From Desulfosudis oleivorans (GTDB lineage Bacteria > Desulfobacterota > Desulfobacteria > Desulfobacterales > SURF-7): a stretch of DNA of 64,000 bases. The position numbers were made by a program, and so were the translations under genes. Numbering within the stretch: position 1 is the first letter of the stretch; each line of letters begins with the position of its first letter. Under the pieces are notes generated by a model, which was not told the origin of the DNA, did no database searches, and saw only the letters and a program-made list of their open reading frames with translations. Below are positions 1 to 64,000 of the stretch, piece after piece. The stretch spans positions 1 through 64,000 of the forward strand of contig DYJC01000004.1 in the NCBI GenBank assembly GCA_020723305.1, read 5' to 3'.

Positions 1-119
1 ATACCAGGCCTGCATCACCGCTGCGGCTGGTCTTCAGCAATCCGTTGCATGTGGAGATCGACCGGGGCTTTGATCCGGTCACCCTGCGGCAGCTTGTGTA
101 TGCATTGCGGCAGGCATGA
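1..119 (+). CDS. tnpA: IS66 accessory protein TnpA (OrfA), C-terminal end only, cut by window edge
   Basis: Reading from base 3, 38 codons run open from the window edge to a TGA at 117-119. The translated end (VEIDRGFDPVTLRQLVYALR) is the characteristic C-terminus of the IS66 OrfA/TnpA accessory protein, a DNA-binding helper of the IS66 transposase. The next IS66 gene starts one base after this stop, the usual compact IS66 arrangement. The rest of the gene lies outside the window, so whether it is intact cannot be judged. Confidence 0.8.
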   Translation, partial: TRPASPLRLVFSNPLHVEIDRGFDPVTLRQLVYALRQA

Positions 120-120
120 T

Positions 121-591
121 ATGTTTCTGACGTTGCAAACCAAAGTATATCTCGCCGTAGGCAGCACGGATATGAGAAAATCCATCAACGGGCTGTCGAT
201 ACTAGTGGAAGAGGCTCTGGAGATGGACCCTTTCAGCGGCTATCTGTTTGCATTTTCCAACCGTCGGCGGAACCAGATCAAAATATTATACTGGGATCGG
301 AACGGCTTCTGCCTATGGCAGAAACGCCTGGAGAAACACCGGTTCAGATGGCCGGTTTATCCGGAGGATGTGATGGAGATCGACCAGCGGGAACTGAGCT
401 GGCTTCTGGAGGGACTGGATCTGGAGAAAGAGGAACAGAAAAAACAATCCCGGATCGAATTTCTGGAAGAAAGAATCCGTTTGTTGCAGAATGAGCTGTT
501 TGGCCGAAAGAGTGAAAAACAGCCCAAACCGGATCAGCAGCAGATGCTCCTGTTTGATGAGCAGGCAGCAGAGAAGGGACGGGGAAAATAA
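121..591 (+). CDS. tnpB: IS66 TnpB (OrfB) fused to the first ~35 residues of TnpC; broken element
   Basis: The ATG at 121 opens MFLTLQTKVYLAVGSTDMRK, the standard start of IS66 TnpB, an accessory protein of about 115 residues. Here the frame does not stop after the usual ...WLLEGLDL end. It runs on into a charged helix and the LFGRKSEK segment that belongs to the N-terminus of the IS66 transposase TnpC, and stops at TAA 589-591. The last residues (KGRGK) are encoded by GGGACG-type repeat units, so TnpC was cut near base 573. No further TnpC sequence follows; a different element comes next. The IS66 copy is therefore dead, although the TnpB portion itself looks intact. A longer upstream start at 49 only reads over tnpA in another frame. 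Confidence 0.75.
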   Translation: MFLTLQTKVYLAVGSTDMRKSINGLSILVEEALEMDPFSGYLFAFSNRRRNQIKILYWDRNGFCLWQKRLEKHRFRWPVYPEDVMEIDQRELSWLLEGLDLEKEEQKKQSRIEFLEERIRLLQNELFGRKSEKQPKPDQQQMLLFDEQAAEKGRGK

Positions 592-623
592 GGGACGGGA
601 AAATAAGGGACGTACATGAAAAT
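574..623 (+). repeat. Three tandem GGGACG-type units at the IS66/RAYT junction
   Basis: Three related units follow one another: AAGGGACGGGGAAAAT (574-589), AAGGGACGGGAAAAT (590-604) and AAGGGACGTACATGAAAAT (605-623). The last is the left terminal repeat of the neighbouring RAYT element. The first two look like shortened duplicates of that terminus, possibly left by slippage or earlier insertions. This is seen directly in the sequence; the mechanism is inference. Confidence 0.6.
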
Positions 624-1698
624 ATGAATTGACATTGCAATAAGTCAATGATAGTTCATCGTCATGCCAAGAAAAGCAAGAATAGATGCGCCAGGAGCCA
701 TACATCATGTAATCGGTCGTGGTATTAACCGGAAGGAAATCTTTTCCGATAAAAAGGACTACAATAATTTTCTGGAACGTCTGGGTGAGATATTGATTGG
801 GAGTAAGACATCCTGCTACGCATGGGCATTGATACCGAATCATTTTCACCTCTTGTTAAGGACAGGAGATGACTCGATTTCAAACATAATGAAAAGATTA
901 TTGACCGGATATGCTGTGAGTTACAATCGGCGCCATGATCGATCGGGGCACCTTTTTCAAAATCGCTATAAATCCATTCTTTGCCAGGAAGATACATATT
1001 TATTAGAGCTGGTTCGCTATATTCATTTAAATCCGCTGAGGGCAAAAGTCGTTTCAAATTTCAACAAACTAAGCCGACATCCTTATTGCGGTCATGCTGT
1101 GATTTTGGGTCACAGGAAGCAAGACTGGCAGGATACGGAATATATATTGCGATTATTTGGCAAGAGGGTCGGTTCAGCAAGAAGAAAATACAGTGAATTC
1201 GTAAAGAAAGGTATTGAACAGGGCAAGCGTCCGGACCTGATCGGTGGAGGGCTTCTGCGGAGCCATGGAGGATGGTCGGGTGTCAGATCAATGGTAAAGT
1301 CAGGAGAATATCAAAAAGGGGATGAACGTATTTTGGGTGATGGGGAATTTGTCACAGAGGTTCTTGCCTGCGCGAAAGAGAAGCTGGAAAATAAATACCG
1401 AATGAAGGCCAAAGGTTTCGACTTAGAGAGTCTCATTCATCGGGTGGCAGAACTGACCGGACTGGCAGGGGATGAGATACTGGACGGAGTGAGGGATCAA
1501 AAACGGATAGATGCCCGGAGCATATTGGTACATTGGGCAACAGATCAGTTGGGTATTACTCAAACCAAATTGGCGGAAAAGCTGAATCTAACACAGTCCG
1601 CTATCAGTCATGCTGCCCGAAGGGGACGAGTTCTTGTAAAAAACAATCAATATTCTTTAAGCTGAAGCTACTTTTCATATTTTCATGTACGTCCCCTT
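605..1698 (+). mobile_element. RAYT (IS200-like Y1 transposase) element with inverted ends
   Basis: The ends are inverted repeats. GGGACGTACATG plus the following 10 bases at 607-628 reappears as its exact reverse complement at 1674-1695, a perfect 22-bp match. The right copy has one extra G, and both are flanked outside by A/T-rich AATAA/TTAT. The repeats bracket a single transposase gene with about 35 bases of leader and 8 bases of tail. Such outward GGGACGTAC-type ends are common on transposases related to REP-associated tyrosine transposases. The element landed in or beside the IS66 copy and now sits directly upstream of the pirin gene. Confidence 0.75.
664..1665 (+). CDS. REP-associated tyrosine transposase (Y1_Tnp domain) with C-terminal helix-turn-helix
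   Basis: This 333-residue protein has the Y1/HuH single-strand DNA transposase fold in residues 1-150. The HuH motif is HFH at 60-62 (NHFHLLLR), and the tyrosine-bearing helix follows (TGYAVSYNRRH, Y83/Y87), then GHLFQNRYKS, the standard RAYT signature. Residues 250-333 add a DnaA/XRE-like helix-turn-helix (LAEKLNLTQSAISHAARRG) that probably binds the element ends. These enzymes nick and rejoin single-stranded DNA at hairpin-bearing ends without target duplication. All key residues are present, so the enzyme could be active. The only gene inside the inverted repeats is this one. Start at ATG 664 is typical for the family (MPRKARIDAPGA). Confidence 0.9.
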   Translation: MPRKARIDAPGAIHHVIGRGINRKEIFSDKKDYNNFLERLGEILIGSKTSCYAWALIPNHFHLLLRTGDDSISNIMKRLLTGYAVSYNRRHDRSGHLFQNRYKSILCQEDTYLLELVRYIHLNPLRAKVVSNFNKLSRHPYCGHAVILGHRKQDWQDTEYILRLFGKRVGSARRKYSEFVKKGIEQGKRPDLIGGGLLRSHGGWSGVRSMVKSGEYQKGDERILGDGEFVTEVLACAKEKLENKYRMKAKGFDLESLIHRVAELTGLAGDEILDGVRDQKRIDARSILVHWATDQLGITQTKLAEKLNLTQSAISHAARRGRVLVKNNQYSLS

Positions 1699-2457
1699 AT
1701 GGCTAATAAAATGATAGAGATCATCAGAGCAAACAAAAGGCATTTTTCCGATTTTGAATGGTTGAAAACATACTGGCTGTTCTCTTTTTCAAACTATTTT
1801 GATCCCCATAACATCCAGTTTGGTGCACTTAGGGTATTCAATGACGACGTTGTTCAGCCTGGAACGGGATTCCCGACACATCCACACGAGGAGATGGAGA
1901 TCATAACAATTGTGCTTGAAGGAGAGATGACCCATCAAGACAGTATGGGTAACAAGGCCGTCATAAAAGCCGGTGATGTGCAACGCATGTCAGCCGGAAC
2001 CGGGCTTACTCACTCCGAATTCAATCTGGCTCAAACGCCTGTGCACTTTTATCAGATATGGATATTCCCGGATACGTCCGGACTGAAGCCGACATACGAC
2101 CAGAAGAGATACAAAGCAAACGAATGGAAGAATCGGTTGCTGCCTGTGGCATCCGGTCAAAACATACAGGGGGCTGTCACCTTTCATACAGACGCTACAA
2201 TTTATCGCTGCTCGTTGGAAGCAGAAAAAGAGGTGACCCACAATGCAACCTCTGGGCGCAGAATCTTCATTTACCTGACCGAAGGACAAATCTCAGCAAA
2301 CAGCGAAATACTGATGGCCAAGGACCAGGCACGCATTGATATCGAGGAACCCCTGGTTCTTAAAGCGCAACAGCCGTCCGAGCTGATCCTGATTGACGTT
2401 CCCTCATGCAAGGGATGGGGTTACAGTCCAAAAACTCTGACAGGCAAGAGACAATAA
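1699..2457 (+). CDS. Pirin family cupin protein
   Basis: A bicupin of the pirin family, 252 residues. The N-terminal cupin keeps the iron ligands H61 and H63 (PTHPHEEME) and H105 and E107 (GTGLTHSEF), as in human pirin and the quercetinase-active YhaK/YhhW proteins. The family acts as Fe(II) dioxygenases or as redox-responsive regulators; the substrate here is unknown. The protein most resembling family N-termini starts at M5 (ATG 1711, MIEIIRANKRHF). ATG 1699 lies against the inverted repeat of the RAYT element and has no ribosome site, so 1711 may be the true start. The insertion has probably separated the gene from its old promoter. A DODA-type dioxygenase follows 29 bases on. Confidence 0.88.
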   Translation: MANKMIEIIRANKRHFSDFEWLKTYWLFSFSNYFDPHNIQFGALRVFNDDVVQPGTGFPTHPHEEMEIITIVLEGEMTHQDSMGNKAVIKAGDVQRMSAGTGLTHSEFNLAQTPVHFYQIWIFPDTSGLKPTYDQKRYKANEWKNRLLPVASGQNIQGAVTFHTDATIYRCSLEAEKEVTHNATSGRRIFIYLTEGQISANSEILMAKDQARIDIEEPLVLKAQQPSELILIDVPSCKGWGYSPKTLTGKRQ

Positions 2458-2486
2458 TGAAAATATAAAGGGTTTCCTCTACTGCC

Positions 2487-3221
2487 ATGAATCAAAAAAA
2501 CCCTCAAAATCAGGCCCAAATTGTCTATATCTCCCACGGAGGCGGCCCATTGCCGATTCTTGGAGATACCAGCCACAAAGCGATGGTCAATTTCATGCTG
2601 CATCTTCCATCCCGGCTGAGGAAACCAGATGTTATCCTTGTCATCAGTGCCCATTGGGAAGAGAGCGCGGCGACACTGTCAGGGGCAAATGCTCCTCCCA
2701 TGTTATTTGATTATTATGGTTTTCCCGATGAAGCTTATACAATCACTTATCCAGCCCCCGGAAGCCCCGCACTTGCAAATAGGATAATCAGCCTGCTGAA
2801 TAAAAACAATATTCCAGCTCGGCTTGATTCCCAGCGGGGATTTGACCATGGCTTGTTTATCCCATTGAAACTGATGTACCCTCAAGCCGATATTCCTTCT
2901 CTGCAACTTTCGCTATTGCGCAATCTGAATCCGGCGGCACATATAGCCATTGGCAAAGCATTGCGGGAATTGATGCATGAGAACATTCTGATAATCGGGT
3001 CCGGGTTTTCATTCCACAACATGAGTGCATTTTCCCGGCGAGGAATGAATACACCAGATCCAGCCAATGACGCTTTCCAAAATTGGTTGATAGACCTGTG
3101 TACCGGCCCGATATCCCAGTCCGATCGTGAACAACGTCTGATCGATTGGCAGAAAGCCCCACTGTCATCCACGCGAAGAGCATTTGTTGCCACTTCATGT
3201 GTGTCTTGGTATGGCGGATAA
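2487..3221 (+). CDS. DODA-type (LigB-like class III) extradiol ring-cleavage dioxygenase
   Basis: A 244-residue member of the 4,5-DOPA dioxygenase/YgiD family. It has the metal-ligand histidines typical of the group: YISHGGGPLP (H17), VISAHWEES (H56) and the later FDHGLFIPL and FSFHNM motifs. These enzymes cleave catechol-like rings with Fe(II) or Zn(II); many bacterial members have no known natural substrate. It lies 29 bases after the pirin gene on the same strand, so the pair is probably co-transcribed, and pirin-DODA pairing suggests a role with aromatic or quinol compounds (inference). The length matches the family and nothing looks broken. Confidence 0.88.
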   Translation: MNQKNPQNQAQIVYISHGGGPLPILGDTSHKAMVNFMLHLPSRLRKPDVILVISAHWEESAATLSGANAPPMLFDYYGFPDEAYTITYPAPGSPALANRIISLLNKNNIPARLDSQRGFDHGLFIPLKLMYPQADIPSLQLSLLRNLNPAAHIAIGKALRELMHENILIIGSGFSFHNMSAFSRRGMNTPDPANDAFQNWLIDLCTGPISQSDREQRLIDWQKAPLSSTRRAFVATSCVSWYGG

Positions 3222-3311
3222 GCCGGCTTTCACCATATTTGATGACTACATCCTGGGTAAACGCGGAGTTGCGTTTTTATGGTGAAAAAAATATTCCAGA
3301 ATTCGGCATTG

Positions 3312-3350
3312 GCAATAAAAAAGGGCTTAGCATGCTCTGCTAAACCCTTT
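3312..3350 (-). terminator. Rho-independent terminator after the tRNA pair
   Basis: On the minus strand AAAGGG-TTTAGCA pairs with TGCTAA-GCCCTTT around a short loop, and is followed by a run of six T. It lies just downstream of tRNA-Cys. Confidence 0.8.
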
Positions 3351-3358
3351 GAATTTTT

Positions 3359-3433
3359 TGGAGGCGGCATCCGGATTTGAACCGGAGAGTGTCGGTTTTG
3401 CAGACCGATGCCTTACCACTTGGCTATGCCGCC
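3359..3433 (-). tRNA. tRNA-Cys (GCA)
   Basis: On the minus strand a 75-base cloverleaf runs from GGCGGCA to TGCCGCC-T-CCA. The acceptor pairs over seven bases, the discriminator is U73 (usual for tRNA-Cys), CCA is encoded, and the anticodon loop CTGCAAA gives anticodon GCA. The T-arm carries GGTTCAAATCC. It follows tRNA-Gly by eight bases, in the same transcript. Confidence 0.96.
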
Positions 3434-3441
3434 AAAAAAAA

Positions 3442-3516
3442 TGGAGCGGGAAACGGGATTTGAACCCGCGACTTCGACCTTGGCAAGGTCGCACTCTACC
3501 ACTGAGTTATTCCCGC
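3442..3516 (-). tRNA. tRNA-Gly (GCC)
   Basis: On the minus strand a 75-base cloverleaf runs from GCGGGAA to TTCCCGC-T-CCA. The anticodon arm CGACCTTGCCAAGGTCG reads GCC, for glycine. The D-loop is AACTCAGTGGTAGAGTG, the T-arm is GCGGGTTCAAATCCCG, and CCA is encoded. It is the first tRNA of a two-gene operon with tRNA-Cys. Confidence 0.96.
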
Positions 3517-3530
3517 TCAGCAAGGCAAAC

Positions 3531-3559
3531 TATTTAGCGTTTTCAGTCAACCTTGTCAA
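3531..3559 (-). promoter_or_regulatory. Sigma-70 promoter of the tRNA-Gly/tRNA-Cys operon
   Basis: The minus strand has TTGACA (3554-3559), a 17-base spacer and TAAATA (3531-3536), 14 bases before the tRNA-Gly 5' end. It is a near-consensus promoter for a stable-RNA unit. Confidence 0.75.
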
Positions 3560-3570
3560 CAAAAAATAGA

Positions 3571-4140
3571 TTAATTTTGTAACAGTTTTTTAAAACGGTT
3601 GAAATAATCATAGCCGGACCAGATTGTAAAGACAAGTGCGCCCCAGATGAAAAAAGTTCCGATTGCATGCATGTTCAGACCGAGATAACGATAGTGAAGC
3701 AACAGCGGGATAATGGCTGCGATCTGAAATCCGACTTTGTATTTCCCGAGAGATGAAGCGGAAATATCCTCCCCTCTTTCTGCAATGATATTACGAAGCC
3801 CGGTTACGGCAAGCTCACGGCCGATAATAATACAGGCGATCCAGGCCGGTACCCAATCGTACGATACCAGCATGATCAGAGATGAAGAAACCAGAAGCTT
3901 GTCTGCCAGGGGATCCATGGCTTTCCCGAAATTGGACACCAGGCCATCCCGTCTTGCAAGAAAGCCGTCAAGGTAGTCGGTGATTGCAGCGATTGTGAAA
4001 GCCAATGCAGCAAAAAAAGTACAAATCCGGTTCGGAGGAAACAACAGAAGGATCACAATAATCGGGCCGGCAGCCATGCGAAACATGGTCAGGTTATTGG
4101 GATTCCGTAAAAAATATGGTATTCGACTATTTTGAGACAT
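3571..4140 (-). CDS. pgsA: CDP-diacylglycerol-glycerol-3-phosphate 3-phosphatidyltransferase
   Basis: PgsA makes phosphatidylglycerol phosphate, the committed step to phosphatidylglycerol and cardiolipin, in the inner membrane. The 189-residue protein is mostly hydrophobic and carries the CDP-alcohol phosphotransferase motif DG-x2-AR-x8-G-x3-D-x3-D, seen as DGFLARRDG (58-66) and then GKAMDPLAD with metal-binding D76 and D80. The conserved start PYFLRNPNNLTMFR is typical. It is the last protein gene of the long leftward block, 20 bases after tal, and is followed by the separately promoted tRNAs. Confidence 0.93.
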   Translation of the reverse strand: MSQNSRIPYFLRNPNNLTMFRMAAGPIIVILLLFPPNRICTFFAALAFTIAAITDYLDGFLARRDGLVSNFGKAMDPLADKLLVSSSLIMLVSYDWVPAWIACIIIGRELAVTGLRNIIAERGEDISASSLGKYKVGFQIAAIIPLLLHYRYLGLNMHAIGTFFIWGALVFTIWSGYDYFNRFKKLLQN

Positions 4141-4160
4141 TGTTCTGCCGTTTATCCGGT

Positions 4161-4805
4161 TTATTTTTTGGTTTTTTCCCAGTCTCTTAAAAAGGTTTCC
4201 AACCCCTTGTCGGTCATCGGGTGTGAAGCCAGTTTACTGAGAACATTGTATGGGATCGTGGCAATATCCGCACCCATCATTGCAGATTCCAGAACATGCA
4301 GCGGATTCCGCACGCTGGCCACGATGATTTCCGTATCATAAGCATAATTATCGAAAATCTCAACAATCTGCTCAATCAACACCAGGCCGTCCTGTGAAAG
4401 ATCATCCAGTCGTCCGATAAACGGACTGACATAGGTTGCGCCTGCTTTTGCGGCCATCAGGGCCTGAAGCGCAGAAAATACCAGGGTGACGTTGGTTTTG
4501 ATCCCTTCTCCGGACAGGATGCGGGTGGCCTTGATCCCGTTAATGGTCATCGGTATTTTGACAACAATATTCTTGCTGATTTTTGAAAGCGAGCGGGCTT
4601 CTTTGACCATCCCATCCACATCGATGCTGATCACCTCCGCACTGACCGGACCTTCAACAATCTGACAAATCTCTCTGATGATCTTTTCAAAATTTCCACC
4701 TTCTTTTGCAATCAGGGATGGATTGGTGGTTACGCCATCCACCATACCCATGCTGTTGGCGTCTTTGATTTCTTCAATGTTCGCCGTATCGATAAAAAAC
4801 TTCAT
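4161..4805 (-). CDS. tal: Transaldolase (short, fructose-6-phosphate-aldolase-like type)
   Basis: A 214-residue protein of the short transaldolase/FSA family. These transfer dihydroxyacetone units between sugar phosphates in the non-oxidative pentose phosphate pathway. The start [23 protein letters not shown] and the Schiff-base lysine in VVKIPMT (K83) are clear. The start at 4805 was chosen over an upstream ATG at 4838 because AAGGAGG sits 8 bases before it and the family begins MKFF. Transaldolase and not FSA activity is usual for this sequence type, but the two cannot be separated by eye. Confidence 0.92.
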
Positions 4806-4853
4806 CTGCCTTGCCTCCTTTAAAAAAACGTGTAACAAACCTTTATCCGGGAA

Positions 4854-5117
4854 TTAAAAACTCTTTTGTTGAAAAAGATAGGTGTCCCTGCATTTTGTGC
4901 TGCAAAAATACAGATCTTTTCCTTTGTCATACAAGTGAACACCCTCTCTCCGGGGAAAATATACCTCACAAACCGGATCTTTGATCATGAGATCATCCAC
5001 CTGATTGTTTGCCTGGTCCGACAGGCTTTGATTGACGGATCCGCGGATCTGTTTCACAAGCTTACGCACCTTGAAAAAGGCATAGATTATGCCTATTAAA
5101 AATATCAATCTCCACAT
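4854..5117 (-). CDS. Small membrane-anchored YHS/TRASH-like metal-binding protein (PP0621-like)
   Basis: An 87-residue protein. Residues 2-17 (WRLIFLIGIIYAFFKV) form one membrane anchor, then a basic stretch. Residues 45-82 have a YHS-type zinc/metal-binding pattern: DPVCEVYFP, then YFCSTKCRDTYL, giving three cysteines. Proteins of this shape are common beside folK in this group; their function is unknown, with metal binding or protein quality control suggested. The gene overlaps the end of folK by 13 bases, which argues for translational coupling. Confidence 0.7.
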   Translation of the reverse strand: MWRLIFLIGIIYAFFKVRKLVKQIRGSVNQSLSDQANNQVDDLMIKDPVCEVYFPRREGVHLYDKGKDLYFCSTKCRDTYLFQQKSF

Positions 5118-5620
5118 GGATACTGAATAACCTCCTGACCTTCCGGGTCAATCCTGTCCAAAAGATTCTTCATTGTCTCACCCAGTATTGGATGAACAAT
5201 ATCCGGGTCTATATCACAAAGAGGTTTTAAAACAAAACATCTTTTATGCATCCTTGGATGAGGAATCACAAGCCCGGGATGATGAAGAACAAAAGAACCA
5301 TATAAAAGAAGATCCATATCCAGAATACGAGGCCCGAATCGAATATCACTTGATTTCCGCCCCACCTGCTGCTCGATCCCTTTGACAGTCGCAAGGAGGG
5401 AAATTGGTTCCAGCGAAGTTTCAACCTGAACAACACCGTTGATAAACCAATCCTGTTCAATATAATCCACCGGCTCGGTCTGATAAAACGGAGAGCAGGT
5501 CAGAACCGAAATGTGATCCTGATCATTCAGGAGTTGGATTCCCTTTTCACAATTTTCTATCCGATTCCCCATGTTGGAGCCAACAGAAATATAGGCCACG
5601 TGATGATCCCTATTTTTCAT
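5105..5620 (-). CDS. folK: 2-amino-4-hydroxy-6-hydroxymethyldihydropteridine pyrophosphokinase
   Basis: HPPK transfers pyrophosphate from ATP to hydroxymethyl-dihydropterin in folate synthesis. The 171-residue protein has AYISVGSNMGNR at the start, the FYQTEPV substrate loop, and RFGPRILDMDLLLYG with the paired aspartates that bind magnesium, then IPHPRMHKR. Its length is normal. It overlaps both neighbours (the lipoprotein gene by 11 bases, the YHS gene by 13), consistent with one tightly packed transcript. Confidence 0.93.
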   Translation of the reverse strand: MKNRDHHVAYISVGSNMGNRIENCEKGIQLLNDQDHISVLTCSPFYQTEPVDYIEQDWFINGVVQVETSLEPISLLATVKGIEQQVGRKSSDIRFGPRILDMDLLLYGSFVLHHPGLVIPHPRMHKRCFVLKPLCDIDPDIVHPILGETMKNLLDRIDPEGQEVIQYPCGD

Positions 5621-6215
5621 GACTGCCTTTGACCTGATCCTCTCCGGTGTTGACCGGATGATGGATGCTGATCACATTGGAATCCGGACTTTTTACATTG
5701 TATTCCGTATATCCGACAACTTTATATTGATATATATTGGTATCCGGCTGTTTTTCCTGGCCCGCTTCCGGCTGAATAACCGGCCCTGAATCCTCAGCTA
5801 TCAAGGATTCGGTATCTTCTTCCTGTTCCAGATTATGGATATAAAACAGTTTCCGGCCATCTGTATCCGATGTGTTGGATTCGCTTATTTTCATATCACC
5901 CAATAACCAGAAGTTCACCGGGCACTCCCGGCAATCCTTTCCCTGTATCGGTGTCGTGGAACGATAAATTTTATATCCGATCAGTTGATCGGCATTATTC
6001 CCCTCTGGGATAGACCAGGAAAAAGTAAGGGTCTTTCCGTCAATCTCTCCGGACAGATCAAGCACTCCAGGCGGAATCTCTTCCGGAGGTGGAAGTGGTA
6101 ATCCTTTTTTCCCGCAGCCTGGCATGCTGATGACAAAAAGAACACAACAGCACAACAACCCCTTCTTCCAATACCCTTGCGGATTGTTCTGTTTCCCTGA
6201 ATGTGAGAATTTCAT
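5610..6215 (-). CDS. LptM-like lipoprotein with fibronectin-III-like region
   Basis: A 201-residue exported lipoprotein. After a basic N-terminus comes a hydrophobic helix (GLLCCCVLFVISMPGC) and a lipobox-type MPGC, so lipidation at C34 is expected. The mature start CGKKGLPLPPP is the hallmark of the short LptM/YifL lipoproteins usually found next to lysA or argH. The rest contains a fibronectin-III-like beta domain (LTFSWSIPEG..., IGYKIYRST) and an acidic linker. Its ATG overlaps the argH stop by four bases. An envelope role is likely; the exact function is unknown. Confidence 0.75.
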   Translation of the reverse strand: MKFSHSGKQNNPQGYWKKGLLCCCVLFVISMPGCGKKGLPLPPPEEIPPGVLDLSGEIDGKTLTFSWSIPEGNNADQLIGYKIYRSTTPIQGKDCRECPVNFWLLGDMKISESNTSDTDGRKLFYIHNLEQEEDTESLIAEDSGPVIQPEAGQEKQPDTNIYQYKVVGYTEYNVKSPDSNVISIHHPVNTGEDQVKGSHEK

Positions 6216-7630
6216 GGTGTATCCAGACTCCGAACCGCAATGCCGGCCATTTCGCTTTTCAACTTCGCTTCAGCAACCTCTATGGCAGACTTCACATTTT
6301 CCGTAGCTGTGCCCCCAAAAGAGTTCCGCCTGTCCACCATGGTATGCGTCTCTAAAAAGGCAAACAGGTCGGATTCAATACGCTTTGAAAAAAGCTTCAT
6401 CTCTTCCAGTTCAAGATCCTGGAGCTCCTTCCCTTTTCCAAGGGCATAGTTCACCGCTTTTCCCGCGCATGCATGGGCATCCCGGAACGGGACACCTTTT
6501 CCGACCAGGTAATCCGCCAATTCCGTGGCATTCAGATAACCGGTTCTGGTCGCTTCCAGCATTCTTTCTTTTCGTATCAAAATCAAGGGCAGCATTTTCG
6601 TATAAATATCAATACAGGCTTTCAGGGTATCGATGGTATCGAATAGCGGTTCCTTATCCTCCTGCATATCCCTATTGTATGCAAGGGGTAATGATTTCAT
6701 GATGGTGAAAAGCGCGATCATATTCCCGAAAACCCGCCCGGTTTTTCCCCGAACCAGCTCCGGGACATCGGGATTTTTTTTCTGCGGCATGATGCTGCTT
6801 CCGGTTGCAAAAGAATCCGGCAGTTCAATGAACCGGAATTCCGAAGAGGACCATAACACCATCTCCTCGGAGATCCGTGAAAAATGAACCATACAGATGC
6901 CGGCGGATGATAAGAATTCCATCATATAATCCCGGTCGGAAACCGCGTCAATACTGTTTGCCGAAGCTTTTGCAAACCCCAGCTGTTCGGTTGTATAGTC
7001 ACGATCAATGGGATAGGTTGTCCCGGCCAGTGCAGCGCTTCCAAGGGGATTCACATCCATCCGTTTCAGCCCGTCTGAAAATCTCTGGAAATCCCTTGTG
7101 AACATCTCGTAATACGCCATCATGTGATGGGAAAACAAGACCGGCTGGGCCCGCTGGAGATGGGTATAGCCCGGCAGGATCGCATCCAGATGCTTCTTTG
7201 CCAGATCCACAAAAACCTGCCGCAATGCCAGAAGTTGGCGGAGAATATCCTGCACAGCATCCTTGAGATACAATCTAGTATCCACGGCTACCTGATCATT
7301 CCGGCTCCTGGCTGTATGCAGCTTGTGCGCAGCCTTGGTAATTTTTTCCGCCAGGCTTCTCTCAATATGCATGTGGATATCCTCAAGGCTGTCATCATAC
7401 TGGAATTCGCCTCTTTCAATTTCCAGGCGTACCTTTGCCAAACCCTGAAGAATATCATCCGCATCCGATTCCGGAATAATCGATTCTTTTGCAAGCATTT
7501 TACAGTGAGCAGCACTTCCTTTGATATCATGAAAGTAAAGACGCTTGTCCACATGAATTGAAGAAGTAAATGCTTCTACACTTGTGTCTGTTTTTTCAGA
7601 AAATCTTCCATCCCAGGGTTTATCAGACAT
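6212..7630 (-). CDS. argH: Argininosuccinate lyase
   Basis: ArgH splits argininosuccinate into arginine and fumarate, the last step of arginine synthesis. At 472 residues it has the standard start KPWDGRFSEKTD, HTARSRNDQVA, the catalytic-serine loop signature GSSIMPQKKNPD and a DYLVGKGVPFRDAH end region. It is the last of five arginine genes in the order argB-D-F-G-H, all on the minus strand, with gaps under 35 bases. A GAGGT ribosome site precedes the ATG. Confidence 0.96.
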   Translation of the reverse strand: MSDKPWDGRFSEKTDTSVEAFTSSIHVDKRLYFHDIKGSAAHCKMLAKESIIPESDADDILQGLAKVRLEIERGEFQYDDSLEDIHMHIERSLAEKITKAAHKLHTARSRNDQVAVDTRLYLKDAVQDILRQLLALRQVFVDLAKKHLDAILPGYTHLQRAQPVLFSHHMMAYYEMFTRDFQRFSDGLKRMDVNPLGSAALAGTTYPIDRDYTTEQLGFAKASANSIDAVSDRDYMMEFLSSAGICMVHFSRISEEMVLWSSSEFRFIELPDSFATGSSIMPQKKNPDVPELVRGKTGRVFGNMIALFTIMKSLPLAYNRDMQEDKEPLFDTIDTLKACIDIYTKMLPLILIRKERMLEATRTGYLNATELADYLVGKGVPFRDAHACAGKAVNYALGKGKELQDLELEEMKLFSKRIESDLFAFLETHTMVDRRNSFGGTATENVKSAIEVAEAKLKSEMAGIAVRSLDTP

Positions 7631-7660
7631 GATTCAGACCTCGTTTCAATACTATTTACC

Positions 7661-8875
7661 TTAAATACGGTTCAATCTTGACTTCATCAGACTCTGAATG
7701 CGCAGCCTCAATGCATTCAGACGGATAAATCCTTCCGCGTCTTTCTGCCGGTATACGCTGTCTTTTTCAAATGTAGCAAAATCTTCACTGTAAAGAGAAT
7801 AATCGGATTTCCGGCCCAGAATTTGAACATTGCCTTTATAAAGCTTCAGACGAACCACTCCCGAAACATTTTCCTGAGTCTGGTCCACCATGCTCTGCAT
7901 CAGTTTCATCTCAGGAGAAAACCAGAAACCGTTGTATATCAATTCAGCATACTTGGGAATCAGGGCATCCCGAAGGTGCATGACCTCCCGATCCATGGTA
8001 ATGGATTCCATAGCCATGTGAGCCATGCGCAGGATCGTTCCGCCCGGTGTTTCATAAACCCCGCGTGATTTCATTCCCACGAAACGGTTCTCCACCATAT
8101 CAATTCTTCCGATGCCGTTTCGCCCGCCCAGTTGATTCAGTTTCCGAAAAAGAGTTGCCGGAGACATGAACTCATTGTTGATGGCAATTGGATTCCCCTT
8201 CTCAAAGGTAATCTCGATGACCTCTGGTTTGTCCGGAGCCTTTTCCGGCGATACGGAAAGAACAAACATATCCTGTGTGGGTTCTTTCCATGGATCTTCC
8301 AGAATACCGCCTTCATAACTGATATGAAGCATATTCCGGTCCGTGCTGTATGGTTTCTTGGGTGTTGTCGGTACTTCAATCCCATGTTTTTGGGCAAATG
8401 CCATTAAGTCCGTTCGCGAATTCAAATCCCATTCACGCCAGGGTGCAATGATTTTAATATACGGGTTGAGTGCAAGATATCCCAGTTCAAACCGGACCTG
8501 ATCGTTTCCTTTTCCGGTTGCGCCATGACTGACAGCATCCGCACCCTCGATGGCTGCAATCTCCATCTGCCTTTTGGCGATCAGCGGTCTTGCAATGGAT
8601 GTTCCCAGCAGATACTGGCCTTCGTAAATCGCATTGGCCCGGAAAGCCGGAAACACATAATCGGAAACAAAGGTTTCCGTAAGATCATCCACATAAACCT
8701 TTGAGGCGCCGGTCTTTAGCGCTTTTTCCTCTATTTTGTCCAGTTCTTCTTCCTGGCCGATGTCTGCTGAAAATGTGATTACCTCACATTTATATTTTTC
8801 CAGCAGCCACTTTAAAATAACGGATGTATCCAGCCCGCCCGAGTATGCCAATACCACTTTCTTAATGTCAGACAC
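7661..8875 (-). CDS. argG: Argininosuccinate synthase
   Basis: ArgG joins citrulline and aspartate using ATP. The 404-residue protein has the PP-loop [11 protein letters not shown], the [15 protein letters not shown] signature and the EGGILEDPW region. It starts at GTG (8873-8875) with AAGGAG 8 bases upstream, inside the very end of argF, so expression is coupled to argF. No unusual features. Confidence 0.96.
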
Positions 8876-8877
8876 GA

Positions 8878-9807
8878 TTATTTCTCCTTCTTATTTCCAA
8901 GTATCAATGCTTCAAGAATCGCCTTGTGCATATGCATTTTGTTTTCAGCCTGATCCCAGACAACCGATTGCGGCCCTTCCAGCACCTGTTCGCTGATCTC
9001 CTCGCCTCGATGGGCCGGAAGACAATGCATCACAATCGCATCCGGGTGCGCGCCCCGGATCAGATCGGTATTTACCTGAAAGGGGCCGAAAACCTCTTCC
9101 CGCATTTTCTGCTCTCTTTCCTGCCCCATGCTTGCCCAGACATCGGTATAAATCACATCCGCATCACGAACTGCTTCATGGGGATCGTTTGTAACCAATA
9201 TCGTCCCGCAACAATTGGAAATAGCCCTGTCCAGAACCTCCTGCTTGGGTTCATATCCTTTGGGACAGGCCAGCCGCAGATCAAAACCGATCACGGATGC
9301 TGCATTGATCCAAGAATGCGCCACGTTATTGCCATCCCCTACCCATGCGATTTTCTGATTCTGATACTCTCCCTTATATTCAATAACCGTAAGAAGATCG
9401 CTCAGAACCTGGCATGGATGATATAAATCCGTCAGCGCATTGATCACCGGAATGTCCGAGAAATCAGCAAACCCGGTCAGAAGATCCTGGGAAAAAGTAC
9501 GGATGGCGACGGCATCAATATACCGGGAAAGCACCCTTGCCGTATCCCTCACCGGTTCATTCCGGACAATCTGCGTATCCTTGGCGCTGATAAAAATCGG
9601 AGAGCCTCCCAGTTGAATCATGGCGGCCTCAAAGGATAATCGTGTCCGCGTAGACGGTTTTTCAAAAATAAGCCCCAAACTTTTTCCGATAAGGGGCCGG
9701 TCCACGATTCCATTTTTATGCCTTTTTTTCAGTTCCGCTGCCCTTTGAAACAGGTACAGGAAGTCTTCTTTTGTCAGGTCAAGTAGTGTTAGAATATCCT
9801 TTTTCAA
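8878..9807 (-). CDS. argF: Ornithine carbamoyltransferase
   Basis: ArgF makes citrulline from ornithine and carbamoyl phosphate. The 309-residue protein has the carbamoyl-phosphate loop [17 protein letters not shown], and the ornithine-binding HCLPAHRG. The start is TTG at 9805-9807, overlapping the argD stop as TTGA, with GAGGTC just upstream. A TTG start may lower its yield relative to argD. Confidence 0.95.
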
Positions 9808-11015
9808 AACGACCTCGCACTTTTCATCTGAATGCTGCCCAAAATTGTATCCAGACAGGTCACCAGAAGGTCAATCTCCTCCCTTGAAATGATCAGCGGA
9901 GGAACAAACCGCAAAACATGATCCTGGATACAATTGATGATAAATCCATTTTCCAGACACTGATCCACGATGGGTTTTCCAGGTATTGTCAGTTCCATTC
10001 CCAATAACAGGCCAATTCCGCGAACATCCCGGATAATGGAGTATTTTTCTTTCAGCAGGAACAGTTTTTCCCTGAAATATCCCCCTGTCCTTCTACAGGA
10101 TTCAACGATATTTTCCTCTTCGATCACTTTCAGCACCTCAAGGGCTGCCGCCGTGATAAGGGGCGTTCCGCCAAAGGTGGATGCATGCGCTCCAGGAGTA
10201 AAAGCCTTTGCCGTCCTTTCGGTCGCAAGCATGGCTCCAATCGGAAGGCCGTTTCCAAGCGCTTTGGCCAAACTCATGATATCCGGTTTCACACCTGAAT
10301 GCTCATAGGCGAACCATTTTCCGGTACGACCGATTCCGGTCTGTATTTCATCAAAAATAAGAAGGATACCGGCTTCATCACAAATCTCCCGAACCGAACG
10401 AAGATAATCTGCTTCCGGGCATCGGACACCGCCTTCACCTTGAACCGGTTCAAGCATTACCGCACAGGTATCCGGTGTGATGGCATTCCGGACTGCCTGG
10501 ATATCATTAAAAGGAACAAAATCAAAACCACCCAGAACCGGTTCAAACCCGACCCGTATTTTATCCTGACCGGTCGCAGACAACGTTCCCATTGTCCGGC
10601 CATGAAAAGATTGTTTCATTGAAACAATGCGAAACCGGTTGGATTCTCCCTTATCATGAAAAAATTTCCTGGCCAGTTTGATACAAGCCTCATTTGCCTC
10701 GGCACCGCTGTTACAGAAAAACACACGGTCGGCAAAACTGTGCTGAATCAGTTTTTCCGCAAGTTCAACCTGGGGCATGGTATAAAACAGATTGGAAACA
10801 TGGAAAAGGATATCCGCCTGCTTCTTCAATGCTTCACAAACCCTGGGATGTGCGTGCCCGAGATTGCACACCGCAATTCCTGCGAGAAAATCAATATATC
10901 TTTTTCCATCCGCATCATAGAGATTGCATCCCTTTCCGTGTGTCAGCACCACAGGAAAACGGTTGTAAGTCGATGCGATCACCTTATCGGCTCTTTGTCT
11001 GATTTCTTTGTTCAT
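9804..11015 (-). CDS. argD: Acetylornithine aminotransferase (PLP class III)
   Basis: ArgD transaminates N-acetylglutamate semialdehyde with glutamate and may also act in lysine synthesis. The 403-residue protein carries the class-III aminotransferase layout: [17 protein letters not shown], the aspartate of [16 protein letters not shown], and the PLP lysine in [15 protein letters not shown]. Its ATG overlaps the argB stop by four bases, and its stop overlaps the argF start. Confidence 0.95.
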
Positions 11016-11914
11016 TCCGTCAGTTCCGTTCCAATTCCTTTGTCCGTAAAAAGCTCCAACAAAAGCGAATGCCGTCTGGTTCCGTTGATGATATGCACCT
11101 TTTCAACCTTGTTTTGAATGGCATCCATGGCATACTCGATCTTTGGAATCATCCCGCCGGTTACAATCTTTTTCCGGATCAACTCATCCACCTCCGCTGC
11201 ATGAATAGACGACAGAAGATTCCCGGCAGAATCCATCACCCCATCCACATCGGTTAGAAGAATCAGGCGATGAGCAGATAAAGCAATGGCTATTTTCGCA
11301 GCAACAAGGTCTGCATTGATATTGAAGGTTTCACCTCTCTCACCGGTACCGACCGGCGCAATAATGGGTATGAATCCCTTGCCGGTCAGGGTATTGATGA
11401 TGTCCGGATCGATATGGGTTACCTCTCCCACCAGTCCCGGATCAATGATTTCAGGCGGTTTGTCCGCATCCACCTGATGCATGATATGCAGCTTCCTGGA
11501 ACGGATCAGCCCGCCGTCCTTGCCACTCAACCCCACAGCCTTGCCGCCCTCCTGATTGATCTGGGCAACGATCGCTTTGTTGACCTTCCCGCCCAACACC
11601 ATCTCCACAACATCCATGGTGGGTTGATCGGTCAATCGCATCCCTCTTACAAAAGTGGAACAGATCCCCATCTGATCCAACACAAGATTGATCTGCGGGC
11701 CGCCGCCATGGACGACAACCGGATTCAACCCGATAAATTTCAATAAGGTAATGTCTTTTGCAAAATCGGTTTTCAGTTGTTCGTCGACCATGGCATGGCC
11801 GCCATATTTGACAACAATAGTCCTTCCATAAAAATGTCTGATATACGGCAGTGATTCTACCAGAATATCCGCTGCGTTCTGCTTTGCTGTCTTCTCATCT
11901 GAAATCATTTTCAT
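11012..11914 (-). CDS. argB: N-acetylglutamate kinase
   Basis: ArgB phosphorylates N-acetylglutamate, the usual arginine-feedback step. It has the kinase glycine motifs VVKYGGHAM and [10 protein letters not shown], then GLSGKDGGL and the [11 protein letters not shown] nucleotide region. The family begins close to a sequence like [20 protein letters not shown] 11914 (GGAG 12 bases upstream) or ATG 11908 (AGGA 6 bases upstream) fits better than the ATG at 11944, which lacks a ribosome site. The gene opens the argBDFGH run, 45 bases after hslU. Confidence 0.94.
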
Positions 11915-11958
11915 CCTGACACACGGCTCCAAAAAGTTAACCATAAAGTAACGACGGC

Positions 11959-13332
11959 TTATAGAATGAATCGGCTCAGATCCCGGTCGTCCTTAATATC
12001 CTTGAATTTTTCCTTTACATAGTTCCCATCGATGACAACTTTTTTATTCTCAAGATCCGGAGCGTCGAACAGGATATCTTCCAACAGACACTCCATCAGT
12101 GTGTGGAGCCTTCTTGCCCCGATATTTTCCGTATGATTATTGACGTCTTCCGCCACCTGGGCAATTTCCTTGACCGCATCATCCTCAAAGATAACATCCA
12201 CTCCATCGGTCCGGAGAAGTGCCAGATATTGCAAAATCAAGGCATTTTTGGGTTCCGTTAGAATCCTGTAAAAATCATTTGCACCCAGGGCATGAAGTTC
12301 AACCCGTATGGGAAACCGCCCCTGAAGTTCAGGTATCAGGTCAGACGGTTTACAGGTATGGAAAGCTCCGGATGCAATGAACAGGATATGATCCGATTTT
12401 ACCGTACCGTATTTTGTCATGATCGAACTGCCTTCCACAATCGGGAGGAGATCCCGTTGAACGCCTTCTCTGGATACATCCGGTCCATGCCCTCCATCTT
12501 TCCCGACAATCTTGTCAATCTCATCTAAAAAAATAATTCCGGACTGCTCCACCTTCTCAATGGCTTTTTGGATAACCTTGTCCATGTCAATGAGCCGCTG
12601 GGTTTCCTCATGGATCAGAATCTCCATGGCCTCCGGAACTTTCAGCTTGCGTCTTTTGGTGTTTTTCGGCATCAGGTTTCCAAGCATATCCTTTACATTA
12701 ATGCCCATCTCCTCCATACCCACATTGGAAAAAATTTCAACCATCGGTATATTTTTTTCCGTGACATCCAGATCCACATAGCGGTTATCCAGTTTTCCAT
12801 TTTTCAGCATCTGACGGAGCTTTTCTCTTGTAGAGGAAGATTCAACACTGCGATCTGAAACCAGCTCAAAGGGGACATCCTTGAAATCCGGATTCGGATT
12901 TGGTTTTACAGGCTGTGATTTCGGCAACAGCAGATCCAGCATTCGATCCTCGGCTGTCTGGCTTGCCTTATCCTTTACTGCTTCATTTTCTTCTGATTTG
13001 ATCTTGTTGACTGTCAATTCCAGAAGATCCTTTACCATCGATTCGACGTCACGCCCCACATACCCGACTTCCGTAAATTTGGAAGCCTCTACTTTATAAA
13101 ACGGGGAATCGGTTAACCGGGCAAGCCTTCGTGCAATCTCTGTTTTTCCAACGCCTGTCGGTCCAATCAGGATTATGTTTTTGGGAGCAATCTCATCCCG
13201 CAGCTCCGATTCAACCTGCCTTCGTCGCCACCGGTTTCTCAGCGCAATGGCAACGGAACGTTTGGCCCTGCCCTGTCCGATGATATATTTATCCAATTCC
13301 CTTACAATTTCTACCGGCTTTAAATCACTCAT
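11959..13332 (-). CDS. hslU: ATP-dependent protease ATPase subunit HslU (ClpY)
   Basis: HslU is the AAA+ unfoldase that feeds substrates to the HslV peptidase. The 457-residue protein starts [20 protein letters not shown], with Walker [10 protein letters not shown], the pore motif region [10 protein letters not shown], Walker [12 protein letters not shown], and a C-terminus ending RDLSRFIL, the tail that docks into HslV. The start at 13332 is preferred to one at 13362, which only adds residues reading back over hslV. It follows hslV by ten bases. Confidence 0.95.
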
Positions 13333-13342
13333 AGGGTCTTTC

Positions 13343-13882
13343 TCATCCTGACAACTCCTCAATGGTTACGGAGTCATTTGTATATACACATATGGAAGCA
13401 GCGATTTTCATGGCTTCAACCACGATCTCCCGGGCTTTCAGATCCGAATGTTTCATCAGAGCAGCAGCAGCAGCCTGAGCAGCAATACTGCCGGAGCCAA
13501 TGCTGATGAATCCCTCATCCGGTTCGATCACATCTCCATTTCCGGAAATCAAAAACATTTTCGTTTGATCGACGGCGATCATCATGGCCTCAAGACGCCT
13601 TAAATACTTATCGGTCCGCCAGTCTCCGGCCAGCTCAACAGCGGCACGTGTCAGGTTCCCGTTAAACTGTTCCAGTTTTTTTTCAAGCCGGTCAAACAGG
13701 TTCAGTGCATCTGCGGTCGCCCCTGCAAACCCGACAATGATTTTATCACCATAAATCCGCCTAACCTTCTTTGCATGATGCTTGATCACACTGTTATTCA
13801 ATGTGACCTGTCCATCGCCGGCAACAACCACCGATCCGTTTCGACGCACAGCCAATATTGTTGTTCCATAAAAATTTTCCAT
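13343..13882 (-). CDS. hslV: ATP-dependent protease peptidase subunit HslV (ClpQ)
   Basis: HslV is the proteasome-like threonine peptidase. The protein begins MENFYG followed by [10 protein letters not shown]. The catalytic threonine is expected to be T7, exposed after removal of a six-residue propeptide. [20 protein letters not shown] and the C-terminal [11 protein letters not shown] are standard. ATG 13882 was chosen because the 24 extra residues of an upstream start (13954) are not part of the family. It lies 74 bases after xerC, an arrangement often seen in proteobacteria. Confidence 0.95.
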
Positions 13883-13956
13883 AGGATCTGCCTGCCACCT
13901 GTTCCTGACGCGTAAAAAGATTATATGAAAATCATGGCTGCTGTTGTTCAGCAATC

Positions 13957-14883
13957 CTATTTCCGAGGATGCGCCTTGTCATAGACCTCCATCAGTTTAT
14001 CGATGGTCACATGGGTATATTTCTGGGTTGTTGATAAACTCTTATGCCCAAGAAGCTCCTGCACCGCTCTTAAGTCTGCGCCCGATTCCAGCATATGGGT
14101 AGCAAATGAATGCCGCAGCCCATGAGGTGATATCGGTTGGGCAAGACCACACTCCTGCACCGCTCTTTCCAGAATTCTCCGGATGGATCGGTCTGTCAGA
14201 CGGCCTCCGTTCTTATTTAAAAACAGAGGGCCGTTAAAACTTAAATCCGGCTTGTTCCGGCAAAATGACTTCTCCTGCACCAGCAGTTGCCGATATTGCT
14301 GAACCGCCCCAATCGCCTTCTTTCCGACCGGTACGATCCGCTCCTTGTTTCCCTTACCCAGAACCCTTACGACCTGTCTTGTGACATCAAAGTCGCAGAC
14401 ATTTAATCCTGCGAGCTCGGATATGCGTATTCCGGTTGAATACATGGTCTCAAATATCGCCCGGTTTCGTCTGCCGAACTGGGAATCCTGCTGAAAAAAA
14501 TCAAGAAGTCTGAACATGTCATCAACCGTCAGATACGCTGGAATGGTCTTGTCCTGCTTGGGTGTAATCAGCATACTTGCCGGATTATCCGCAATTTCAT
14601 CATGTTTTACAAGATGCGAAAAAAAAGTCCTCAATGTAGATAGTTTCCGGGCAATGGATGATTTTTGATTCCTATGTTTATGCAAATGCCCTAGATAGGA
14701 TCGGATTACCACGCTGTCAATCGGATCGATCTCTTCTTCCGGATTCTTTTCCTGGGTAACAAATCGATAAAATTCAGTAAGGTCGTTACGATACGCCCTG
14801 CACGTATGACTGGAAAATCCTTTTTCAGATGCAAGCGTATCAATAAAAGAATCTATCTGCTTTTTAAACAATTGAACCTTCAT
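13957..14883 (-). CDS. xerC: Tyrosine recombinase XerC
   Basis: XerC, with XerD, resolves chromosome dimers at dif. The 308-residue protein has the SAM-like N-terminal core-binding domain ([19 protein letters not shown]) and the catalytic domain with R in [12 protein letters not shown], then [34 protein letters not shown] with the nucleophile tyrosine. It overlaps the upstream HAD gene as ATGA and precedes hslVU, the common xerC-hslV-hslU order, which supports XerC over an integron or phage recombinase. Confidence 0.92.
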
Positions 14884-15497
14884 TTGAATTGAATCAGTTT
14901 CTCCAGCTCACTCCAGGCTCCTACCTCAAAGAACCGATTATTGCTCCGATTCCAAGGCTGCCTGAAAAGAATGGGAACAATCCCCTTTTCATCGAGGAGA
15001 TAGCATGTCTCCAGCCTATCCTCAACAAAATGGGTAATTCCTCTTCGAAACAGAATCTCGGCCTTGGCATCAAAAGATCCGGTTGTGATAACTTCAACGC
15101 CTGACATGTCCAGAGTGAGATTCTCCATCAGCCATTCGACGATAGGACCCGGGTATGGTCTTGCGGTTATGAACAACAAGGAACCAGACTGTTTCCCCAG
15201 CTTTGAAAGCACTCCCGGTGCATCTTGAATCGGCCGTAACGGATTTGAATAATTACCATCCAGTAGCTTCTGTATGATAGCGGCAATTGTCTCTTTTTCA
15301 ATGCCCAAACATTCTTCAAGCGAATAGGATGTAATATCTTCATACCGTAACTTATCTATACCGAATTCATCCTTTGCAATATCAATGAATAATGACATGG
15401 TATCCGCCACGACACCGTCAATATCAAACGCAATGGATAAGGGGTCGATCTTTTGAATTTCTCTCCGGTTGTCCAGAGAGATCTCTTTATTATACAT
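14880..15497 (-). CDS. HAD-superfamily hydrolase, 5'-nucleotidase (NT5C/YqfW-like)
   Basis: A 205-residue HAD phosphatase. Motif I is AFDIDGVVADT with the nucleophile aspartate and the second aspartate two residues on. The cap region follows, then motif II LLFITARPYPG, and FVEDRLETC as the motif IV acidic pair. This is closest in pattern to the deoxyribonucleotidase/YqfW group, which dephosphorylates nucleotides or similar small phosphates. The substrate cannot be told from the sequence. It is coupled to xerC by a four-base overlap. Confidence 0.75.
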   Translation of the reverse strand: MYNKEISLDNRREIQKIDPLSIAFDIDGVVADTMSLFIDIAKDEFGIDKLRYEDITSYSLEECLGIEKETIAAIIQKLLDGNYSNPLRPIQDAPGVLSKLGKQSGSLLFITARPYPGPIVEWLMENLTLDMSGVEVITTGSFDAKAEILFRRGITHFVEDRLETCYLLDEKGIVPILFRQPWNRSNNRFFEVGAWSELEKLIQFK

Positions 15498-15503
15498 TTA
15501 TAA

Positions 15504-15827
15504 TTATGCTGCCCTTCGAGTCTTTTTCTTGAGCCTGTTGATGCGTCGTCTCAACTGTTTCACTCTTTTTAAATCATTTGTTTCGATCAATTCTTTTTGT
15601 TTGATCTTGAGTGTATTGATCTTTGCTTTTACTTCCCGAATGGATGAATCTTTTTTCTGAACCGCTTTTTCCTCAATACCCCTTGCTTTTTTTATCTCAC
15701 TGATCAATTCGGGCTTATTCATACCATGAACACCGGTAATGCCTTGAATCTCCAGCGCAATTACCCGAAGCTCCTTGGAGGTCATTTTTTCTAACGCTTT
15801 TTCCTTGATTTTTTTCTCATCCGCCAT
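15504..15827 (-). CDS. Small basic protein with Rho N-terminal (SAP-like) domain
   Basis: A 107-residue lysine-rich protein. Residues 14-50 (LEKMTSKELRVIALEIQGI, then HGMNKPELISEIKKARG) match the Rho_N fold, a helix-extended-helix module that binds nucleic acid. The rest is a basic coiled coil ending RRRINRLKKKTRRAA. It resembles transcription-termination-factor Rho N-terminal-like proteins found alone in Desulfobacterota. A nucleic-acid-binding role is likely, the target unknown. A clear AAGGAGAGAAGGA ribosome site precedes the ATG. It is the first gene of the leftward block. Confidence 0.7.
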   Translation of the reverse strand: MADEKKIKEKALEKMTSKELRVIALEIQGITGVHGMNKPELISEIKKARGIEEKAVQKKDSSIREVKAKINTLKIKQKELIETNDLKRVKQLRRRINRLKKKTRRAA

Positions 15828-15949
15828 AATCCTTCTCTCCTTTTCTCAGTTCATTTCCATTCTAAACGGTTTTCCCATGACTGCTTCTCAGATCATGCCC
15901 TTCCATCAGAAAAATATTATTTCATATGGAAGATAGATAATAACGAACA

Positions 15950-15974
15950 AGCGGAGACATTCTTTGCCTCCGCT
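15950..15974 (-). terminator. Weak hairpin between the CheC gene and the Rho-N gene
   Basis: AGCGGAG (15950-15956) pairs with CTCCGCT (15968-15974) around an 11-base loop. The minus-strand side continues TTGTTCGTTATT, a poor U-tract, so termination of the cheC transcript is plausible but weak. The remaining bases of the 15828-16080 gap show nothing recognisable. Confidence 0.4.
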
Positions 15975-16080
15975 CTTATACTATGTAAAACGTCCTGTAT
16001 TTTAAATCTGATTAAGTAAAACAACCAGGGGGGAAATGTCAATAAAGAATAAGGTGTGAGTTCTGAAATCCGCCTAAAAT

Positions 16081-16728
16081 CTACTCATATGAATCCATGA
16101 ACTCGTGCAAAGATTTACGGAGCCACGCGATGGACTCCTGATTCGTCAAGATTAATAAAAATCCATTCACATCTTTTTGCTTAAATTTAAATACGGTTTT
16201 CATTACAATTGCAGGCTGATCCGGATCAAATTGTTCCACAAGATGCTTACATTCGCTCTCATTTTCCGTCATTACCCGTGGAGGCGAATAGGTTACAAAT
16301 GTATTTAACAGCTCTGACATTTTTCCGACACAGGCGCCGATCAGGATATTGCCGATTTCAGTCAAAACCTCCTGTTCAATCAGTTCTTTGGATTTTGAAT
16401 GGAGATCCTCGATCCGATTGTCCTCCAACAGAGAAATCAAGTCATCGCCTGCACCTGTTGGAAAAACCAGAAAACCTGAGCCATTAAAATCACCCCAGAA
16501 CCGCTGATCTACGATTTTGGTTTTTCCGGACGCATTCAGTGTATCCCGCAAATATTCCGGAAGTGTTCCAATGTTGATCACCTGTATTTTCGGAACGCTT
16601 AAAACCACATAAATATCGATCACGCCGGCAAGATCTGCTGTAGCGTTACCAAAGGCGATATTCATGATCTCCTGTAATATTTCTTTTTCCTCTTCCAAGA
16701 AAATATCGTTACAATTTGTATTGTCCAT
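16081..16728 (-). CDS. CheC-like phosphatase of the CheC/CheX/FliY family
   Basis: A 215-residue protein with the two CheC half-motifs, each an acidic-N-x2-N helix: EILQEIMNIAFGNATADL near residue 20 and LTEIGNILIGACVGKM near 125. These E-x2-N motifs dephosphorylate CheY-P-like response regulators in chemotaxis and related signalling. No chemotaxis genes are adjacent; the nearest partners are a histidine kinase and response regulator transcribed divergently, so it might act on that regulator (inference). Length is normal. Confidence 0.8.
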   Translation of the reverse strand: MDNTNCNDIFLEEEKEILQEIMNIAFGNATADLAGVIDIYVVLSVPKIQVINIGTLPEYLRDTLNASGKTKIVDQRFWGDFNGSGFLVFPTGAGDDLISLLEDNRIEDLHSKSKELIEQEVLTEIGNILIGACVGKMSELLNTFVTYSPPRVMTENESECKHLVEQFDPDQPAIVMKTVFKFKQKDVNGFLLILTNQESIAWLRKSLHEFMDSYE

Positions 16729-16921
16729 AATGTTTCATCCCCGTTATTTGGTTTTTTTATCAGACGTGTCTGCCCTGGAATGTAAAAATCAACCATAACA
16801 TATTGATTTTTTATATTCAGGAGGATTTATCTTTTTATTTCATATCAGATGATAAGATATCGCTGTAAGACAAAAACGATCCTTCAGTTTGGTCATTCCA
16901 TATTAAATTATTACCAGTTAT

Positions 16922-16982
16922 GTGTCAATACCCATAACTCAACCCATAACTCAAGTTGACACGAAAGAATGGTTGTTATAAT
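16922..16982 (+). promoter_or_regulatory. Promoter with 12-bp direct repeats ahead of the kinase gene; nearly leaderless
   Basis: The -35 is TTGACA (16956-16961) and the -10 TATAAT (16977-16982), with a short 15-base spacer. The kinase ATG is at 16991, so transcription would begin within about two bases of the start codon, and no Shine-Dalgarno sequence is present. CCCATAACTCAA occurs twice in perfect tandem (16931-16942, 16943-16954) directly against the -35, and GTGTCAA (16922-16928) is the exact inverse of TTGACAC (16956-16962). Tandem repeats spaced about one helical turn are typical sites for OmpR-type regulators, so autoregulation by the neighbouring regulator is likely (inference). Confidence 0.55.
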
Positions 16983-16990
16983 TTTTTTTT

Positions 16991-17944
16991 ATGAACCAGT
17001 CAAAATGGATATTCCACCCGATTTTTATTTTTATTTTGTCGATCCTAGCACTTGGATTATCTCTTTTTCTTTATATCTATTGGTATGTTGAAGCCAGCCA
17101 GGGGTTAAACAACCTTATTGAAAAATTCAAACTTGACCCGGATCAAGTACTTGCATCCCAGACCTGGGTTGTTATTATGGTTCTCTCCATCCTGGTGGGT
17201 ATAATATTGTTGGGAATCTTATTAATATTTATTTACCACCAAAAGACCTATCAGCTTTACAGGCTGCAAAACAATTTTATTAACAACTTTACCCATGAGT
17301 TGAAAACTCCGGTAACCTCGATCAAGCTTTACCTGGAAACGTTTTTAAAGTATGAACTTGCCAATGATGAACGTCAAAAATATATTCGATATATGCTGAT
17401 CGATGTCAGCCGGTTATCAGAAAATATCAATAGTATATTGAATATTGCAAAGCTCGAAAGCAAAAGCTATAAGGGTGAATTTATCGAGTCTGAACTGGTT
17501 TATGTAACACAAAAATTTTGTGAAAATAACAAACACCTGTTTCAAAATTGCAAGATTCATATCCACAATCAACTGGAAGAACCGGTCCTTTACTTCATCG
17601 ACCTCTCCTTGTTTGAAATGTTGCTGATGAACTTTCTGACCAATGCAATCAAGTATAACGATTCAGAAACACCGACGATTGAAATTGATTTTAAAAAAAC
17701 CAAAAAATTTTTGGAAATTCATCTGTCCGACAATGGGATCGGGCTGGAAAAAAAAGATATTAAAAAAATATTTAAAAAATTTTATCAAGTCGGCAACCCG
17801 GAAAATATATCTGCCAAAGGTAGTGGCATTGGATTGAATCTTGCCCAGAACATTGTGAAAATACACAAAGGAAAAATCTCAGCAACAAGTCAAGGCAAAG
17901 GCAAAGGAACGACATTTATTGTTTCACTTCCGCATCAAAAATAA
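16991..17944 (+). CDS. Membrane-bound sensor histidine kinase without HAMP or PAS domain
   Basis: A 317-residue inner-membrane kinase. Two membrane helices (about 8-32 and 59-82) enclose a short 26-residue periplasmic loop. There is no recognisable HAMP. The HisKA dimerisation helix has FTHELKTPVTS with phospho-acceptor H102. The ATPase domain has the N box MNFLTNAIKYND, G1 DNGIGLEKKDI, F box IFKKFYQ, and G2 GSGIGLNLAQNIV. The tiny sensor loop suggests sensing within the membrane. Its partner regulator starts 21 bases downstream. Lysine-rich and AT-rich relative to its neighbours. Confidence 0.9.
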   Translation: MNQSKWIFHPIFIFILSILALGLSLFLYIYWYVEASQGLNNLIEKFKLDPDQVLASQTWVVIMVLSILVGIILLGILLIFIYHQKTYQLYRLQNNFINNFTHELKTPVTSIKLYLETFLKYELANDERQKYIRYMLIDVSRLSENINSILNIAKLESKSYKGEFIESELVYVTQKFCENNKHLFQNCKIHIHNQLEEPVLYFIDLSLFEMLLMNFLTNAIKYNDSETPTIEIDFKKTKKFLEIHLSDNGIGLEKKDIKKIFKKFYQVGNPENISAKGSGIGLNLAQNIVKIHKGKISATSQGKGKGTTFIVSLPHQK

Positions 17945-17965
17945 TCCAATCCAAAAAGGGGAAAT

Positions 17966-18697
17966 ATGCAGTCGATTCTGAAAAAAAAGATCCTCATCGT
18001 CGAAGATGAACAACATATTGCAGAAGGGCTTAAACTCAATATCTCCCTTCAAGGCCATGATGCCATGATTGCCGATAACGGGACATCGGCGATTCGACTC
18101 TGGCGAGAGTGGAACCCGGATCTCATCGTCCTGGATATCATGCTCCCGGGGATTGACGGATTATCCGTGCTGCAAAATATCCGCCTTGAAGATGAACAGA
18201 TCCCGATACTCATTTTGTCTGCGAAAACCACTATCGATGACAAGGTAAAAGGTCTCTCTTATGGCGTTGATGATTACATGACCAAACCATTTGAGCTGGA
18301 AGAGTTCCTGCTCCGGATCGATCGAATGTTGAAACGGGTGTCCCTGTATAAGCAGAGTACGCAACCTGAAAAAACAAATGGCTTCTCTGTTCCTGCGATC
18401 TACGAATTTGGAAATAATAAAATTGATTTTCAGAGATCGATTGCTTTCTGCAAAGGCTCTGAAATCACATTAACCGAACAGGAGATCAAACTTTTAAAAC
18501 TCTTTATTGTCAATAAGGGGAAGCCTCTGCCCAGAAAAAAATTACTTGAAATCGGGTGGGGATACACGGGTATCACATCCACCCGTACAATTGACAACTT
18601 TATTGTGCGCCTTCGGAAATATTTTGAAGAAAATCCCAAGCAGCCGGTTTACTTTAAAAGCCTCCGGTCTGTGGGATATGTGTTTGACCATAGGTGA
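17966..18697 (+). CDS. OmpR/PhoB-family response regulator
   Basis: A 243-residue DNA-binding regulator. The receiver domain has acidic pocket E13/D14, phospho-acceptor D57 (PDLIVLDIMLPG), the ILSAK lysine, and DDYMTKPFEL. The C-terminal winged helix has LTEQEIKLLKLFI and a recognition segment TSTRTIDNFIVRLRKYFE, and ends RSVGYVF as in the family. AAAAGGGGAAAT provides a ribosome site. It is co-transcribed with the kinase and probably binds the direct repeats upstream of it. Its stop is six bases before an 8-bp repeat array. Confidence 0.93.
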   Translation: MQSILKKKILIVEDEQHIAEGLKLNISLQGHDAMIADNGTSAIRLWREWNPDLIVLDIMLPGIDGLSVLQNIRLEDEQIPILILSAKTTIDDKVKGLSYGVDDYMTKPFELEEFLLRIDRMLKRVSLYKQSTQPEKTNGFSVPAIYEFGNNKIDFQRSIAFCKGSEITLTEQEIKLLKLFIVNKGKPLPRKKLLEIGWGYTGITSTRTIDNFIVRLRKYFEENPKQPVYFKSLRSVGYVFDHR

Positions 18698-18702
18698 TAT
18701 GG

Positions 18703-18870
18703 GGTTAGCCGGTTGGCCCGTTGGCCGGTTGACCCGTTGGCCCGTTGGCCCGCTAACCGACTAACCGGCAAACCGGCTAACCGGCAAACTGGCTAACTGG
18801 CTAACTGGCAAACCGGCTAACCGGCTAACCGGCTAACTGGCAAACCGGCTAACCGGCAAACCTGCCAACC
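18703..18870. repeat. 21 perfect-period 8-bp repeat units, in two opposing orientations
   Basis: The stretch divides exactly into 21 units of 8 bases. Unit 1 is GGTTAGCC and units 2-6 are SGTTGRCC variants (GGTTGGCC, CGTTGGCC, GGTTGACC). Units 7-20 are GGCTAACC, GGCAAACC, GGCTAACT and similar, and unit 21 is TGCCAACC. GGTTAGCC is the reverse complement of GGCTAACC, so the first six units face the other fifteen and could pair as an imperfect hairpin. The array fills the whole gap between two convergent genes and its last base is already the first base of the pilB-like stop codon on the other strand. Confidence 0.9.
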
Positions 18871-21185
18871 TACTTAATACAAACCTTCCGAACTTGCAGC
18901 AAATTGGTGTGTCCCTGAAATATTTTTTCAATTCCGTCCTGTTTCAGGGTTCTCATTCCATCCGCGATTGCCTGGTTACGGAGTTCTTCCATGGGAGCGC
19001 TCATCTGCACCAGCTTTTTCATTTCATCCGTTCCCATCAGAAGTTCATGAAGCCCCATTCTGCCGCGATACCCGGTATTGCTGCAGATATCGCAGCCTTC
19101 CGCTTTATACAAGGTTAAGTCATCGGTATACTTGAATCCGGTCTTTTCAAATTCTTCGGGTCCATACTCCCGTACCAGCTCATCAAATTCCGCCTGGGTT
19201 GGATGATAAGAAACCTTGCAGCTTTTACACAGGGTACGAACCAGACGCTGGGCAAGAATGCATAAAATCGCATCTGCAAAATTAAACGGGTCCATTCCCA
19301 TATCCAGCAGACGTGTAATACTTTCCGGAGCACTGTTGGTGTGCAGTGTGGAAAACACAAGGTGACCGGTTAAAGATGCTTCAATACCAATATGAGTGGT
19401 TTCCTTATCCCGCATTTCACCAACCATGATAACATCCGGGTCCGCACGGAGAAACGCCCTCATGGCCGCGGCAAAATCAAACCCGATCTTGGGCTTTACC
19501 TGTACCTGGCGAAGACCCTTCTGCGTGATTTCAACCGGGTCCTCTGCGGTCCAGATCTTGGTTTCGGTCTTATTGATAAACCCAAGCGCGGAATGCAAGG
19601 TGGTTGTTTTACCGGAACCGGTCGGCCCGCATACAAAAATAATCCCGTATGGTTTGGTGACCACGCTGACAAAATTTTCAAAATTCTGTTTTGAAAATCC
19701 CATCTTTTCCAATGGAATCGGTTCTCCGGCTGCGAGAATACGCATAACAACATCTTCCATCCCTCCCTGTGTCGGAATGGTTGCAACACGAAGTTCGATA
19801 TCAAGCCCCCCGTACTTTTTAAACTTGATCTTTCCATCCTGGGGTTTTCGACGCTCCGCAATGTCCAGATCCGACATGATTTTTAACCTGGACACTACGG
19901 CTGCCTTATACTGGTATGGAATCGTCTGGTACAGTGTGCAGGCGCCGTCGACCCGGATCCGGACCTGAGTATTGTTTTTCCCCGGATAGGGTTCGATATG
20001 AATATCCGATGCCCCCCTTGCATTGGCATCCAGAATGATTTTATTCACAAGTTGAACAACCGCACTGGACTCTTCATCAAGGCCGGATACATCCTCTTCA
20101 ACCGCATGATCCTCATCCCGCAACTGCGATAAAATCTCATCAATGGATGCGAGCTCTTTTTCATCCTGTGTAAACAGGTTGATATACTCAAGGATATCTT
20201 CACGGAAAGCGATATTGAATTTAATTTTACGGCCCGGGAAAAGAGATTTGATCTCACCGCTTTTTTGAAGATCATGGGGGTCATCAATAGCGATAACAAC
20301 ACACTCATCCGGATCCACCCGTAAAGGAACCCAGAAATTATTTTTCATAAAGGGAACCTTTACACCCGCAAGAAGCTCTCCGGGAATAGGTGCATTTTTA
20401 TTAAAAATAATAAACGGCACATCAAAATACCGGCTTAATGATTCACCGATATCACTCTTCTGAACCTTGTAATCCTTCATCATGATGGTTTCAGGGGATT
20501 CTTTTCTTTCCCTGGATTCAACAACAACCTTCTTGAGTTCTTTCTGAGTAAGAATATGATTTTCAAGCAGATAATCATACTTTGTCTTTCGACCGGTCTT
20601 TCCGGTAGCCATCCGTTTCTGATTGTACAGACCAATCCCTAAGGTTTCCGCCAGTTCCAGAACATTTTTCTCATCCGTTGCCGTGAACCCGCTGCCCTTT
20701 TTACGATTGATCAGCTGGATCGCACCCAATAACAATTTCTTGAATATAATCGGCGCAACCAGAACCTGCGTTGTTCTCAGGCCGGTTTTTTCATCCCAGC
20801 TCCGGTCAAAGTTGAGAATCGGATCAATAACGTTTAATTCAGATGAATCATAAACATCTCTGATATTAACGAGTTTCTGTTTATACGCTGAGTATCCGGC
20901 AATACTCTTGGGCGACAAGGGCACCCGGATTTCCTCAATTTCATTACCGGATTTAAACCGAGACACCAGTTCGCGTTTGATCCCATCAACATAGTAAATT
21001 GTCAGCCGTTCTGCTTCAAAAAGAGCGATAATGTCATCCTTTAAATCAATCAGGATTTCATCCAGATTGGCGGCTGCAAAAATCTTTTTATTCAGGTCCT
21101 GGGATTTTACCTGGAATTCCACTTCGGATCGAAGACTCTGAACACTTGGGCTATCTTGTTGAACTGTATCCGTTGCCATTGTCAA
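18870..21185 (-). CDS. GspE/PilB-type secretion ATPase with N-terminal GAF domain
   Basis: A 771-residue type II/IV secretion-family ATPase. Residues 30-190 are a GAF domain (ILIDLKDDIIALFEAERLT, LLGAIQLINRKKG), an unusual sensor addition. Residues 210-340 resemble a GspE N-domain (IGESLSRYFDVPFI). The ATPase core has SDIHIEPY, Walker A GPTGSGKT at 520-527, the Asp box TAEDPVE, Walker B region DPDVIMVGEMRD, and the His box TGHLVFSTLHTN. Two CxxC pairs (CKSC, CDIC) form the zinc site. No pilin or secretin genes are adjacent. A pilus or secretion motor regulated by a small ligand is the best guess. Its 3' end touches the 8-bp repeat array. Confidence 0.88.
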   Translation of the reverse strand: MTMATDTVQQDSPSVQSLRSEVEFQVKSQDLNKKIFAAANLDEILIDLKDDIIALFEAERLTIYYVDGIKRELVSRFKSGNEIEEIRVPLSPKSIAGYSAYKQKLVNIRDVYDSSELNVIDPILNFDRSWDEKTGLRTTQVLVAPIIFKKLLLGAIQLINRKKGSGFTATDEKNVLELAETLGIGLYNQKRMATGKTGRKTKYDYLLENHILTQKELKKVVVESRERKESPETIMMKDYKVQKSDIGESLSRYFDVPFIIFNKNAPIPGELLAGVKVPFMKNNFWVPLRVDPDECVVIAIDDPHDLQKSGEIKSLFPGRKIKFNIAFREDILEYINLFTQDEKELASIDEILSQLRDEDHAVEEDVSGLDEESSAVVQLVNKIILDANARGASDIHIEPYPGKNNTQVRIRVDGACTLYQTIPYQYKAAVVSRLKIMSDLDIAERRKPQDGKIKFKKYGGLDIELRVATIPTQGGMEDVVMRILAAGEPIPLEKMGFSKQNFENFVSVVTKPYGIIFVCGPTGSGKTTTLHSALGFINKTETKIWTAEDPVEITQKGLRQVQVKPKIGFDFAAAMRAFLRADPDVIMVGEMRDKETTHIGIEASLTGHLVFSTLHTNSAPESITRLLDMGMDPFNFADAILCILAQRLVRTLCKSCKVSYHPTQAEFDELVREYGPEEFEKTGFKYTDDLTLYKAEGCDICSNTGYRGRMGLHELLMGTDEMKKLVQMSAPMEELRNQAIADGMRTLKQDGIEKIFQGHTNLLQVRKVCIK

Positions 21186-21239
21186 AACCTCGTTTCATTC
21201 AACTTCTTATTCAAGTGATATCAAAAAAGCTAATGCTCT

Positions 21240-21470
21240 TTACGGTTCCATTTTCGGTTTTTGAAAGAAGGCAATCACTTTCTTGCTTCCCCCGGCCACG
21301 AGCAATGCTCCTATCAAATAAAAACAAAATCGAATAAAAAACAACCCGGATGAAAAATATGGAATCTGCTGCAATTTCGGCATAACCTGCGGAATCCGGA
21401 AAAAAACACCTACTCCCGCTAATATTAACAGGATTCCCCAAATGAGTTGAATATTATTTTTTTCTTTCAT
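21240..21470 (-). CDS. Small two-helix membrane protein, unknown function
   Basis: A 76-residue protein with two hydrophobic helices: 9-26 (LIWGILLILAGVGVFFRI) and about 45-62 (FFIRFCFYLIGALLVAGG), a short basic tail, and no cysteines beyond one in helix two. The initiator context is weak. It lies between the GAF-PilB gene and the ABC-F gene on the same strand, and hydrophobic small proteins of this form recur in Desulfobacterota. An alternative overlapping frame (21211-21441) reads less like a protein. Confidence 0.5.
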   Translation of the reverse strand: MKEKNNIQLIWGILLILAGVGVFFRIPQVMPKLQQIPYFSSGLFFIRFCFYLIGALLVAGGSKKVIAFFQKPKMEP

Positions 21471-21610
21471 GTGCTCTGTTATTGAAATGCCAATTGACTT
21501 TTTATTCTGTTTCCGATCAATGGGTTACTCTTTTCCTGTGTTGTATATCCCCATTCAGGGGCTCCTGTCAAACCCGTTTCGATATTAAATCCTTTTCAAT
21601 CATAAAAAAA

Positions 21611-23479
21611 TCAGATTTCCATCTGATCCAGTCTCTCCAACTCCTGATTAAACAAAGAACTCTCTTCTTCCAATTGTTCGGTGAGTTTCTCAAGTTCATC
21701 AAATAAAATATCGATCTTGGAATGAAACTGATGGATCTGTTTGGATATGGATGCAATTTTCCCCCCGTCTCCCGCCAGAGAAGCCTCCTGCATCAAATAG
21801 GTATGCTGTTCCAAATCTTTCTCGTTTTCTTCAATCTGATTTTCAACCCATTGAATCCGATTTTCAATGGGCTTGGTGTTTCTGGCCCTCTTTTGGATGA
21901 TTTCAGATCTTCTTCGCCGGATCTCTTTTTTGGTCAACCGCTCCGTTGGAATGGTTTCCGTATTTTTCTCCAGGGAAATCTTGTTGTTTTCCAACTCATC
22001 AGCCCAGCCTCTTTTTTCAAGAAATTCCTGATAGGTCCCATCAAAAAGCAATGCACCATCCTGCTGAAAAACAATCAATTTCTCGGCAAGGGCATGAAGA
22101 AACATCTCATTATGTGTAACCATGATGACAGCCCCTTGAAATGCATCAATTGCCGCCAGCAACGCATCGCAAGACTCCATATCCAGATGGTTGGTAGGTT
22201 CATCCAGCAATAACAGATTGACCGGGGTAACCAGAAGCTTGCCAAGCATTACACGACTTTTCTCACCACCGGAGAGAACGCTGATTTTTTTCAGGGCATC
22301 ATCCCCTTGAAACATCATGGCGCCACTGATATTCCGTGCAATCTGCAGATCAACACTAGGATGGGTATACAGGATTTCCTCTGCCACTGTTTTTGAATCA
22401 TCCAGACTGCTGATGTTGGTCTGCTCGAACAACCCCGGCTCTACACCCGGATTGTAGACAACCTCTCCCTTCAGAGGGCTAAGCTTTTTAGAGAGGAGCC
22501 TCAAAAGAGTTGTTTTTCCTTTTCCATTTTTTCCGACGATACAGATCCTGTCCCGTGACTGGATATGAATATTCAGATCATCGAAAAGAGGCTTGTCCAT
22601 ATCATAGCCAAATGCCAGATTACGGCACTGCATGATGGTTTTTCCCTTATACTCCTTACTTTTGAATGAAAAATCAAGTATTTTAATTTTTTCCAGTTTC
22701 TCTTTCTCACCCTGTTTTGACAGTGTTTTGATTCTGGACTGCACCATATTGGCAAGACGGGCCTTGGCCCGGAAACGGCTGATAAACAGCTCCATCTCTT
22801 TTTGCCGTTTCTCATCATTCAACCTGGTTTTTTCATAAATTTCTTCATCCTGGGCAATCTGGGAGTAAAATTTCTCCGTATTGCCCTTCATTTTTCGGAT
22901 CTTCTTTCGATGAATACCGATGGTATGCGTAACAACCTGGTCCATAAATCCCCTGTCATGGGTTACCAGTAAAAGTTCATGGGGCCAATTGCATAGAAAC
23001 TTCCTGATCCAGCGGATGGAGGTAATATCCAGATAGTTTGTCGGCTCATCCAGGAGAAGAAGATCCGGTTCCGAGACCAGTACTTTGGCAAGATTCAACC
23101 GTACCTGATATCCACCGGAAAAAAGATCCGGATGCTTCTGCATATCTGTTTCAGAAAATCCCAATCCTGCCAGTATTTTTTCAGCCTTCCAATTATGATC
23201 TTTTTCCGATTCAACAAGACCGGTCATGCATTCTTCCAAAACCGTTTCCTTCTGAAAATCGATATTCTGACGAACATATCCGATACGGTAATGCTTTGGC
23301 AAGGTGATCTGCCCGTCATCCGGTTTTTCGTCGCCGATCAATATCCGCAACAAGGTTGTCTTTCCATGGCCATTCCTTCCAACCAGACCGATCCGTTCCC
23401 GTGAATTAATCTTAAACCCGATTCTTTCAAACAACAGATTCCCGCCAAAACTCTTTGACAAATTTTCAACACTGATCAT
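21611..23479 (-). CDS. ABC-F family ATPase (Uup/YbiT-like, ribosome-associated)
   Basis: A 622-residue soluble ABC-F protein with two ATP-binding domains and no membrane domain. Domain 1 has GRNGHGKTTLL and LFSGGYQVRLNLAK, LLLLDEPTNYLD; domain 2 has GKNGKGKTTLLR, LSGGEKSRVMLGK and LLLLDEPTNHLD. A lysine/arginine-rich linker lies between them and a C-terminal coiled coil (residues about 540-620) follows. Such proteins act at the ribosomal E site to relieve stalls or confer resistance. The start at 23479 (MISVENLSKSFGG, GAGG upstream) replaces an upstream 23575 start that adds unrelated residues. A second ABC-F, EttA, is at 42.8 kb. Confidence 0.9.
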   Translation of the reverse strand: MISVENLSKSFGGNLLFERIGFKINSRERIGLVGRNGHGKTTLLRILIGDEKPDDGQITLPKHYRIGYVRQNIDFQKETVLEECMTGLVESEKDHNWKAEKILAGLGFSETDMQKHPDLFSGGYQVRLNLAKVLVSEPDLLLLDEPTNYLDITSIRWIRKFLCNWPHELLLVTHDRGFMDQVVTHTIGIHRKKIRKMKGNTEKFYSQIAQDEEIYEKTRLNDEKRQKEMELFISRFRAKARLANMVQSRIKTLSKQGEKEKLEKIKILDFSFKSKEYKGKTIMQCRNLAFGYDMDKPLFDDLNIHIQSRDRICIVGKNGKGKTTLLRLLSKKLSPLKGEVVYNPGVEPGLFEQTNISSLDDSKTVAEEILYTHPSVDLQIARNISGAMMFQGDDALKKISVLSGGEKSRVMLGKLLVTPVNLLLLDEPTNHLDMESCDALLAAIDAFQGAVIMVTHNEMFLHALAEKLIVFQQDGALLFDGTYQEFLEKRGWADELENNKISLEKNTETIPTERLTKKEIRRRRSEIIQKRARNTKPIENRIQWVENQIEENEKDLEQHTYLMQEASLAGDGGKIASISKQIHQFHSKIDILFDELEKLTEQLEEESSLFNQELERLDQMEI

Positions 23480-23568
23480 CCGACGCCTCAACAAACAAAT
23501 TTCAAATTTAAAAAAAACTGATTCCAGTTTTTGAATACAGGAAGGCTGGAAAAGTGCAAGAAAAAAAT

Positions 23569-23604
23569 TTGACAAAACCAGTGCTTAGGCATAGTCTCCT
23601 ATGC
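23569..23604 (+). promoter_or_regulatory. Promoter with palindromic operator over the -10
   Basis: TTGACA (23569-23574), a 17-base spacer and TAGTCT (23592-23597) precede the cNMP-binding gene. GCATAG-TCTC-CTATGC (23589-23604) is a perfect dyad overlying the -10, the right place for a repressor. Confidence 0.45.
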
Positions 23605-23645
23605 TATATTCGTTATCATGAATGCAGGTAAAAGGAATTCTGGAT

Positions 23646-24128
23646 ATGCTTGGAAATAATTTGCCAAATGAAATGATCGATTTTTTCATTAATCTTCCGC
23701 TTTTTGAACAAATCAATGCAGAAGAAGTAAGAGTTGTTGCCAGACATATGGAGTCCATTGAGTTAAATGCAGGAGATATCCTGTTCCGGGAATCCGACAA
23801 AGGAAATTATGTATTTTTTATAAAGGAAGGTCAGCTGGATGTGTTGAAAAAATCGGAAACTTCCGGAAAGAATGTAACGCTCACAACATTGTGCGAAGGC
23901 CAGTCGATTGGAGAGATGTCCATTATTGATGATTTACCGAGATCGGCCACAATTCAGGCACGCAGCCGATCAAAACTGTATATCCTGTCCAAAAGCGCGT
24001 TTGATATGATTCTGAGCAGGCATCCCAAAATCGGTATTAAATTGTTAAAAGGGATCTCCCGTCTTCTAACCAGAAACTTGCGTGAAACCTCGATCCGTCT
24101 GGCAGACTACATCCCTCCACTTTCTTGA
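23646..24128 (+). CDS. Cyclic-nucleotide-binding-domain protein without output domain
   Basis: A 160-residue protein made almost entirely of one cNMP-binding beta-roll (residues about 15-130): FEQINAEEVRVVARHM, GDILFRESDKGNYVFFIKEGQLDV, and the phosphate-binding cassette GEMSIIDDLPRSATIQA, which keeps the glycine-glutamate and arginine used to bind cAMP-like ligands. There is no CRP-type helix-turn-helix; a short helical tail follows. It may act as a ligand-dependent partner of another protein. ATG 23646 was chosen because AAAGGA lies 9 bases upstream; an ATG at 23622 lacks a site. Confidence 0.82.
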   Translation: MLGNNLPNEMIDFFINLPLFEQINAEEVRVVARHMESIELNAGDILFRESDKGNYVFFIKEGQLDVLKKSETSGKNVTLTTLCEGQSIGEMSIIDDLPRSATIQARSRSKLYILSKSAFDMILSRHPKIGIKLLKGISRLLTRNLRETSIRLADYIPPLS

Positions 24129-24207
24129 AAAAAACCAAACCATCCTGTAAATTTTATCCAATGCAGAGAGGCCTGCTTTTCGGAATTCATGATACCCCTC
24201 TCCTTTT

Positions 24208-25560
24208 CTATCCATTTCCAGAGCGTACCAGTTTAATGTGTTCAAAAATCTGATCGATTGTCCGGGAATTCCATTTTCCTTTTCCGGATATGGTCTTATA
24301 CCCTTTTTTGTTCATATATTCCGTGACATCGTCAACACCCATTCCTCTGTTCTCTTTCAACTGGATAATAAGAGCAATGATTTTTGATTTGTAATCACTT
24401 GGAAGTTTTTTGATTTGTTCACCAGGAGAAACAGCGGTCTGCTTCATTTTTTCAGGCATACCCGCTATACCATGATTATCCTCTTTTTCCTGCTTCACCT
24501 TTTCAGATGGCACCTCCAGCAGATCGGACAGGTCATCGAGTTCCAACGCTTTCTCTTGAGGCTGCTGATCTACAAGCTCGGACAGGTCATCCAATTCCGG
24601 AGCGGTTTCCGCTGAAGCGCTTTCCAGCAGATCGGACAGATCATCCAGTTCCAATGCTTTATCTTCAGGCTGTTGATCCACAAGCTCGGACAGGTCATCC
24701 AATTCCGGAGCGGTTTCCGCTGAAGCGCTTTCCAGCAGATCGGACAGATCATCCAGTTCCAATGCTTTATCTTCAGGCTGTTGATCCACAAGCTCGGACA
24801 GGTCATCCAGCCGCAAGGCAGTTTTTTCTTCCGGATCTTTCCTCAATCCATTGAGATCCTTACCATTCGAAATGCCGGAAGATGTGCCTCCTTCCGAAAT
24901 ATCATTCAGAAGAGAATCCAGAACTTTTTCCTGCATCTCCAGTTCGTTCTGTTCCTGAATAAAAACCTCCTGAGTGGCTTCAATCAATTCCGGCAGAACT
25001 TCTCTGTTCAAGGAGTTCACTATCTTCGGCATATTCCACGAATCTCTTTCCGTTCGCGGTGCAGTGATATGTTTCAAGGCGTAAGCAACATTATTCAGCG
25101 CATCTGCCATTAACTTCTGCGCTTCTGCTCGCTTTTCCATAGCAGCTGCTTTCCTTTCTTCTGCAGCAGCTCTCCGCTCCTGGGCATCTGCGATTCTCAT
25201 CTGCTGGCTGCTCAATCCCTCTATCAACCCTTTTAGAGCCCCGGAAACAGAATCTCCGGACATGAACTGTACCCCTCTTTCATGGTTGTTCAAAGAAACC
25301 TCCTGTTTGTAAGAAACTTTTGCTCCTGGATAACGTTCTGCAAGCCCTTTCTCAATATCAGCCTCGTTCATACCGGAATTCGCACTCTCCATGATGAACC
25401 GCAGAATACTGATTGCCTGGCGAGGATACCACTTTTCTTTGTCATTATCCTTGCAAGGAATCCAGGAATCATATTGATCCTGCCAGTATTGGATGGTGGA
25501 CTCACCGATATTCAACTCGTCTGCTATACCGCGAAGCGTATAATAATTTTTTTCAAACAT
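24208..25560 (-). CDS. MerR-like DNA-binding protein with coiled coil and 36-residue tandem repeats
   Basis: A 450-residue protein of four parts. Residues 1-75 are a MerR-type winged helix (YYTLRGIADELNIGESTIQYW). Residues 105-165 are an alanine/arginine-rich coiled coil. Residues about 245-350 hold LDDLSELVDQQP and LDDLSDLLESAS alternating in near-identical 36-residue repeats. Residues 380-450 form a second helix-turn-helix-like domain (GMGVDDVTEYMNKKGYKT, then GKWNSRTIDQIFEHI) resembling the recombinase/resolvase DNA-binding part. The acidic LDDLS repeats are probably protein-binding or oligomerising. GAGGAGG 5 bases before ATG 25560 sets the start. It is transcribed toward the cNMP gene. 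The precise role is unknown. Confidence 0.7.
   Translation of the reverse strand: MFEKNYYTLRGIADELNIGESTIQYWQDQYDSWIPCKDNDKEKWYPRQAISILRFIMESANSGMNEADIEKGLAERYPGAKVSYKQEVSLNNHERGVQFMSGDSVSGALKGLIEGLSSQQMRIADAQERRAAAEERKAAAMEKRAEAQKLMADALNNVAYALKHITAPRTERDSWNMPKIVNSLNREVLPELIEATQEVFIQEQNELEMQEKVLDSLLNDISEGGTSSGISNGKDLNGLRKDPEEKTALRLDDLSELVDQQPEDKALELDDLSDLLESASAETAPELDDLSELVDQQPEDKALELDDLSDLLESASAETAPELDDLSELVDQQPQEKALELDDLSDLLEVPSEKVKQEKEDNHGIAGMPEKMKQTAVSPGEQIKKLPSDYKSKIIALIIQLKENRGMGVDDVTEYMNKKGYKTISGKGKWNSRTIDQIFEHIKLVRSGNG
24518..24816 (-). repeat. 108-bp tandem repeat inside the MerR-like gene, about 2.8 copies
   Basis: Bases 24601-24701 are identical to 24709-24809, a period of 108 bases (36 codons). 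A third, diverged copy precedes at about 24518-24600. Two copies identical over 101 bases suggest recent duplication, and the copy number may vary between strains. Confidence 0.9.
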
Positions 25561-25842
25561 GGTTGCCTCCTCTGACGGGAATTTTGCAAACCCCATGCCG
25601 ATTCTTCGGAAAAAGGTTCAGAGAAAGATATGATGGTGATCCGAATCCAAGAAGTTTCTGTAGAAGCTTGAAATCAAAAGCGCTGACCATTGCTTCCGGA
25701 TTTTGATCATCATGAATCCTTATCTGGATATCAGGAAACAGAGAAAAGGTGTCCTTCCTGAACAGCAACGCAATCATGGATTCAGTCAAAAAATTGACAG
25801 TTTTTCTGATATAAGGCCGGACGAGAATTCTGGATTTCCCAG

Positions 25843-26574
25843 CTAAAAATCTACCAGCACAACTTCACCCGCAGCATGCAGATCCTGATCATCGGATATG
25901 GAAAAAAGATACTGATTTTCGGATTTTTGAAAACCAACATTCACCCAATGCTTTGCAGGATTGAGTTCTTTAAAATATTGAATCTTGACTTCAGAAATCC
26001 GTGTTGATTTACCGATCTCCCTGTTGACTGCTGTTTCCAGAAAATCAACATAAACCGTATTGTTGATATGCCCCATAGCGTCATAGTCCGATATACGCGT
26101 TGAAATGTGATTTTGAAATTCCACTGTCAGATACCTGTTTGCTCTCCATTGATCAAGATTCTCATTCAATGCCACTTCCGGCTCTGAAGTGTAATGGTTT
26201 TCCATCTCTTCCGGGGCTTTGATTATTTTCATGCGAATAGAATCCACAAATACCCATATGCTGGAAGCGGATATCAGCTTCTCTCCATCCACATAAACCT
26301 GGAACTCCCTTTTTGCCTTTACGCCTTTTATGCTTCTGGACCAGGTAACAATCTCGATTGTCTCTTTGTACTCAGGATAACGGAACACCTGCATATCCAT
26401 CTTATTCAGAACCCAGCCCTGCCCGCTCTGAATCAGTGAATCCATTCTGTATCCGGCCTTTTCCGAATGGAATACAGCCGCATTCTGAAGCTGTTGAAAC
26501 AGAACAGGCAATTTCGCTTTATAATCCAAACCTGTTTCAAAATAGTTTATTGTGTGGATAAACTTGATTTTCAA
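25843..26574 (-). CDS. Acyl-ACP thioesterase-like protein (tandem hotdog)
   Basis: A 243-residue protein with two hotdog folds in the manner of FatA/bacterial acyl-ACP thioesterases, which release fatty acids from acyl carrier protein. The first half includes GWVLNKMDMQVFRYPEYKET and SASSIWVFVD; the second has ISDYDAMGHINNTVYVDFLE, with the aspartate, histidine and asparagine of the hotdog active site. The best start is TTG 26574 (MKIKFIHTINYFETG), six bases after AAAGGGGGG; the TTG at 26610 has no ribosome site. It is transcribed alone. Confidence 0.75.
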   Translation of the reverse strand: MKIKFIHTINYFETGLDYKAKLPVLFQQLQNAAVFHSEKAGYRMDSLIQSGQGWVLNKMDMQVFRYPEYKETIEIVTWSRSIKGVKAKREFQVYVDGEKLISASSIWVFVDSIRMKIIKAPEEMENHYTSEPEVALNENLDQWRANRYLTVEFQNHISTRISDYDAMGHINNTVYVDFLETAVNREIGKSTRISEVKIQYFKELNPAKHWVNVGFQKSENQYLFSISDDQDLHAAGEVVLVDF

Positions 26575-26945
26575 ATCGTGCCCCCCTTTATAATGAGGAA
26601 TATTCACCAACAGCTTGGTTTATAATCACGAGTGAAAAAGAATCTCAAGTTCTACCCTGATGTCGTACAGAGAAAAAATAGGAAGGATTATGTGGCACAT
26701 GGAGGATATCTGGAAAGGCATGATGAATGAACCGCTTGATTCAGGGGAAGAGATCCCCTTCTTACGGAAATTACTACGGCTATTCATTCTTCAAAAAATA
26801 GTAACGTTATTGAATAATACTGATTATCTGTTCTCCTTATTCAATCAATTGAATAGATCATGTTATTTATGATTACAGTAAACAATCCATCTTAAAAACC
26901 GAGTAAAAGATTCAAAATCGAATTGTCCCGACCAAACTATCTTCC
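26575..26945. other. Intergenic stretch with no supported gene
   Basis: This 371-base gap is AT-rich. A 70-codon rightward frame (26660-26872) begins without a ribosome site and has no recognisable domain. I see no repeat, clear promoter or RNA here. Confidence 0.5.
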
Positions 26946-27530
26946 TTACGCTACTGAATTGGCGGCATATCTTCTCGTATCCCCATAACCGGGATATTTA
27001 TCATATGCAGAATTCCCTGATGGACAACTTGAATTAAAATCGATAAAATTAAAAACCTCATTGGAAAGATCCATGCCGCCCTTTGCCGGCTCACCAAGGT
27101 TTCCGATGAAAAGACTCTCTTTTTTCAGGATCAGCCAGGGTGTCTCCGGATCATGGGTATCGGTCACCATAATGGAGTTTACATATGGATCATGTCTCGG
27201 GCTGTTGATGATTTCAATCCTGGCACTGCCAAAATCGAAAATATCTCCTTCTATTGTTTTAAAATGACTGAACATATCCACATTATTGCGAAGATAATAG
27301 ATGTCTGCTTCTGTTCGGAACTTAAGCTCCATATTTCCGTTCAGATGGTTTGCTGTTGCACTTGTATCGAAAATATGGGTAATCTCCATATCATGTTGAT
27401 TCGCTGTTTCAATATACTCCATTACCCCTTCCTTACTCGGATCGATAACACATGCCACCTTTGATTCCGTGCAGCCGATAAGATATGAAAGTGATCCCTT
27501 TTGATCCATGAAGATTTTCTTAAAGTACAT
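26946..27530 (-). CDS. Degenerate metallo-beta-lactamase-fold protein (ETHE1/glyoxalase II-like), metal site lost
   Basis: A 194-residue protein that aligns along its length with the persulfide-dioxygenase/rhodanese-associated MBL group: MYFKKIFMDQKGSLSYLIGC, ACVIDPSKE, MEITHIFDT, LFIGNLGEP. The metal-binding THxHADH motif is replaced by TSATANH (only the last histidine kept), and the FVGD aspartate is asparagine (FIGN). It therefore probably has no hydrolase or dioxygenase activity and may bind a ligand or partner instead. AAGGAGA 7 bases before ATG 27530 defines the start. The upstream region has a sigma-54-like element and tandem dyads, so expression may be tightly regulated. Confidence 0.75.
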   Translation of the reverse strand: MYFKKIFMDQKGSLSYLIGCTESKVACVIDPSKEGVMEYIETANQHDMEITHIFDTSATANHLNGNMELKFRTEADIYYLRNNVDMFSHFKTIEGDIFDFGSARIEIINSPRHDPYVNSIMVTDTHDPETPWLILKKESLFIGNLGEPAKGGMDLSNEVFNFIDFNSSCPSGNSAYDKYPGYGDTRRYAANSVA

Positions 27531-27593
27531 TATTTTGTCTCCTTTTTTATTGATTGAAAGGTAAAAAAGCAAACCATCTGTCGTGGGATTATT

Positions 27594-27609
27594 TCAAGAA
27601 TCAAGCCAA
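27594..27609 (-). promoter_or_regulatory. Possible sigma-54 (-24/-12) promoter of the degenerate MBL gene
   Basis: On the minus strand TTGGCTTGATTCTTGA matches TGGC-N7-TTG of the -24/-12 consensus with A for C at the last position. It lies about 65 bases before ATG 27530. An alternative sigma-70 -10 TATAAT is at 27656-27661 with a poor -35. Confidence 0.35.
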
Positions 27610-27709
27610 AAAATTGGCATTTTTTTCATTATTTTTTTATATATGATTTCCACAGATTATAAATCAAACCCGTTTTTTAAAATCATAAACCGGAATTTAT
27701 TGCGGAACA

Positions 27710-27750
27710 TGTCCTAAACAACAGGACAATCTATCCTATTCAACAGGACA
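27710..27750. promoter_or_regulatory. Two tandem TGTCCT-N7-AGGACA dyads, 22 bp apart
   Basis: TGTCCT-AAACAAC-AGGACA spans 27710-27728 and TATCCT-ATTCAAC-AGGACA spans 27732-27750. Each is a dyad with a 7-base spacer and they repeat with a 22-base period, two helical turns. They sit about 125-170 bases upstream of the sigma-54-like element, the usual spacing for enhancer-binding-protein sites. Confidence 0.55.
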
Positions 27751-27855
27751 GGCGATTGCATTCGGTAAAGTAGTGTTGGCAATAAAATGATGATATCTAA
27801 TCGAATTTAAAATAAATAATTATATACTTGGAGGAAAAACATATTAGCAGTTCCG

Positions 27856-27884
27856 TTGACATACAAGCCTTTTTCCAATATAGT
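27856..27884 (+). promoter_or_regulatory. Sigma-70 promoter for the secreted orphan gene
   Basis: TTGACA (27856-27861), a 17-base spacer, then TATAGT (27879-27884). The gene starts about 90 bases later. Confidence 0.6.
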
Positions 27885-27977
27885 GGTCTTATAGATCAAT
27901 ATAGGCCTTCCAATTGACCCTTCAAACCAGATCAACTTGAGATGGTTGTTACAATAAAGGAAAGCAGAAGGTATATG

Positions 27978-28361
27978 ATGAACCATCTTAGCCTATCGTT
28001 CAAATACATAGTCATCTCTGTTTTATTCGTCATTTTTCCCATGACGATTCACGCTGAATCGATTTTTCTGTACGAGATTCTGGACAGGCTTGGCCTTCAG
28101 CCAACGATTCTAGAGCTGGATCAAATTAAAAAAGGAGGCGGTCTGACAGCCGCCATTCAGAACCCGGAGGAATTGTCTGCTCTTGGTTTTAAAAAACTAA
28201 AAAAAAACAGTCATATCCACCTGCAAAATTTGGGAGACCAGTATTGGTTGATCACTTATCCTTCAAGCGGACAAAAAGCCAAGATACGATTCAGCCGGCA
28301 GAACAATCCCGCAAAAAAGCCCTGGATCAGGATAAAATTGATTTATCTGGTCCAGGGCTGA
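27978..28361 (+). CDS. Small secreted protein, unknown function
   Basis: A 127-residue protein with a signal peptide (FKYIVISVLFVIFPMTIHA, cleavage expected at HA-ES) and a basic mature region of about 100 residues rich in leucine and lysine: IFLYEILDRLGLQPTIL, LSALGFKKLKKNSHIHL, then WLITYPSSGQKAKIRF. No known domain is recognised. AGAAGG lies just before the ATGATG pair at 27975-27980; the second ATG has the better spacing. The sequence from 28318 to 28359 also forms a long hairpin. Confidence 0.6.
   Translation: MNHLSLSFKYIVISVLFVIFPMTIHAESIFLYEILDRLGLQPTILELDQIKKGGGLTAAIQNPEELSALGFKKLKKNSHIHLQNLGDQYWLITYPSSGQKAKIRFSRQNNPAKKPWIRIKLIYLVQG
28318..28359. terminator. Long hairpin at the end of the secreted-protein gene
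   Basis: AGCCCTGGA (28318-28326) pairs with TCCAGGGCT (28351-28359), and GGATAAA pairs with TTTATCT inside. It lies within the last codons and between convergent genes. There is no strong U-tract on either side, so a bidirectional terminator or mRNA-end stabiliser is possible. Confidence 0.45.
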
Positions 28362-28374
28362 TCATTATAATCGG

Positions 28375-30375
28375 TTATATATCCAGGGCAGCTAAAAAAC
28401 CCCCATGAATCGCATCATTGATCTTGCCGATCTGAACACAATCCCCTATGATTTTATAGGAAATTCCTAATTTTCCAACTTCCTGGGAAAGCCGTTGAAC
28501 CGGTCGTGATCCGGATGCGAGAATCACATGGTCAAACTGCATCTGTTCTGTTTTTCCATCTGTCTCATACATTACTGTCCCATTTTTGATGGAACACACC
28601 TTTGCACTGGTTCGAATCTGAATACCATATTTTTCCAGATTTCCGAACAGAACCCATCGGGTTGATTTGCCCACATCCTTACCGACTTTGGGAAGCATCT
28701 CAAAGACCGTTACACGGGATGTTCCGCGAAACATCAATTCCCGAAGCCTGTCCACTGGTTCAGCATCATAGGCAAACAAAAAATGCAGTACATCCGGTCG
28801 GATGGTACCTCGATCTGCCACAAAAAGAGCTGTTTCCAGTCCCACAGCCCCGCCGCCAATAATCGCAACCTCTTTTCCCAGCAACGGATTTTTTTTCAAC
28901 ACATCCCATGCAGACAAAACAGACGGATCATCAACACCCTGAATGGGCGGAACCAGGGCTTCCGCACCTTCCGCAACCAGAATAAATTCAGGTTTTTCCC
29001 TTTGAATCAAATCTTTATCCACATTCGTGTTCAACCGTACCGGAATGTTGTATTTGCGAATCATGGCCCGGTAATACCGGATAAATTCCCAGATCTCGTT
29101 TTTATGGGGAGGGGCTCCGGCAATATAAAGCTGGCCACCGATATCATCTTTTTTTTCATAAACCGTAACCCGGTGTCCTGCCATGGCTGCGGTCACGGCT
29201 GCCTCCAGTCCGGCTGCACCCGCACCGATCACCATGACCTTTTTGGGCTGAACGGATTTTTTAATTATCCTTTCCCCCTCATACCCGGCCGTTGGATTCC
29301 CCGTACAGAAAACAGGTTTGCCGCTGAAAATCTCATCCGTGCATCCCTGAGAACAGGCTACACAAGGACGGATCTCCTCTTTTTTTCCTTGAAACGCTTT
29401 CTTCGGCCAAAAGGGATCAGCGATCAGAACACGCCCCAGGCTGACCATATCCGCGCTTCCGTCTTGCAGAATTTTTTCCGCAACATCCGGATCAGTAATC
29501 CGATTGGACGCTGCTACCGGCACAGATACCACTCTCTTGATATTGGAAGCCAGATAAGAAAATCCGGATCGCGGAAGATCCATGGGAAGCTGGGGAACCT
29601 TGGTTTCATGCCACCCACCTGTCACATTAATAAGATCGACGCCTGCCTTTTCATATACTTTGGCAATGGCAGGTGTCTCTGCATCGGTATTGCTGCCTGG
29701 AACAAAATCGTTTCCTGCCATCCGGATCGTAAGAGGATAATCCGCTCCCAGCTTTTGCCGCAGTCTTTCAATCAGTTCCCTTGGAAACCGCATTCGATTC
29801 TCAAAATTTCCCCCATATTGATCAGTGCGCTGATTGCGGAGCGGAGAAATAAACTGGGTGATGAGATAACCGCCTGATCCAATGATTTCAACACCGGAGA
29901 ATCCAGCTTCTTTTGCCCGAAGGGCCGCCTGGACAAATGCAGTCTGCACCATATCAATATCTTCAAGTGTCATCTCCCGGGGCATTGCCTTTGAATATTT
30001 TGAAAAAATCGGTGACGGTGCAATGGGCTCTTTCCCATCAATTATAAAAGGATGTGAATAAGCGCCTGCATGAAAAAGCTGAATCCAAGGAGCCGCACCC
30101 TGCTCCTTGATGAGGGATGTCAACCGGGTAAATGAAGGAATCGCGTCATCTTCTGCCAGGGAAAGGACGATGATTCCGGAACCGATAAAATCAACTCCCA
30201 CGGGTCCCACAGTCACAATCCCGGCACCCCCACGTGCCTTTTCCTGAAAAAAATGATAATATCGATCATTCAGCTTACGGTCATAGGAATAGAGAACCCC
30301 GAGGGCCGGATATATGATTCGATTCCTGACCTCCAGTGAATTGATTTTAATTGGACTGGATAAATACGGATACAT
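28375..30375 (-). CDS. Old-Yellow-Enzyme-type NADH:flavin oxidoreductase / 2,4-dienoyl-CoA reductase-like
   Basis: A 666-residue two-module flavoenzyme like FadH and related ene-reductases. Residues 1-330 form the FMN TIM barrel (PIKINSLEVRNRIIYPALG, RTDQYGGNFENRMRFPREL, VSLGRVLIADP). CVACSQGCTD and CTGNP supply four cysteines for a 4Fe-4S cluster near 345-365. The rest is a FAD/NAD(P) module with VMVIGAGAAGLEAA and VAIIGGGAVGLETA. The family reduces enoyl or dienoyl-CoA double bonds. At the end of the acyl-CoA operon it probably handles an unsaturated CoA intermediate. ATG 30375 (AAAGGA upstream) is favoured over GTG 30390. Confidence 0.85.
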   Translation of the reverse strand: MYPYLSSPIKINSLEVRNRIIYPALGVLYSYDRKLNDRYYHFFQEKARGGAGIVTVGPVGVDFIGSGIIVLSLAEDDAIPSFTRLTSLIKEQGAAPWIQLFHAGAYSHPFIIDGKEPIAPSPIFSKYSKAMPREMTLEDIDMVQTAFVQAALRAKEAGFSGVEIIGSGGYLITQFISPLRNQRTDQYGGNFENRMRFPRELIERLRQKLGADYPLTIRMAGNDFVPGSNTDAETPAIAKVYEKAGVDLINVTGGWHETKVPQLPMDLPRSGFSYLASNIKRVVSVPVAASNRITDPDVAEKILQDGSADMVSLGRVLIADPFWPKKAFQGKKEEIRPCVACSQGCTDEIFSGKPVFCTGNPTAGYEGERIIKKSVQPKKVMVIGAGAAGLEAAVTAAMAGHRVTVYEKKDDIGGQLYIAGAPPHKNEIWEFIRYYRAMIRKYNIPVRLNTNVDKDLIQREKPEFILVAEGAEALVPPIQGVDDPSVLSAWDVLKKNPLLGKEVAIIGGGAVGLETALFVADRGTIRPDVLHFLFAYDAEPVDRLRELMFRGTSRVTVFEMLPKVGKDVGKSTRWVLFGNLEKYGIQIRTSAKVCSIKNGTVMYETDGKTEQMQFDHVILASGSRPVQRLSQEVGKLGISYKIIGDCVQIGKINDAIHGGFLAALDI

Positions 30376-30446
30376 TGGTTTTCCTTTCACAAACCTATCA
30401 AAATGACGCTGTTTGAGATCCTGTTGGAGATTCCCTTCTTCTTTCT

Positions 30447-31607
30447 TTACATCAGCTTTGAAATAATCTCCTTCATAATTTCCGTTGTTCCGCCTCCAAT
30501 AGACAAGATCCGGTTGTCCCGGTACAACCTTTCTACCAGATAGCCGCGCATATACCCATAGCCGCCGAAAAGCTGAACTGCATCGAAAGTGACCTTGTCA
30601 CTGATGCTGCATGCAAAATTCTTTGCCATGGAGATCTCTTTCACCTGATTCAAACCTGACTGGATTTTTGAGGCAACCCGATAGGTAAATTCACGGCTGA
30701 CCTCGACCAGTGTCGCCATATCCGCAAGCTTATGACGGGTCACCTGAAATCCGGATAATGGTTTTCCAAAAGCATATCTTTCCTTTGTATATTTCAACGC
30801 TTCTTCCAGCGCCATCTGTGCGGTGATGTTGGCCATGACGCAAAGCTGAAGCCGTTCCATCTGAAAATTTTCCATGATCGTATAAAAACCCATGTTTTCT
30901 TCACCGATCAGATTTTCAGCAGGAACCCGGCAATTGTCAAAAAAAATCTCAGCCGTATCCGAAGCCCACCAGCCTGTTTTTTTCAACTTTTTTCCAACCG
31001 AATACCCAGGCGTGTCTGACTCGATTACCAGAAAGCTGATCCCGTGCGCGCCTTTCCCGCCGGTTCGAACCGCGCAGGTAAGCTGGTCTGCCCTGACGCC
31101 GCTGGTAATGAATGTCTTGCTTCCGTTTACGATATACGCGTTGCCATCTCGAACCGCTGTGGTTTGAATGTTTGCGACATCAGACCCGCCTCCAGGTTCT
31201 GTGATTCCCAAGGCAGCTATCCTTTTACCGGCGATGACCGGCTTCACAAACCTTTCCTTCTGTTCGGATGTGCCTTTGCTGATAATCGGTGGCAATGCAA
31301 TGCCGAGAGAACCAAGTCCGGCAGCAAATCCTCCGGAACCGGATCTCATCATCTCCTCATTGAGGATGATCGTATCAAAAATATCTCCGGATGTTCCTCC
31401 TACCTCTTCCGGAAAACCAATGCCTAAAAAACCGAGTTCTCCGGCCATCCCATATAACTCTTTTGGGAATTCACCTGCTTCTTCCCAATCGTCAATATTC
31501 GGAACAACCTCCTTCCGAATCCAATCCCTCACTGCACTCCGCAACAAATCATGTTCCTTGGTGAAATATTCCTGATATGCCTTTTCCGATTGTTTAATGG
31601 AATTCAT
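30447..31607 (-). CDS. Acyl-CoA dehydrogenase (isovaleryl-CoA-dehydrogenase-like active site)
   Basis: A 386-residue FAD acyl-CoA dehydrogenase. It has ALGITEPGGGSDVA and the FAD/substrate segment VNGSKTFITSG, RYAFGKPLSGFQ and VQLFGGYGYMRGY. The position that holds the catalytic glutamate in medium-chain enzymes (IYEGT) reads SIGGGTTEI, so the base is probably the glutamate in FQMERLQL, as in isovaleryl-CoA and long-chain dehydrogenases. Start ATG 31607 follows GAGGGA; 31 extra upstream residues from 31700 are not family-like. It is one of two such genes in the operon, separated by a TIGR03084-like gene. Confidence 0.88.
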   Translation of the reverse strand: MNSIKQSEKAYQEYFTKEHDLLRSAVRDWIRKEVVPNIDDWEEAGEFPKELYGMAGELGFLGIGFPEEVGGTSGDIFDTIILNEEMMRSGSGGFAAGLGSLGIALPPIISKGTSEQKERFVKPVIAGKRIAALGITEPGGGSDVANIQTTAVRDGNAYIVNGSKTFITSGVRADQLTCAVRTGGKGAHGISFLVIESDTPGYSVGKKLKKTGWWASDTAEIFFDNCRVPAENLIGEENMGFYTIMENFQMERLQLCVMANITAQMALEEALKYTKERYAFGKPLSGFQVTRHKLADMATLVEVSREFTYRVASKIQSGLNQVKEISMAKNFACSISDKVTFDAVQLFGGYGYMRGYLVERLYRDNRILSIGGGTTEIMKEIISKLM

Positions 31608-31638
31608 TTCAGTCCCTCTTGCTTTCTTTATCCTGAGT

Positions 31639-32433
31639 TTAAAACACCCGCGCTCCTGGAACGGGTCCATCCTCCGGTGGTCCGGCAAAGGCCTGGGCAA
31701 TATTCATCCATTGCATTGCGATGTTCCCTGTTATCTCCAGTTTCGTATCTGCTGCATTGCGTCGCTGGGTCACTACCAGACAGAAATCTTCCGCCGAACC
31801 CTTCACGATCTCATCTGTTTCTTCCGGATTCCATGACCAGATATCACCGGAAGGACCGGTCAATCTTACCTGTACCTTTTTTGCAGGAAGCGCTATCCCA
31901 CGGTTTTTAAAAGTCCATCCAAAGGTCGATACACCAATGTGTGCAATATGTTTCAACCGATCTGTGCCTGAACGTCTTATTTTCAAAGCATCTACGATAT
32001 CCTGGCCATGGGCCCAGGTCTCCATCAAACGGGCCGTGGCTGACGATCTTGCACTCATAGTCGGCCCATACCAGGGAAGACGATCTTTGGGATCCAGTTT
32101 CTGATATTCGGCAAGAAGATGATTCCGCTTCGATCTCCACCATTCAAGCAGATCCTTCACAGGAAGCCGTCCTCCTACAGAATTCACCTTTGCATGCATA
32201 TCGTCAAAACTGGTAAACCCCTCCAGCATCTTCTCCATATGTTTTGCAAACTGCTCCGGATTGTTTGCGGAAAGACTTGCCGCCTCATCGTAATATGCAA
32301 TATGGCTGATCTCATCCTTGATGGTCCAGCCGTAAAAAGGAGTGACTTTCTCCCATTCCGAATCGCTGAGGCCCGAAACAATGGCGTCAAGCGATTCGTA
32401 TTCGTCAAAAAGATCTTTACAGATATCTTTCAT
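31639..32433 (-). CDS. TIGR03084-like / DinB-MDMPI fold protein
   Basis: A 264-residue protein with an N-terminal four-helix DinB/maleylpyruvate-isomerase-like domain: LSDSEWEKVTPFYGWTIKDEI, then HIAYYDEAA and later METWAHGQDIVDAL supply metal-binding histidines. A C-terminal SCP2-like part follows (DFCLVVTQRRN). Proteins of this family accompany acyl-CoA dehydrogenases in actinobacteria and Desulfobacterota; the reaction is not established, and thiol-dependent isomerisation or ligand binding is possible. GGAG seven bases before ATG 32433 marks the start. It sits between two acyl-CoA dehydrogenase genes. Confidence 0.75.
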   Translation of the reverse strand: MKDICKDLFDEYESLDAIVSGLSDSEWEKVTPFYGWTIKDEISHIAYYDEAASLSANNPEQFAKHMEKMLEGFTSFDDMHAKVNSVGGRLPVKDLLEWWRSKRNHLLAEYQKLDPKDRLPWYGPTMSARSSATARLMETWAHGQDIVDALKIRRSGTDRLKHIAHIGVSTFGWTFKNRGIALPAKKVQVRLTGPSGDIWSWNPEETDEIVKGSAEDFCLVVTQRRNAADTKLEITGNIAMQWMNIAQAFAGPPEDGPVPGARVF

Positions 32434-32447
32434 CACTCTTCTCCAGA

Positions 32448-33599
32448 TTAAAAACCTTCCAGTTTTGACAAAATTTCACTCATTACTTCGCTGGCGCCGC
32501 CTCCGATGGAAATCAGTTTGGAATCCCGATAGTAGCGGGATATCAGCATCTCATTCATGAAGCCCATACCGCCGAACATCTGCAGACACCCGCCGGCCAT
32601 TTCATCCAGAAGATTGCCGCTGAACAGCTTGCCCATGGATATTTCCCTGGAGACATCCTGGCCGGCCATTTTCATCCGTACAATATGATAAGTAAGCTGT
32701 TTGAGGCACTCAATCTCCGTCAACCATTTTACCAGCCGGTGCCGGAGTACCTGTTTTGTAATCAAAGGTTTGCCGAAAACAATCCGGCCTCTTAGATATT
32801 TAACGGTTTCTTCGATCATGTCTTTTGCCCCGATATATGTCATGGGCATACAGGCAAAACGCTCATGCTGAAACTGCTGCATCTGTTGAATGAATCCTTC
32901 TCCTTCAATTCCGATCAGATTTTCCGCTGGAATTTTCATGTTGTCAAAGTACAGCTCTGCCGTATCACTGCTTCTCATCCCGAGCTTATCCAGTTTTTTA
33001 CTGACCTGGAAACCCGGCAAATTGGTCGGTACAACAAAAAGGCTGAATGAATGATATCCTGGATTATCGCTAGTACGTGCAAGAAGGGTCAAAAAATCAG
33101 CCTGCGTTCCATTGGTGATATAGGTCTTGGAACCGTTTAAAAAATAATGATCCCCGTCTTTCGTTGCTGTGGTTCTTAAGGCGGCAACATCGGAACCGGC
33201 ATCCGGTTCTGTTACGGCAATCGCAGCAACCATATCCCCCTTGACGGCCGGTTTCAAATATTTTTCCTTCAGATACTCACTGCCGAATTCGTAGATGGCC
33301 GGTGTAGCCATATTGGTCTGCACCGCGATTGCCATGGGTATTCCTCCGCACCGGATATGACCGATTTCCTCCAGAAGCACCAGCTCATACCAGTAATCAA
33401 GCCCCTCTCCACCGTATTTTTCATCATATCGCATGCCCAGAAAGCCCAGGTCGCCCATTTTTTTAAAAATATCATGCAGCGGAGCGATACCCTTCTCCTC
33501 CCACTCATCAACATAGGGATTGATTTCCTTGTTCACAAAATCACGTATCGCTTTCCGCACCATTTCATGCTCTTTGGTAAAATAAATTTCACTTCCCAT
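32448..33599 (-). CDS. Acyl-CoA dehydrogenase (second copy)
   Basis: A 383-residue acyl-CoA dehydrogenase, related to but clearly diverged from the neighbouring copy. It shows AIAVTEPDAGSDVA, LNGSKTYITNG, the GRIVFGKPLITKQ segment and MFGGMGFMNEM. The C-terminal motif is SIGGGASEV, again without the IYEGT glutamate, so FQHERFAC is the likely catalytic-base region. The substrate may be a branched or terpenoid acyl-CoA, given the carboxylase and AtuA-like genes upstream (inference). The 188-base gap before it holds a miniature inverted-repeat element. Confidence 0.88.
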   Translation of the reverse strand: MGSEIYFTKEHEMVRKAIRDFVNKEINPYVDEWEEKGIAPLHDIFKKMGDLGFLGMRYDEKYGGEGLDYWYELVLLEEIGHIRCGGIPMAIAVQTNMATPAIYEFGSEYLKEKYLKPAVKGDMVAAIAVTEPDAGSDVAALRTTATKDGDHYFLNGSKTYITNGTQADFLTLLARTSDNPGYHSFSLFVVPTNLPGFQVSKKLDKLGMRSSDTAELYFDNMKIPAENLIGIEGEGFIQQMQQFQHERFACMPMTYIGAKDMIEETVKYLRGRIVFGKPLITKQVLRHRLVKWLTEIECLKQLTYHIVRMKMAGQDVSREISMGKLFSGNLLDEMAGGCLQMFGGMGFMNEMLISRYYRDSKLISIGGGASEVMSEILSKLEGF

Positions 33600-33658
33600 T
33601 ACGGCCTCCTGTATGACTGAAATATTTTTTGATAATCATTTTTTCCTGATCATTTCTT

Positions 33659-33781
33659 GAGCCAATTTCAAAAGTCTGTTGTTATAGTTCCGGCGAAAAC
33701 TATAATCCAGCATTTTCGGCTCTTTTCTGGGCACCGACTTTCGCCGGTGTGACGCTTTTTTAATAGTTTTGAAATTAGCTC
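33659..33781. mobile_element. MITE-like element, copy A
   Basis: GAGCCAATTTCAAAA (33659-33673) and TTTTGAAATTAGCTC (33767-33781) are terminal inverted repeats with one mismatch, enclosing 93 bases with CCGGCGAAA and TTTCGCCGG arms. The direct repeat TTCTT flanks both ends (33654-33658, 33782-33786), as left by transposition. Two more copies are at 42.6 and 55.1 kb. It has no coding capacity and splits the acyl-CoA operon. Confidence 0.75.
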
Positions 33782-33787
33782 TTCTTA

Positions 33788-35563
33788 TTAAACAAGGATC
33801 GACTCCGGCATTTCAACAATCCTTGCCCGGAGATATTCCCCTAATGTTTTGGCCTGGGGATCACTTCGGAAAGATGCTGCTACGCCGTCCCCCAGTACTC
33901 CCCTGATATAGAAATTCACTGCAAGAAGATTCGGCATTTCATATCGCTCAATATCATATACTCTCATGTCAGCCAGGAGTTCTTTCAGTTTTTCTACGGT
34001 TAAAAATTGTTTTAAAAATGCATACCCTTCCGGCGTTTTTGCCCAGACACCCAGGTTGGCATTTCCCCCCTTGTCACCGGATCGGGTTGCAAACGCTCTT
34101 CCAAAGGGCATCTTCACCATTTTTCCATCCGGAAATCCAGACAGATAAACCTTTTTAGACTCAACCATAGGTCGATCAACAGGGATCTCCGTCCGGCCGA
34201 TTACGATTTCCTTCCCGTCCATATAAACCTTTTGTGTAATATGAGACATTGAAACCAGTGCAGGCCAGTGCATGATGGAAGGTGTTCCCTTCCCAGGAGG
34301 CGCTGTTGCCGTGAATCCAGGGATATTGGCAAGGGCCAGCTCTACGATCTTGGATGAAAACTTATCTACCTTCTTGGAATTTGAATCCAGTACGGAAACC
34401 TTAAGATAAGCAAATGCTTCTTCATTCGTATTAGGATCATTTTTATCGGAACGTGTCAGACTGACCTCAAATTTTTCGTACTCCCCTCTCCCGCCGATAC
34501 TTTCAACCAGGGCATCTTCAAAAATTTTCGCCTTTTTTTCGATATCCAGACCGGTTAAAACAATGGTCATGGAATTTCGGTAACCGCTCAGGTTATTGAT
34601 ACACACCTTGGCGGTATCCGTAGGCGGTTCTCCGCAAACGCCCGATATACGAACCCGGTCCTGCCCTTCCTGGGAAATATTTATGGTATCAAACCGTGCC
34701 GCCACATCCGGAGTCAGATAACGGGGTTCACGGATTTCATAAATCAATTGGGCTGTCACCGTTCCTACGGATACCAGTCCTCCTGTTCCCGGGTGTTTAG
34801 TGATTACACTGGATCCGTCTTCATACATCTCTGCAATGGGAAATCCAACATTTTGAAAGCTGGGGACTTCTTCGATAAATGAATAATTTCCTCCTGTTGC
34901 CTGGGCACTGCACTCAATGATATGTCCGGCCACTGCGGCTCCGGCCAGGTTATTCCAATCGGTTCTTTTCCAATTGAATTTCCAGGCAGCAGGCCCCATT
35001 ACCAGGGCAGCATCGGCCAATCTGCCACCGACAACGATATCGGCGCCCTGCTTCAATGCCTCAACAATGCCCCAACAACCAAGATATGCATTTGCGGAGA
35101 TGGGTTGAGCCTTTGCATCTTTCAGACTGATCCCTTTGTCCAGATGGATGAACGGTTCCCCTTTTTCCTGAAGTTCATGTATTCTTGGTAATAGATTATC
35201 GCCTTCAATATAGGCAATCCTGGGGTGCAGGCCCAATGTTCTGGAAAGTTCTCCAAGCTTGTCCGCCAGACCTTTTGGATTCAACCCACCGGCATTGGAA
35301 ACCACTTTGATATTTTTATCCAGACATTGTCCCATAACCTGTTCCATCTGTTTTAAAAAAGTGGAAACATACCCAAGCTTCGGATCTTTTAATGTCTGAC
35401 GGAAAAGAATTGCCATAGTCAGTTCCGCCAGGTAGTCTCCGGTCAGCACATCAATCGGCCCGCCATCTACCATTTCCTTTGCCGCTGCAAACCGGTCTCC
35501 GAAAAAACCGCTGCAATTTGCAATTATCAATTTTTGATTGTTTTGTAAGGAACTGCCGGACAT
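33788..35563 (-). CDS. AtuA-like (DUF1446) protein of acyclic terpene/acyl-CoA utilisation
   Basis: A 591-residue protein that matches the AtuA/DUF1446 family throughout: IANCSGFFGDRFAAAKEM, VLTGDYLAELTMAIL, VVSNAGGLNPKG, VVGGRLADAALVMGP, and the C-terminal RSGDKGGNANLGVWA block. AtuA is required for citronellol/geraniol breakdown in Pseudomonas, next to geranyl-CoA carboxylase; its biochemical function is still unknown. Here too it is next to biotin-dependent carboxylase subunits, so the operon probably degrades a branched or isoprenoid acid. The gene directly follows MITE copy A (in the direction opposite to transcription). Confidence 0.85.
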   Translation of the reverse strand: MSGSSLQNNQKLIIANCSGFFGDRFAAAKEMVDGGPIDVLTGDYLAELTMAILFRQTLKDPKLGYVSTFLKQMEQVMGQCLDKNIKVVSNAGGLNPKGLADKLGELSRTLGLHPRIAYIEGDNLLPRIHELQEKGEPFIHLDKGISLKDAKAQPISANAYLGCWGIVEALKQGADIVVGGRLADAALVMGPAAWKFNWKRTDWNNLAGAAVAGHIIECSAQATGGNYSFIEEVPSFQNVGFPIAEMYEDGSSVITKHPGTGGLVSVGTVTAQLIYEIREPRYLTPDVAARFDTINISQEGQDRVRISGVCGEPPTDTAKVCINNLSGYRNSMTIVLTGLDIEKKAKIFEDALVESIGGRGEYEKFEVSLTRSDKNDPNTNEEAFAYLKVSVLDSNSKKVDKFSSKIVELALANIPGFTATAPPGKGTPSIMHWPALVSMSHITQKVYMDGKEIVIGRTEIPVDRPMVESKKVYLSGFPDGKMVKMPFGRAFATRSGDKGGNANLGVWAKTPEGYAFLKQFLTVEKLKELLADMRVYDIERYEMPNLLAVNFYIRGVLGDGVAASFRSDPQAKTLGEYLRARIVEMPESILV

Positions 35564-35601
35564 TTCATCCTCCTTGATCTTTTTTAAATGGCAAAAAACT
35601 T

Positions 35602-36375
35602 CTACTTACCTTTAAAAACCGGTTTTCTTTTTTCGATGAATGCTGTAATTCCTTCCACAGCATCCTCTGTCGATGCAACTTCTTTGAGTTTTCCACACAG
35701 GTAGTCAAGGGCTTCTTCAACAGGCATCCTATCCATGGTATGGAATGCTTTTTTCCCGATTTTCATCCCAATCGGACTTTTTAAAGACAAGGACTGTAGT
35801 ACATGATCGACCTCTTCATCCAACCGTTCACCGGGAACAACCCTTGTCACCAGCCCCATATTCATCGCTTCCTGCGCACTCAGTTTTTCACCCAGAAGGA
35901 TCATTTCCATTGCTTTTTTCCGCATGACATTCCGGAATATCAGTGCCCCGATCATCATCGGGAAAAGCCCGACATTCACTTCCGGTGTTCCGAACTTGGC
36001 ATCGTCTCTGGCGATCACAATATCACAGGCAAGCATAAATCCGGTTCCGCCGGCCAGACAATATCCATTGATTCTTGCGACTGTTGGTTTGGGAAAACCC
36101 GAAAGCCTCTTTAACAGGTTTGCATAATTGCGAAACGGGTCAATCTTATTTTCACCGGACATCGTATTCCCCAGATCTGCACCGGAACAGAAAGCTTTCT
36201 CACCTGCACCTGTGATACAGACCACCCGGACATCCTGATCCTCCTCTGCCTGATCAAGATATTCCAAAAAAAGGCTGACCGTCTCGGCACTGATTGAATT
36301 CCGGTGTTTTTCCCGGTTGATCATGAAATAGGCAATATTATTGTTCACATTGTACAGTAAATCTTTCTCACTCAT
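35602..36375 (-). CDS. Enoyl-CoA hydratase/isomerase (crotonase family)
   Basis: A 257-residue crotonase-fold protein, with the oxyanion-hole segments GEKAFCSGADLG and ARINGYCLAGGTGFMLACD, and FGTPEVNVGLFPMM holding the catalytic-glutamate helix. In the leucine and Atu pathways the equivalent enzyme hydrates methylglutaconyl-CoA or isohexenylglutaconyl-CoA after carboxylation; the gene order here supports that role. Only family-level assignment is secure. Confidence 0.85.
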   Translation of the reverse strand: MSEKDLLYNVNNNIAYFMINREKHRNSISAETVSLFLEYLDQAEEDQDVRVVCITGAGEKAFCSGADLGNTMSGENKIDPFRNYANLLKRLSGFPKPTVARINGYCLAGGTGFMLACDIVIARDDAKFGTPEVNVGLFPMMIGALIFRNVMRKKAMEMILLGEKLSAQEAMNMGLVTRVVPGERLDEEVDHVLQSLSLKSPIGMKIGKKAFHTMDRMPVEEALDYLCGKLKEVASTEDAVEGITAFIEKRKPVFKGK

Positions 36376-36390
36376 CCTGCCCTCTCTTGA

Positions 36391-36906
36391 TTATGTATTC
36401 TCTTCTCTTTTCTCAATATCAACCAGAATTACGCCAGGCATTACTTTATCACCGGCCTGGGCATTTATTCTTGTTACACAACCGGAAAAAGGAGCAAACA
36501 GGGTCGTTTCCATTTTCATGGCTGATACAACGACAACACCCTGACCTTTTTCAACCATATCACCCTCTTTCACCATGACTTTAATCACCACTGCCGGCAT
36601 GGGAGAAGTAACTTCATCCGATGATTTTCCACCACTGCTTTTCTTCGTGCCCTGCTGTTCCAAAGCATCTGCATCAGCGACAAGATAGGACTTGCCATTT
36701 AAAAATATCTCTTTCCCCTCCGGAGTATCTGCAATGTAGGTATTGATTTTTTTACCATTCACCTCAAGAGAAAGCAAATGTTCCCCGATCCTGTCAAATT
36801 CAACTGAAAACCGTTTGTCTGCTATGGAAACGGCACATTTATTTTTCTCTTGAATATCCAGGGTTACCGGAAAAGTTTTATCATTTATAAGAAGATTATA
36901 TTCCAA
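36391..36906 (-). CDS. Biotin carboxyl carrier protein of an acyl-CoA carboxylase
   Basis: A 171-residue protein. Residues 100-170 form the biotinyl domain with the biotin-accepting lysine in SAMKMET (K131) and PMPAVVIKV as the first strand. Residues 1-80 are a beta-rich region like the BT domain of carboxylase alpha chains. In many methylcrotonyl/geranyl-CoA carboxylases this is fused to the biotin carboxylase; here it is a separate gene 29 bases after it. Confidence 0.88.
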   Translation of the reverse strand: MEYNLLINDKTFPVTLDIQEKNKCAVSIADKRFSVEFDRIGEHLLSLEVNGKKINTYIADTPEGKEIFLNGKSYLVADADALEQQGTKKSSGGKSSDEVTSPMPAVVIKVMVKEGDMVEKGQGVVVVSAMKMETTLFAPFSGCVTRINAQAGDKVMPGVILVDIEKREENT

Positions 36907-36935
36907 TTTTCAATTCTCCATCCTTGAAATTGATT

Positions 36936-38423
36936 TTACAGCCGCCAGTTCCCAAGTGTTTTCCATGGTGATATGGCTTCATGTGAACTGGACGATTGAT
37001 ACTGTGTTTTATCCTTGCCGGATATTTCATTCATCAGATAAGAAATCAAAGCCAAGTCAATATCTCCTTCCCCAGGCGTCCAATTTCCAAAATGTTTCTC
37101 AATAAAATCGGTAAAGGTTTCACCGGCAGCAAATGGTTCTGATTTTAAAACATCAATTAAAAAAGGTATCGGCGTCTTGACTCCTAAAATAACGTATTCA
37201 CCAAGGGCTTTGATCATTTTTGCAATCGCTTTTTCCCGATCTTCTGCATAAGCGATCAGCTTGGAAATGATCGGGTCATAATCCACCGGAACCTCAAACC
37301 CTGAATAAACGCCGCAATCATTTCGAATTCCCGGACCTGTCGGCTGCTGGAAAAATCGAATTTTCCCGGGTGATGGGAAAAATCCCTTTTCCGGATCTTC
37401 TGCATAAACCCTGCATTCGATTGCGTGACCTCTTCCGAAAACATCCTTCTGGGTCAAAGAAAGTCTCTTTCCGGATGCAACCTCAATCTGCCGGCGAACC
37501 AGATCAATTCCTGTAACCATTTCCGTAATTGGATGTTCCACCTGAAGTCGGGTATTCACTTCTAAAAAATAAAAATGCCCATCCCTGTCCAACAGGAATT
37601 CAATTGTTCCGGCATTCACATATCCGGATGCCTTTGCTGCCGCAACAGCTGCTTTTCCCATTTCTTCACGCAAAGATGGGGTCAACCCGGGAGAAGGAGT
37701 CTCTTCAATAATTTTCTGGTGCCTCCGTTGAATGGAACACTCCCGCTCCAGCAGATGAATTACATTCCCAAAGGTATCCGCCAAAATCTGAAATTCAACA
37801 TGCCGTGGCTTTTCAATATATTTTTCCAGATAGATTGCACCATTTCCAAACGCGGATGCAGCCTCACTGGAGGCAGCGGCACAAGCCTCCTGCATCTCTT
37901 CCGGATGTTTCACAATGCGCATTCCTTTTCCACCACCCCCGGCAGCCGCTTTAATCAAAACAGGATAACCGATTTTATCTGCCTCCCTCGCCAAAACCAG
38001 AGGATCGGGTTCGGTCTGCATCATCCCCGGCGTTACCGGGACACCACCTTTTATCATGATCTGCCTGGCAATGGTTTTATCACCCAGGTCGGAAATCACT
38101 CTGGAAGGAGGGCCGATAAAAATGATGCCCTCTTTTTCACAACGAGCTGCAAAGCTTGCGTTCTCTGCAAGAAAACCATAGCCTGGATGAATTGCATCCG
38201 CACCGGTTTTTTTCGCAGCATCGATTATTTTATCAATGTTCAGATAGCTTTTCGAGGGTTCAGATTCTCCGAGACAATATGAATAATCCGCCATCAACAC
38301 ATGTAGCGCTTTTTGATCCACATCCGAATAAACAGCCACGGATTCAATTCCCATCTCTTTACAGGTAGTCATAACCCTGCAAGCAATTTCTCCACGATTG
38401 GCAATCAATATCTTTTTGATCAT
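36936..38423 (-). CDS. Biotin carboxylase subunit (ATP-grasp)
   Basis: A 495-residue AccC-type subunit that carboxylates biotin with bicarbonate and ATP. It has KILIANRGEIACRV, the ATP-grasp loop KAAAGGGGKGMRIV, HVEFQILAD, ERECSIQRRHQKIIEE and EVNTRLQVEHPITEM. The last ~60 residues extend past the usual 445-residue AccC and look like the linker of a fused acyl-CoA carboxylase alpha chain, consistent with gene fission from the carrier domain. Co-transcribed with the carrier and the carboxyltransferase. Confidence 0.9.
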   Translation of the reverse strand: MIKKILIANRGEIACRVMTTCKEMGIESVAVYSDVDQKALHVLMADYSYCLGESEPSKSYLNIDKIIDAAKKTGADAIHPGYGFLAENASFAARCEKEGIIFIGPPSRVISDLGDKTIARQIMIKGGVPVTPGMMQTEPDPLVLAREADKIGYPVLIKAAAGGGGKGMRIVKHPEEMQEACAAASSEAASAFGNGAIYLEKYIEKPRHVEFQILADTFGNVIHLLERECSIQRRHQKIIEETPSPGLTPSLREEMGKAAVAAAKASGYVNAGTIEFLLDRDGHFYFLEVNTRLQVEHPITEMVTGIDLVRRQIEVASGKRLSLTQKDVFGRGHAIECRVYAEDPEKGFFPSPGKIRFFQQPTGPGIRNDCGVYSGFEVPVDYDPIISKLIAYAEDREKAIAKMIKALGEYVILGVKTPIPFLIDVLKSEPFAAGETFTDFIEKHFGNWTPGEGDIDLALISYLMNEISGKDKTQYQSSSSHEAISPWKTLGNWRL

Positions 38424-38467
38424 TCTTCTATCCCTTTACATCTTTTCAAGACATTGGTTATCACTGC

Positions 38468-40084
38468 CTACATACGGAAAACACCATGGCCATATACATC
38501 ATCCCGTATCGGCGCATTCAGGGCTGCCGATATTGCCAGCCCAAGTGTGTCTCTTGTTTTGGCTGGGTCGAGAATACCGTCATCCCAAATATTTGCCGTA
38601 CTGTAATAAGCATTCCCTTCTTTCTCTGCCGCATCTTCGATAGGCTTTTTTAAAAACATTTTTTCTTCTTCCGTCAACAGCGGCTTGCCAAGCCTCTGAT
38701 TCTGATCATTGGTAATGGTAATCAGAACATCCGCGGCCTGCGTCCCGCCCATGACACCGATTTTTGCATTGGGCCACATCCATAGGAAACGAGGTGAATA
38801 CCCCCGTCCACACATGGCATAGTTACCCGCGCCAAAAGAAGCTCCGACAATCACTGTAAATTTAGGTACCGATGCAGTGGAAACAGCATTTACCATTTTA
38901 TGACCGTTTTTGGTAATACCGCCCTGCTCATATGCCTTCCCAATAATAAACCCATTGATATTCTGTAAAAAAAGCAAAGGGATTTTCCGTTTATCGCAAA
39001 GCTGAATAAACTGGGTTGCCTTTAATGCGCTTTCCGGAAACAGAATTCCGTTGTTCCCTAGAATGCCGACCGGATATCCATGGATATGCGCCCATCCGCA
39101 AACCAATGTGGTTCCATAAAGCTCCTTGAATTCAAGGAACCTGCTTCCGTCAACCATCCTCGCAATAATCTCTCTGCAATCATATGGAACGGCAACATCA
39201 CGGCTCACAATCCCATAAATTTCCTTGGGGTCATAAATCGGTGATTCCGGTTTCATCATGGTAAGACGGGACTTTTCATTTTCCGGAAGATTCTTTACGA
39301 TTTTACGTATCATGGAGATGGCTTCAGCATCATCTTCTGCTATATAGTCCGATACGCCCGATTCCTGGCAGTGGAGATAAGCCCCGCCAAGTTCATCTGC
39401 CGTCACTTCTTCACCAGTGGCAGCTCTTACCAGGGGCGGGCCGCCCAGGAAAATAGCCCCATGTCCTTTGACATGAACGATATCATCACACATGGCGACA
39501 CCATATGCACCGCCGGCAGTACAAAGACCCATTACCGCGGCGATCTGTGGAATACCCATTTTGGACATCATGGCCTGGTTATAAAAAGTTCTGCCTCCCA
39601 TCTGATAATCCGGAAAAATCTCAGATTGCATAGGAAGATAAGCACCCGCTGAATCAATCAAGGAAATCGCGGGAAGACGGTTTTCCATGGCGATTGTCTG
39701 AAGCCGCAGACTTTTTTTCACGGAAAGGGGATAGGCAGATCCTCCCTTGATGGTTGAATCGTTGATGGAAATTAAAACTTCTCTTCCTTCTACCATCCCA
39801 ATCCCGGCTACTAAACCCGCTTTATGTACTTTGCTGTCATAAAGCCCCTTTGCAGCAAGAGGCGCGATTTCTAAAAAAGGGGTGTTTTTATCCAGAAGCA
39901 ATTCCAATTTTTTTTTCACCGGTAGTTTTCCGGATTCTTCCAATCGCTGGAGAGTCTTGCTCGATCGGCTTTCCATGGCGATCTTTAGCTCTTTCTGTAA
40001 ATCCTCGACCAGAGCTTCCATTGCCTCATAATTTTTTTTGTACTGATCTGATTTTTTATCGATTTTGCTCTCAATGACATACAT
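38468..40084 (-). CDS. Acyl-CoA carboxylase carboxyltransferase (beta) subunit, methylcrotonyl/geranyl-CoA type
   Basis: A 538-residue carboxyltransferase with both crotonase-like halves: LISINDSTIKGGSAYPLSVK, AAVMGLCTAGGAYGVAM and LFLQNINGFIIGKAYEQGG, FGAGNYAMCGRGYSPRF. It is closest in pattern to methylcrotonyl- and geranyl-CoA carboxylase beta chains and not to propionyl-CoA carboxylase. GAGGT precedes the ATG. It is the first enzyme gene after the TetR regulator and works with the two subunits that follow. Confidence 0.88.
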   Translation of the reverse strand: MYVIESKIDKKSDQYKKNYEAMEALVEDLQKELKIAMESRSSKTLQRLEESGKLPVKKKLELLLDKNTPFLEIAPLAAKGLYDSKVHKAGLVAGIGMVEGREVLISINDSTIKGGSAYPLSVKKSLRLQTIAMENRLPAISLIDSAGAYLPMQSEIFPDYQMGGRTFYNQAMMSKMGIPQIAAVMGLCTAGGAYGVAMCDDIVHVKGHGAIFLGGPPLVRAATGEEVTADELGGAYLHCQESGVSDYIAEDDAEAISMIRKIVKNLPENEKSRLTMMKPESPIYDPKEIYGIVSRDVAVPYDCREIIARMVDGSRFLEFKELYGTTLVCGWAHIHGYPVGILGNNGILFPESALKATQFIQLCDKRKIPLLFLQNINGFIIGKAYEQGGITKNGHKMVNAVSTASVPKFTVIVGASFGAGNYAMCGRGYSPRFLWMWPNAKIGVMGGTQAADVLITITNDQNQRLGKPLLTEEEKMFLKKPIEDAAEKEGNAYYSTANIWDDGILDPAKTRDTLGLAISAALNAPIRDDVYGHGVFRM

Positions 40085-40115
40085 AATCGACTACCTCACA
40101 TTTAATGATTTTATC

Positions 40116-40769
40116 TTATCCTTCTATCCCTGAACCAGGAAGATGGTCCGTCATCAACGGACAACCCGGTAATTTTTCATCTTTCTGCAAAAGCCTCACG
40201 CACATATCGAACAACTGATCTGAAGCATCCGTCAAATTTTTCGGATTTCCGACCATCAGCCAGTTGATCACGATATGCTCCATTGTACCAATGAATATTG
40301 ATCTCACATAATATGGATTAATGTTCTGCCGGAACTCCCCGGATTGGATCCCTTCTTCGATGATTTGATCAAAAATCCGTAGGTTTTTCCGAATTTCCTT
40401 ATGGCTCTCCGTATCAATAAATTTACGGTTGTGTTTGAGTATCAGCAGGAGGACTGCGGTGAATTCGGGATGTTCCTGATAGAACAAAAGCTGAATATTC
40501 ATCACTGCATAAACCCTGTTGATGCTTCCCCGGATCAATTTTAGATGATATTCCATAACCTCATACAGTTGTCTCATCAATTCCAGAGGTATGGAAAAAA
40601 GCAGATTTTCTTTGGTTGTAAAATAATCATAGATAGAGGCTTCCGATGTTCTGGATGTCTTGGCAATTTCCGAGATGGTTGCATCCTGGAATCCTTTTTT
40701 TGAAAACACCTTTGCTGCGCCTTCCAGAATTTTTATTTTCCGTGCCTCTGACTTTTCCAGACCTGCCAT
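40116..40769 (-). CDS. TetR-family transcriptional regulator of the acyl-CoA operon
   Basis: A 217-residue TetR regulator. The N-terminal helix-turn-helix is clear (ILEGAAKVFSKKGFQDATIS, then SEASIYDYFTTKENLL), followed by an all-helical ligand domain typical of FadR/LiuR-like TetR repressors that sense acyl-CoA. ATG 40769 with GGGGGA four bases upstream is the best start; GTG 40805 and ATG 40796 lack a site. It is first in the leftward operon, and its promoter contains a dyad, so it likely represses itself and the downstream genes until an acyl-CoA is present. Confidence 0.85.
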   Translation of the reverse strand: MAGLEKSEARKIKILEGAAKVFSKKGFQDATISEIAKTSRTSEASIYDYFTTKENLLFSIPLELMRQLYEVMEYHLKLIRGSINRVYAVMNIQLLFYQEHPEFTAVLLLILKHNRKFIDTESHKEIRKNLRIFDQIIEEGIQSGEFRQNINPYYVRSIFIGTMEHIVINWLMVGNPKNLTDASDQLFDMCVRLLQKDEKLPGCPLMTDHLPGSGIEG

Positions 40770-40832
40770 GTAATCCCCCACGGTTTCTCGTTGCATCCGG
40801 ATCACGATTTGTCCGGTCCTGATTTTTCTTCA

Positions 40833-40861
40833 ATAATACAGTCATACTGTTAATTAGTCAA
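40833..40861 (-). promoter_or_regulatory. Promoter with TetR-type operator in the spacer
   Basis: On the minus strand TTGACT (40856-40861), 17 bases, TATTAT (40833-40838). The dyad ACAGT-CAT-ACTGT (40838-40850) fills the spacer. The rest of the 40770-41142 gap is AT-rich with no other feature recognised. Confidence 0.6.
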
Positions 40862-41142
40862 GTTTTTTCATGGTTGTTCTATATTTTTATTTCAAATTTC
40901 TATATTGAACTTTTATTTTTACCTGTATTTAAAAGTCTTACATAACAATTGTGCAGCAAATTTAAAATCAATTACGATTTTAAGCATTTTACATACGGCA
41001 TCTATCACAATCTTCCTACACGCCCATCTGGCAAATACTCTCATGGTATGGATCAAATCAATATATCCATTGAATAATCTATTGAATTTATTGCCTGCAA
41101 ATGATAGTATAACGTTATCGAAAATGCCATCAGGAGATTTCT

Positions 41143-42465
41143 ATGGATCTTGACAGCTACCATGTCATTTTTAAAGGGGAGATCGTTGAAGGTTCGGATG
41201 CTGAAACTGTAAAAAAGAAACTGGCAGACTACCTTAAAAAAGATATCTCAGCCATTGAACACCTCTTTTCCGGAAAAAAAATAATCATAAAAAAAAATGC
41301 AGATCTCCAGAATTGTTCAAAAATAAAAAAGACTTTCCTGGAAGCGGGTGCGATCTGTCAAATCATAAAGAGCAAAAAAGGAAAGCCGGTATCCCAACCA
41401 AGAGATCCAGCACAACCAAATGAAAAAAAACAAAAAATCAGCGACTCATCTCCGAAACATCCCCCGAAAACAGAAAAAGGGCCTGATGAAAAGTATTGCG
41501 AATCATGTGGCGGAACCATCAAACTGAATTCCCGGATATGCTTGCATTGCGGTATCCCAAACCAGGGCAGCGTGCATAAAAAACCATTGGCGGTCATCCT
41601 CAGCATACTCCTGGGAATTGCAATCACCGGCATTATTGCAGCTATCGCAATTCCCCAATTCATTTCCTATAGCAACCGTTCCTACATCCATTCCATTCAT
41701 ACAGAGCTGCAAAAAGTAAAAGATGCACAAGCGCAATATCATTCGGATTATCATCGCTATACAGACAGTCTGGCTGCACTGAACATATATATCACCGCTC
41801 CGGACATAATGGTTCAGATTGTAAATGCGGATGAAAACTGTTTTCAGGCAAAGGGAACGCACCTGATTACAAAGGTTGAATCGTGGATTGATTGCAACTC
41901 GGCAGATCTAAAAACAGCTTCCACCCTATCGGAAACGGCTGACAAAAAAGAAGACCCCTCTGATTCCGATGAAATAAACGATCAAAAAGATCCGGCTTCA
42001 GACAAACCGATGTTTTCTTCTTTGGAAGGAAACTTTGAGGTGATGTTCCCGGATGAACCAACCTATAGTGTGCAGGCTGTTCAGACACCAGCCGGCAGTA
42101 TTGATATCCATTTTTTTATGGTTGAAAAAAAAGAGTATGCATGCATAGTCGGATATTCAGATTATCCTGCTGAACTGATGGAACAGGCGGATTATAATAA
42201 ACTGTTGGATGGTGCCGCCGATGGCGCTGTCACCAATATCAATGCCTCCATCAGCCATCAGGAGGATATTGACCTGGACGGATACTATGGAAGGGAAATC
42301 GCATTTACCATTCATAAGTCCTTTAAAACACCCAATGGAGGAAACGGGAAGGCAAGATTTTTTATTGTCGATAACCGATTGTACCAGATACTCAAAATCG
42401 GTGAAAACGTCATCTCAGATGCTGCAACAAACAATTACTTGAAATCATTCAAATTATTAAATTAA
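41143..42465 (+). CDS. Zinc-ribbon protein with pilin-like membrane segment
   Basis: A 440-residue protein of mixed design. Residues 1-80 are a basic alpha/beta region (DSYHVIFKGEIVEGSD). Residues 118-138 are a four-cysteine zinc ribbon (YCESCGGTIKL, ICLHCGIPN). Residues 147-175 form a membrane helix ending in IIAAIAIPQFISYSNRS, very like the N-terminal helix of type IV pilins, followed by a pilin-like helix with DAQAQYHSDYHRYTDSLAAL. The C-terminal 170 residues after an acidic linker form a separate domain ending LKSFKLLN. It is anchored with the zinc ribbon inside the cytoplasm. AGGAG precedes the ATG. Function unknown; pilin relatives suggest an envelope assembly role. Confidence 0.65.
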   Translation: MDLDSYHVIFKGEIVEGSDAETVKKKLADYLKKDISAIEHLFSGKKIIIKKNADLQNCSKIKKTFLEAGAICQIIKSKKGKPVSQPRDPAQPNEKKQKISDSSPKHPPKTEKGPDEKYCESCGGTIKLNSRICLHCGIPNQGSVHKKPLAVILSILLGIAITGIIAAIAIPQFISYSNRSYIHSIHTELQKVKDAQAQYHSDYHRYTDSLAALNIYITAPDIMVQIVNADENCFQAKGTHLITKVESWIDCNSADLKTASTLSETADKKEDPSDSDEINDQKDPASDKPMFSSLEGNFEVMFPDEPTYSVQAVQTPAGSIDIHFFMVEKKEYACIVGYSDYPAELMEQADYNKLLDGAADGAVTNINASISHQEDIDLDGYYGREIAFTIHKSFKTPNGGNGKARFFIVDNRLYQILKIGENVISDAATNNYLKSFKLLN

Positions 42466-42554
42466 TCCCAGAAGACACCCATTGGGGAAAAATTTTTATT
42501 GAATCTTTCAGATAAACAAGCAATACCTGCTATCAAGATAGAAAATAAACGCAG

Positions 42555-42654
42555 GAGCCAATTTCAAAACAATTAAAAATACTGGATAGTGTTACGCTTT
42601 ATTTCTTGTCCGGCTTTCGCCGTAACGACAACAACAGACTTTTGAAATTGGCTC
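42555..42654. mobile_element. MITE-like element, copy B
   Basis: GAGCCAATTTCAAAA (42555-42569) and TTTTGAAATTGGCTC (42640-42654) are perfect inverted ends. Read on the minus strand, the first 25 bases match copy A (GTCTGTTGTT follows the end repeat). GCAG flanks both sides (42551-42554, 42655-42658). This lies in the 375-base gap before ettA, which otherwise shows only AT-rich DNA. Confidence 0.75.
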
Positions 42655-42840
42655 GCAGAAAAAAATAAATACCACTGTTTTGGAAAAAAGATTATGATAA
42701 CAGGAAAAACTATCATATATTGTTACCATGACCCATACAGGTATGGAGACCACCGCAGGGCAGGTCGGCTCGCCGACTAGAAAAAAACAATTCAATATTA
42801 AAGAAAAATTAAAAAATATAACCAGGAGAAACAGCAGTCT

Positions 42841-44526
42841 ATGAGCAATGATCCCAACAAAGTGATCTATTCAATGATCAAGGTGAGTAAGTTCCACAAT
42901 AAAAAACCCATCCTGAAAGATATTTCGCTTTCCTACTTTTATGGTGCCAAAATCGGTGTGTTAGGACTGAATGGTTCAGGAAAAAGTACACTTTTAAAAA
43001 TTTTAGCCGGTGTTGATAAGGATTTCAACGGAGAAACCGTTTTATCAAAAGGATATACCATTGGTTTTCTGGAACAGGAACCCTTGCTGAATGAAAACAA
43101 AAAAGTAAAAGAGGTGGTTGAAGAAGGTATCCAGGAAATTGTTGATCTCATGAATGAATTCAATGAGATCAATGAAAAATTTACAGAACCCATGCCGGAC
43201 GAAGCAATGGACAAACTGATTCAACGGCAGGGCGTGGTCCAGGAAAAACTGGATAATCTGAATGCATGGGATCTGGATTCACGCCTGACCATGGCAATGG
43301 ATGCCCTGCGATGTCCTGAGGGTGACAAACCCGTGAATGTGCTTTCCGGAGGAGAAAAACGAAGAGTTGCTCTTTGCCGTTTGCTGCTTCAAAAACCGGA
43401 TATATTGCTTCTGGATGAACCGACCAACCACCTGGATGCAGAATCGGTTGCATGGCTGGAGAACCATTTACAGCAATATCACGGGACCATCATCGCTGTC
43501 ACCCATGATCGATATTTTCTGGACAATGTCGCAGGATGGATTCTGGAATTGGACCGCGGACACGGGATTCCATGGAAAGGCAACTATTCTTCCTGGTTGG
43601 AGCAAAAACAAAATCGGCTGAAAAACGAAGAAAAAACAACCTCCGACCGGCAGAAAACCCTTCAGCGGGAACTGGAATGGATTCGCATGTCCCCCAAAGG
43701 CAGACGCACCAAATCAAAGGCCCGTATCAACTCCTATGAGCAACTGCTGAATCAGGAAAATGAAAATCTGTCCAAAGAACTGGAAATATATATCCCGCCC
43801 GGCCCCCGTCTTGGCAAGGTTGTCATTGAAGCACAGGATGTCACGAAAGAATATGACAATCGGTTGCTTGTTGAAAACATGACCTTTCAGCTTCCCCCTG
43901 GGGGAATCATTGGTATTATCGGACCAAACGGAGCCGGAAAAACAACCTTGTTTAAAATGATCACAGGACAGGAGTCACCAAACTCCGGAACCATCCGGGT
44001 TGGAGAAACTGTTCAAATCGCCTATGTGGATCAGAGCCGTGATGCTCTTGATCCGGAAAAAAATATCTGGGAGATGATATCCGATGGTCAGGAAATTATT
44101 CAACTTGGCAACCGTTCTGTGAATTCCAGGGCCTATGTTGCCCGATTCAATTTCTCCGGTTCCGATCAACAGAAAAAAGTCGGGATACTCTCAGGGGGAG
44201 AACGTAATCGTGTTCACCTTGCAAGGATGCTGAAGCAGGGTGCCAATGTGCTCCTGCTGGATGAACCAACAAACGATCTAGACGTGAACACGATGAGAGC
44301 GCTTGAAGAGGCTTTGGAAAATTTTGCCGGTTGTGCGGTCATCATCAGCCATGACCGATGGTTCCTGGACAGAATCGCTACCCATATCCTGGCGTTTGAA
44401 GGTGACAGCAAGACCATCTGGTTTGAAGGCAACTACTCGGATTATGAAGAAGATCGCAGGAAGCGCCTTGGAATCGAGGCAGATCAACCCAAAAGGATCA
44501 AATATCGACAATTGACCCGGAAGTAA
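42841..44526 (+). CDS. ettA: Energy-dependent translational throttle protein EttA (ABC-F)
   Basis: A 561-residue ABC-F ATPase that binds the ribosomal E site and gates entry into elongation according to the ADP/ATP ratio. It has LGLNGSGKSTLLKI, LSGGEKRRVALCRLL, LLLDEPTNHLDAESV, then the ribosome-binding arginine-rich arm region (LEWIRMSPKGRRTKSKAR, the EttA signature), and a second set GPNGAGKTTLFKM, LSGGERNRVHLARML, DEPTNDLDV. It ends near RLGIEADQPKRIKYRQL, standard for EttA. The ribosome site AGGAG is 13 bases from the ATG. Confidence 0.95.
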   Translation: MSNDPNKVIYSMIKVSKFHNKKPILKDISLSYFYGAKIGVLGLNGSGKSTLLKILAGVDKDFNGETVLSKGYTIGFLEQEPLLNENKKVKEVVEEGIQEIVDLMNEFNEINEKFTEPMPDEAMDKLIQRQGVVQEKLDNLNAWDLDSRLTMAMDALRCPEGDKPVNVLSGGEKRRVALCRLLLQKPDILLLDEPTNHLDAESVAWLENHLQQYHGTIIAVTHDRYFLDNVAGWILELDRGHGIPWKGNYSSWLEQKQNRLKNEEKTTSDRQKTLQRELEWIRMSPKGRRTKSKARINSYEQLLNQENENLSKELEIYIPPGPRLGKVVIEAQDVTKEYDNRLLVENMTFQLPPGGIIGIIGPNGAGKTTLFKMITGQESPNSGTIRVGETVQIAYVDQSRDALDPEKNIWEMISDGQEIIQLGNRSVNSRAYVARFNFSGSDQQKKVGILSGGERNRVHLARMLKQGANVLLLDEPTNDLDVNTMRALEEALENFAGCAVIISHDRWFLDRIATHILAFEGDSKTIWFEGNYSDYEEDRRKRLGIEADQPKRIKYRQLTRK

Positions 44527-44796
44527 CTATCTTAAAACAGATCCCTGTTCCCGTTTTTCATTCATTGATGTTATCATAATATTTTGATATACTGTCATAA
44601 AAATCGCAATAAACGTATTCAATTCTTCAGAGTAAACCCGATCCGGTTTCCTACGGCAATAGATGTATATCAATGAAATCGTATTGATCGATGATAAAGA
44701 TTACATACTCTAAAAAACTGAGCGGGTTGTTTATACGGGTTAGACGATGACGATCAATAAACCATATTATATAGACCCATATAGGATGTTTTTTCA

Positions 44797-46890
44797 ATGA
44801 ACGATATCAACCTAGACCGTATCAAAACGAACGATATCAATACGAATGATATTGACACGAACGATACGGACTCGAACCATATCAATATGAATGATGGTAA
44901 CACGGACGATACTGACTCAAACCAAATCAATGCGAATGATGGTAACACGGACGATACTGACTCAAACCAAATCAATGCGAATGATGGTAACACGGACGAT
45001 ACTAACTCGAACCATATCAATACGCTCAAACAGCAATATGGAGAAATCGCCTCGATCCTGGTTGAATCCGGATACATTACACCGGACAAAATCAAATATG
45101 CAGCAAGGATTCAGGAAAAACTCTCAGTCGCCAAACCGATTATCGAAGTATTGAAAGAGCTGAAATATATTACCGATGAACAGGTGAAAAACACTATTCG
45201 AAAGAATCGCTTGAATATGCGTATCGGAAGCCTGTTCGTCGAACTGGGATATATCACAGAGGGGAACTTACATAGTGCATTTGATATCCAGAAAGAGTCG
45301 AAAACCAAGAAAAAAATTGGAGAAATCCTGGTTGAACAAAACTTCATCACTGAAAAAAAACTGATCGAAGTGTTGTCCCTTCAATTGGGATTCAACTGCA
45401 TTGAACCGGAATCGATGGAAATCGACCTTCACCTGTTCTCCAAAGCGCCTTCCAAATGGTTTGAAACCTATCATTTTCTGCCGATCCAAAAAGAAGAAGA
45501 TGGTATTTTAATCGCATTCTCCGATCCTCTTGATCCAAAAGATATTGAGGGTGCGAAAGAAGTGTTTGGAGAAAATATCATCCCTGCCATTGCATTAAAG
45601 GACTCGATTAGTAGTACAATTCAAAAAATACAGAGAGGAGCAAAAACAAGACGTGCCATTGAAATGGATGAAAATTCAATCATCGGGCTGACCAATACGC
45701 TCATCATTGCCGCTGTTGAAGAAGGAGTAAGCGACATCCATATCGAGCCCATGATCGACCACCTTCGTATCCGTTTCCGGAAAGACGGCATCTTGATTCA
45801 CCATAAAGATCATCCTCCGGAACTCGCCCAGGCCATTACCAGCCGCCTGAAAATCATGTGCAAGGCGGATATAGCAGAAAAGCGACGGCATCAGGGGGGA
45901 AGAATCTTTTTTGACCATGGAGGCACACAACTGGACCTGCGGGCTTCCTTTTATGCAACGGTTCATGGTGAAAAAATTGTGATGCGGCTCCTGAACAGAC
46001 AGGGGCAGCTCCTTGAATTGGACAAGATCGGGATGTATCCCCGGATGCTGGACAGATTCCGGGAAGAAGCCCTTAACCGTCCCAGCGGGGTATTGATTAT
46101 CACTGGACCCACCGGGTCCGGAAAAACCTCGACTGTTTATAGTTGTATCAGTTATCTCAACTCTCCCCAGGTCAGCATCATCACTGCTGAAGAACCTGTG
46201 GAATACATCATTGACGGCATTGCCCAATGCTCCATTAATCCTAAAATCAATCTTACATTTGAAGAAACCCTGCGACATATTGTCCGCCAGGACCCGGATA
46301 TCATTGTGATTGGTGAAATCCGCGACAATTATTCCGCCGGTGTGGCTGTTCATGCTGCCCTGACCGGCCACAAGGTTTTAACCACATTTCATACCGAAGA
46401 CAGCATCGGCGGATTGATCCGGCTGTTGAATATGGATATTGAAGCGTTTCTGATTTCCTCCACGGTAGTTTGTGTTGTCGCGCAGCGATTGCTAAGGAAA
46501 ATATGCCCCAACTGCGCACAGCCTCACCGCCCTTCCCCAAAAGAACTCCAACGTCTGGGGTATACCCCTAAGGATATCTTTGGCAGTGAATTTAAAAAAG
46601 GCCGGGGGTGTTCGATTTGCCGTCACACCGGATATATAGGCCGGGTAGGTGTTTTCGAACTGTTGATTCTGGATGAAATCGTTCGAAATTCCATTCTGGA
46701 ACGAAAAACCAGCCATGAAATACGAGCGACCAGCATAGAAACCAGCAACCTGATAACCTTGTTTGAAGATGGTATTGTAAAAGCTGCAAGTGGCGTTACG
46801 ACAATCGATGAAATCCTTCGTACCTTGCCATGTCTGCTGAAACCCAGATCCTTATCCACTCTCAGGAGGCTGGTTGGAGTATCGGTATGA
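44797..46890 (+). CDS. GspE/PilB-type ATPase with Asn/Asp-rich repeat N-terminus
   Basis: A 697-residue type II/IV secretion ATPase. Residues 1-76 are a low-complexity N/D/T tract, including a 15-residue repeat DGNTDDTDSNQINAN in three copies. Then follow two MshEN-like segments (YGEIASILVESGYITPDKI, KKKIGEILVEQNFITEKKL), which in some relatives bind cyclic di-GMP. The ATPase core has SDIHIEPMIDHL, Walker A GPTGSGKTST near 436, TAEEPVEY, IVIGEIRD, LTTFHTED, and zinc cysteines CPNC and CSIC. No pilus genes are adjacent. The stop overlaps the next gene's start as ATGA. The MshEN motif suggests c-di-GMP control (inference). Confidence 0.85.
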   Translation: MNDINLDRIKTNDINTNDIDTNDTDSNHINMNDGNTDDTDSNQINANDGNTDDTDSNQINANDGNTDDTNSNHINTLKQQYGEIASILVESGYITPDKIKYAARIQEKLSVAKPIIEVLKELKYITDEQVKNTIRKNRLNMRIGSLFVELGYITEGNLHSAFDIQKESKTKKKIGEILVEQNFITEKKLIEVLSLQLGFNCIEPESMEIDLHLFSKAPSKWFETYHFLPIQKEEDGILIAFSDPLDPKDIEGAKEVFGENIIPAIALKDSISSTIQKIQRGAKTRRAIEMDENSIIGLTNTLIIAAVEEGVSDIHIEPMIDHLRIRFRKDGILIHHKDHPPELAQAITSRLKIMCKADIAEKRRHQGGRIFFDHGGTQLDLRASFYATVHGEKIVMRLLNRQGQLLELDKIGMYPRMLDRFREEALNRPSGVLIITGPTGSGKTSTVYSCISYLNSPQVSIITAEEPVEYIIDGIAQCSINPKINLTFEETLRHIVRQDPDIIVIGEIRDNYSAGVAVHAALTGHKVLTTFHTEDSIGGLIRLLNMDIEAFLISSTVVCVVAQRLLRKICPNCAQPHRPSPKELQRLGYTPKDIFGSEFKKGRGCSICRHTGYIGRVGVFELLILDEIVRNSILERKTSHEIRATSIETSNLITLFEDGIVKAASGVTTIDEILRTLPCLLKPRSLSTLRRLVGVSV
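44894..45028 (+). repeat. 45-bp in-frame tandem repeat, three copies
   Basis: GGTAACACGGACGATACT recurs at 44896, 44941 and 44986, a 45-base period (15 codons). Copies one and two are identical; copy three differs near its end. It encodes the Asn/Asp-rich N-terminus of the secretion ATPase. Confidence 0.9.
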
Positions 46891-47729
46891 ATGAAGAGAA
46901 GTCTTTCATTGAGATTGTAAATGATTACCTGAATTCAGGCGAGACCTATCTACCGGTATTCAATGAGACCGCATTACGGGTTCAACAGGAAATCACAAAT
47001 GAAGATCCGGACCATGATCTGGTCATTGAAGTGATTTCAAGTGATCAGGCCTTGACCGGCGAGGTACTGAGGAAAGCGAACTCTGCATTCTTTCGAGGCC
47101 TTCAAAAAGTTTCGACCATAAAAGACGCCATCATACGTATCGGACTTGATGAGGTTGCCAGACTGGTGCTGATCATAACGCAGAAAAGACAATTCAAATC
47201 CAGAGACAAGCATATCAATACACTCATGGAACTGCTCTGGCGTCATTCCCAGCAAGCGGCAATCGGGGCACAATGGATTGCCAAACGATGCGATTTCAAT
47301 CCATTATCCAACGAGGTCTTTTTTGCCGCATTGCTTCATGATATCGGCAAGCTTCTGATTCTCACGGTAATCGAAAAAATCAGAATGGAAGGAAAAATCC
47401 GTTTCCAGCCAACCCCGGCACTGATCAGCGAAGTACTGAAAGGCCAGCATACCATCCAGGGCTACTCGCTTCTGAAAAGCTGGAATATCCCGGAAGAATA
47501 CTGTGTCATAGCACGGGATCATCATCTGGAAGACTTTGACTCCAATAACTTTTTATTACCGATTGTCCGACTTGCAAATATGATCAGCAATAAAATGGGA
47601 TTTGGGCTGAATATTGATCCATCCCTTGATTTATCATCCACTCCGGAAGCCGCCCTCCTTGGTCTGTCTGAAATTGATTTTGCACGCCTGGAAATTGAAA
47701 TGGAAGACAAACTGTTTGCCTATTCCTGA
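46887..47729 (+). CDS. HDOD domain signalling protein
   Basis: A 280-residue single HDOD-domain protein (residues about 15-260). HDOD proteins are HD-GYP relatives without catalysis that act in regulatory complexes. It shows LPVFNETALRVQQEI, ISSDQALTGEVLRKANSAFF, TIKDAIIRIGLDEV and FFAALLHDIGKLLIL, where an HD pair is still present, and a GYSLLKSWNIPEEYC segment. ATG 46887 overlaps the stop of the ATPase as ATGA and has TTGGAG seven bases upstream, so the two proteins are probably made together and may interact. Confidence 0.85.
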   Translation: MNEEKSFIEIVNDYLNSGETYLPVFNETALRVQQEITNEDPDHDLVIEVISSDQALTGEVLRKANSAFFRGLQKVSTIKDAIIRIGLDEVARLVLIITQKRQFKSRDKHINTLMELLWRHSQQAAIGAQWIAKRCDFNPLSNEVFFAALLHDIGKLLILTVIEKIRMEGKIRFQPTPALISEVLKGQHTIQGYSLLKSWNIPEEYCVIARDHHLEDFDSNNFLLPIVRLANMISNKMGFGLNIDPSLDLSSTPEAALLGLSEIDFARLEIEMEDKLFAYS

Positions 47730-47808
47730 ATTGGGTTGACTGAAAAGGCTTGCATGTCTTATCATGAGTTTTTCTTACAGATTCAAAATAAGGGCATAGA
47801 ATTCAAAC

Positions 47809-48936
47809 ATGAAAGATATCAACTTCAAAATCCACACGGTCGATCCTTGTGGCGCGAGGCGTGGACAGTTTACAACAACCCATGGCGCGGTTCAAACTCC
47901 GGCATTCATGATTGTCGGGACAGCAGGATACGTTCGCAGCACCACTCCGAAAGATCTGGATGAAACCGGAACACAGATACTGGTTGCCAATACCTATCAT
48001 CTTTCCAGTTCAGAAAGATTGTCCACGGTCAAACGTGCCGGCGGTCTTCATAAACTGATGGCATGGAATAAAACAATTTTGACGGACTCCGGCGGTTTTC
48101 AGGTATTTTCACTTCCGGGTAAAACAGTCACTGACGAGGGGGTTTCTTTTTCCTTCAAGGAAAATGGGGAACGGCTGTTCCTGAGTCCTGAACGTTCAAT
48201 GGAAATACAGCGGGATCTGGGTGCGGACATTGTGATGGCCTTTGATGAATGTGTCGAATATCCGGCGGAAAAGGAATATGTAAGGCAATCCATGCAGCGT
48301 ACAAAAATCTGGGCGGAGATCTGTCGAAAGTTCAAGCTTCAGGATCATCAATTCCTGTTCGGGATTGTCCAGGGGGGAGTCTACCCGGAGTTACGCCGGC
48401 AAAGTGCACGGGACATTACCGCCATTCCGTTTGACGGATTTGCCATCGGGGGCGTCAGCGTGGGAGAAGGTTATGATCTGATGACATCCGTGGTCTCCAC
48501 CACTGCTCCAATGCTGCCCACGAACAAACCCAAATACTTGATGGGAGTCGGGTTCCCGGAAGATATTTTTTCAGCGGTATCATTGGGAATCGACATGTTT
48601 GACTGTATCATTCCCACCCGTCTGGCAAGGGTCGGTACCCTGTTTACACGTATCGGGAAAATACGGATCATGGACAAATGCTACATGAAGGATCAATATC
48701 CCATCGATACAAACTGCAAGTGTTATACCTGTCGTAACTATTCCCGTATGGTCTTGCGCTATCTTTTTTTTGCACGGGACGGCCTGGCCGAGACCCTTGC
48801 GACAATCCACAACGTCACCTTTTATCAGGATCTGATGACCGATATCCGGTCAGCCATTGAACAGGGTAATCTGATTTCATTCCAGGAATCCTGGTTGAAA
48901 AAATACAAAAAAAAGGCTACTCAGCGGTCAAAATGA
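47809..48936 (+). CDS. tgt: tRNA-guanine transglycosylase
   Basis: Tgt exchanges guanine 34 for preQ1 in tRNAs with GUN anticodons, toward queuosine. The 375-residue protein has the nucleophile/base region LTDSGGFQVFSL, AFDECVEYPAEKEYV, GIVQGGVYPELRR, and GFAIGGVSVGE, and the zinc site CKCYTC...HN near the C-terminus. The usual HLxxRPG near residue 65 reads YHLSSSERL, a modest deviation. It is slightly shorter at the ends than E. coli Tgt but complete. No other queuosine genes are near. Confidence 0.9.
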   Translation: MKDINFKIHTVDPCGARRGQFTTTHGAVQTPAFMIVGTAGYVRSTTPKDLDETGTQILVANTYHLSSSERLSTVKRAGGLHKLMAWNKTILTDSGGFQVFSLPGKTVTDEGVSFSFKENGERLFLSPERSMEIQRDLGADIVMAFDECVEYPAEKEYVRQSMQRTKIWAEICRKFKLQDHQFLFGIVQGGVYPELRRQSARDITAIPFDGFAIGGVSVGEGYDLMTSVVSTTAPMLPTNKPKYLMGVGFPEDIFSAVSLGIDMFDCIIPTRLARVGTLFTRIGKIRIMDKCYMKDQYPIDTNCKCYTCRNYSRMVLRYLFFARDGLAETLATIHNVTFYQDLMTDIRSAIEQGNLISFQESWLKKYKKKATQRSK

Positions 48937-48970
48937 AAAATATTACAAATCCAATCTTGGAGATTTCTTC

Positions 48971-50275
48971 ATGTTCTCAAAAAAAAACAGAATATCATCC
49001 GGTGTAAGCCAGCTGGATCATCTCCTCGGCGGCTTGTTTATTGGAGATAATGTCATCTGGTATGACAACGCAGGCAGCTTGGCCTCTCCCTTCTGCATGA
49101 ATTTTATTCAAGTCTCACAAGCACAAAACAAACCTTTCATCTATGTCAGCTTTGACCGTTCCCCGAAAAACCTGTTGGAAAAACTAGGCCCTCTGGCAGA
49201 AAGCCAGCATTTAACCATCCTGGACTGTTTTACCCATGGCAAAGGAGATGGTTCGGAAATATTCAGCAAGTTTTATGAAAAGGATGGCGCCCGATGGCCT
49301 TACCAGATCATTAAGGTCAACGAACCCTGGAAACCGGAAAAGGTGATTGAATCTGTGTACGGGCTACATAAAACCATGAAAGGAGATGTCCGGTTTGTAT
49401 TCGAAAGCCTTACCGGAATGCAGGATCTCTGGAAGGGAGAAGAGCATATCCTTAAATTTTATACCCATTCCTGCCCCCGGTTGTATGAACTGGATACGAT
49501 TGCCTACTGGATCATTGAAAAAGGCGCGCATTCCGATCGATTAAAAGCCCATATCAATCAGATTGCCCAGGTCGCCATTGACCTCTCCATCAAAAGGGGA
49601 AAATCCGCCCTGACCATACTGAAAGCGGAAAAAAGAAAACCCGATACACTGAATAAAACAACTGAGTTCTGGAATGACGGAATGGCGATCCATTTTGACT
49701 CTGACCGGCGCAGAACACCAGGCAGGATCAACCTTGGATTGCGGATCAAAGAGCTTCGTACCAAACAGGGATTGTCCCAGAAAGAGCTGGCCAATCTGGT
49801 GGGTGTAACCCCCAGCACGATCTCACAGGTAGAAAGCAATTCCATCTATCCGTCCTTGCAGGCACTTTATAAAATGGCGGAAATCCTTTCCGTTGATATC
49901 AGTTCCTTTTTTCAAAAACAAACAGACCTGAAGAACCAGGTTGTTTTTTCTTCCAGGGAGGGCGTAAAAACAGCCTTTCCGGATCTGCCCAAGGGTTGTA
50001 TTACAGGAAAACTGTTGACCCCGATTGATTTTGATTCCAAAGCCGAAGCCTACATTATTGAAATTTTACCCAAGAAAAGCCTGCCATCCCATTTTTTCAT
50101 CCATAAAGGCAATGAGATTGGATATGTTTTATCCGGTAAGCTGCAAACGCAAATCAACAATGCAGTGTACATCGCAAATGAAGGAGATATCATTTATCTA
50201 ACTTCAGAAATGCCGAGTCAATGGAAAAATCCAGGTACAAAAACAACGAAACTGCTCTGGATAAAAATCAGATAG
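48971..50275 (+). CDS. Degenerate KaiC/RecA-like domain fused to XRE helix-turn-helix and cupin
   Basis: A 434-residue fusion. Residues 1-230 follow the KaiC/RAD55 RecA-like fold (SSGVSQLDHLLGGLFIGDNV), but the Walker A GxxxxGKT is absent: the loop reads IWYDNAGSLASPF. Residues 255-320 are an XRE helix-turn-helix (RIKELRTKQGLSQKELANLV, then STISQVESNS). Residues 350-434 are a cupin (LPSHFFIHKGNEIGYVLSG) like the MmsR/PuuR-type XRE-cupin regulators. So an XRE-cupin transcription factor has gained a RecA-like partner that probably does not hydrolyse ATP. The ligand is unknown. It ends just before the accessory region. Confidence 0.75.
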   Translation: MFSKKNRISSGVSQLDHLLGGLFIGDNVIWYDNAGSLASPFCMNFIQVSQAQNKPFIYVSFDRSPKNLLEKLGPLAESQHLTILDCFTHGKGDGSEIFSKFYEKDGARWPYQIIKVNEPWKPEKVIESVYGLHKTMKGDVRFVFESLTGMQDLWKGEEHILKFYTHSCPRLYELDTIAYWIIEKGAHSDRLKAHINQIAQVAIDLSIKRGKSALTILKAEKRKPDTLNKTTEFWNDGMAIHFDSDRRRTPGRINLGLRIKELRTKQGLSQKELANLVGVTPSTISQVESNSIYPSLQALYKMAEILSVDISSFFQKQTDLKNQVVFSSREGVKTAFPDLPKGCITGKLLTPIDFDSKAEAYIIEILPKKSLPSHFFIHKGNEIGYVLSGKLQTQINNAVYIANEGDIIYLTSEMPSQWKNPGTKTTKLLWIKIR

Positions 50276-50293
50276 CAAATTGATAAAAAAAGG

Positions 50294-50314
50294 AACGTCT
50301 TATCCACTTCATAT
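50294..50314. repeat. Boundary repeat R1 of the mosaic region
   Basis: AACGTCTTATCCACTTCATA and one further base match part of the repeats at 53483-53504 and 55262-55276. It lies between the KaiC-like gene and the selenium/sulfur cluster. Confidence 0.7.
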
Positions 50315-50496
50315 TAAAAATATACACCAAAAGGGGATAGGATTTCTTTCCAACAGCTCCCACCGTCATAGTATATACAAAAACAATACGAAATAAAGCA
50401 TGGATTGAAATTATCAATTTGTATTTATTCCAATTAATATGCTATTTGGCGGATTCGATAGATGGATAATGATTATTCCCAAGAAGGAGACTTACC

Positions 50497-50517
50497 ATGT
50501 CATATGTAAGGGAGTGA
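50497..50517 (+). CDS. Possible six-codon leader peptide
   Basis: AAGAAGGAG (50481-50489) is the strongest ribosome site in this region and is seven bases before ATG 50497. That frame reads MSYVRE and stops at TGA 50515-50517, five bases before the TTG start of the TusA-like gene, in a different frame. It may load ribosomes for translational coupling. Alternatively it is coincidental. Confidence 0.35.
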   Translation: MSYVRE

Positions 50518-50521
50518 TTGA

Positions 50522-50773
50522 TTGAACAAGACCTATCCACCCCATTGGGACTTCAGCGATGAATTCGACGGTGGTGAGGAGTCCTGCGGCCGGGTCATCA
50601 TCAATCTCTATAATTATTTGAAAGCGGTTACGCCGGGCAAACGCATTCTGTTGATATCCGGGGATCCTGCCGCGCCTGTGGAGTTTCCGGCCTGGTGCCG
50701 GATGACCCGCAATCGGCTTATCGAGGCCGCCCATCCCTTTTATTGGATTGAATATAAACCTGAACTGAAATAA
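50522..50773 (+). CDS. TusA/SirA-like sulfur-carrier protein
   Basis: An 83-residue TusA-fold protein: a first strand and cysteine loop DEFDGGEESCGRVIINLYNYL (shown here as positions 14-34, C22) in place of the usual CP motif, then GKRILLISGDPAAPVEFPAWC and the end FYWIEYKPE, as in TusA proteins. TusA relatives carry sulfur as a persulfide; the DGGxxCG form is a separate subgroup, also seen in the fused gene two places downstream. The start is TTG 50522, seven bases after GGGAG; a TGA lies just before it in frame. It opens a four-gene rightward cluster. Confidence 0.7.
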   Translation: MNKTYPPHWDFSDEFDGGEESCGRVIINLYNYLKAVTPGKRILLISGDPAAPVEFPAWCRMTRNRLIEAAHPFYWIEYKPELK

Positions 50774-50783
50774 GGAGCAATTC

Positions 50784-51149
50784 ATGGCTGGAACATTTTG
50801 TGTGACCATCACCCATTGCCGCACCGACAACGACAAAGCCACCCTTGGTTTTGTAGTGGCCAATGCTGCCATCGGCAGTGAAAAAGATACCATGGTGTTT
50901 CTCAGCACCGACGGTGTATACTGCGCCATGCAAGGCGAGGCGGAAAAGATCAACATCGGCGCCCCGTTTGCGCCCCTCAAGGAACTGATGGACAAATTTT
51001 TGGCTGCCGGCGGCAAAATCTACGCTTGCACCCCCTGCATGAAAAAGCGCGGCATTTCGGAAACAGATTTAATCAAGGGCGCCACGCCGGCCGGCGGCGC
51101 AACTTTGGTGGAATGGCTTACCAATGGCTCGCCCTGTGTGGCTTATTAA
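50784..51149 (+). CDS. DsrE-family sulfur-relay protein
   Basis: A 121-residue DsrE/DsrF-like protein, with ATLGFVVANAAIGSEKDTMVF, LSTDGVYCAMQGE, APLKELMDKFLAAGGKIYAC and the conserved TPCMKKRGI loop, whose cysteines (YACTPC) are in the position used for persulfide transfer in DsrE relatives. AAGGAG precedes the ATG. It lies eleven bases after the TusA-like gene, the usual TusA-DsrE pairing in sulfur-transfer systems. GC-rich like the rest of the cluster. Confidence 0.8.
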   Translation: MAGTFCVTITHCRTDNDKATLGFVVANAAIGSEKDTMVFLSTDGVYCAMQGEAEKINIGAPFAPLKELMDKFLAAGGKIYACTPCMKKRGISETDLIKGATPAGGATLVEWLTNGSPCVAY

Positions 51150-51172
51150 AAATAGCGGAACTGGATTGTCCC

Positions 51173-51904
51173 ATGGATCTCAAGACCCTTCAAGTTGACC
51201 GGGTTTTTGACGGCGGTGACCTGGATTGTGGTTCTGGTCTGATCCTGTTGATACGGGAAAACATGCTGGCAGTTCCGGCAGGCGGGATTCTGGAGATGCG
51301 CAGCCGTGAGCCTTCGGTGGGTGTTGATCTGCCGCCCTGGTGTCGCATGGTAGGCTATGAATACATAGGCGCATTGCCCGAAGGCGGTCTTACCCGCTAT
51401 TTTATTCAGCGCAGCCAGGCCGTCCCAGAGGATAGCAATGCCTTGGCTGAGGATAAAGCCAAAGCCAAAAACTACGAGTGGCGGGTGCGCACCCGTGCCG
51501 TGGGCCCTCGCAAGAGCAAGATTTACTGCCGCAACTTCTCCTGGGATGTGGGTCAGCCGGCCAGTTTCGAAGAAAAGGACAAGCATCCCAGCGCTGTTGA
51601 ATTCCTGTTGGGAGCCCTCAGTGCGGATCTGGCCGCCGGCTTTACAACGGAATGCGCCCGGGAAGGCTTGGAAATAGAGGATGTGGAAATCACCGCTAGG
51701 GGCAAACTGATCAATGTTCTGGCGCACATGGGTCTGGAGGCGGGCGATCCGGCCTTCAGCGCAATCGAGGTAAAATGTTTTGCTTCAACCATGGAAGAAG
51801 CAAGCAAGGCCGAGGCTGTCTGGCAGCGCACTGTGACCCGCTCCCCCCTGGCCGCGACCCTGGCCAAGGCTTTGGCCTTAACCATTACATTCGCAGTGGT
51901 ATAA
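51173..51904 (+). CDS. TusA-like domain fused to OsmC-family protein
   Basis: A 243-residue fusion. Residues 1-80 form a TusA-like domain (VFDGGDLDCGSGLILLI, VDLPPWCRMVGYEYIG), with C19 in the same DGGxxCG context as the small TusA two genes upstream. Residues 95-243 form an OsmC/Ohr domain (RAVGPRKSKIYCRNFSWDVG, SAVEFLLGALSADLAAGF, TTECAREGLEIEDVEI) with cysteine ECA in the OsmC position. OsmC proteins reduce peroxides or handle reactive thiols. Fusion to a sulfur carrier suggests acting on a persulfide or its product. The start is weakly supported; ATG 51173 is the only start that excludes the read-through of the DsrE gene. Confidence 0.8.
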   Translation: MDLKTLQVDRVFDGGDLDCGSGLILLIRENMLAVPAGGILEMRSREPSVGVDLPPWCRMVGYEYIGALPEGGLTRYFIQRSQAVPEDSNALAEDKAKAKNYEWRVRTRAVGPRKSKIYCRNFSWDVGQPASFEEKDKHPSAVEFLLGALSADLAAGFTTECAREGLEIEDVEITARGKLINVLAHMGLEAGDPAFSAIEVKCFASTMEEASKAEAVWQRTVTRSPLAATLAKALALTITFAVV

Positions 51905-51906
51905 TT

Positions 51907-53058
51907 ATGTTTACAACCACTCAAGTGGGCAGTTGGCCCCGTTCCAAGGAATTGCTGAGGGCCTTACGGGCCCGCCGACTGGGGAAAATAGCCCAGGCTG
52001 ATTTCAACCGCATTGCCGATGAGGAAGTACGGCGGACCGTGGCCATCCAGGAGCAAGTCGGCCTGGATGTCATTGTGGACGGCGAGCATCGTCGGGATAA
52101 TTTTTATTCCTTTATCACCGAGAAAGTGGCCGGCACCCGCCTCATGTCCCTTGCGGAAATGCTGGATGAGATGGAGGACAAATCCGGTTTTGAAGAAATG
52201 CTGTATACACTGGATGTCCCGGCTTCGGCCATCCGAAATCCCACCTGTGTCGGCCGCCTTTCCCGCCGGGAACCGCTGGCGGTGCAGGATTTTCTTTTTG
52301 TCAAAAACATCAGCAATAAGCCGGTTAAAATCACCCTGCCGGGGCCGTATTTGTTGTCCCGTTCCATGTGGGTGAGCAATTATACGAAAAATGTCTACCA
52401 AAACCACGAAGAAATGGCCGACGACGTGGTCCGCATTTTGCGGGAAGAACTCCTGGAATTGTCAGCCGCCGGCTGTGAATTCGTTCAGTTCGACGAACCG
52501 GTGCTCACGGAAATCGTCATGTCCGCGGAATGCGGCCGCCGGACTTTCATGTGAGCGACCCTGGCCACCCGCCGGGATGTGGGTGCCGAACTTCAATTTG
52601 CCGCGGATTTGATCAACCGGATAATCCAAGGGGTCACCGGGCCCAGGATCGGCATTCATATCTGCCGAGGCAACTGGAGTACCAAAGAAGAAGTCCTGCT
52701 TTTCGGCGACTATGCGCCGCTATTGCCGGCCCTGGTGCGGATGAATGTGGCCCAGTTCGTGCTGGAATATGCCACACCCCGGGCCGGTGAGGTGAAAATC
52801 GTCGGAGAGGCCCTGAACAAAAAGGAGTTGGGTCTGGGCGTGATCAATCCCCGCACGGCGGAAGTGGAAACCACGGAAGAAATTGTGGCCAAGGCCGAGG
52901 CGGCCCTCACCTATTTCAAACCCGAGCAGTTGTTTCTGAACACGGATTGCGGCTTCGGCTGCTTTGCCGACCGTTGCGTCAATGATGAAACAACCGCCAC
53001 GGCTAAAATCGCCAACATGGTGAAAGCGGCTCAAATCCTCAAAGAAAAATTTGCATGA
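51907..53058 (+). CDS. MetE-like (cobalamin-independent methionine synthase II family) candidate selenoprotein, in-frame TGA at codon 216
   Basis: One continuous frame of 383 residues runs from ATG 51907 to 53058, broken only by TGA 52552-52554 (codon 216). Upstream is MFTTTQVGSWPRSKELL, DVIVDGEHRRDNFYSF and EFVQFDEPVLTEIVM. Downstream lies all of the zinc site: H251 and C253 (GIHICRGN), E287 (LEYATP), C348 (NTDCGFGC). The TGA falls in GRRTFM-x-ATLATRRD; from memory, relatives have cysteine there (FMCAALA). A truncated product would lack zinc, so decoding as selenocysteine is the most economical explanation. A nonsense mutation or sequencing error is the alternative. The family transfers methyl groups to thiols. 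Co-transcribed with TusA, DsrE and OsmC genes, 2 bases after the last. Confidence 0.75.
52552..52587 (+). promoter_or_regulatory. Candidate bacterial SECIS element at the in-frame TGA
   Basis: Sixteen bases after the TGA begins an apical loop GCCGGGATGT (52571-52580). It is closed by ACCC/GGGT (52567-52570, 52581-52584), a bulged C, then GGC/GCC (52563-52565, 52585-52587). Loop distance, loop length, a G at the loop start and a GGG within it fit the published bacterial SECIS model. Other GC-rich hairpins are also possible. Confidence 0.5.
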
Positions 53059-53059
53059 T

Positions 53060-53227
53060 TCACTGATCCAACCAATGCCTGAAGGCATTGACTTTCGTGC
53101 GGATCACCAGAACTCCTTCGGGCAAAGGCAGATCCAGCAACAGTTTCAGACGGCTGTTTACATACGGATGGATGGCTTGAACCGCCCTCAGAGCCACGAT
53201 CATCCGGCGATTGATGCGGAAGAACAA
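53060..53227 (-). pseudogene. 3' remnant of a LytTR-domain response regulator
   Basis: On the minus strand the frame ending TGA at 53060-53062 reads LFFRINRRMIVALRAVQAIH, then PYVNSRLKLLLDLPLPEGVL and VIRTKVNAFRHWLDQ. This is the last part of a LytTR DNA-binding domain. It is truncated: in-frame TGA occurs a few codons upstream and no receiver domain follows. The rest of the gap up to 53446 is non-coding. This is a leftover of a gene cut when the neighbouring cluster or repeat R2 arrived. Confidence 0.6.
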
Positions 53228-53445
53228 GCGCCCAATATATCAAAGCCCTATCCATTGAGAAGCTCGCATCTTACTAAAAAACATCCATAGCGTCATACCC
53301 GACACCTGCGTCAAAAATCAGTATCTTTGATTGATTTTTCTTCATTGGGCAGAATAAAGCAGAAGGGGCCTCTCCGGTTTTCATTCAACTGTTTTCAACT
53401 TTTCGAACACCTCTCTATATGCTGCATTGTTATTGCCATTGCCAT

Positions 53446-53504
53446 ACAAGTGCCTTTTCTATATGTTCATCTCAAAAAAGAGAAACGTCTTATCCACTTC
53501 ATAT
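53446..53504. repeat. Boundary repeat R2
   Basis: ACAAGTGCCTTTTCTATATG begins a 59-base block ending ...AACGTCTTATCCACTTCATA. The same block, with small differences, is at 55226-55276, and its last 21 bases match R1 at 50294-50314. Confidence 0.85.
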
Positions 53505-53634
53505 CGAGCGGCCACATAAACCACTCCAATGGGCCTGTTAAACCGTTATTCCTCCTGTAACCACCCATTAACATCTTTTGTTAAAACCCATCTTATTAAA
53601 ACCTATCTTGATTTTGCCGCTAAAATATCTTAAT

Positions 53635-53646
53635 TTGTATATACAA
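53635..53646. promoter_or_regulatory. MarR operator 1
   Basis: TTGTATATACAA is a perfect 12-base palindrome, 20 bases before the marR start. Related sites lie after the gene at 54278 and 54308. Confidence 0.6.
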
Positions 53647-53666
53647 GCATATTAAAGGATAACACC

Positions 53667-54134
53667 ATGACCGCCGACACAAAAGAAATACTCTCAAATT
53701 GCCTTTATTTCACAGCCAACAGCCTGTCCAGGGTGGTGACCCGTATGGCCGAAGAAGCGTTCAGGCCTACCGGCCTTTCACCGTCCCATGTGTTTCTCCT
53801 GATGCTGGCCAACGAGAATCCCGGCATCGGCCCCAAGGAAATGAGCGATTATCTCCAGCTTGCTCCGTCGACCGTGACCCGGTTTGTCGATACACTTGTG
53901 AACAAAGGGTATCTTGAACGAAAAGCGGATGGTAAAAATATCGGTCTTTTCCCGACTCTTGAAGGTCTCGCGCTCCAGCCGGATATTACAAAAGCCTGGC
54001 AGTCGTTTCACCAGAAATACTGTGAAATCCTGGGAAGTGAAGAAGGCGATAACCTTGCCGTTTCCCTTGATCAGGCGGCCCAAAAGCTTGAAAACGCCGG
54101 CTACCGCCTTGCCTGCAAATGCAGTAAATCTTGA
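53667..54134 (+). CDS. MarR-family transcriptional regulator
   Basis: A 155-residue MarR protein with a winged helix in residues about 30-110: ANSLSRVVTRMAEEAF, GLSPSHVFLLMLANENPGI, PKEMSDYLQLAPSTVTRFVD, then NKGYLERKADGK as the wing, and a C-terminal dimerisation helix ending CKCSKS. MarR proteins usually repress their own gene and a neighbour until a ligand or oxidant arrives; the C-terminal CxC-type cysteines may sense thiols or metal. Operator-like palindromes flank the gene. AAAGGA precedes the ATG. It probably controls the flavin-reductase-like gene downstream. Confidence 0.88.
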   Translation: MTADTKEILSNCLYFTANSLSRVVTRMAEEAFRPTGLSPSHVFLLMLANENPGIGPKEMSDYLQLAPSTVTRFVDTLVNKGYLERKADGKNIGLFPTLEGLALQPDITKAWQSFHQKYCEILGSEEGDNLAVSLDQAAQKLENAGYRLACKCSKS

Positions 54135-54277
54135 TTGGCGTCCAATGCCCGTTGAAAGCGGAGATGCCCTGCAGGTCAGCCGAAAACCGAGACAACGGAT
54201 CTGTTTCCGAAAACAGCTATATCTTTGTTTTTGTTCACCGGGAATTGCTGAAAAATTATTCTGCCTGCAAAAAATAC

Positions 54278-54319
54278 TTGCATGTACAAACAAAATATGA
54301 TTTAAATTTGTATGTACAA
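54278..54319. promoter_or_regulatory. MarR operators 2 and 3
   Basis: TTGCATGTACAA (54278-54289) and TTGTATGTACAA (54308-54319) share the TTGTATrTACAA pattern of operator 1, 30 bases apart and just upstream of the flavin-reductase-like gene. Confidence 0.6.
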
Positions 54320-54356
54320 ACATAAATAACCCATTAACATAACCAAGGAGAATCAC

Positions 54357-54932
54357 ATGAAATCATTAGGCCCAGTAAACGCCCTTTACCCCATGCCCAC
54401 CACACTTGTGGGAGCCAACGTGAATAAAAAAGCCAACTTTTTAGCCGTGGCCCATGTGGGGATCATGAACCATGGAACGCCCCAATACCTTTCCATCGGT
54501 TTGAGCAAATCCCATTACACCAATGCCGGAATCCATGAAAACAAGACGTTCAGCATCTGTCTACCCTCCGAGGATCTCATGGTCAAAACCGATTACTGCG
54601 GCATCATGACAGGAAAAAACACTGACAAGGCATCTCTCTTCAATATATTCTACGGAGAAACAAAAACAGCCCCGATGATCCGGGAATGCCCGGTCTGCAT
54701 GGAGCTCACCCTCAAGGATGTGCTCACGTACGGACAGCATGAAATCTTTATCGGTGAGATCAAAAACACATTTGCCCATGAAACCGTGCTGAACAGCGAT
54801 AAAATCGATCTTGGCAAAGTCAGGCCCTTGATATTCGACATGGCGTCCTTACGCTACTGGTCTCTTGGAAAACCGGTGGGGAAATGCTGGAGCGAAGGAA
54901 AAACATTGAAAACTGAACGCCGTGCTGAATAA
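54357..54932 (+). CDS. Flavin-reductase-like (DIM6/NTAB) FMN-binding protein
   Basis: A 191-residue FMN-binding split-barrel protein of the flavin-reductase-like family: NALYPMPTTLVGANVNKKAN, FLAVAHVGIMNHGTP, IGLSKSHYTNAGIHENKTFS and CGIMTGKNTDKA are standard. In anaerobes, members act as flavoredoxins or reduce flavins for partner enzymes; the ECPVCMEL region is close to that of flavoredoxins. AAGGAG is six bases before the ATG. Two MarR operators lie upstream, so expression is likely controlled by the MarR protein just before it. Confidence 0.88.
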   Translation: MKSLGPVNALYPMPTTLVGANVNKKANFLAVAHVGIMNHGTPQYLSIGLSKSHYTNAGIHENKTFSICLPSEDLMVKTDYCGIMTGKNTDKASLFNIFYGETKTAPMIRECPVCMELTLKDVLTYGQHEIFIGEIKNTFAHETVLNSDKIDLGKVRPLIFDMASLRYWSLGKPVGKCWSEGKTLKTERRAE

Positions 54933-55122
54933 CCTCAATCCGGATTCCCGGATCTGCCAATCACCAGAGTGCTGGTCAAATGGAATTCGTTCCGGGGAGT
55001 GACCGGCACTATGGTAGTTAGCGTCCTTTTTGCTTCAGAGTTCATGTGTGTTGATTCACAGATGTTTTTTAACAACCTCAATTGGATGAAATATCTGTTG
55101 AAGTGATCATTATTTTTTATAC

Positions 55123-55212
55123 GAGCCAATTTCAAAAGTCTCTTGTTGCAGTTCCGGCGAAAACAAAAATCCAGTATTTTCGGCTCTTTTCTGAGCACTG
55201 ACGTTTCATTCG
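55123..55212. mobile_element. MITE-like element, copy C (truncated)
   Basis: GAGCCAATTTCAAAAGTC (55123-55140) and the next ~60 bases follow copy A closely (TTCCGGCGAAAAC, CAGTATTTTCGGCTCTTTTCT), then similarity fades near 55203 and the right inverted end is missing. Repeat R3 begins 14 bases on. The remaining bases of the 54933-55280 gap show no gene. Confidence 0.7.
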
Positions 55213-55225
55213 TTGCCGCTGACAC

Positions 55226-55276
55226 ACAAGTGCCTTTTCTATATGTTCCTCTCTAAAAAAGAAACGTCTTATCCAC
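55226..55276. repeat. Boundary repeat R3
   Basis: ACAAGTGCCTTTTCTATATG and the following bases to GTCTTATCCAC match R2 over about 51 bases with a few differences. R2 and R3 bracket the marR/flavin-reductase pair. Confidence 0.85.
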
Positions 55277-55280
55277 ACAC

Positions 55281-56522
55281 TTAAACGACCTTCCACCAGG
55301 GGACAGCAAGAACTGTCGGCGTCAGCCATGTTACTTCTTTGCCGTTGTGCAGCAGCAAACCGGCGCGTGATTTTTTGCCGTACTCATCCTGAAAAGCAAT
55401 CAGGTTTGCGGCATCTTTTACTCTGGGACTGCTCGTAGATTTTATCTCAATGGGCAAAACATGACTTTCCGTCTCAATCACCAGATCAACTTCCTCGCCT
55501 GTAGTCGTTCGCCAGTAGAGAATTCCCGTGTTTTGCAGTCTGCCGGATTGCCAGACCATAAGATCAAGAAGCACAATATTTTCAAGATACGCGCCGGAGG
55601 GTTCAGTCATCCCGGAAAGGTAGAGAGCCAAGCCGACATCACCCCAGTAAAATTTGGGAGATTTAAGCAAGCGCTTGGTTTGATTCACCGAGTAAGCAGG
55701 CAAGCGAACCAACAGGTGAGAGGTCTCCAGTAAATTCAGGTAACGATGCACGGTTGGCTGTTTGAGCGATAAATCGCGAGCCACTTCCGTTTGATTGAAA
55801 ATCTGACCGAGACGAAGACAGGCCGCTCTCATCAGACGGCGGAAATCAGGCAGTGCGGCTATGGTGGAAAGCATCTGCAAGTCCCGCTCCAGATAAGTAC
55901 GTACATATCCGTCAAACCAGATTGTTCGTTCCTCGGTTTTGGTCATGTGCAGCGCGGGTGTGGGAAATCCACCGCGCCGGGCAAACGCCTGCCAGTCTTC
56001 CGATTGAGTCTTGTCCCCGGCAATAATTTCCGGCCATTGCGTGTCTTTTCCCCCGATCAGCTCTTCCCATAGTCCACACCGGCCAAGCCCTAGTTGTTCA
56101 CGTCTGGTCATGGGCCATAGCGTGAGATAACTGGCGCGACCGGCAAGCGATTCTGATACATTCCGCATCAGGAGAAGATTGGCCGATCCAGTCAATAGAA
56201 ACCTTCCCGGCTGCCGTTTGGCATCAATGGATCGTTTTACGGCAAAAAGAAGAGACGGTTCCCGCTGAACTTCATCAAGGGTTATATTGACTTCTCCACC
56301 TACCAGCGCTTCGGGATTGTTTCTGGCAAGATCAACTATATCCAGATCATCAAGTGAAAAATAAGACCGTTTGCCCTTTGTAAGCACCTTGACCAGAGTG
56401 CTTTTGCCCGTTTGACGAGCGCCGGTAACTATAACTGCCGGCATCACTCCCAATCGCTGATTCAGGGCTTTTATTGTAAAACGCGGAAATGTAAAATTAT
56501 TCATGGCGTGAATAATATCCAT
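55281..56522 (-). CDS. AAA-family ATPase with DUF4143 (AAA_14)
   Basis: A 413-residue ATPase of the widespread AAA_14/DUF4143 family. Walker A is VTGARQTGKSTLVK (residues about 32-45), Walker B NITLDEVQREP, then the sensor FLLTGSANLLLM. The C-terminal DUF4143 part includes FDGYVRTYLERDLQ, NQTEVARDLSLKQPTVHRYL (helix-turn-helix-like) and a nuclease-like EVDLVIETE...LPIEIKSTSSP. Function is unknown; the family often sits in accessory DNA. The start may be ATG 56522 or ATG 56504 (MNNFTFPRFTIKA, closer to family); neither has a clear ribosome site. The dyad CGTGAAT...ATTCACG lies over the start, suggesting autoregulation. Confidence 0.85.
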   Translation of the reverse strand: MDIIHAMNNFTFPRFTIKALNQRLGVMPAVIVTGARQTGKSTLVKVLTKGKRSYFSLDDLDIVDLARNNPEALVGGEVNITLDEVQREPSLLFAVKRSIDAKRQPGRFLLTGSANLLLMRNVSESLAGRASYLTLWPMTRREQLGLGRCGLWEELIGGKDTQWPEIIAGDKTQSEDWQAFARRGGFPTPALHMTKTEERTIWFDGYVRTYLERDLQMLSTIAALPDFRRLMRAACLRLGQIFNQTEVARDLSLKQPTVHRYLNLLETSHLLVRLPAYSVNQTKRLLKSPKFYWGDVGLALYLSGMTEPSGAYLENIVLLDLMVWQSGRLQNTGILYWRTTTGEEVDLVIETESHVLPIEIKSTSSPRVKDAANLIAFQDEYGKKSRAGLLLHNGKEVTWLTPTVLAVPWWKVV

Positions 56523-56631
56523 TCACGATCAGAATTGCAAGTAAAAATACCGAAATTCCAGTTTGCTACGAAACTGTAATTCGAGTTTCACTGCCGCCTC
56601 AATATCATCTTTGATTTAGAAAAGGATTAAT

Positions 56632-56671
56632 ATAAAAAAGGCTTCCCGGAATCCATCCCGGAAAGCCTTTT
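56632..56671 (-). terminator. Terminator after the glutamate-synthase-like gene
   Basis: On the minus strand AAAAGGCTT pairs with AAGCCTTTT with an inner CCGG pairing, and a run of six T follows. The plus strand also has a T-tract, so it may work both ways. Confidence 0.75.
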
Positions 56672-56746
56672 CGTTTTTGCTGTCCATGCCGCTACTGAAT
56701 AACGGTCATCCAGATGTCTATCTCTGGTTGATCCCCAAACACCCTT

Positions 56747-58399
56747 TTACGAATTCAGGATCTTTCGGGCGCTTTCATCATTCACATCCGCTACATGGGG
56801 AATGCCTGTTTCTTTTGCAGTCTCCCGGTTTCCAGCAAAGATATCCTGCCGTGTAATCTGATTCACGGAAAATTTTCTTGCGCCGGCCAGAAGCTGCTGC
56901 AGGCCGCATGAAAGTTTATCTACCATTGTCCAGAAAGCGATTGCACCGTAAGGAATATTTTTCATCTCTTTCTTCCCAACCTTTTTCTCGACGTCAAAGT
57001 AGGATGCGAAGATTTCCTTGGCGGTGTTTCCAATGCTTTGTACGGATCTTGGAAGCTCGTTCCAGTTTCCGTTAACATCCGCTTTTCGATCCGGATGGAT
57101 TGCGCCTTCAATGTTGGAACCGACAAAGCCGGGGATCATGATCGCACGTCCCATGCAGATCAGTTTAGCAAATGGTGCTCCCAGAGCCAGCGATTTAAAA
57201 ATATGATCTTCCAGTGCAAAACCACCGGCAAAAGACATATCCACAACACTCTGGCCTTTGGCTGAAAGGATACTTGCATATTCATATGCTTTTGAATGCA
57301 GGTTAATGGAAGGCACGCCCCAGCTCTGCATCATGTTCCAGGGACTCATTCCCGTACCGCCGCCGGAACCATCAATAGTAAGAAGATCCAGTTTTGCGTC
57401 TGTTGCAAACTTGATCGCCATGGCCAGTTCTTCCATACCATATGAACCGGTCTTCAGGGTAATTCTTGAGAAACCAAGGCCTCGAAGATATTCAACTCCG
57501 CTCATGAAGTCTTCACGAACCTGAGCCACTGTATCCAGATTGGTACCTCCGAGACGGCTGTGACGTGCAAAAGATTTGATGGAGCCATTTTCAAACGCGG
57601 CTTGCACTTCAGGACTTCTTGGGTCCGGATCAACTACATACCCACGTTCCTTCAAAAAGAGGGCGTAATCAAGGCTGGTAACCTGGATTTCGCCGCCGAT
57701 ATCTTTGGCTCCCTGACCCCATTTCAGCTCAATGATCACCTTGTCGCCATATTTATCTACAACATATTCGGCAACTCCATTACGGGTATCCTCAACGTTG
57801 AGTTGAACGATGATCGCGCCATATCCATCAAAATATCTAAGATACTGGTTAATCCGCCTCTCCAACTCAGGGGCTTTTTTGATTTTTCCTTTTCTCTCTT
57901 TGCCGTCGGCAATTTCAGATTCCCGGTCAACCCCGACAACATTCTCGCCGATGACAACCGGAATACCACAGAGAGCGCCACCGATTGCGAATGAATCCCA
58001 ATACTTTTGTGCAATAAAAGTGGATCCAAGAGCCCCGGTCATCAGCGGAAGACGGATCTTTGTTTTTACATTCCGGCCGAATTCGGTATTCAGATTCACA
58101 TTCGGGAAAATACAGTCATCCGGGTCATTGCTCATTTTGCTGTGGAGACCATGTGCACCATAAGCATACCCCTGGATACGGAGCGAATTGTATGAAACGC
58201 CAACATGGGTTGTGTTGTTGGATCCGGCTGTTACCAGGCCAAAACTTCTCGGATACAGCAGCTTTCGGCCAACCAGGCTTGATAGCCATGTTTCACACTT
58301 GCCTTCGCAATCGGCCCGACAAAGTGTACAGAGTCCTGATTCTGCAACATTACCACGATTTGTTGTCCCGAGTACGTCATTGTTTTTTGAAAATCTCAT
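56747..58399 (-). CDS. FMN-binding glutamate-synthase-like protein
   Basis: A 550-residue protein containing the glutamate-synthase FMN/TIM-barrel domain but no glutaminase domain, so it is a GltS-domain family protein and not a complete GltB. It has a cysteine-rich N-terminus (CTLCRADCEGKCETW), MTGALGSTFIAQKYWDSFA, IIELKWGQGAKDIGGEI, RHSRLGGTNLDTV, LTIDGSGGGTGMSPWNM and VVDMSFAGGFALEDH. Relatives are predicted to make glutamate or act on other amide donors. ATG 58399 (AAGGAG upstream) fits best; an upstream start at 58471 would translate the regulatory leader. The leader carries an ANTAR-type antitermination switch. Confidence 0.85.
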   Translation of the reverse strand: MRFSKNNDVLGTTNRGNVAESGLCTLCRADCEGKCETWLSSLVGRKLLYPRSFGLVTAGSNNTTHVGVSYNSLRIQGYAYGAHGLHSKMSNDPDDCIFPNVNLNTEFGRNVKTKIRLPLMTGALGSTFIAQKYWDSFAIGGALCGIPVVIGENVVGVDRESEIADGKERKGKIKKAPELERRINQYLRYFDGYGAIIVQLNVEDTRNGVAEYVVDKYGDKVIIELKWGQGAKDIGGEIQVTSLDYALFLKERGYVVDPDPRSPEVQAAFENGSIKSFARHSRLGGTNLDTVAQVREDFMSGVEYLRGLGFSRITLKTGSYGMEELAMAIKFATDAKLDLLTIDGSGGGTGMSPWNMMQSWGVPSINLHSKAYEYASILSAKGQSVVDMSFAGGFALEDHIFKSLALGAPFAKLICMGRAIMIPGFVGSNIEGAIHPDRKADVNGNWNELPRSVQSIGNTAKEIFASYFDVEKKVGKKEMKNIPYGAIAFWTMVDKLSCGLQQLLAGARKFSVNQITRQDIFAGNRETAKETGIPHVADVNDESARKILNS

Positions 58400-58469
58400 T
58401 GTTAGCTCTCCTTCTTTAATTAAATGATTCTCCCGGAGGTAAAAACCGACCCCCAAAGACCCTGAACGC

Positions 58470-58552
58470 AAAAAGGCGCCTGTTCTTTTTGAAGAACCAG
58501 ACGCCTTTGTCTATTTCACTTCAGTTGCGAATTCGCAGCACGCCGTTGTGCC
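58470..58552 (-). promoter_or_regulatory. ANTAR-type antitermination leader: two hexaloop hairpins and an overlapping terminator
   Basis: Minus-strand hairpin P1 (58537-58552) is GGCAC-AACGGC-GTGCT; P2 (58499-58512) is AGAC-AAAGGC-GTCT. Both loops are six bases with A1 and G4, the pattern recognised by ANTAR domains. A 15-16-bp terminator (58470-58508) has AAAGGCG paired with CGCCTTT and TTCTT with AAGAA, and ends in five T. P2 uses the terminator's 5' arm, so the two exclude each other. A GAF-ANTAR protein is encoded just upstream. Confidence 0.75.
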
Positions 58553-58584
58553 TTGTTTGATTGCAACTTAAAAAATTTGATTAA

Positions 58585-58613
58585 AATTAACTACACTTAT
58601 TCGATAATGTCAA
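58585..58613 (-). promoter_or_regulatory. Promoter of the leader RNA
   Basis: Minus strand: TTGACA (58608-58613), 17 bases, TTAATT (58585-58590). It would give a leader of about 180 bases containing both hairpins and the terminator. Confidence 0.5.
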
Positions 58614-58711
58614 GAAAGAAATTGAAATAAAGTAAGTTTGAATGAATTCGATGAAAAAAAATTCGAGTTGGAATGTAAGCAGGTAATCAGGAAAGGAAAA
58701 TCAGCAGGAAA

Positions 58712-59431
58712 CTATCCGTAAAACATTTCATCAGAGAGAAGAATGGCCTCAGCCACGCTTCGTATGGATTTGCGGGAATCCATGCTGCGTTTTTGAATCC
58801 AGCGGTACGCCTCATCGATTTTCATCCCACGACGCTTCATCAGGATCTCCTTGGCACGTTCAACAGTCTTGCGCATTTCCAATTCTTCCTGAATCACCCT
58901 GGTTTTTACCATTAACTCTGTATTCAGGATGGCAACCGCTGCCTGGTTTGCAACTGCTGTTAAAAGATTGACCTCGGTATCTGAAAAATCGTAAGGAGTG
59001 GATGTGAAACAGTTCAGGACACCAATCACCTTCTCATCCTTTAATTTGAGAGGGACACCGATCATGGATGCAAGCCCCAGCTTTTTAGCCAGTTCTTTTT
59101 CTTTAAACCGTTTGTTTTTCAATACATCCTTAATGATAAGAGGTTGTTTATGCGTGGCAACGTACCCAACAACCCCTTCATTTGTATTCAACGAACGGTC
59201 CTTGATATATTCAGGAGCAATTGCCTGAGTAGCCTTGAGACGAATTACCGGCGGATTTTCATCTTCATCGATCAACCATAAAGAGCAAATTGTAACCCCC
59301 ATGGCCTGGGCAGTGACCATAACCACCAGTTTCAGAAGATCTTCAAGGTAAAGCTCCGAAGTGATGGCCTTGCTGATATCGGTCAGTGCCCGGATATATT
59401 CATCATATGTTTTTTCATTCAGACGATGCAC
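58712..59431 (-). CDS. GAF-ANTAR RNA-binding antiterminator protein
   Basis: A 239-residue regulator. Residues 15-175 are a GAF ligand-binding domain (LYLEDLLKLVVMVTAQAMGV, EGVVGYVATHKQPL, MIGVPLKLKDEKVIGVLNCF). Residues 180-235 are an ANTAR domain (LEMRKTVERAKEILMKRRGM, IDEAYRWIQKRSMDS, IRSVAEAILL). ANTAR proteins bind paired hexaloop hairpins in leader RNAs and prevent terminator formation; several control nitrogen genes. The start is GTG 59431 after AAAGGTG. It lies immediately upstream of the glutamate-synthase-like gene whose leader carries such hairpins. The GAF domain probably senses a small molecule. The upstream gap 59432-59718 shows no other feature. Confidence 0.9.
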   Translation of the reverse strand: MHRLNEKTYDEYIRALTDISKAITSELYLEDLLKLVVMVTAQAMGVTICSLWLIDEDENPPVIRLKATQAIAPEYIKDRSLNTNEGVVGYVATHKQPLIIKDVLKNKRFKEKELAKKLGLASMIGVPLKLKDEKVIGVLNCFTSTPYDFSDTEVNLLTAVANQAAVAILNTELMVKTRVIQEELEMRKTVERAKEILMKRRGMKIDEAYRWIQKRSMDSRKSIRSVAEAILLSDEMFYG

Positions 59432-59718
59432 GGATACACCTTTTATATTGAAATGACTTTTATTTACCGGTTCGGCCTTTCCTGAAAACCGGAGCTGATT
59501 TATCCTGATGAATGCTCATCCGGAAACGAAATAGAAACCATTATATCTGCTTTTATAAAAATAATCATTTTTTTTCAACAGTTATCACAACGACTTCCCA
59601 AAAGGGGTATCCGCTCCTTGCCGCCTGTTTACTTTTTATATTAATCTATATTTAAAAATTGAATGATACATTATTGATAATAATTTTTTATATACAGAAG
59701 AACGGAAGATATCTCCCA

Positions 59719-60690
59719 TTATTCCATGGCAAGCTGACCATGAGCCTTTCCGATCAGATCTGAAATGGAAATTTTCTTACCGGCTAGATAACCGGTTAAC
59801 CCATGATGAATCTCTCTGAAAACATCGGGGTTGACAAACCAGGATGTTCCGATTCCCACCGCTGATGCACCGGCAAGTATATATTCAATCACATCCTGCC
59901 AGCGGGAAATTCCGCCGATACCCATAATCGGTATCTTCCCGGACCTGCACTCCGGTATGCTTCGAAAACAGTCATACACCATAAACAGGCCGACCGGCTT
60001 TATCGCCGGACCGGAAAGCCCTCCGATAATGTTGCCAAGAAGGGGTTTTTGGGTATCGATATCGATCGCCATCCCGCGTACAGTATTGATCATGGACAGC
60101 ACATCCGTGCCCCCCTGAATGGCTGCCCTGGCCGGTATGGTGATATCCGTTACATTCGGGGTGAGCTTTGTGATCACCAGGAGCCTTGGGTCAATCTGTT
60201 TTTTCACGGTTTTCACGATCTGCTCCACCATTTTCGGATCTGTACCAAATGCAGCACCCCCTTTTTTAATGTTGGGGCAGGATACGTTGATTTCCAGACC
60301 GGATATGATCTGTGCTGAATCATGATCGCTCAGATACGCCGCAAGCTCGCCAAATCCCTCAACCGAATCCGCAGAAATATTCACAAAAACCGGCAATTCA
60401 AAATTTGCCAGATGGTGAATCTCATTTTGAATAAAAAACTCCACCCCTTCATTTTGCAATCCAATGGAGTTGAGGATGCCGGTTCGGGTTTCTGCAATAC
60501 GGAATTCAGGATTTCCTTCCTTGGGCTTCAGCGTAACACCCTTGGTCACAAAAGCCCCAAGGCCGGCAAGGATCTGCCCGCTTTTTTCCAGAACCTCGAT
60601 TTCATTGGCATGTCCGGAGGTCCCGGAGGCCGTCATTAAAGGGGATTTCATTACCAAATTTTTTATCTTTACCTGCATCCGATTTTTCAT
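59719..60690 (-). CDS. pyrD: Dihydroorotate dehydrogenase, catalytic subunit (class 1B)
   Basis: PyrD oxidises dihydroorotate to orotate with FMN, in pyrimidine synthesis. The 323-residue protein has MKSPLMTASGTSGHANEIE, NSIGLQNEGVEFF, the catalytic-cysteine loop NVSCPNIKKGG, LTPNVTDIT and GIGGISRWQDVIEYILAGA. Class 1B enzymes need PyrK for electron transfer to NAD; here PyrK is the C-terminal part of the fused upstream gene. The ATG at 60690 overlaps that gene's stop as ATGA and is favoured over ATG 60702. Confidence 0.93.
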   Translation of the reverse strand: MKNRMQVKIKNLVMKSPLMTASGTSGHANEIEVLEKSGQILAGLGAFVTKGVTLKPKEGNPEFRIAETRTGILNSIGLQNEGVEFFIQNEIHHLANFELPVFVNISADSVEGFGELAAYLSDHDSAQIISGLEINVSCPNIKKGGAAFGTDPKMVEQIVKTVKKQIDPRLLVITKLTPNVTDITIPARAAIQGGTDVLSMINTVRGMAIDIDTQKPLLGNIIGGLSGPAIKPVGLFMVYDCFRSIPECRSGKIPIMGIGGISRWQDVIEYILAGASAVGIGTSWFVNPDVFREIHHGLTGYLAGKKISISDLIGKAHGQLAME

Positions 60691-63600
60691 AACTTTTCCC
60701 AATCGATTTCATTTGCGTCAAAAACAGGCCCTTCAACACAGACCCGGGAGTACTGACTCTTCTGATCTTTCTTTGTACGGCACACACAGGACATGCAGAC
60801 ACCGATTCCGCATCCCATCCGTTTTTCAAGAAGAACCTTCATGGGGATGTCAAACACGGATGCAATGCGCTGTAGAACAACCATCATGGGTTTCGGGCCG
60901 CATGCAATGATCATCAAGTTTTCTCTGTTTTTAATTTTTTCCAGATAGGATCGATATTGATCCGTAACCAGACCATAATGGTAATTGTTGTCCGGAATTT
61001 TTTCACTCAACTTTTCATTGTCACGATACTCTCTGGACAAATAGATATCGCAAGGCCGCAAACCGATTCCGCCAAGCTCTTCAATATAAACATATGCCTT
61101 TTCCGGCTCCTCTGCAAAGGACTTCCCATACGGCGTCTCCCGGAGAGATTCAATCCGATCAATACCGATAAATGCCTTGAGATCAAAGGAGTAGAACTTC
61201 AATGCCTGACCAAAAAAGACCAGCGGTGCCATCCCCACCCCGCCGCCGACCAGATGTACCTCGGAAATACCCTGAGACCGCCATTCAGGGATATGGGTAT
61301 ATTTCCCCAACGGCCCCAGCATACGAACCTGATCCCCTTTCTTCAAGTCGGTCATTTCCCGGGTTCCAATTCCGCCTTCCATCCGCTTATAAAAAATCTC
61401 AAACTTGTGGGGGAAAACCGTATGAGTAATACCCGCCAAAACAGGGGGAAGGGATAATGTATGATGATATCCCCACTCAAAACAGTGATAGTATGCCCGC
61501 TGAATCCCAAATGGCCTTTTCAGATAGGATTTCGGCATCAGGTCAATCCTGATTTTTTTCCCAGGCTGATTTTTCCCTGTAGTATAAGCATTCTGATAAT
61601 AGATCTGATCCATCTTCTTCCGCTGACCGATAGGCAAAGTATCCACCATCACGAACTGGCCGGGGCCGATATTTTTCATATCCGATGTCTGGAATTCAAG
61701 CTTGTAATGCATGGGTTTTCCTTTAAGCCCGACCGGTGAATTCCGGAGTACTTCAGCCCTGAAATGTCGGATTCCCTGTTTCCGGCTTGGGACGGATCGT
61801 TTGGAAAAACGATCTGCCGGATCCCTGAACAGATCCGGCTGGATCTTTCCTGCCTGCTGACAAAGATCCGGATAGCAGACAAAAAATCCCCTGGGCCAGT
61901 TATCCGCCCATTCAATCTGCCTGCATGAATTCATCTGCAGCCGGTTTTCAAAGATCAGATAGCAGACGCGATGAAACGATTGCCGATCCTGTTGAAAAAT
62001 TTTTCCGGCAACCTGTTTATGCTTTTTTTCATTTCCAGGATCATAAAAACAGAAATAGATCTGCCTGCCATCCGGGTGTTCTGCAGCAATATCAATAGTG
62101 GGAAAATTCTTGTCATGAGAATGCAACGCTTCCGGCCGGATCTCCCTGTCTGCTTCAGACCAATCAAACTGATTTGGTTCTGCAAAAACAATCCTATACC
62201 CGTCTTTTGCAAGGATTGTCTCCAGCAAGATCAGACATAATCTGTTGTATGCCTTCTGATTTTCCGATGCTTCAGATAAAAGTCTTACCATCGCTGACTG
62301 GATAGGATGGGGAAATTGTGTTTCATGAAGAGAAACCGCTTTTGTATTTTTATCGGAAGGCTCCGGGCCTGGCCTTCTGTTGTTTCGGCGGGTCCGGACA
62401 AGAAAGCCATATTTTTCAGCCTCTGTTTTTCCCTGTTTCTTTTTCCGGCAAGGAATCAGACTTTTTACCGATTCCAACTCCTGCAATTCATATCCAGCCG
62501 CAGAAGACCTATCCTGCAAAGCCTCCCAGGTCTCTTTTTTTGAAGCACGATAGGAAAGAATGATCCGGCAGGAATCATCCGTGCTTGCCGCTATCTTTTC
62601 CAGCAGTTTTTGAAACGGTTCAAGATTATCCTCAATGGATTGTAATTCTGTATTCCAGAACCGTTTTTGATCCACTCCTTTACGCAGCCAGGCTCCCTGA
62701 AATTCAGAAGCAGACAGACAAATGCCTGCCTGATCCCCAGGCGGATCCAAAAAAACATGGGTAATTTTCGGCCTCTGTGGGAATGGAAATTCCAGGCAAT
62801 CTGAATGGATGATGGTTACATGGTCATCCGTATCCTCGAAAGCCTTTATTGAATCCGAAAACCGAACAAAAGACAATAATGCGTTTGTTGTTTTTTTGTT
62901 CTGCATCCACTGTTCAAATTGATCTTTAAATGCTTTCCAGACGTTCACTTCCAATGAAACAGAAGCTTTTCGAATTCCCGGAATCTCTGCATCTGATATT
63001 GGATTGGATGAATTTCCGGATATCCCTTGTGTGATACATTGAAACAAAGTGGAAATGAAAACAGATTGAAAAAACTCCCGGCTTTTTTTCATGGAAATGC
63101 TGTTGATTCCATGAAACAGGTCAGCCAGAGATGCCAGATTCCGCTGTGTAAACTGGTCATGGATATAATATGAATTTTTGCTTCCCGTGCCTTGAATTTT
63201 TTTCCTGGGGAACCAGTTTTCAGGCGATGTTCTGGACTGTGTAATCTGCCGTCTGACCTGTGAATCGGTTAATCGCTCTGTCCCTTTGAATCCGCAATTG
63301 ATGCAGGCTGCCTGAACCGCATCCGGACGGATTTCATCTTCCCTGCCCTCTGTACTTTTCCAAATTAACTGCTCAAACCCGATCTTTTTACCGCATCCAG
63401 GGCATAAAATGGTGTATCGATCACAGATTCTGTCTGCAACAGCTTCCCGGACGCTTTGAAACTCTTCTCTTAAAGCAAACAGCCCCATTGGCTGAAGCAG
63501 AACCCGTGTCAATAAAACAGCCATTGGGTTCAGATCTCCGGCAACAACCCGGGCACCTTGCTGCAAGGCAACAAGCGCCGGTATACCGGCTCCGCAAAAA

Positions 63601-63722
63601 GGATCCAGAACAAGATCACCGGTTTTTACATCTGAAAAAAGCAGATCCAGAACACTGGTTTGACTTTGTTCCCAATATGGAAGGGAACAGGATAAATGAT
63701 CCGATACTCTTTTTTTTCCCAT
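60687..63722 (-). CDS. Fusion of DNA-methylase-like domain with PyrK electron-transfer subunit
   Basis: A 1011-residue protein. Residues 1-450 look like a class-I N6/N4 DNA or RNA methyltransferase: VLDPFCGAGIP (39-49, motif I), AGDLNPMAV, a four-cysteine zinc ribbon (C107, C110, C140, C143), and the catalytic-type motif DPPG (326-329). Residues 480-640 look like an associated domain of unknown type. Residues about 650-1011 are PyrK: FAD-binding RPFGI (736-740), the NAD loop GGGVGMAP (826-833), and a 2Fe-2S site with C971, C976, C979 and C995. A segment of ~100 residues is inserted in the FAD domain. It overlaps pyrD by four bases. I know of no function that needs both activities; moonlighting or a fusion joined by accident are options. 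Confidence 0.8.
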   Translation of the reverse strand: MGKKRVSDHLSCSLPYWEQSQTSVLDLLFSDVKTGDLVLDPFCGAGIPALVALQQGARVVAGDLNPMAVLLTRVLLQPMGLFALREEFQSVREAVADRICDRYTILCPGCGKKIGFEQLIWKSTEGREDEIRPDAVQAACINCGFKGTERLTDSQVRRQITQSRTSPENWFPRKKIQGTGSKNSYYIHDQFTQRNLASLADLFHGINSISMKKSREFFQSVFISTLFQCITQGISGNSSNPISDAEIPGIRKASVSLEVNVWKAFKDQFEQWMQNKKTTNALLSFVRFSDSIKAFEDTDDHVTIIHSDCLEFPFPQRPKITHVFLDPPGDQAGICLSASEFQGAWLRKGVDQKRFWNTELQSIEDNLEPFQKLLEKIAASTDDSCRIILSYRASKKETWEALQDRSSAAGYELQELESVKSLIPCRKKKQGKTEAEKYGFLVRTRRNNRRPGPEPSDKNTKAVSLHETQFPHPIQSAMVRLLSEASENQKAYNRLCLILLETILAKDGYRIVFAEPNQFDWSEADREIRPEALHSHDKNFPTIDIAAEHPDGRQIYFCFYDPGNEKKHKQVAGKIFQQDRQSFHRVCYLIFENRLQMNSCRQIEWADNWPRGFFVCYPDLCQQAGKIQPDLFRDPADRFSKRSVPSRKQGIRHFRAEVLRNSPVGLKGKPMHYKLEFQTSDMKNIGPGQFVMVDTLPIGQRKKMDQIYYQNAYTTGKNQPGKKIRIDLMPKSYLKRPFGIQRAYYHCFEWGYHHTLSLPPVLAGITHTVFPHKFEIFYKRMEGGIGTREMTDLKKGDQVRMLGPLGKYTHIPEWRSQGISEVHLVGGGVGMAPLVFFGQALKFYSFDLKAFIGIDRIESLRETPYGKSFAEEPEKAYVYIEELGGIGLRPCDIYLSREYRDNEKLSEKIPDNNYHYGLVTDQYRSYLEKIKNRENLMIIACGPKPMMVVLQRIASVFDIPMKVLLEKRMGCGIGVCMSCVCRTKKDQKSQYSRVCVEGPVFDANEIDWEKL

Positions 63723-64000
63723 AATATATCCAACGAAAAAAACATCTTACGTTTTATGAACAAATCACAAATAATCCATAAATCCTGTCCAATCGCACGC
63801 ATAATGAGTCAATATCCGAAATAAATCAACCATATGTTGTGAATATTTGTGCCAAATCCATAACCAACTGAAATCAAAAAAAAATACAATACGTTATTGA
63901 TATCAAAAAAAAATCAGGAACCAGGATAAGACATCCTGAATCCGGAAAGATACAACCGGAACTTCGGAAACCCTTCTTCTCTCTTGTATTGACCCTTTAC
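63723..64000. other. Upstream region of the methylase-PyrK gene; no gene seen
   Basis: These 278 bases are AT-rich. A weak GGA-type ribosome site lies before the ATG at 63722. I see no clear -35/-10 pair, repeat or RNA. Confidence 0.5.

Follow-up and report, generated by a model that had tools for sequence, protein, structure and literature searches.

A putative ANTAR-type antitermination leader before a glutamate-synthase-domain gene in Desulfosudis oleivorans

In the genome of Desulfosudis oleivorans, a gene coding for a GAF-ANTAR regulator is followed on the same strand by a gene for a glutamate-synthase-domain protein, which raises the question of whether the 312 nt between them (minus strand) contain an RNA switch, and whether the neighboring protein operates it. 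The locus lies in the window, a stretch of 64,000 nucleotides of contig DYJC01000004.1 that was analyzed as a whole. The original prediction had proposed such a pair of regulator and leader. Its observation is confirmed here, and comparison among genomes lends good support to its interpretation: the leader is very probably an ANTAR-type antitermination switch of the EutV/NasR type, worked by the only ANTAR protein of the genome (Table 1).

Table 1. Features of the regulator-leader-target locus in the window, and genes of the second predicted target locus on contig C4 of the same genome
Feature	Position	Strand	Basis or remark
Target gene, 550-aa stand-alone glutamate-synthase-domain protein	56747-58399	minus	Pfam PF01645
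Intrinsic terminator: hairpin 58508-58472 and U5 58474-58470	58470-58508	minus	fold
Hairpin P2, UAGAC-AAAGGC-GUCUG; hexaloop AAAGGC at 58508-58503	58498-58513	minus	overlaps terminator
Hairpin P1, GGCAC-AACGGC-GUGCU; hexaloop AACGGC at 58547-58542	58537-58552	minus	
Promoter-like block TTGACA-N16-GTTAAT	58586-58613	minus	TTGAC kept in four close relatives; putative function
GAF-ANTAR regulator gene, 239 aa from GTG	58712-59431	minus	Pfam GAF and ANTAR
ANTAR RNA-binding domain	58739-58894	minus	Pfam; aligned with EutV, NasR, AmiR and Rv1626
GAF sensor domain, residues 29-168	58928-59347	minus	Pfam
C4 genes 1-4: GXGXG protein, iron-sulfur protein, CCG protein, 1505-aa flavoprotein			
C4 genes 5-10: FlpD/MvhD, MetV (MTHFR C-terminal), second FlpD/MvhD, MTHFR (MetF), two Glu_synthase-domain proteins			

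The regulator and its leader RNA

The regulator matches the Pfam GAF profile with 79.1 bits and the ANTAR profile PF03861 with 68.3 bits (cut-off 27.3), both above the curated cut-offs, and the GAF-ANTAR gene predicted just upstream on the same strand is thus in place. Its best-matching named contigs are Desulfobacterales and other deltaproteobacterial records. A search of the genome (5.4 Mb, 47 contigs) detected a single ANTAR gene, that of the regulator itself, so the label "cognate", under which it had been proposed, is well founded; the ANTAR protein that an ANTAR RNA calls for in its own genome is here encoded by an adjacent gene. The RNA contacts Arg142, Lys143, Lys149, Tyr164 and Arg175 of EutV have their equivalents in R187, K188, K194, Y209 and R220 of the regulator, and the contacts Glu160, Arg168 and Arg177 are replaced by I, Q and S; in this mapping, chain numbering and published numbering are taken to differ by two residues, as deduced from residue identities. 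The column of Y209, the counterpart of the tyrosine whose aromatic ring stacks on loop G4 in EutV, contains Y in 16, F in 4 and H in 1 of the 21 rows aligned (alignment A1). The aromatic residue and the basic RNA contacts expected of the ANTAR family thus appear to be present in the regulator. The AlphaFold model (mean pLDDT 84.4) exhibits a GAF domain, a single long helix (residues 151-201) and then two helices.

The signal to which the GAF domain responds can be approached through its structural relatives. The best PDB match is the GAF domain of PtsP (3ci6), first by sequence and occupying ranks 1 and 2 by fold, while a second PtsP GAF domain (3trc) ranks third in the fold comparison and sixth in the sequence comparison; identity to the PtsP GAF domain is 23-27%. 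The top NCBIfam match of the regulator is NifA, at 66 of 529 bits and far under the cut-off. Glutamine reportedly binds the PtsP GAF domain and inhibits EI-Ntr (according to PMC4848567), and the GAF domain of NifA is described as binding 2-oxoglutarate (PMC8219145). The signal is therefore tentatively proposed to be a metabolite that reports nitrogen status, for example glutamine or 2-oxoglutarate. This is a reasoned guess, since other GAF domains, among them those of cyclic-nucleotide phosphodiesterases, also match that of the regulator well.

The two hexaloop hairpins with A1 and G4 (AACGGC and AAAGGC) lie in the leader where they had been predicted, on the minus strand. Both stems have 5 bp, compared with the at least 3 bp under six-base loops that are expected of ANTAR RNAs, and both loops are closed by the C:G pair which, together with A1 and G4, is preferred in the SELEX experiments described for NasR (PMC7496416). 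The terminator takes 11 bases from the loop and 3' arm of P2, which together with five more pairs make up its 5' arm, so that P2 and terminator are mutually exclusive; the terminator hairpin folds with about -20.3 kcal/mol, versus -3.3 for P2 alone. The default fold of the 101-nt core consists of P1 and the terminator (z = -4.16), and none of 200 shuffles was as stable. Over the full 312 nt the signal is weaker (z = -1.66), with 3 of 100 shuffles reaching the stability of the leader. Of the "strong U-tract terminator" originally proposed, the overlap with P2 and the stable hairpin stood up, while the U-tract was described too generously: it comprises just five U, three of them paired in the fold, and the terminator is not among the calls of a simple consensus terminator scan. 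Upstream of P1, the TTGAC of the TTGACA element (58613-58608) and the sequence downstream of it are conserved in four close relatives (alignment A5), and the leader therefore probably has its own promoter, with a putative transcript start just upstream of P1. The block is absent from the listing of a consensus promoter scan.

These elements suggest the following mode of action. By default, the loop and 3' arm of P2 would pair with the downstream sequence, forming the terminator before the glutamate-synthase-domain gene. Once the GAF domain is active, a GAF-ANTAR dimer would hold the hexaloops of P1 and P2; P2, being held, would stay folded, and RNA polymerase would read through. The same protein would act in trans on a tandem leader ahead of a ten-gene glutamate-synthase/Hdr/MvhD/MetVF operon. 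Counting against such a mechanism are the 23-nt linker between P1 and P2, the lack of G4 in P2 of the tandem leader, the replaced equivalents of EutV Glu160, Arg168 and Arg177, and the short U-tract.

How general the terminator is can be judged from the hits of R1, a covariance model trained on leaders beside ANTAR genes. The model gave 120 hits (74 + 46), of which 117 were analyzed; L075:1594 was dropped as a duplicate of the L221 site, L219:6798 as a partial hit to the opposite strand, and L056:7040 as a weak second hit. Repeated leaders were merged to 105 or 106 distinct ones, the merging keys differing. In 102 of 105 distinct leaders, a count made without shuffle control, a terminator can be folded that precedes a T run and draws at least 4 of its bases from the loop or 3' arm of P2. 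The median energies are -19.9 kcal/mol (terminator) and -3.2 kcal/mol (P2 by itself). This bears on the possibility that the protein binds P1 and P2 with a different outcome, be it translational control, RNA stability or binding under nitrogen excess with the opposite sign. Ramesh 2012 notes ANTAR RNAs that have no terminator and possibly act on translation (PMC3369931), and sequence gives no direction of response; yet the P2-overlapping terminator is nearly universal in the family, and the probable ribosome-binding site of the target, placed by eye at about 58413-58406, lies outside the motif, some 57 nt past the terminator. A different outcome is thus regarded as improbable, and antitermination is retained as the preferred reading.

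Conservation, covariation and co-occurrence with ANTAR genes

The architecture itself is not sufficient proof. When the pattern was defined as two A1/G4 hexaloops on stems of at least 4 bp, a T5 run and at least 6 nt of P2 complement, the 64-kb window contained two matches, one of them the leader, and 15 of 60 dinucleotide shuffles of the window contained at least one. The second match, near 35654, is read as chance; it lies at the end of a coding frame and has no R1 hit, the leader being the sole hit of R1 in the window. Since the architecture alone occurs in shuffled sequence at this rate, it is conservation, together with the joint occurrence of motif and ANTAR genes, that argues for a genuine element. 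The shuffles, together with the position of the terminator between the two genes, are also what favors the view that the hairpins merely end the transcript of the regulator gene or act as a generic attenuator, with hexaloops by chance and no protein site. P1, however, lies outside the terminator and is nevertheless conserved and covarying, which largely refutes that view.

Covariation was assessed in alignment A2, which contains 37 of the 44 rows from loci fetched for GAF-ANTAR genes; rows with unusual spacing and one near-duplicate were left out, and L118 was trimmed to its second P1. Selection of the rows required A1, G4, the closing C-G pair, a P1 of at least 4 bp and the P2 core GACA..G..GTC, and where several P1 candidates occurred the longest stem (up to 6 bp) was chosen. 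The invariance of A1, G4 and the closing pair in A2 accordingly proves nothing, and only the P1 pairs beyond the fourth are independent evidence, leaning slightly in favor of pairing. Of these, the pair 3-18 forms in 35 of the 37 rows and shows five pair types, and the pair 2-19 forms in 29; double changes number 11 and 9, respectively. Scored for covariation as a whole, the structure surpasses all 500 shuffles. The same is true of a second alignment, A4, which comprises 46 model hits from named genomes and was fitted to the model. Here, G-C to A-U changes occur in P2 in 5 rows. On one of the five measures applied, the number of pairs in which both sides have changed, the alignment is no better than its shuffles (6 vs 5.3). 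Covariation in P2 is slight, with inner pairs that hardly vary and an outer pair that fails in 20 of 37 rows in A2 and 27 of 46 in A4.

Among the 106 distinct leaders found by the model, A1 and G4 are both present in P1 of 99, in P2 of 99 and in both hairpins of 92, bases which the model favors and which A2 required. The closing C-G pair, likewise required in A2, is found under P1 in 101 and under P2 in all 106. One leader, L237, does not have a canonical P1 loop. Strain-named relatives with the motif include Desulfosarcina widdelii PP31 (L133) and Desulfatitalea alkaliphila M08but (L103).

The distribution of the motif follows that of the ANTAR genes. At least one ANTAR gene occurs in 60 of 96 related genomes, that of D. 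oleivorans included, and R1 finds the motif in 53 of the 96 (E <= 0.01): in 50 of the 60 ANTAR-positive genomes and in 3 of the 36 ANTAR-negative ones (Fisher p ~2e-13, a value which ignores kinship and so overstates independence). Within the order this co-occurrence is partly built in, because R1 was trained on ANTAR-adjacent leaders. Across the phylum, 51 of 395 genomes carry the motif (E <= 0.001), comprising 50 of 165 with an ANTAR gene vs 1 of 230 without, and outside the order of D. oleivorans 39 of the 40 motif genomes have an ANTAR gene. The remaining 115 of the 165 ANTAR genomes give no motif hit, and the ANTAR proteins of the phylum must therefore also do other things or read other RNAs. 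Among the relatives, 10 of the 60 ANTAR-positive genomes lack a hit at E <= 0.01, one of which (G079) has a weak one (E 0.026).

A stricter comparison considers the leader of the target gene itself. Orthologues of the target were found in 62 of the 96 related genomes, that of D. oleivorans included (E <= 1e-100), with 45 to 97% identity in the others; one place per genome was counted, leaving out second copies in G077 and G090. Within the 600 nt before the orthologue, the motif is present in 41 of the 45 genomes that have an ANTAR gene (own included), compared with 1 of the 17 that have none (Fisher p ~3e-10, kinship ignored). The two hexaloops are thus kept in the homologous leaders, and the original prediction, which would have fallen with their loss, passed this check. 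The four ANTAR-positive genomes without the motif before the orthologue are G017, G051, G076 and G079, and the sole ANTAR-negative genome with it is G042, which is 65% complete. Upstream of the 16 motif-less orthologues of ANTAR-negative genomes, no dual hexaloop was found by pattern in the available upstream DNA, and the best R1 scores there had E-values of 0.41 and 0.63; three of these leaders (G049, G054, G084) are cut by contig ends. The loss of the motif along with ANTAR, and its occurrence before the same functional class of genes away from ANTAR genes, both speak further against a mere terminator or attenuator, which on this evidence is highly improbable. That some other trans-acting factor reads the leader is hardly credible. 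In its favor are the motif hits in three of the 36 ANTAR-less relatives (G009, G042, G093) and in one of the 230 such genomes of the phylum (G206). Of these four, however, three (G009, G042, G206) are 65-80% complete, and G093, at 98% completeness, is a draft of about 290 contigs. Moreover, the genome of D. oleivorans has a single detected ANTAR gene, and 25 of the 59 loci fetched have the target gene no more than 700 nt after the regulator.

The target gene and the predicted regulon

The target had been described as glutamate-synthase-like, and this holds insofar as it matches Glu_synthase (PF01645) in part, with 44.9 bits over 117 residues (296-412). It is a stand-alone synthase-domain protein and not a complete glutamate synthase, which would comprise amidotransferase, FMN synthase and GXGXG parts. 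A search by sequence found no PDB relative of it at E <= 0.001.

The family of leaders is associated with a narrow range of functions. Of the 106 distinct leaders, 75 precede the family of this target, 15 an operon of the mvhD-metV type, five a GXGXG/amidotransferase gene or similar, four a glutamate dehydrogenase gene, one a full-length GltB gene and one (L237) the gene for the carbamoyl-phosphate synthase small chain, CarA. By our own assignment, genes of glutamate or ammonium assimilation follow 101 of the 106, the other five being unassigned, cut off or different; the genes downstream of L219, L119, L164 and L145 were assigned by eye. The downstream proteins of L225 and L230 (391-395 aa) gave no Pfam match and are presumably amidotransferase-like. 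At the mvhD-metV loci a glutamate-synthase-domain gene is found downstream in 13 of 15, and L134 and L145 are cut by contig ends. Outside the order, the motif precedes a PII gene and an ammonium transporter gene at L273, and at L271 an ammonium transporter gene lies about 0.5 kb downstream of it. These associations suggest that a known type of ANTAR switch is widely used in the phylum for ammonium and glutamate genes.

In the genome of D. oleivorans itself, R1 gives three hits (E <= 0.01), namely the leader in the window and two tandem modules on contig C4, which are 82 nt long, 87% identical and 130 nt apart. The tandem leader precedes ten same-strand genes (Table 1; loci L211 and L246, about 21.4-35.9 kb), which may form one operon with more of the glutamate-synthase parts than the target in the window. 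The amidotransferase match of its GXGXG protein is just under the cut-off; the iron-sulfur protein is presumably HdrC-like, the CCG protein HdrB-like and the 1505-aa flavoprotein HdrA/GltD-like. The gene content suggests a glutamate synthase perhaps fed through an Hdr/MvhD electron route. In both tandem copies the P2 loop is AAAUGC, with U4 and not the expected G4, and the corresponding leader of a relative in the same genus (G001) has AAAGGC.

Several further arrangements were observed at related loci. At L088 (3679-3793) two P2-like hairpins (AGACAAAGGCGUCU) and two serial terminator-like stretches are followed by a glutamate-synthase-domain gene, so repeated modules also arise outside the genome of D. 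oleivorans. In the leader of an mvhD-metV-metF operon at L228 (5750-5930, minus strand), a second P2-terminator-like unit (GACAAAGGUGUC) comes after the first, and a gene for a type III glutamine synthetase (Pfam GSIII_N) lies upstream on the other strand. A gene with a response-regulator receiver domain follows the target at L255, L256 and L219, that of L255 being recognized by eye from its similar start, or directly follows the leader at L042. Elsewhere in the window, a frame of 1011 aa (60687-63722, minus strand) combines a DNA-methylase-like N-terminal part with a C-terminal part like the dihydroorotate dehydrogenase electron-transfer subunit (PyrK-like), and adjoins pyrD; the two parts also lie in line, as separate matches, in relatives G001 and G003.

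A broader proposal would make the GAF-ANTAR protein a direct sensor of glutamine or 2-oxoglutarate that runs an ancient antitermination regulon for ammonium assimilation throughout the Desulfobacterota, its dual hexaloops being bridged over linkers about twice those of EutV by a different dimer geometry. Taken as a whole, this proposal is doubtful; if true, it would describe a one-protein, RNA-based nitrogen-status system.

Comparison with known ANTAR systems

The eut leaders of Enterococcus faecalis, bound by EutV, share with the present leader the two A1/G4 hexaloop hairpins and a P2 that overlaps an intrinsic terminator, and their protein shares R142, K143, K149, Y164 and R175 with the regulator. 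The differences lie in the sensor, which is a phosphorylated receiver in EutV and a GAF domain here, in the function, which is ethanolamine use there and glutamate synthesis here, and in the linker, which has 5-12 nt in eut and 23 nt here and is thus not of the short eut-like kind. In the family as a whole the linker ranges from 7 to 45 nt, with a median of 17 (measured from a 6-bp P1). Lengthening the linker of eutP to 14 nt is reported to reduce induction by EutV drastically, while the general 2012 definition of ANTAR RNAs, as worded in the same source, allows a variable linker (PMC3369931).

An extra helix enclosing P1 and giving P2 a EutV-like spacing was considered, and is unproven rather than excluded. 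Such a helix can form in the window leader and in some relatives. In 98 leaders, chosen for having both A1 and G4 in P1 as well as 50 nt of upstream sequence, neither residual spacing nor upstream pairing stands out clearly against shuffled upstream sequence: the spacing would be 5-14 nt in 48 of the 98, compared with 43.4% of shuffles, and the upstream pairs exceed the mean of their own shuffles in 49. The mean energy gain is somewhat higher than with the shuffled sequence (11.3 vs 9.0 kcal/mol).

NasR and the nasF leader of Klebsiella oxytoca are similar in that a two-hairpin leader serves nitrogen metabolism and that sensor and ANTAR domain share one polypeptide. The sensor of NasR is of the NIT type and responds to nitrate, in contrast to the GAF domain here, and its target function is nitrate assimilation, as opposed to ammonium and glutamate assimilation. 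With regard to EI-Ntr (PtsP) and NifA, whose GAF domains resemble that of the regulator, the difference lies in the output, which is here predicted to be RNA binding.

Among the families in Rfam, P11 (RF00625) and narK RNA (RF03032) both align GACAAAGGCGUC/GACAAAGACGUC (P2) with the leader, and P11 also its terminator. P11 scores 33.4 bits (E 7.7e-6) against a gathering score of 70, and narK RNA 14.5 against 43.2 (58475-58624, minus strand); neither the window leader nor any of 20 related loci attains the gathering score of a known Rfam family. The hairpin aligned by both, P11 being a Pseudomonas "sRNA", is GACAAAG-CGUC, and these families may themselves be ANTAR leaders.

Desulfotomaculum reducens, a Firmicute, offers a precedent. 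ANTAR RNAs were predicted before its glutamate synthase genes by Ramesh 2012, who also predicted a nitrogenase regulon for Pelobacter carbinolicus and linked ANTAR RNAs to nitrogen metabolism in general (PMC3369931). A dual hexaloop before glutamate synthase genes and a nitrogen-metabolism regulon are thus common to both cases; the earlier prediction came from an eut-seeded model and, in the relevant passages of that source, is not tied to a GAF-ANTAR protein. Leaders from Desulfobacterota may be listed among the same predictions. Hence, of the claim that the locus is a new instance, the gene pair and its target appear to be new, while its kind had been predicted in 2012. ANTAR proteins with GAF or PAS sensors are mentioned by Ramesh 2012, where, in the passages concerned, none had been characterized (PMC3369931); the GAF-ANTAR architecture is named once in the pertinent text of the NasR study (PMC7496416), and a Streptomyces ANTAR-GAF protein is called one of unknown function (PMC12838073). 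A search of the open-access literature, judged by titles and the starts of abstracts, returned no study of this protein-RNA pair among the matches listed.

By the 2012 definition (PMC3369931) and the 2022 structure paper (PMC8934654), so far as their relevant passages go, the leader and its protein are, judged from sequence, an ANTAR target RNA with its protein. The GAF-ANTAR protein has a defined predicted RNA target and a predicted regulon, is the only family member in its genome and has few candidate ligands, which makes it testable in one tube. The system also points to a possible means of controlling ammonium assimilation in many sulfate-reducing bacteria, and its naturally occurring long-linker RNAs could be used to study how an ANTAR dimer reaches both hairpins. 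What looks distinctive, in comparison with the known systems, is a GAF-ANTAR regulon with linkers longer than those of EutV, a GAF domain closest to that of the glutamine sensor PtsP, and a regulon that is seemingly shared across the phylum.
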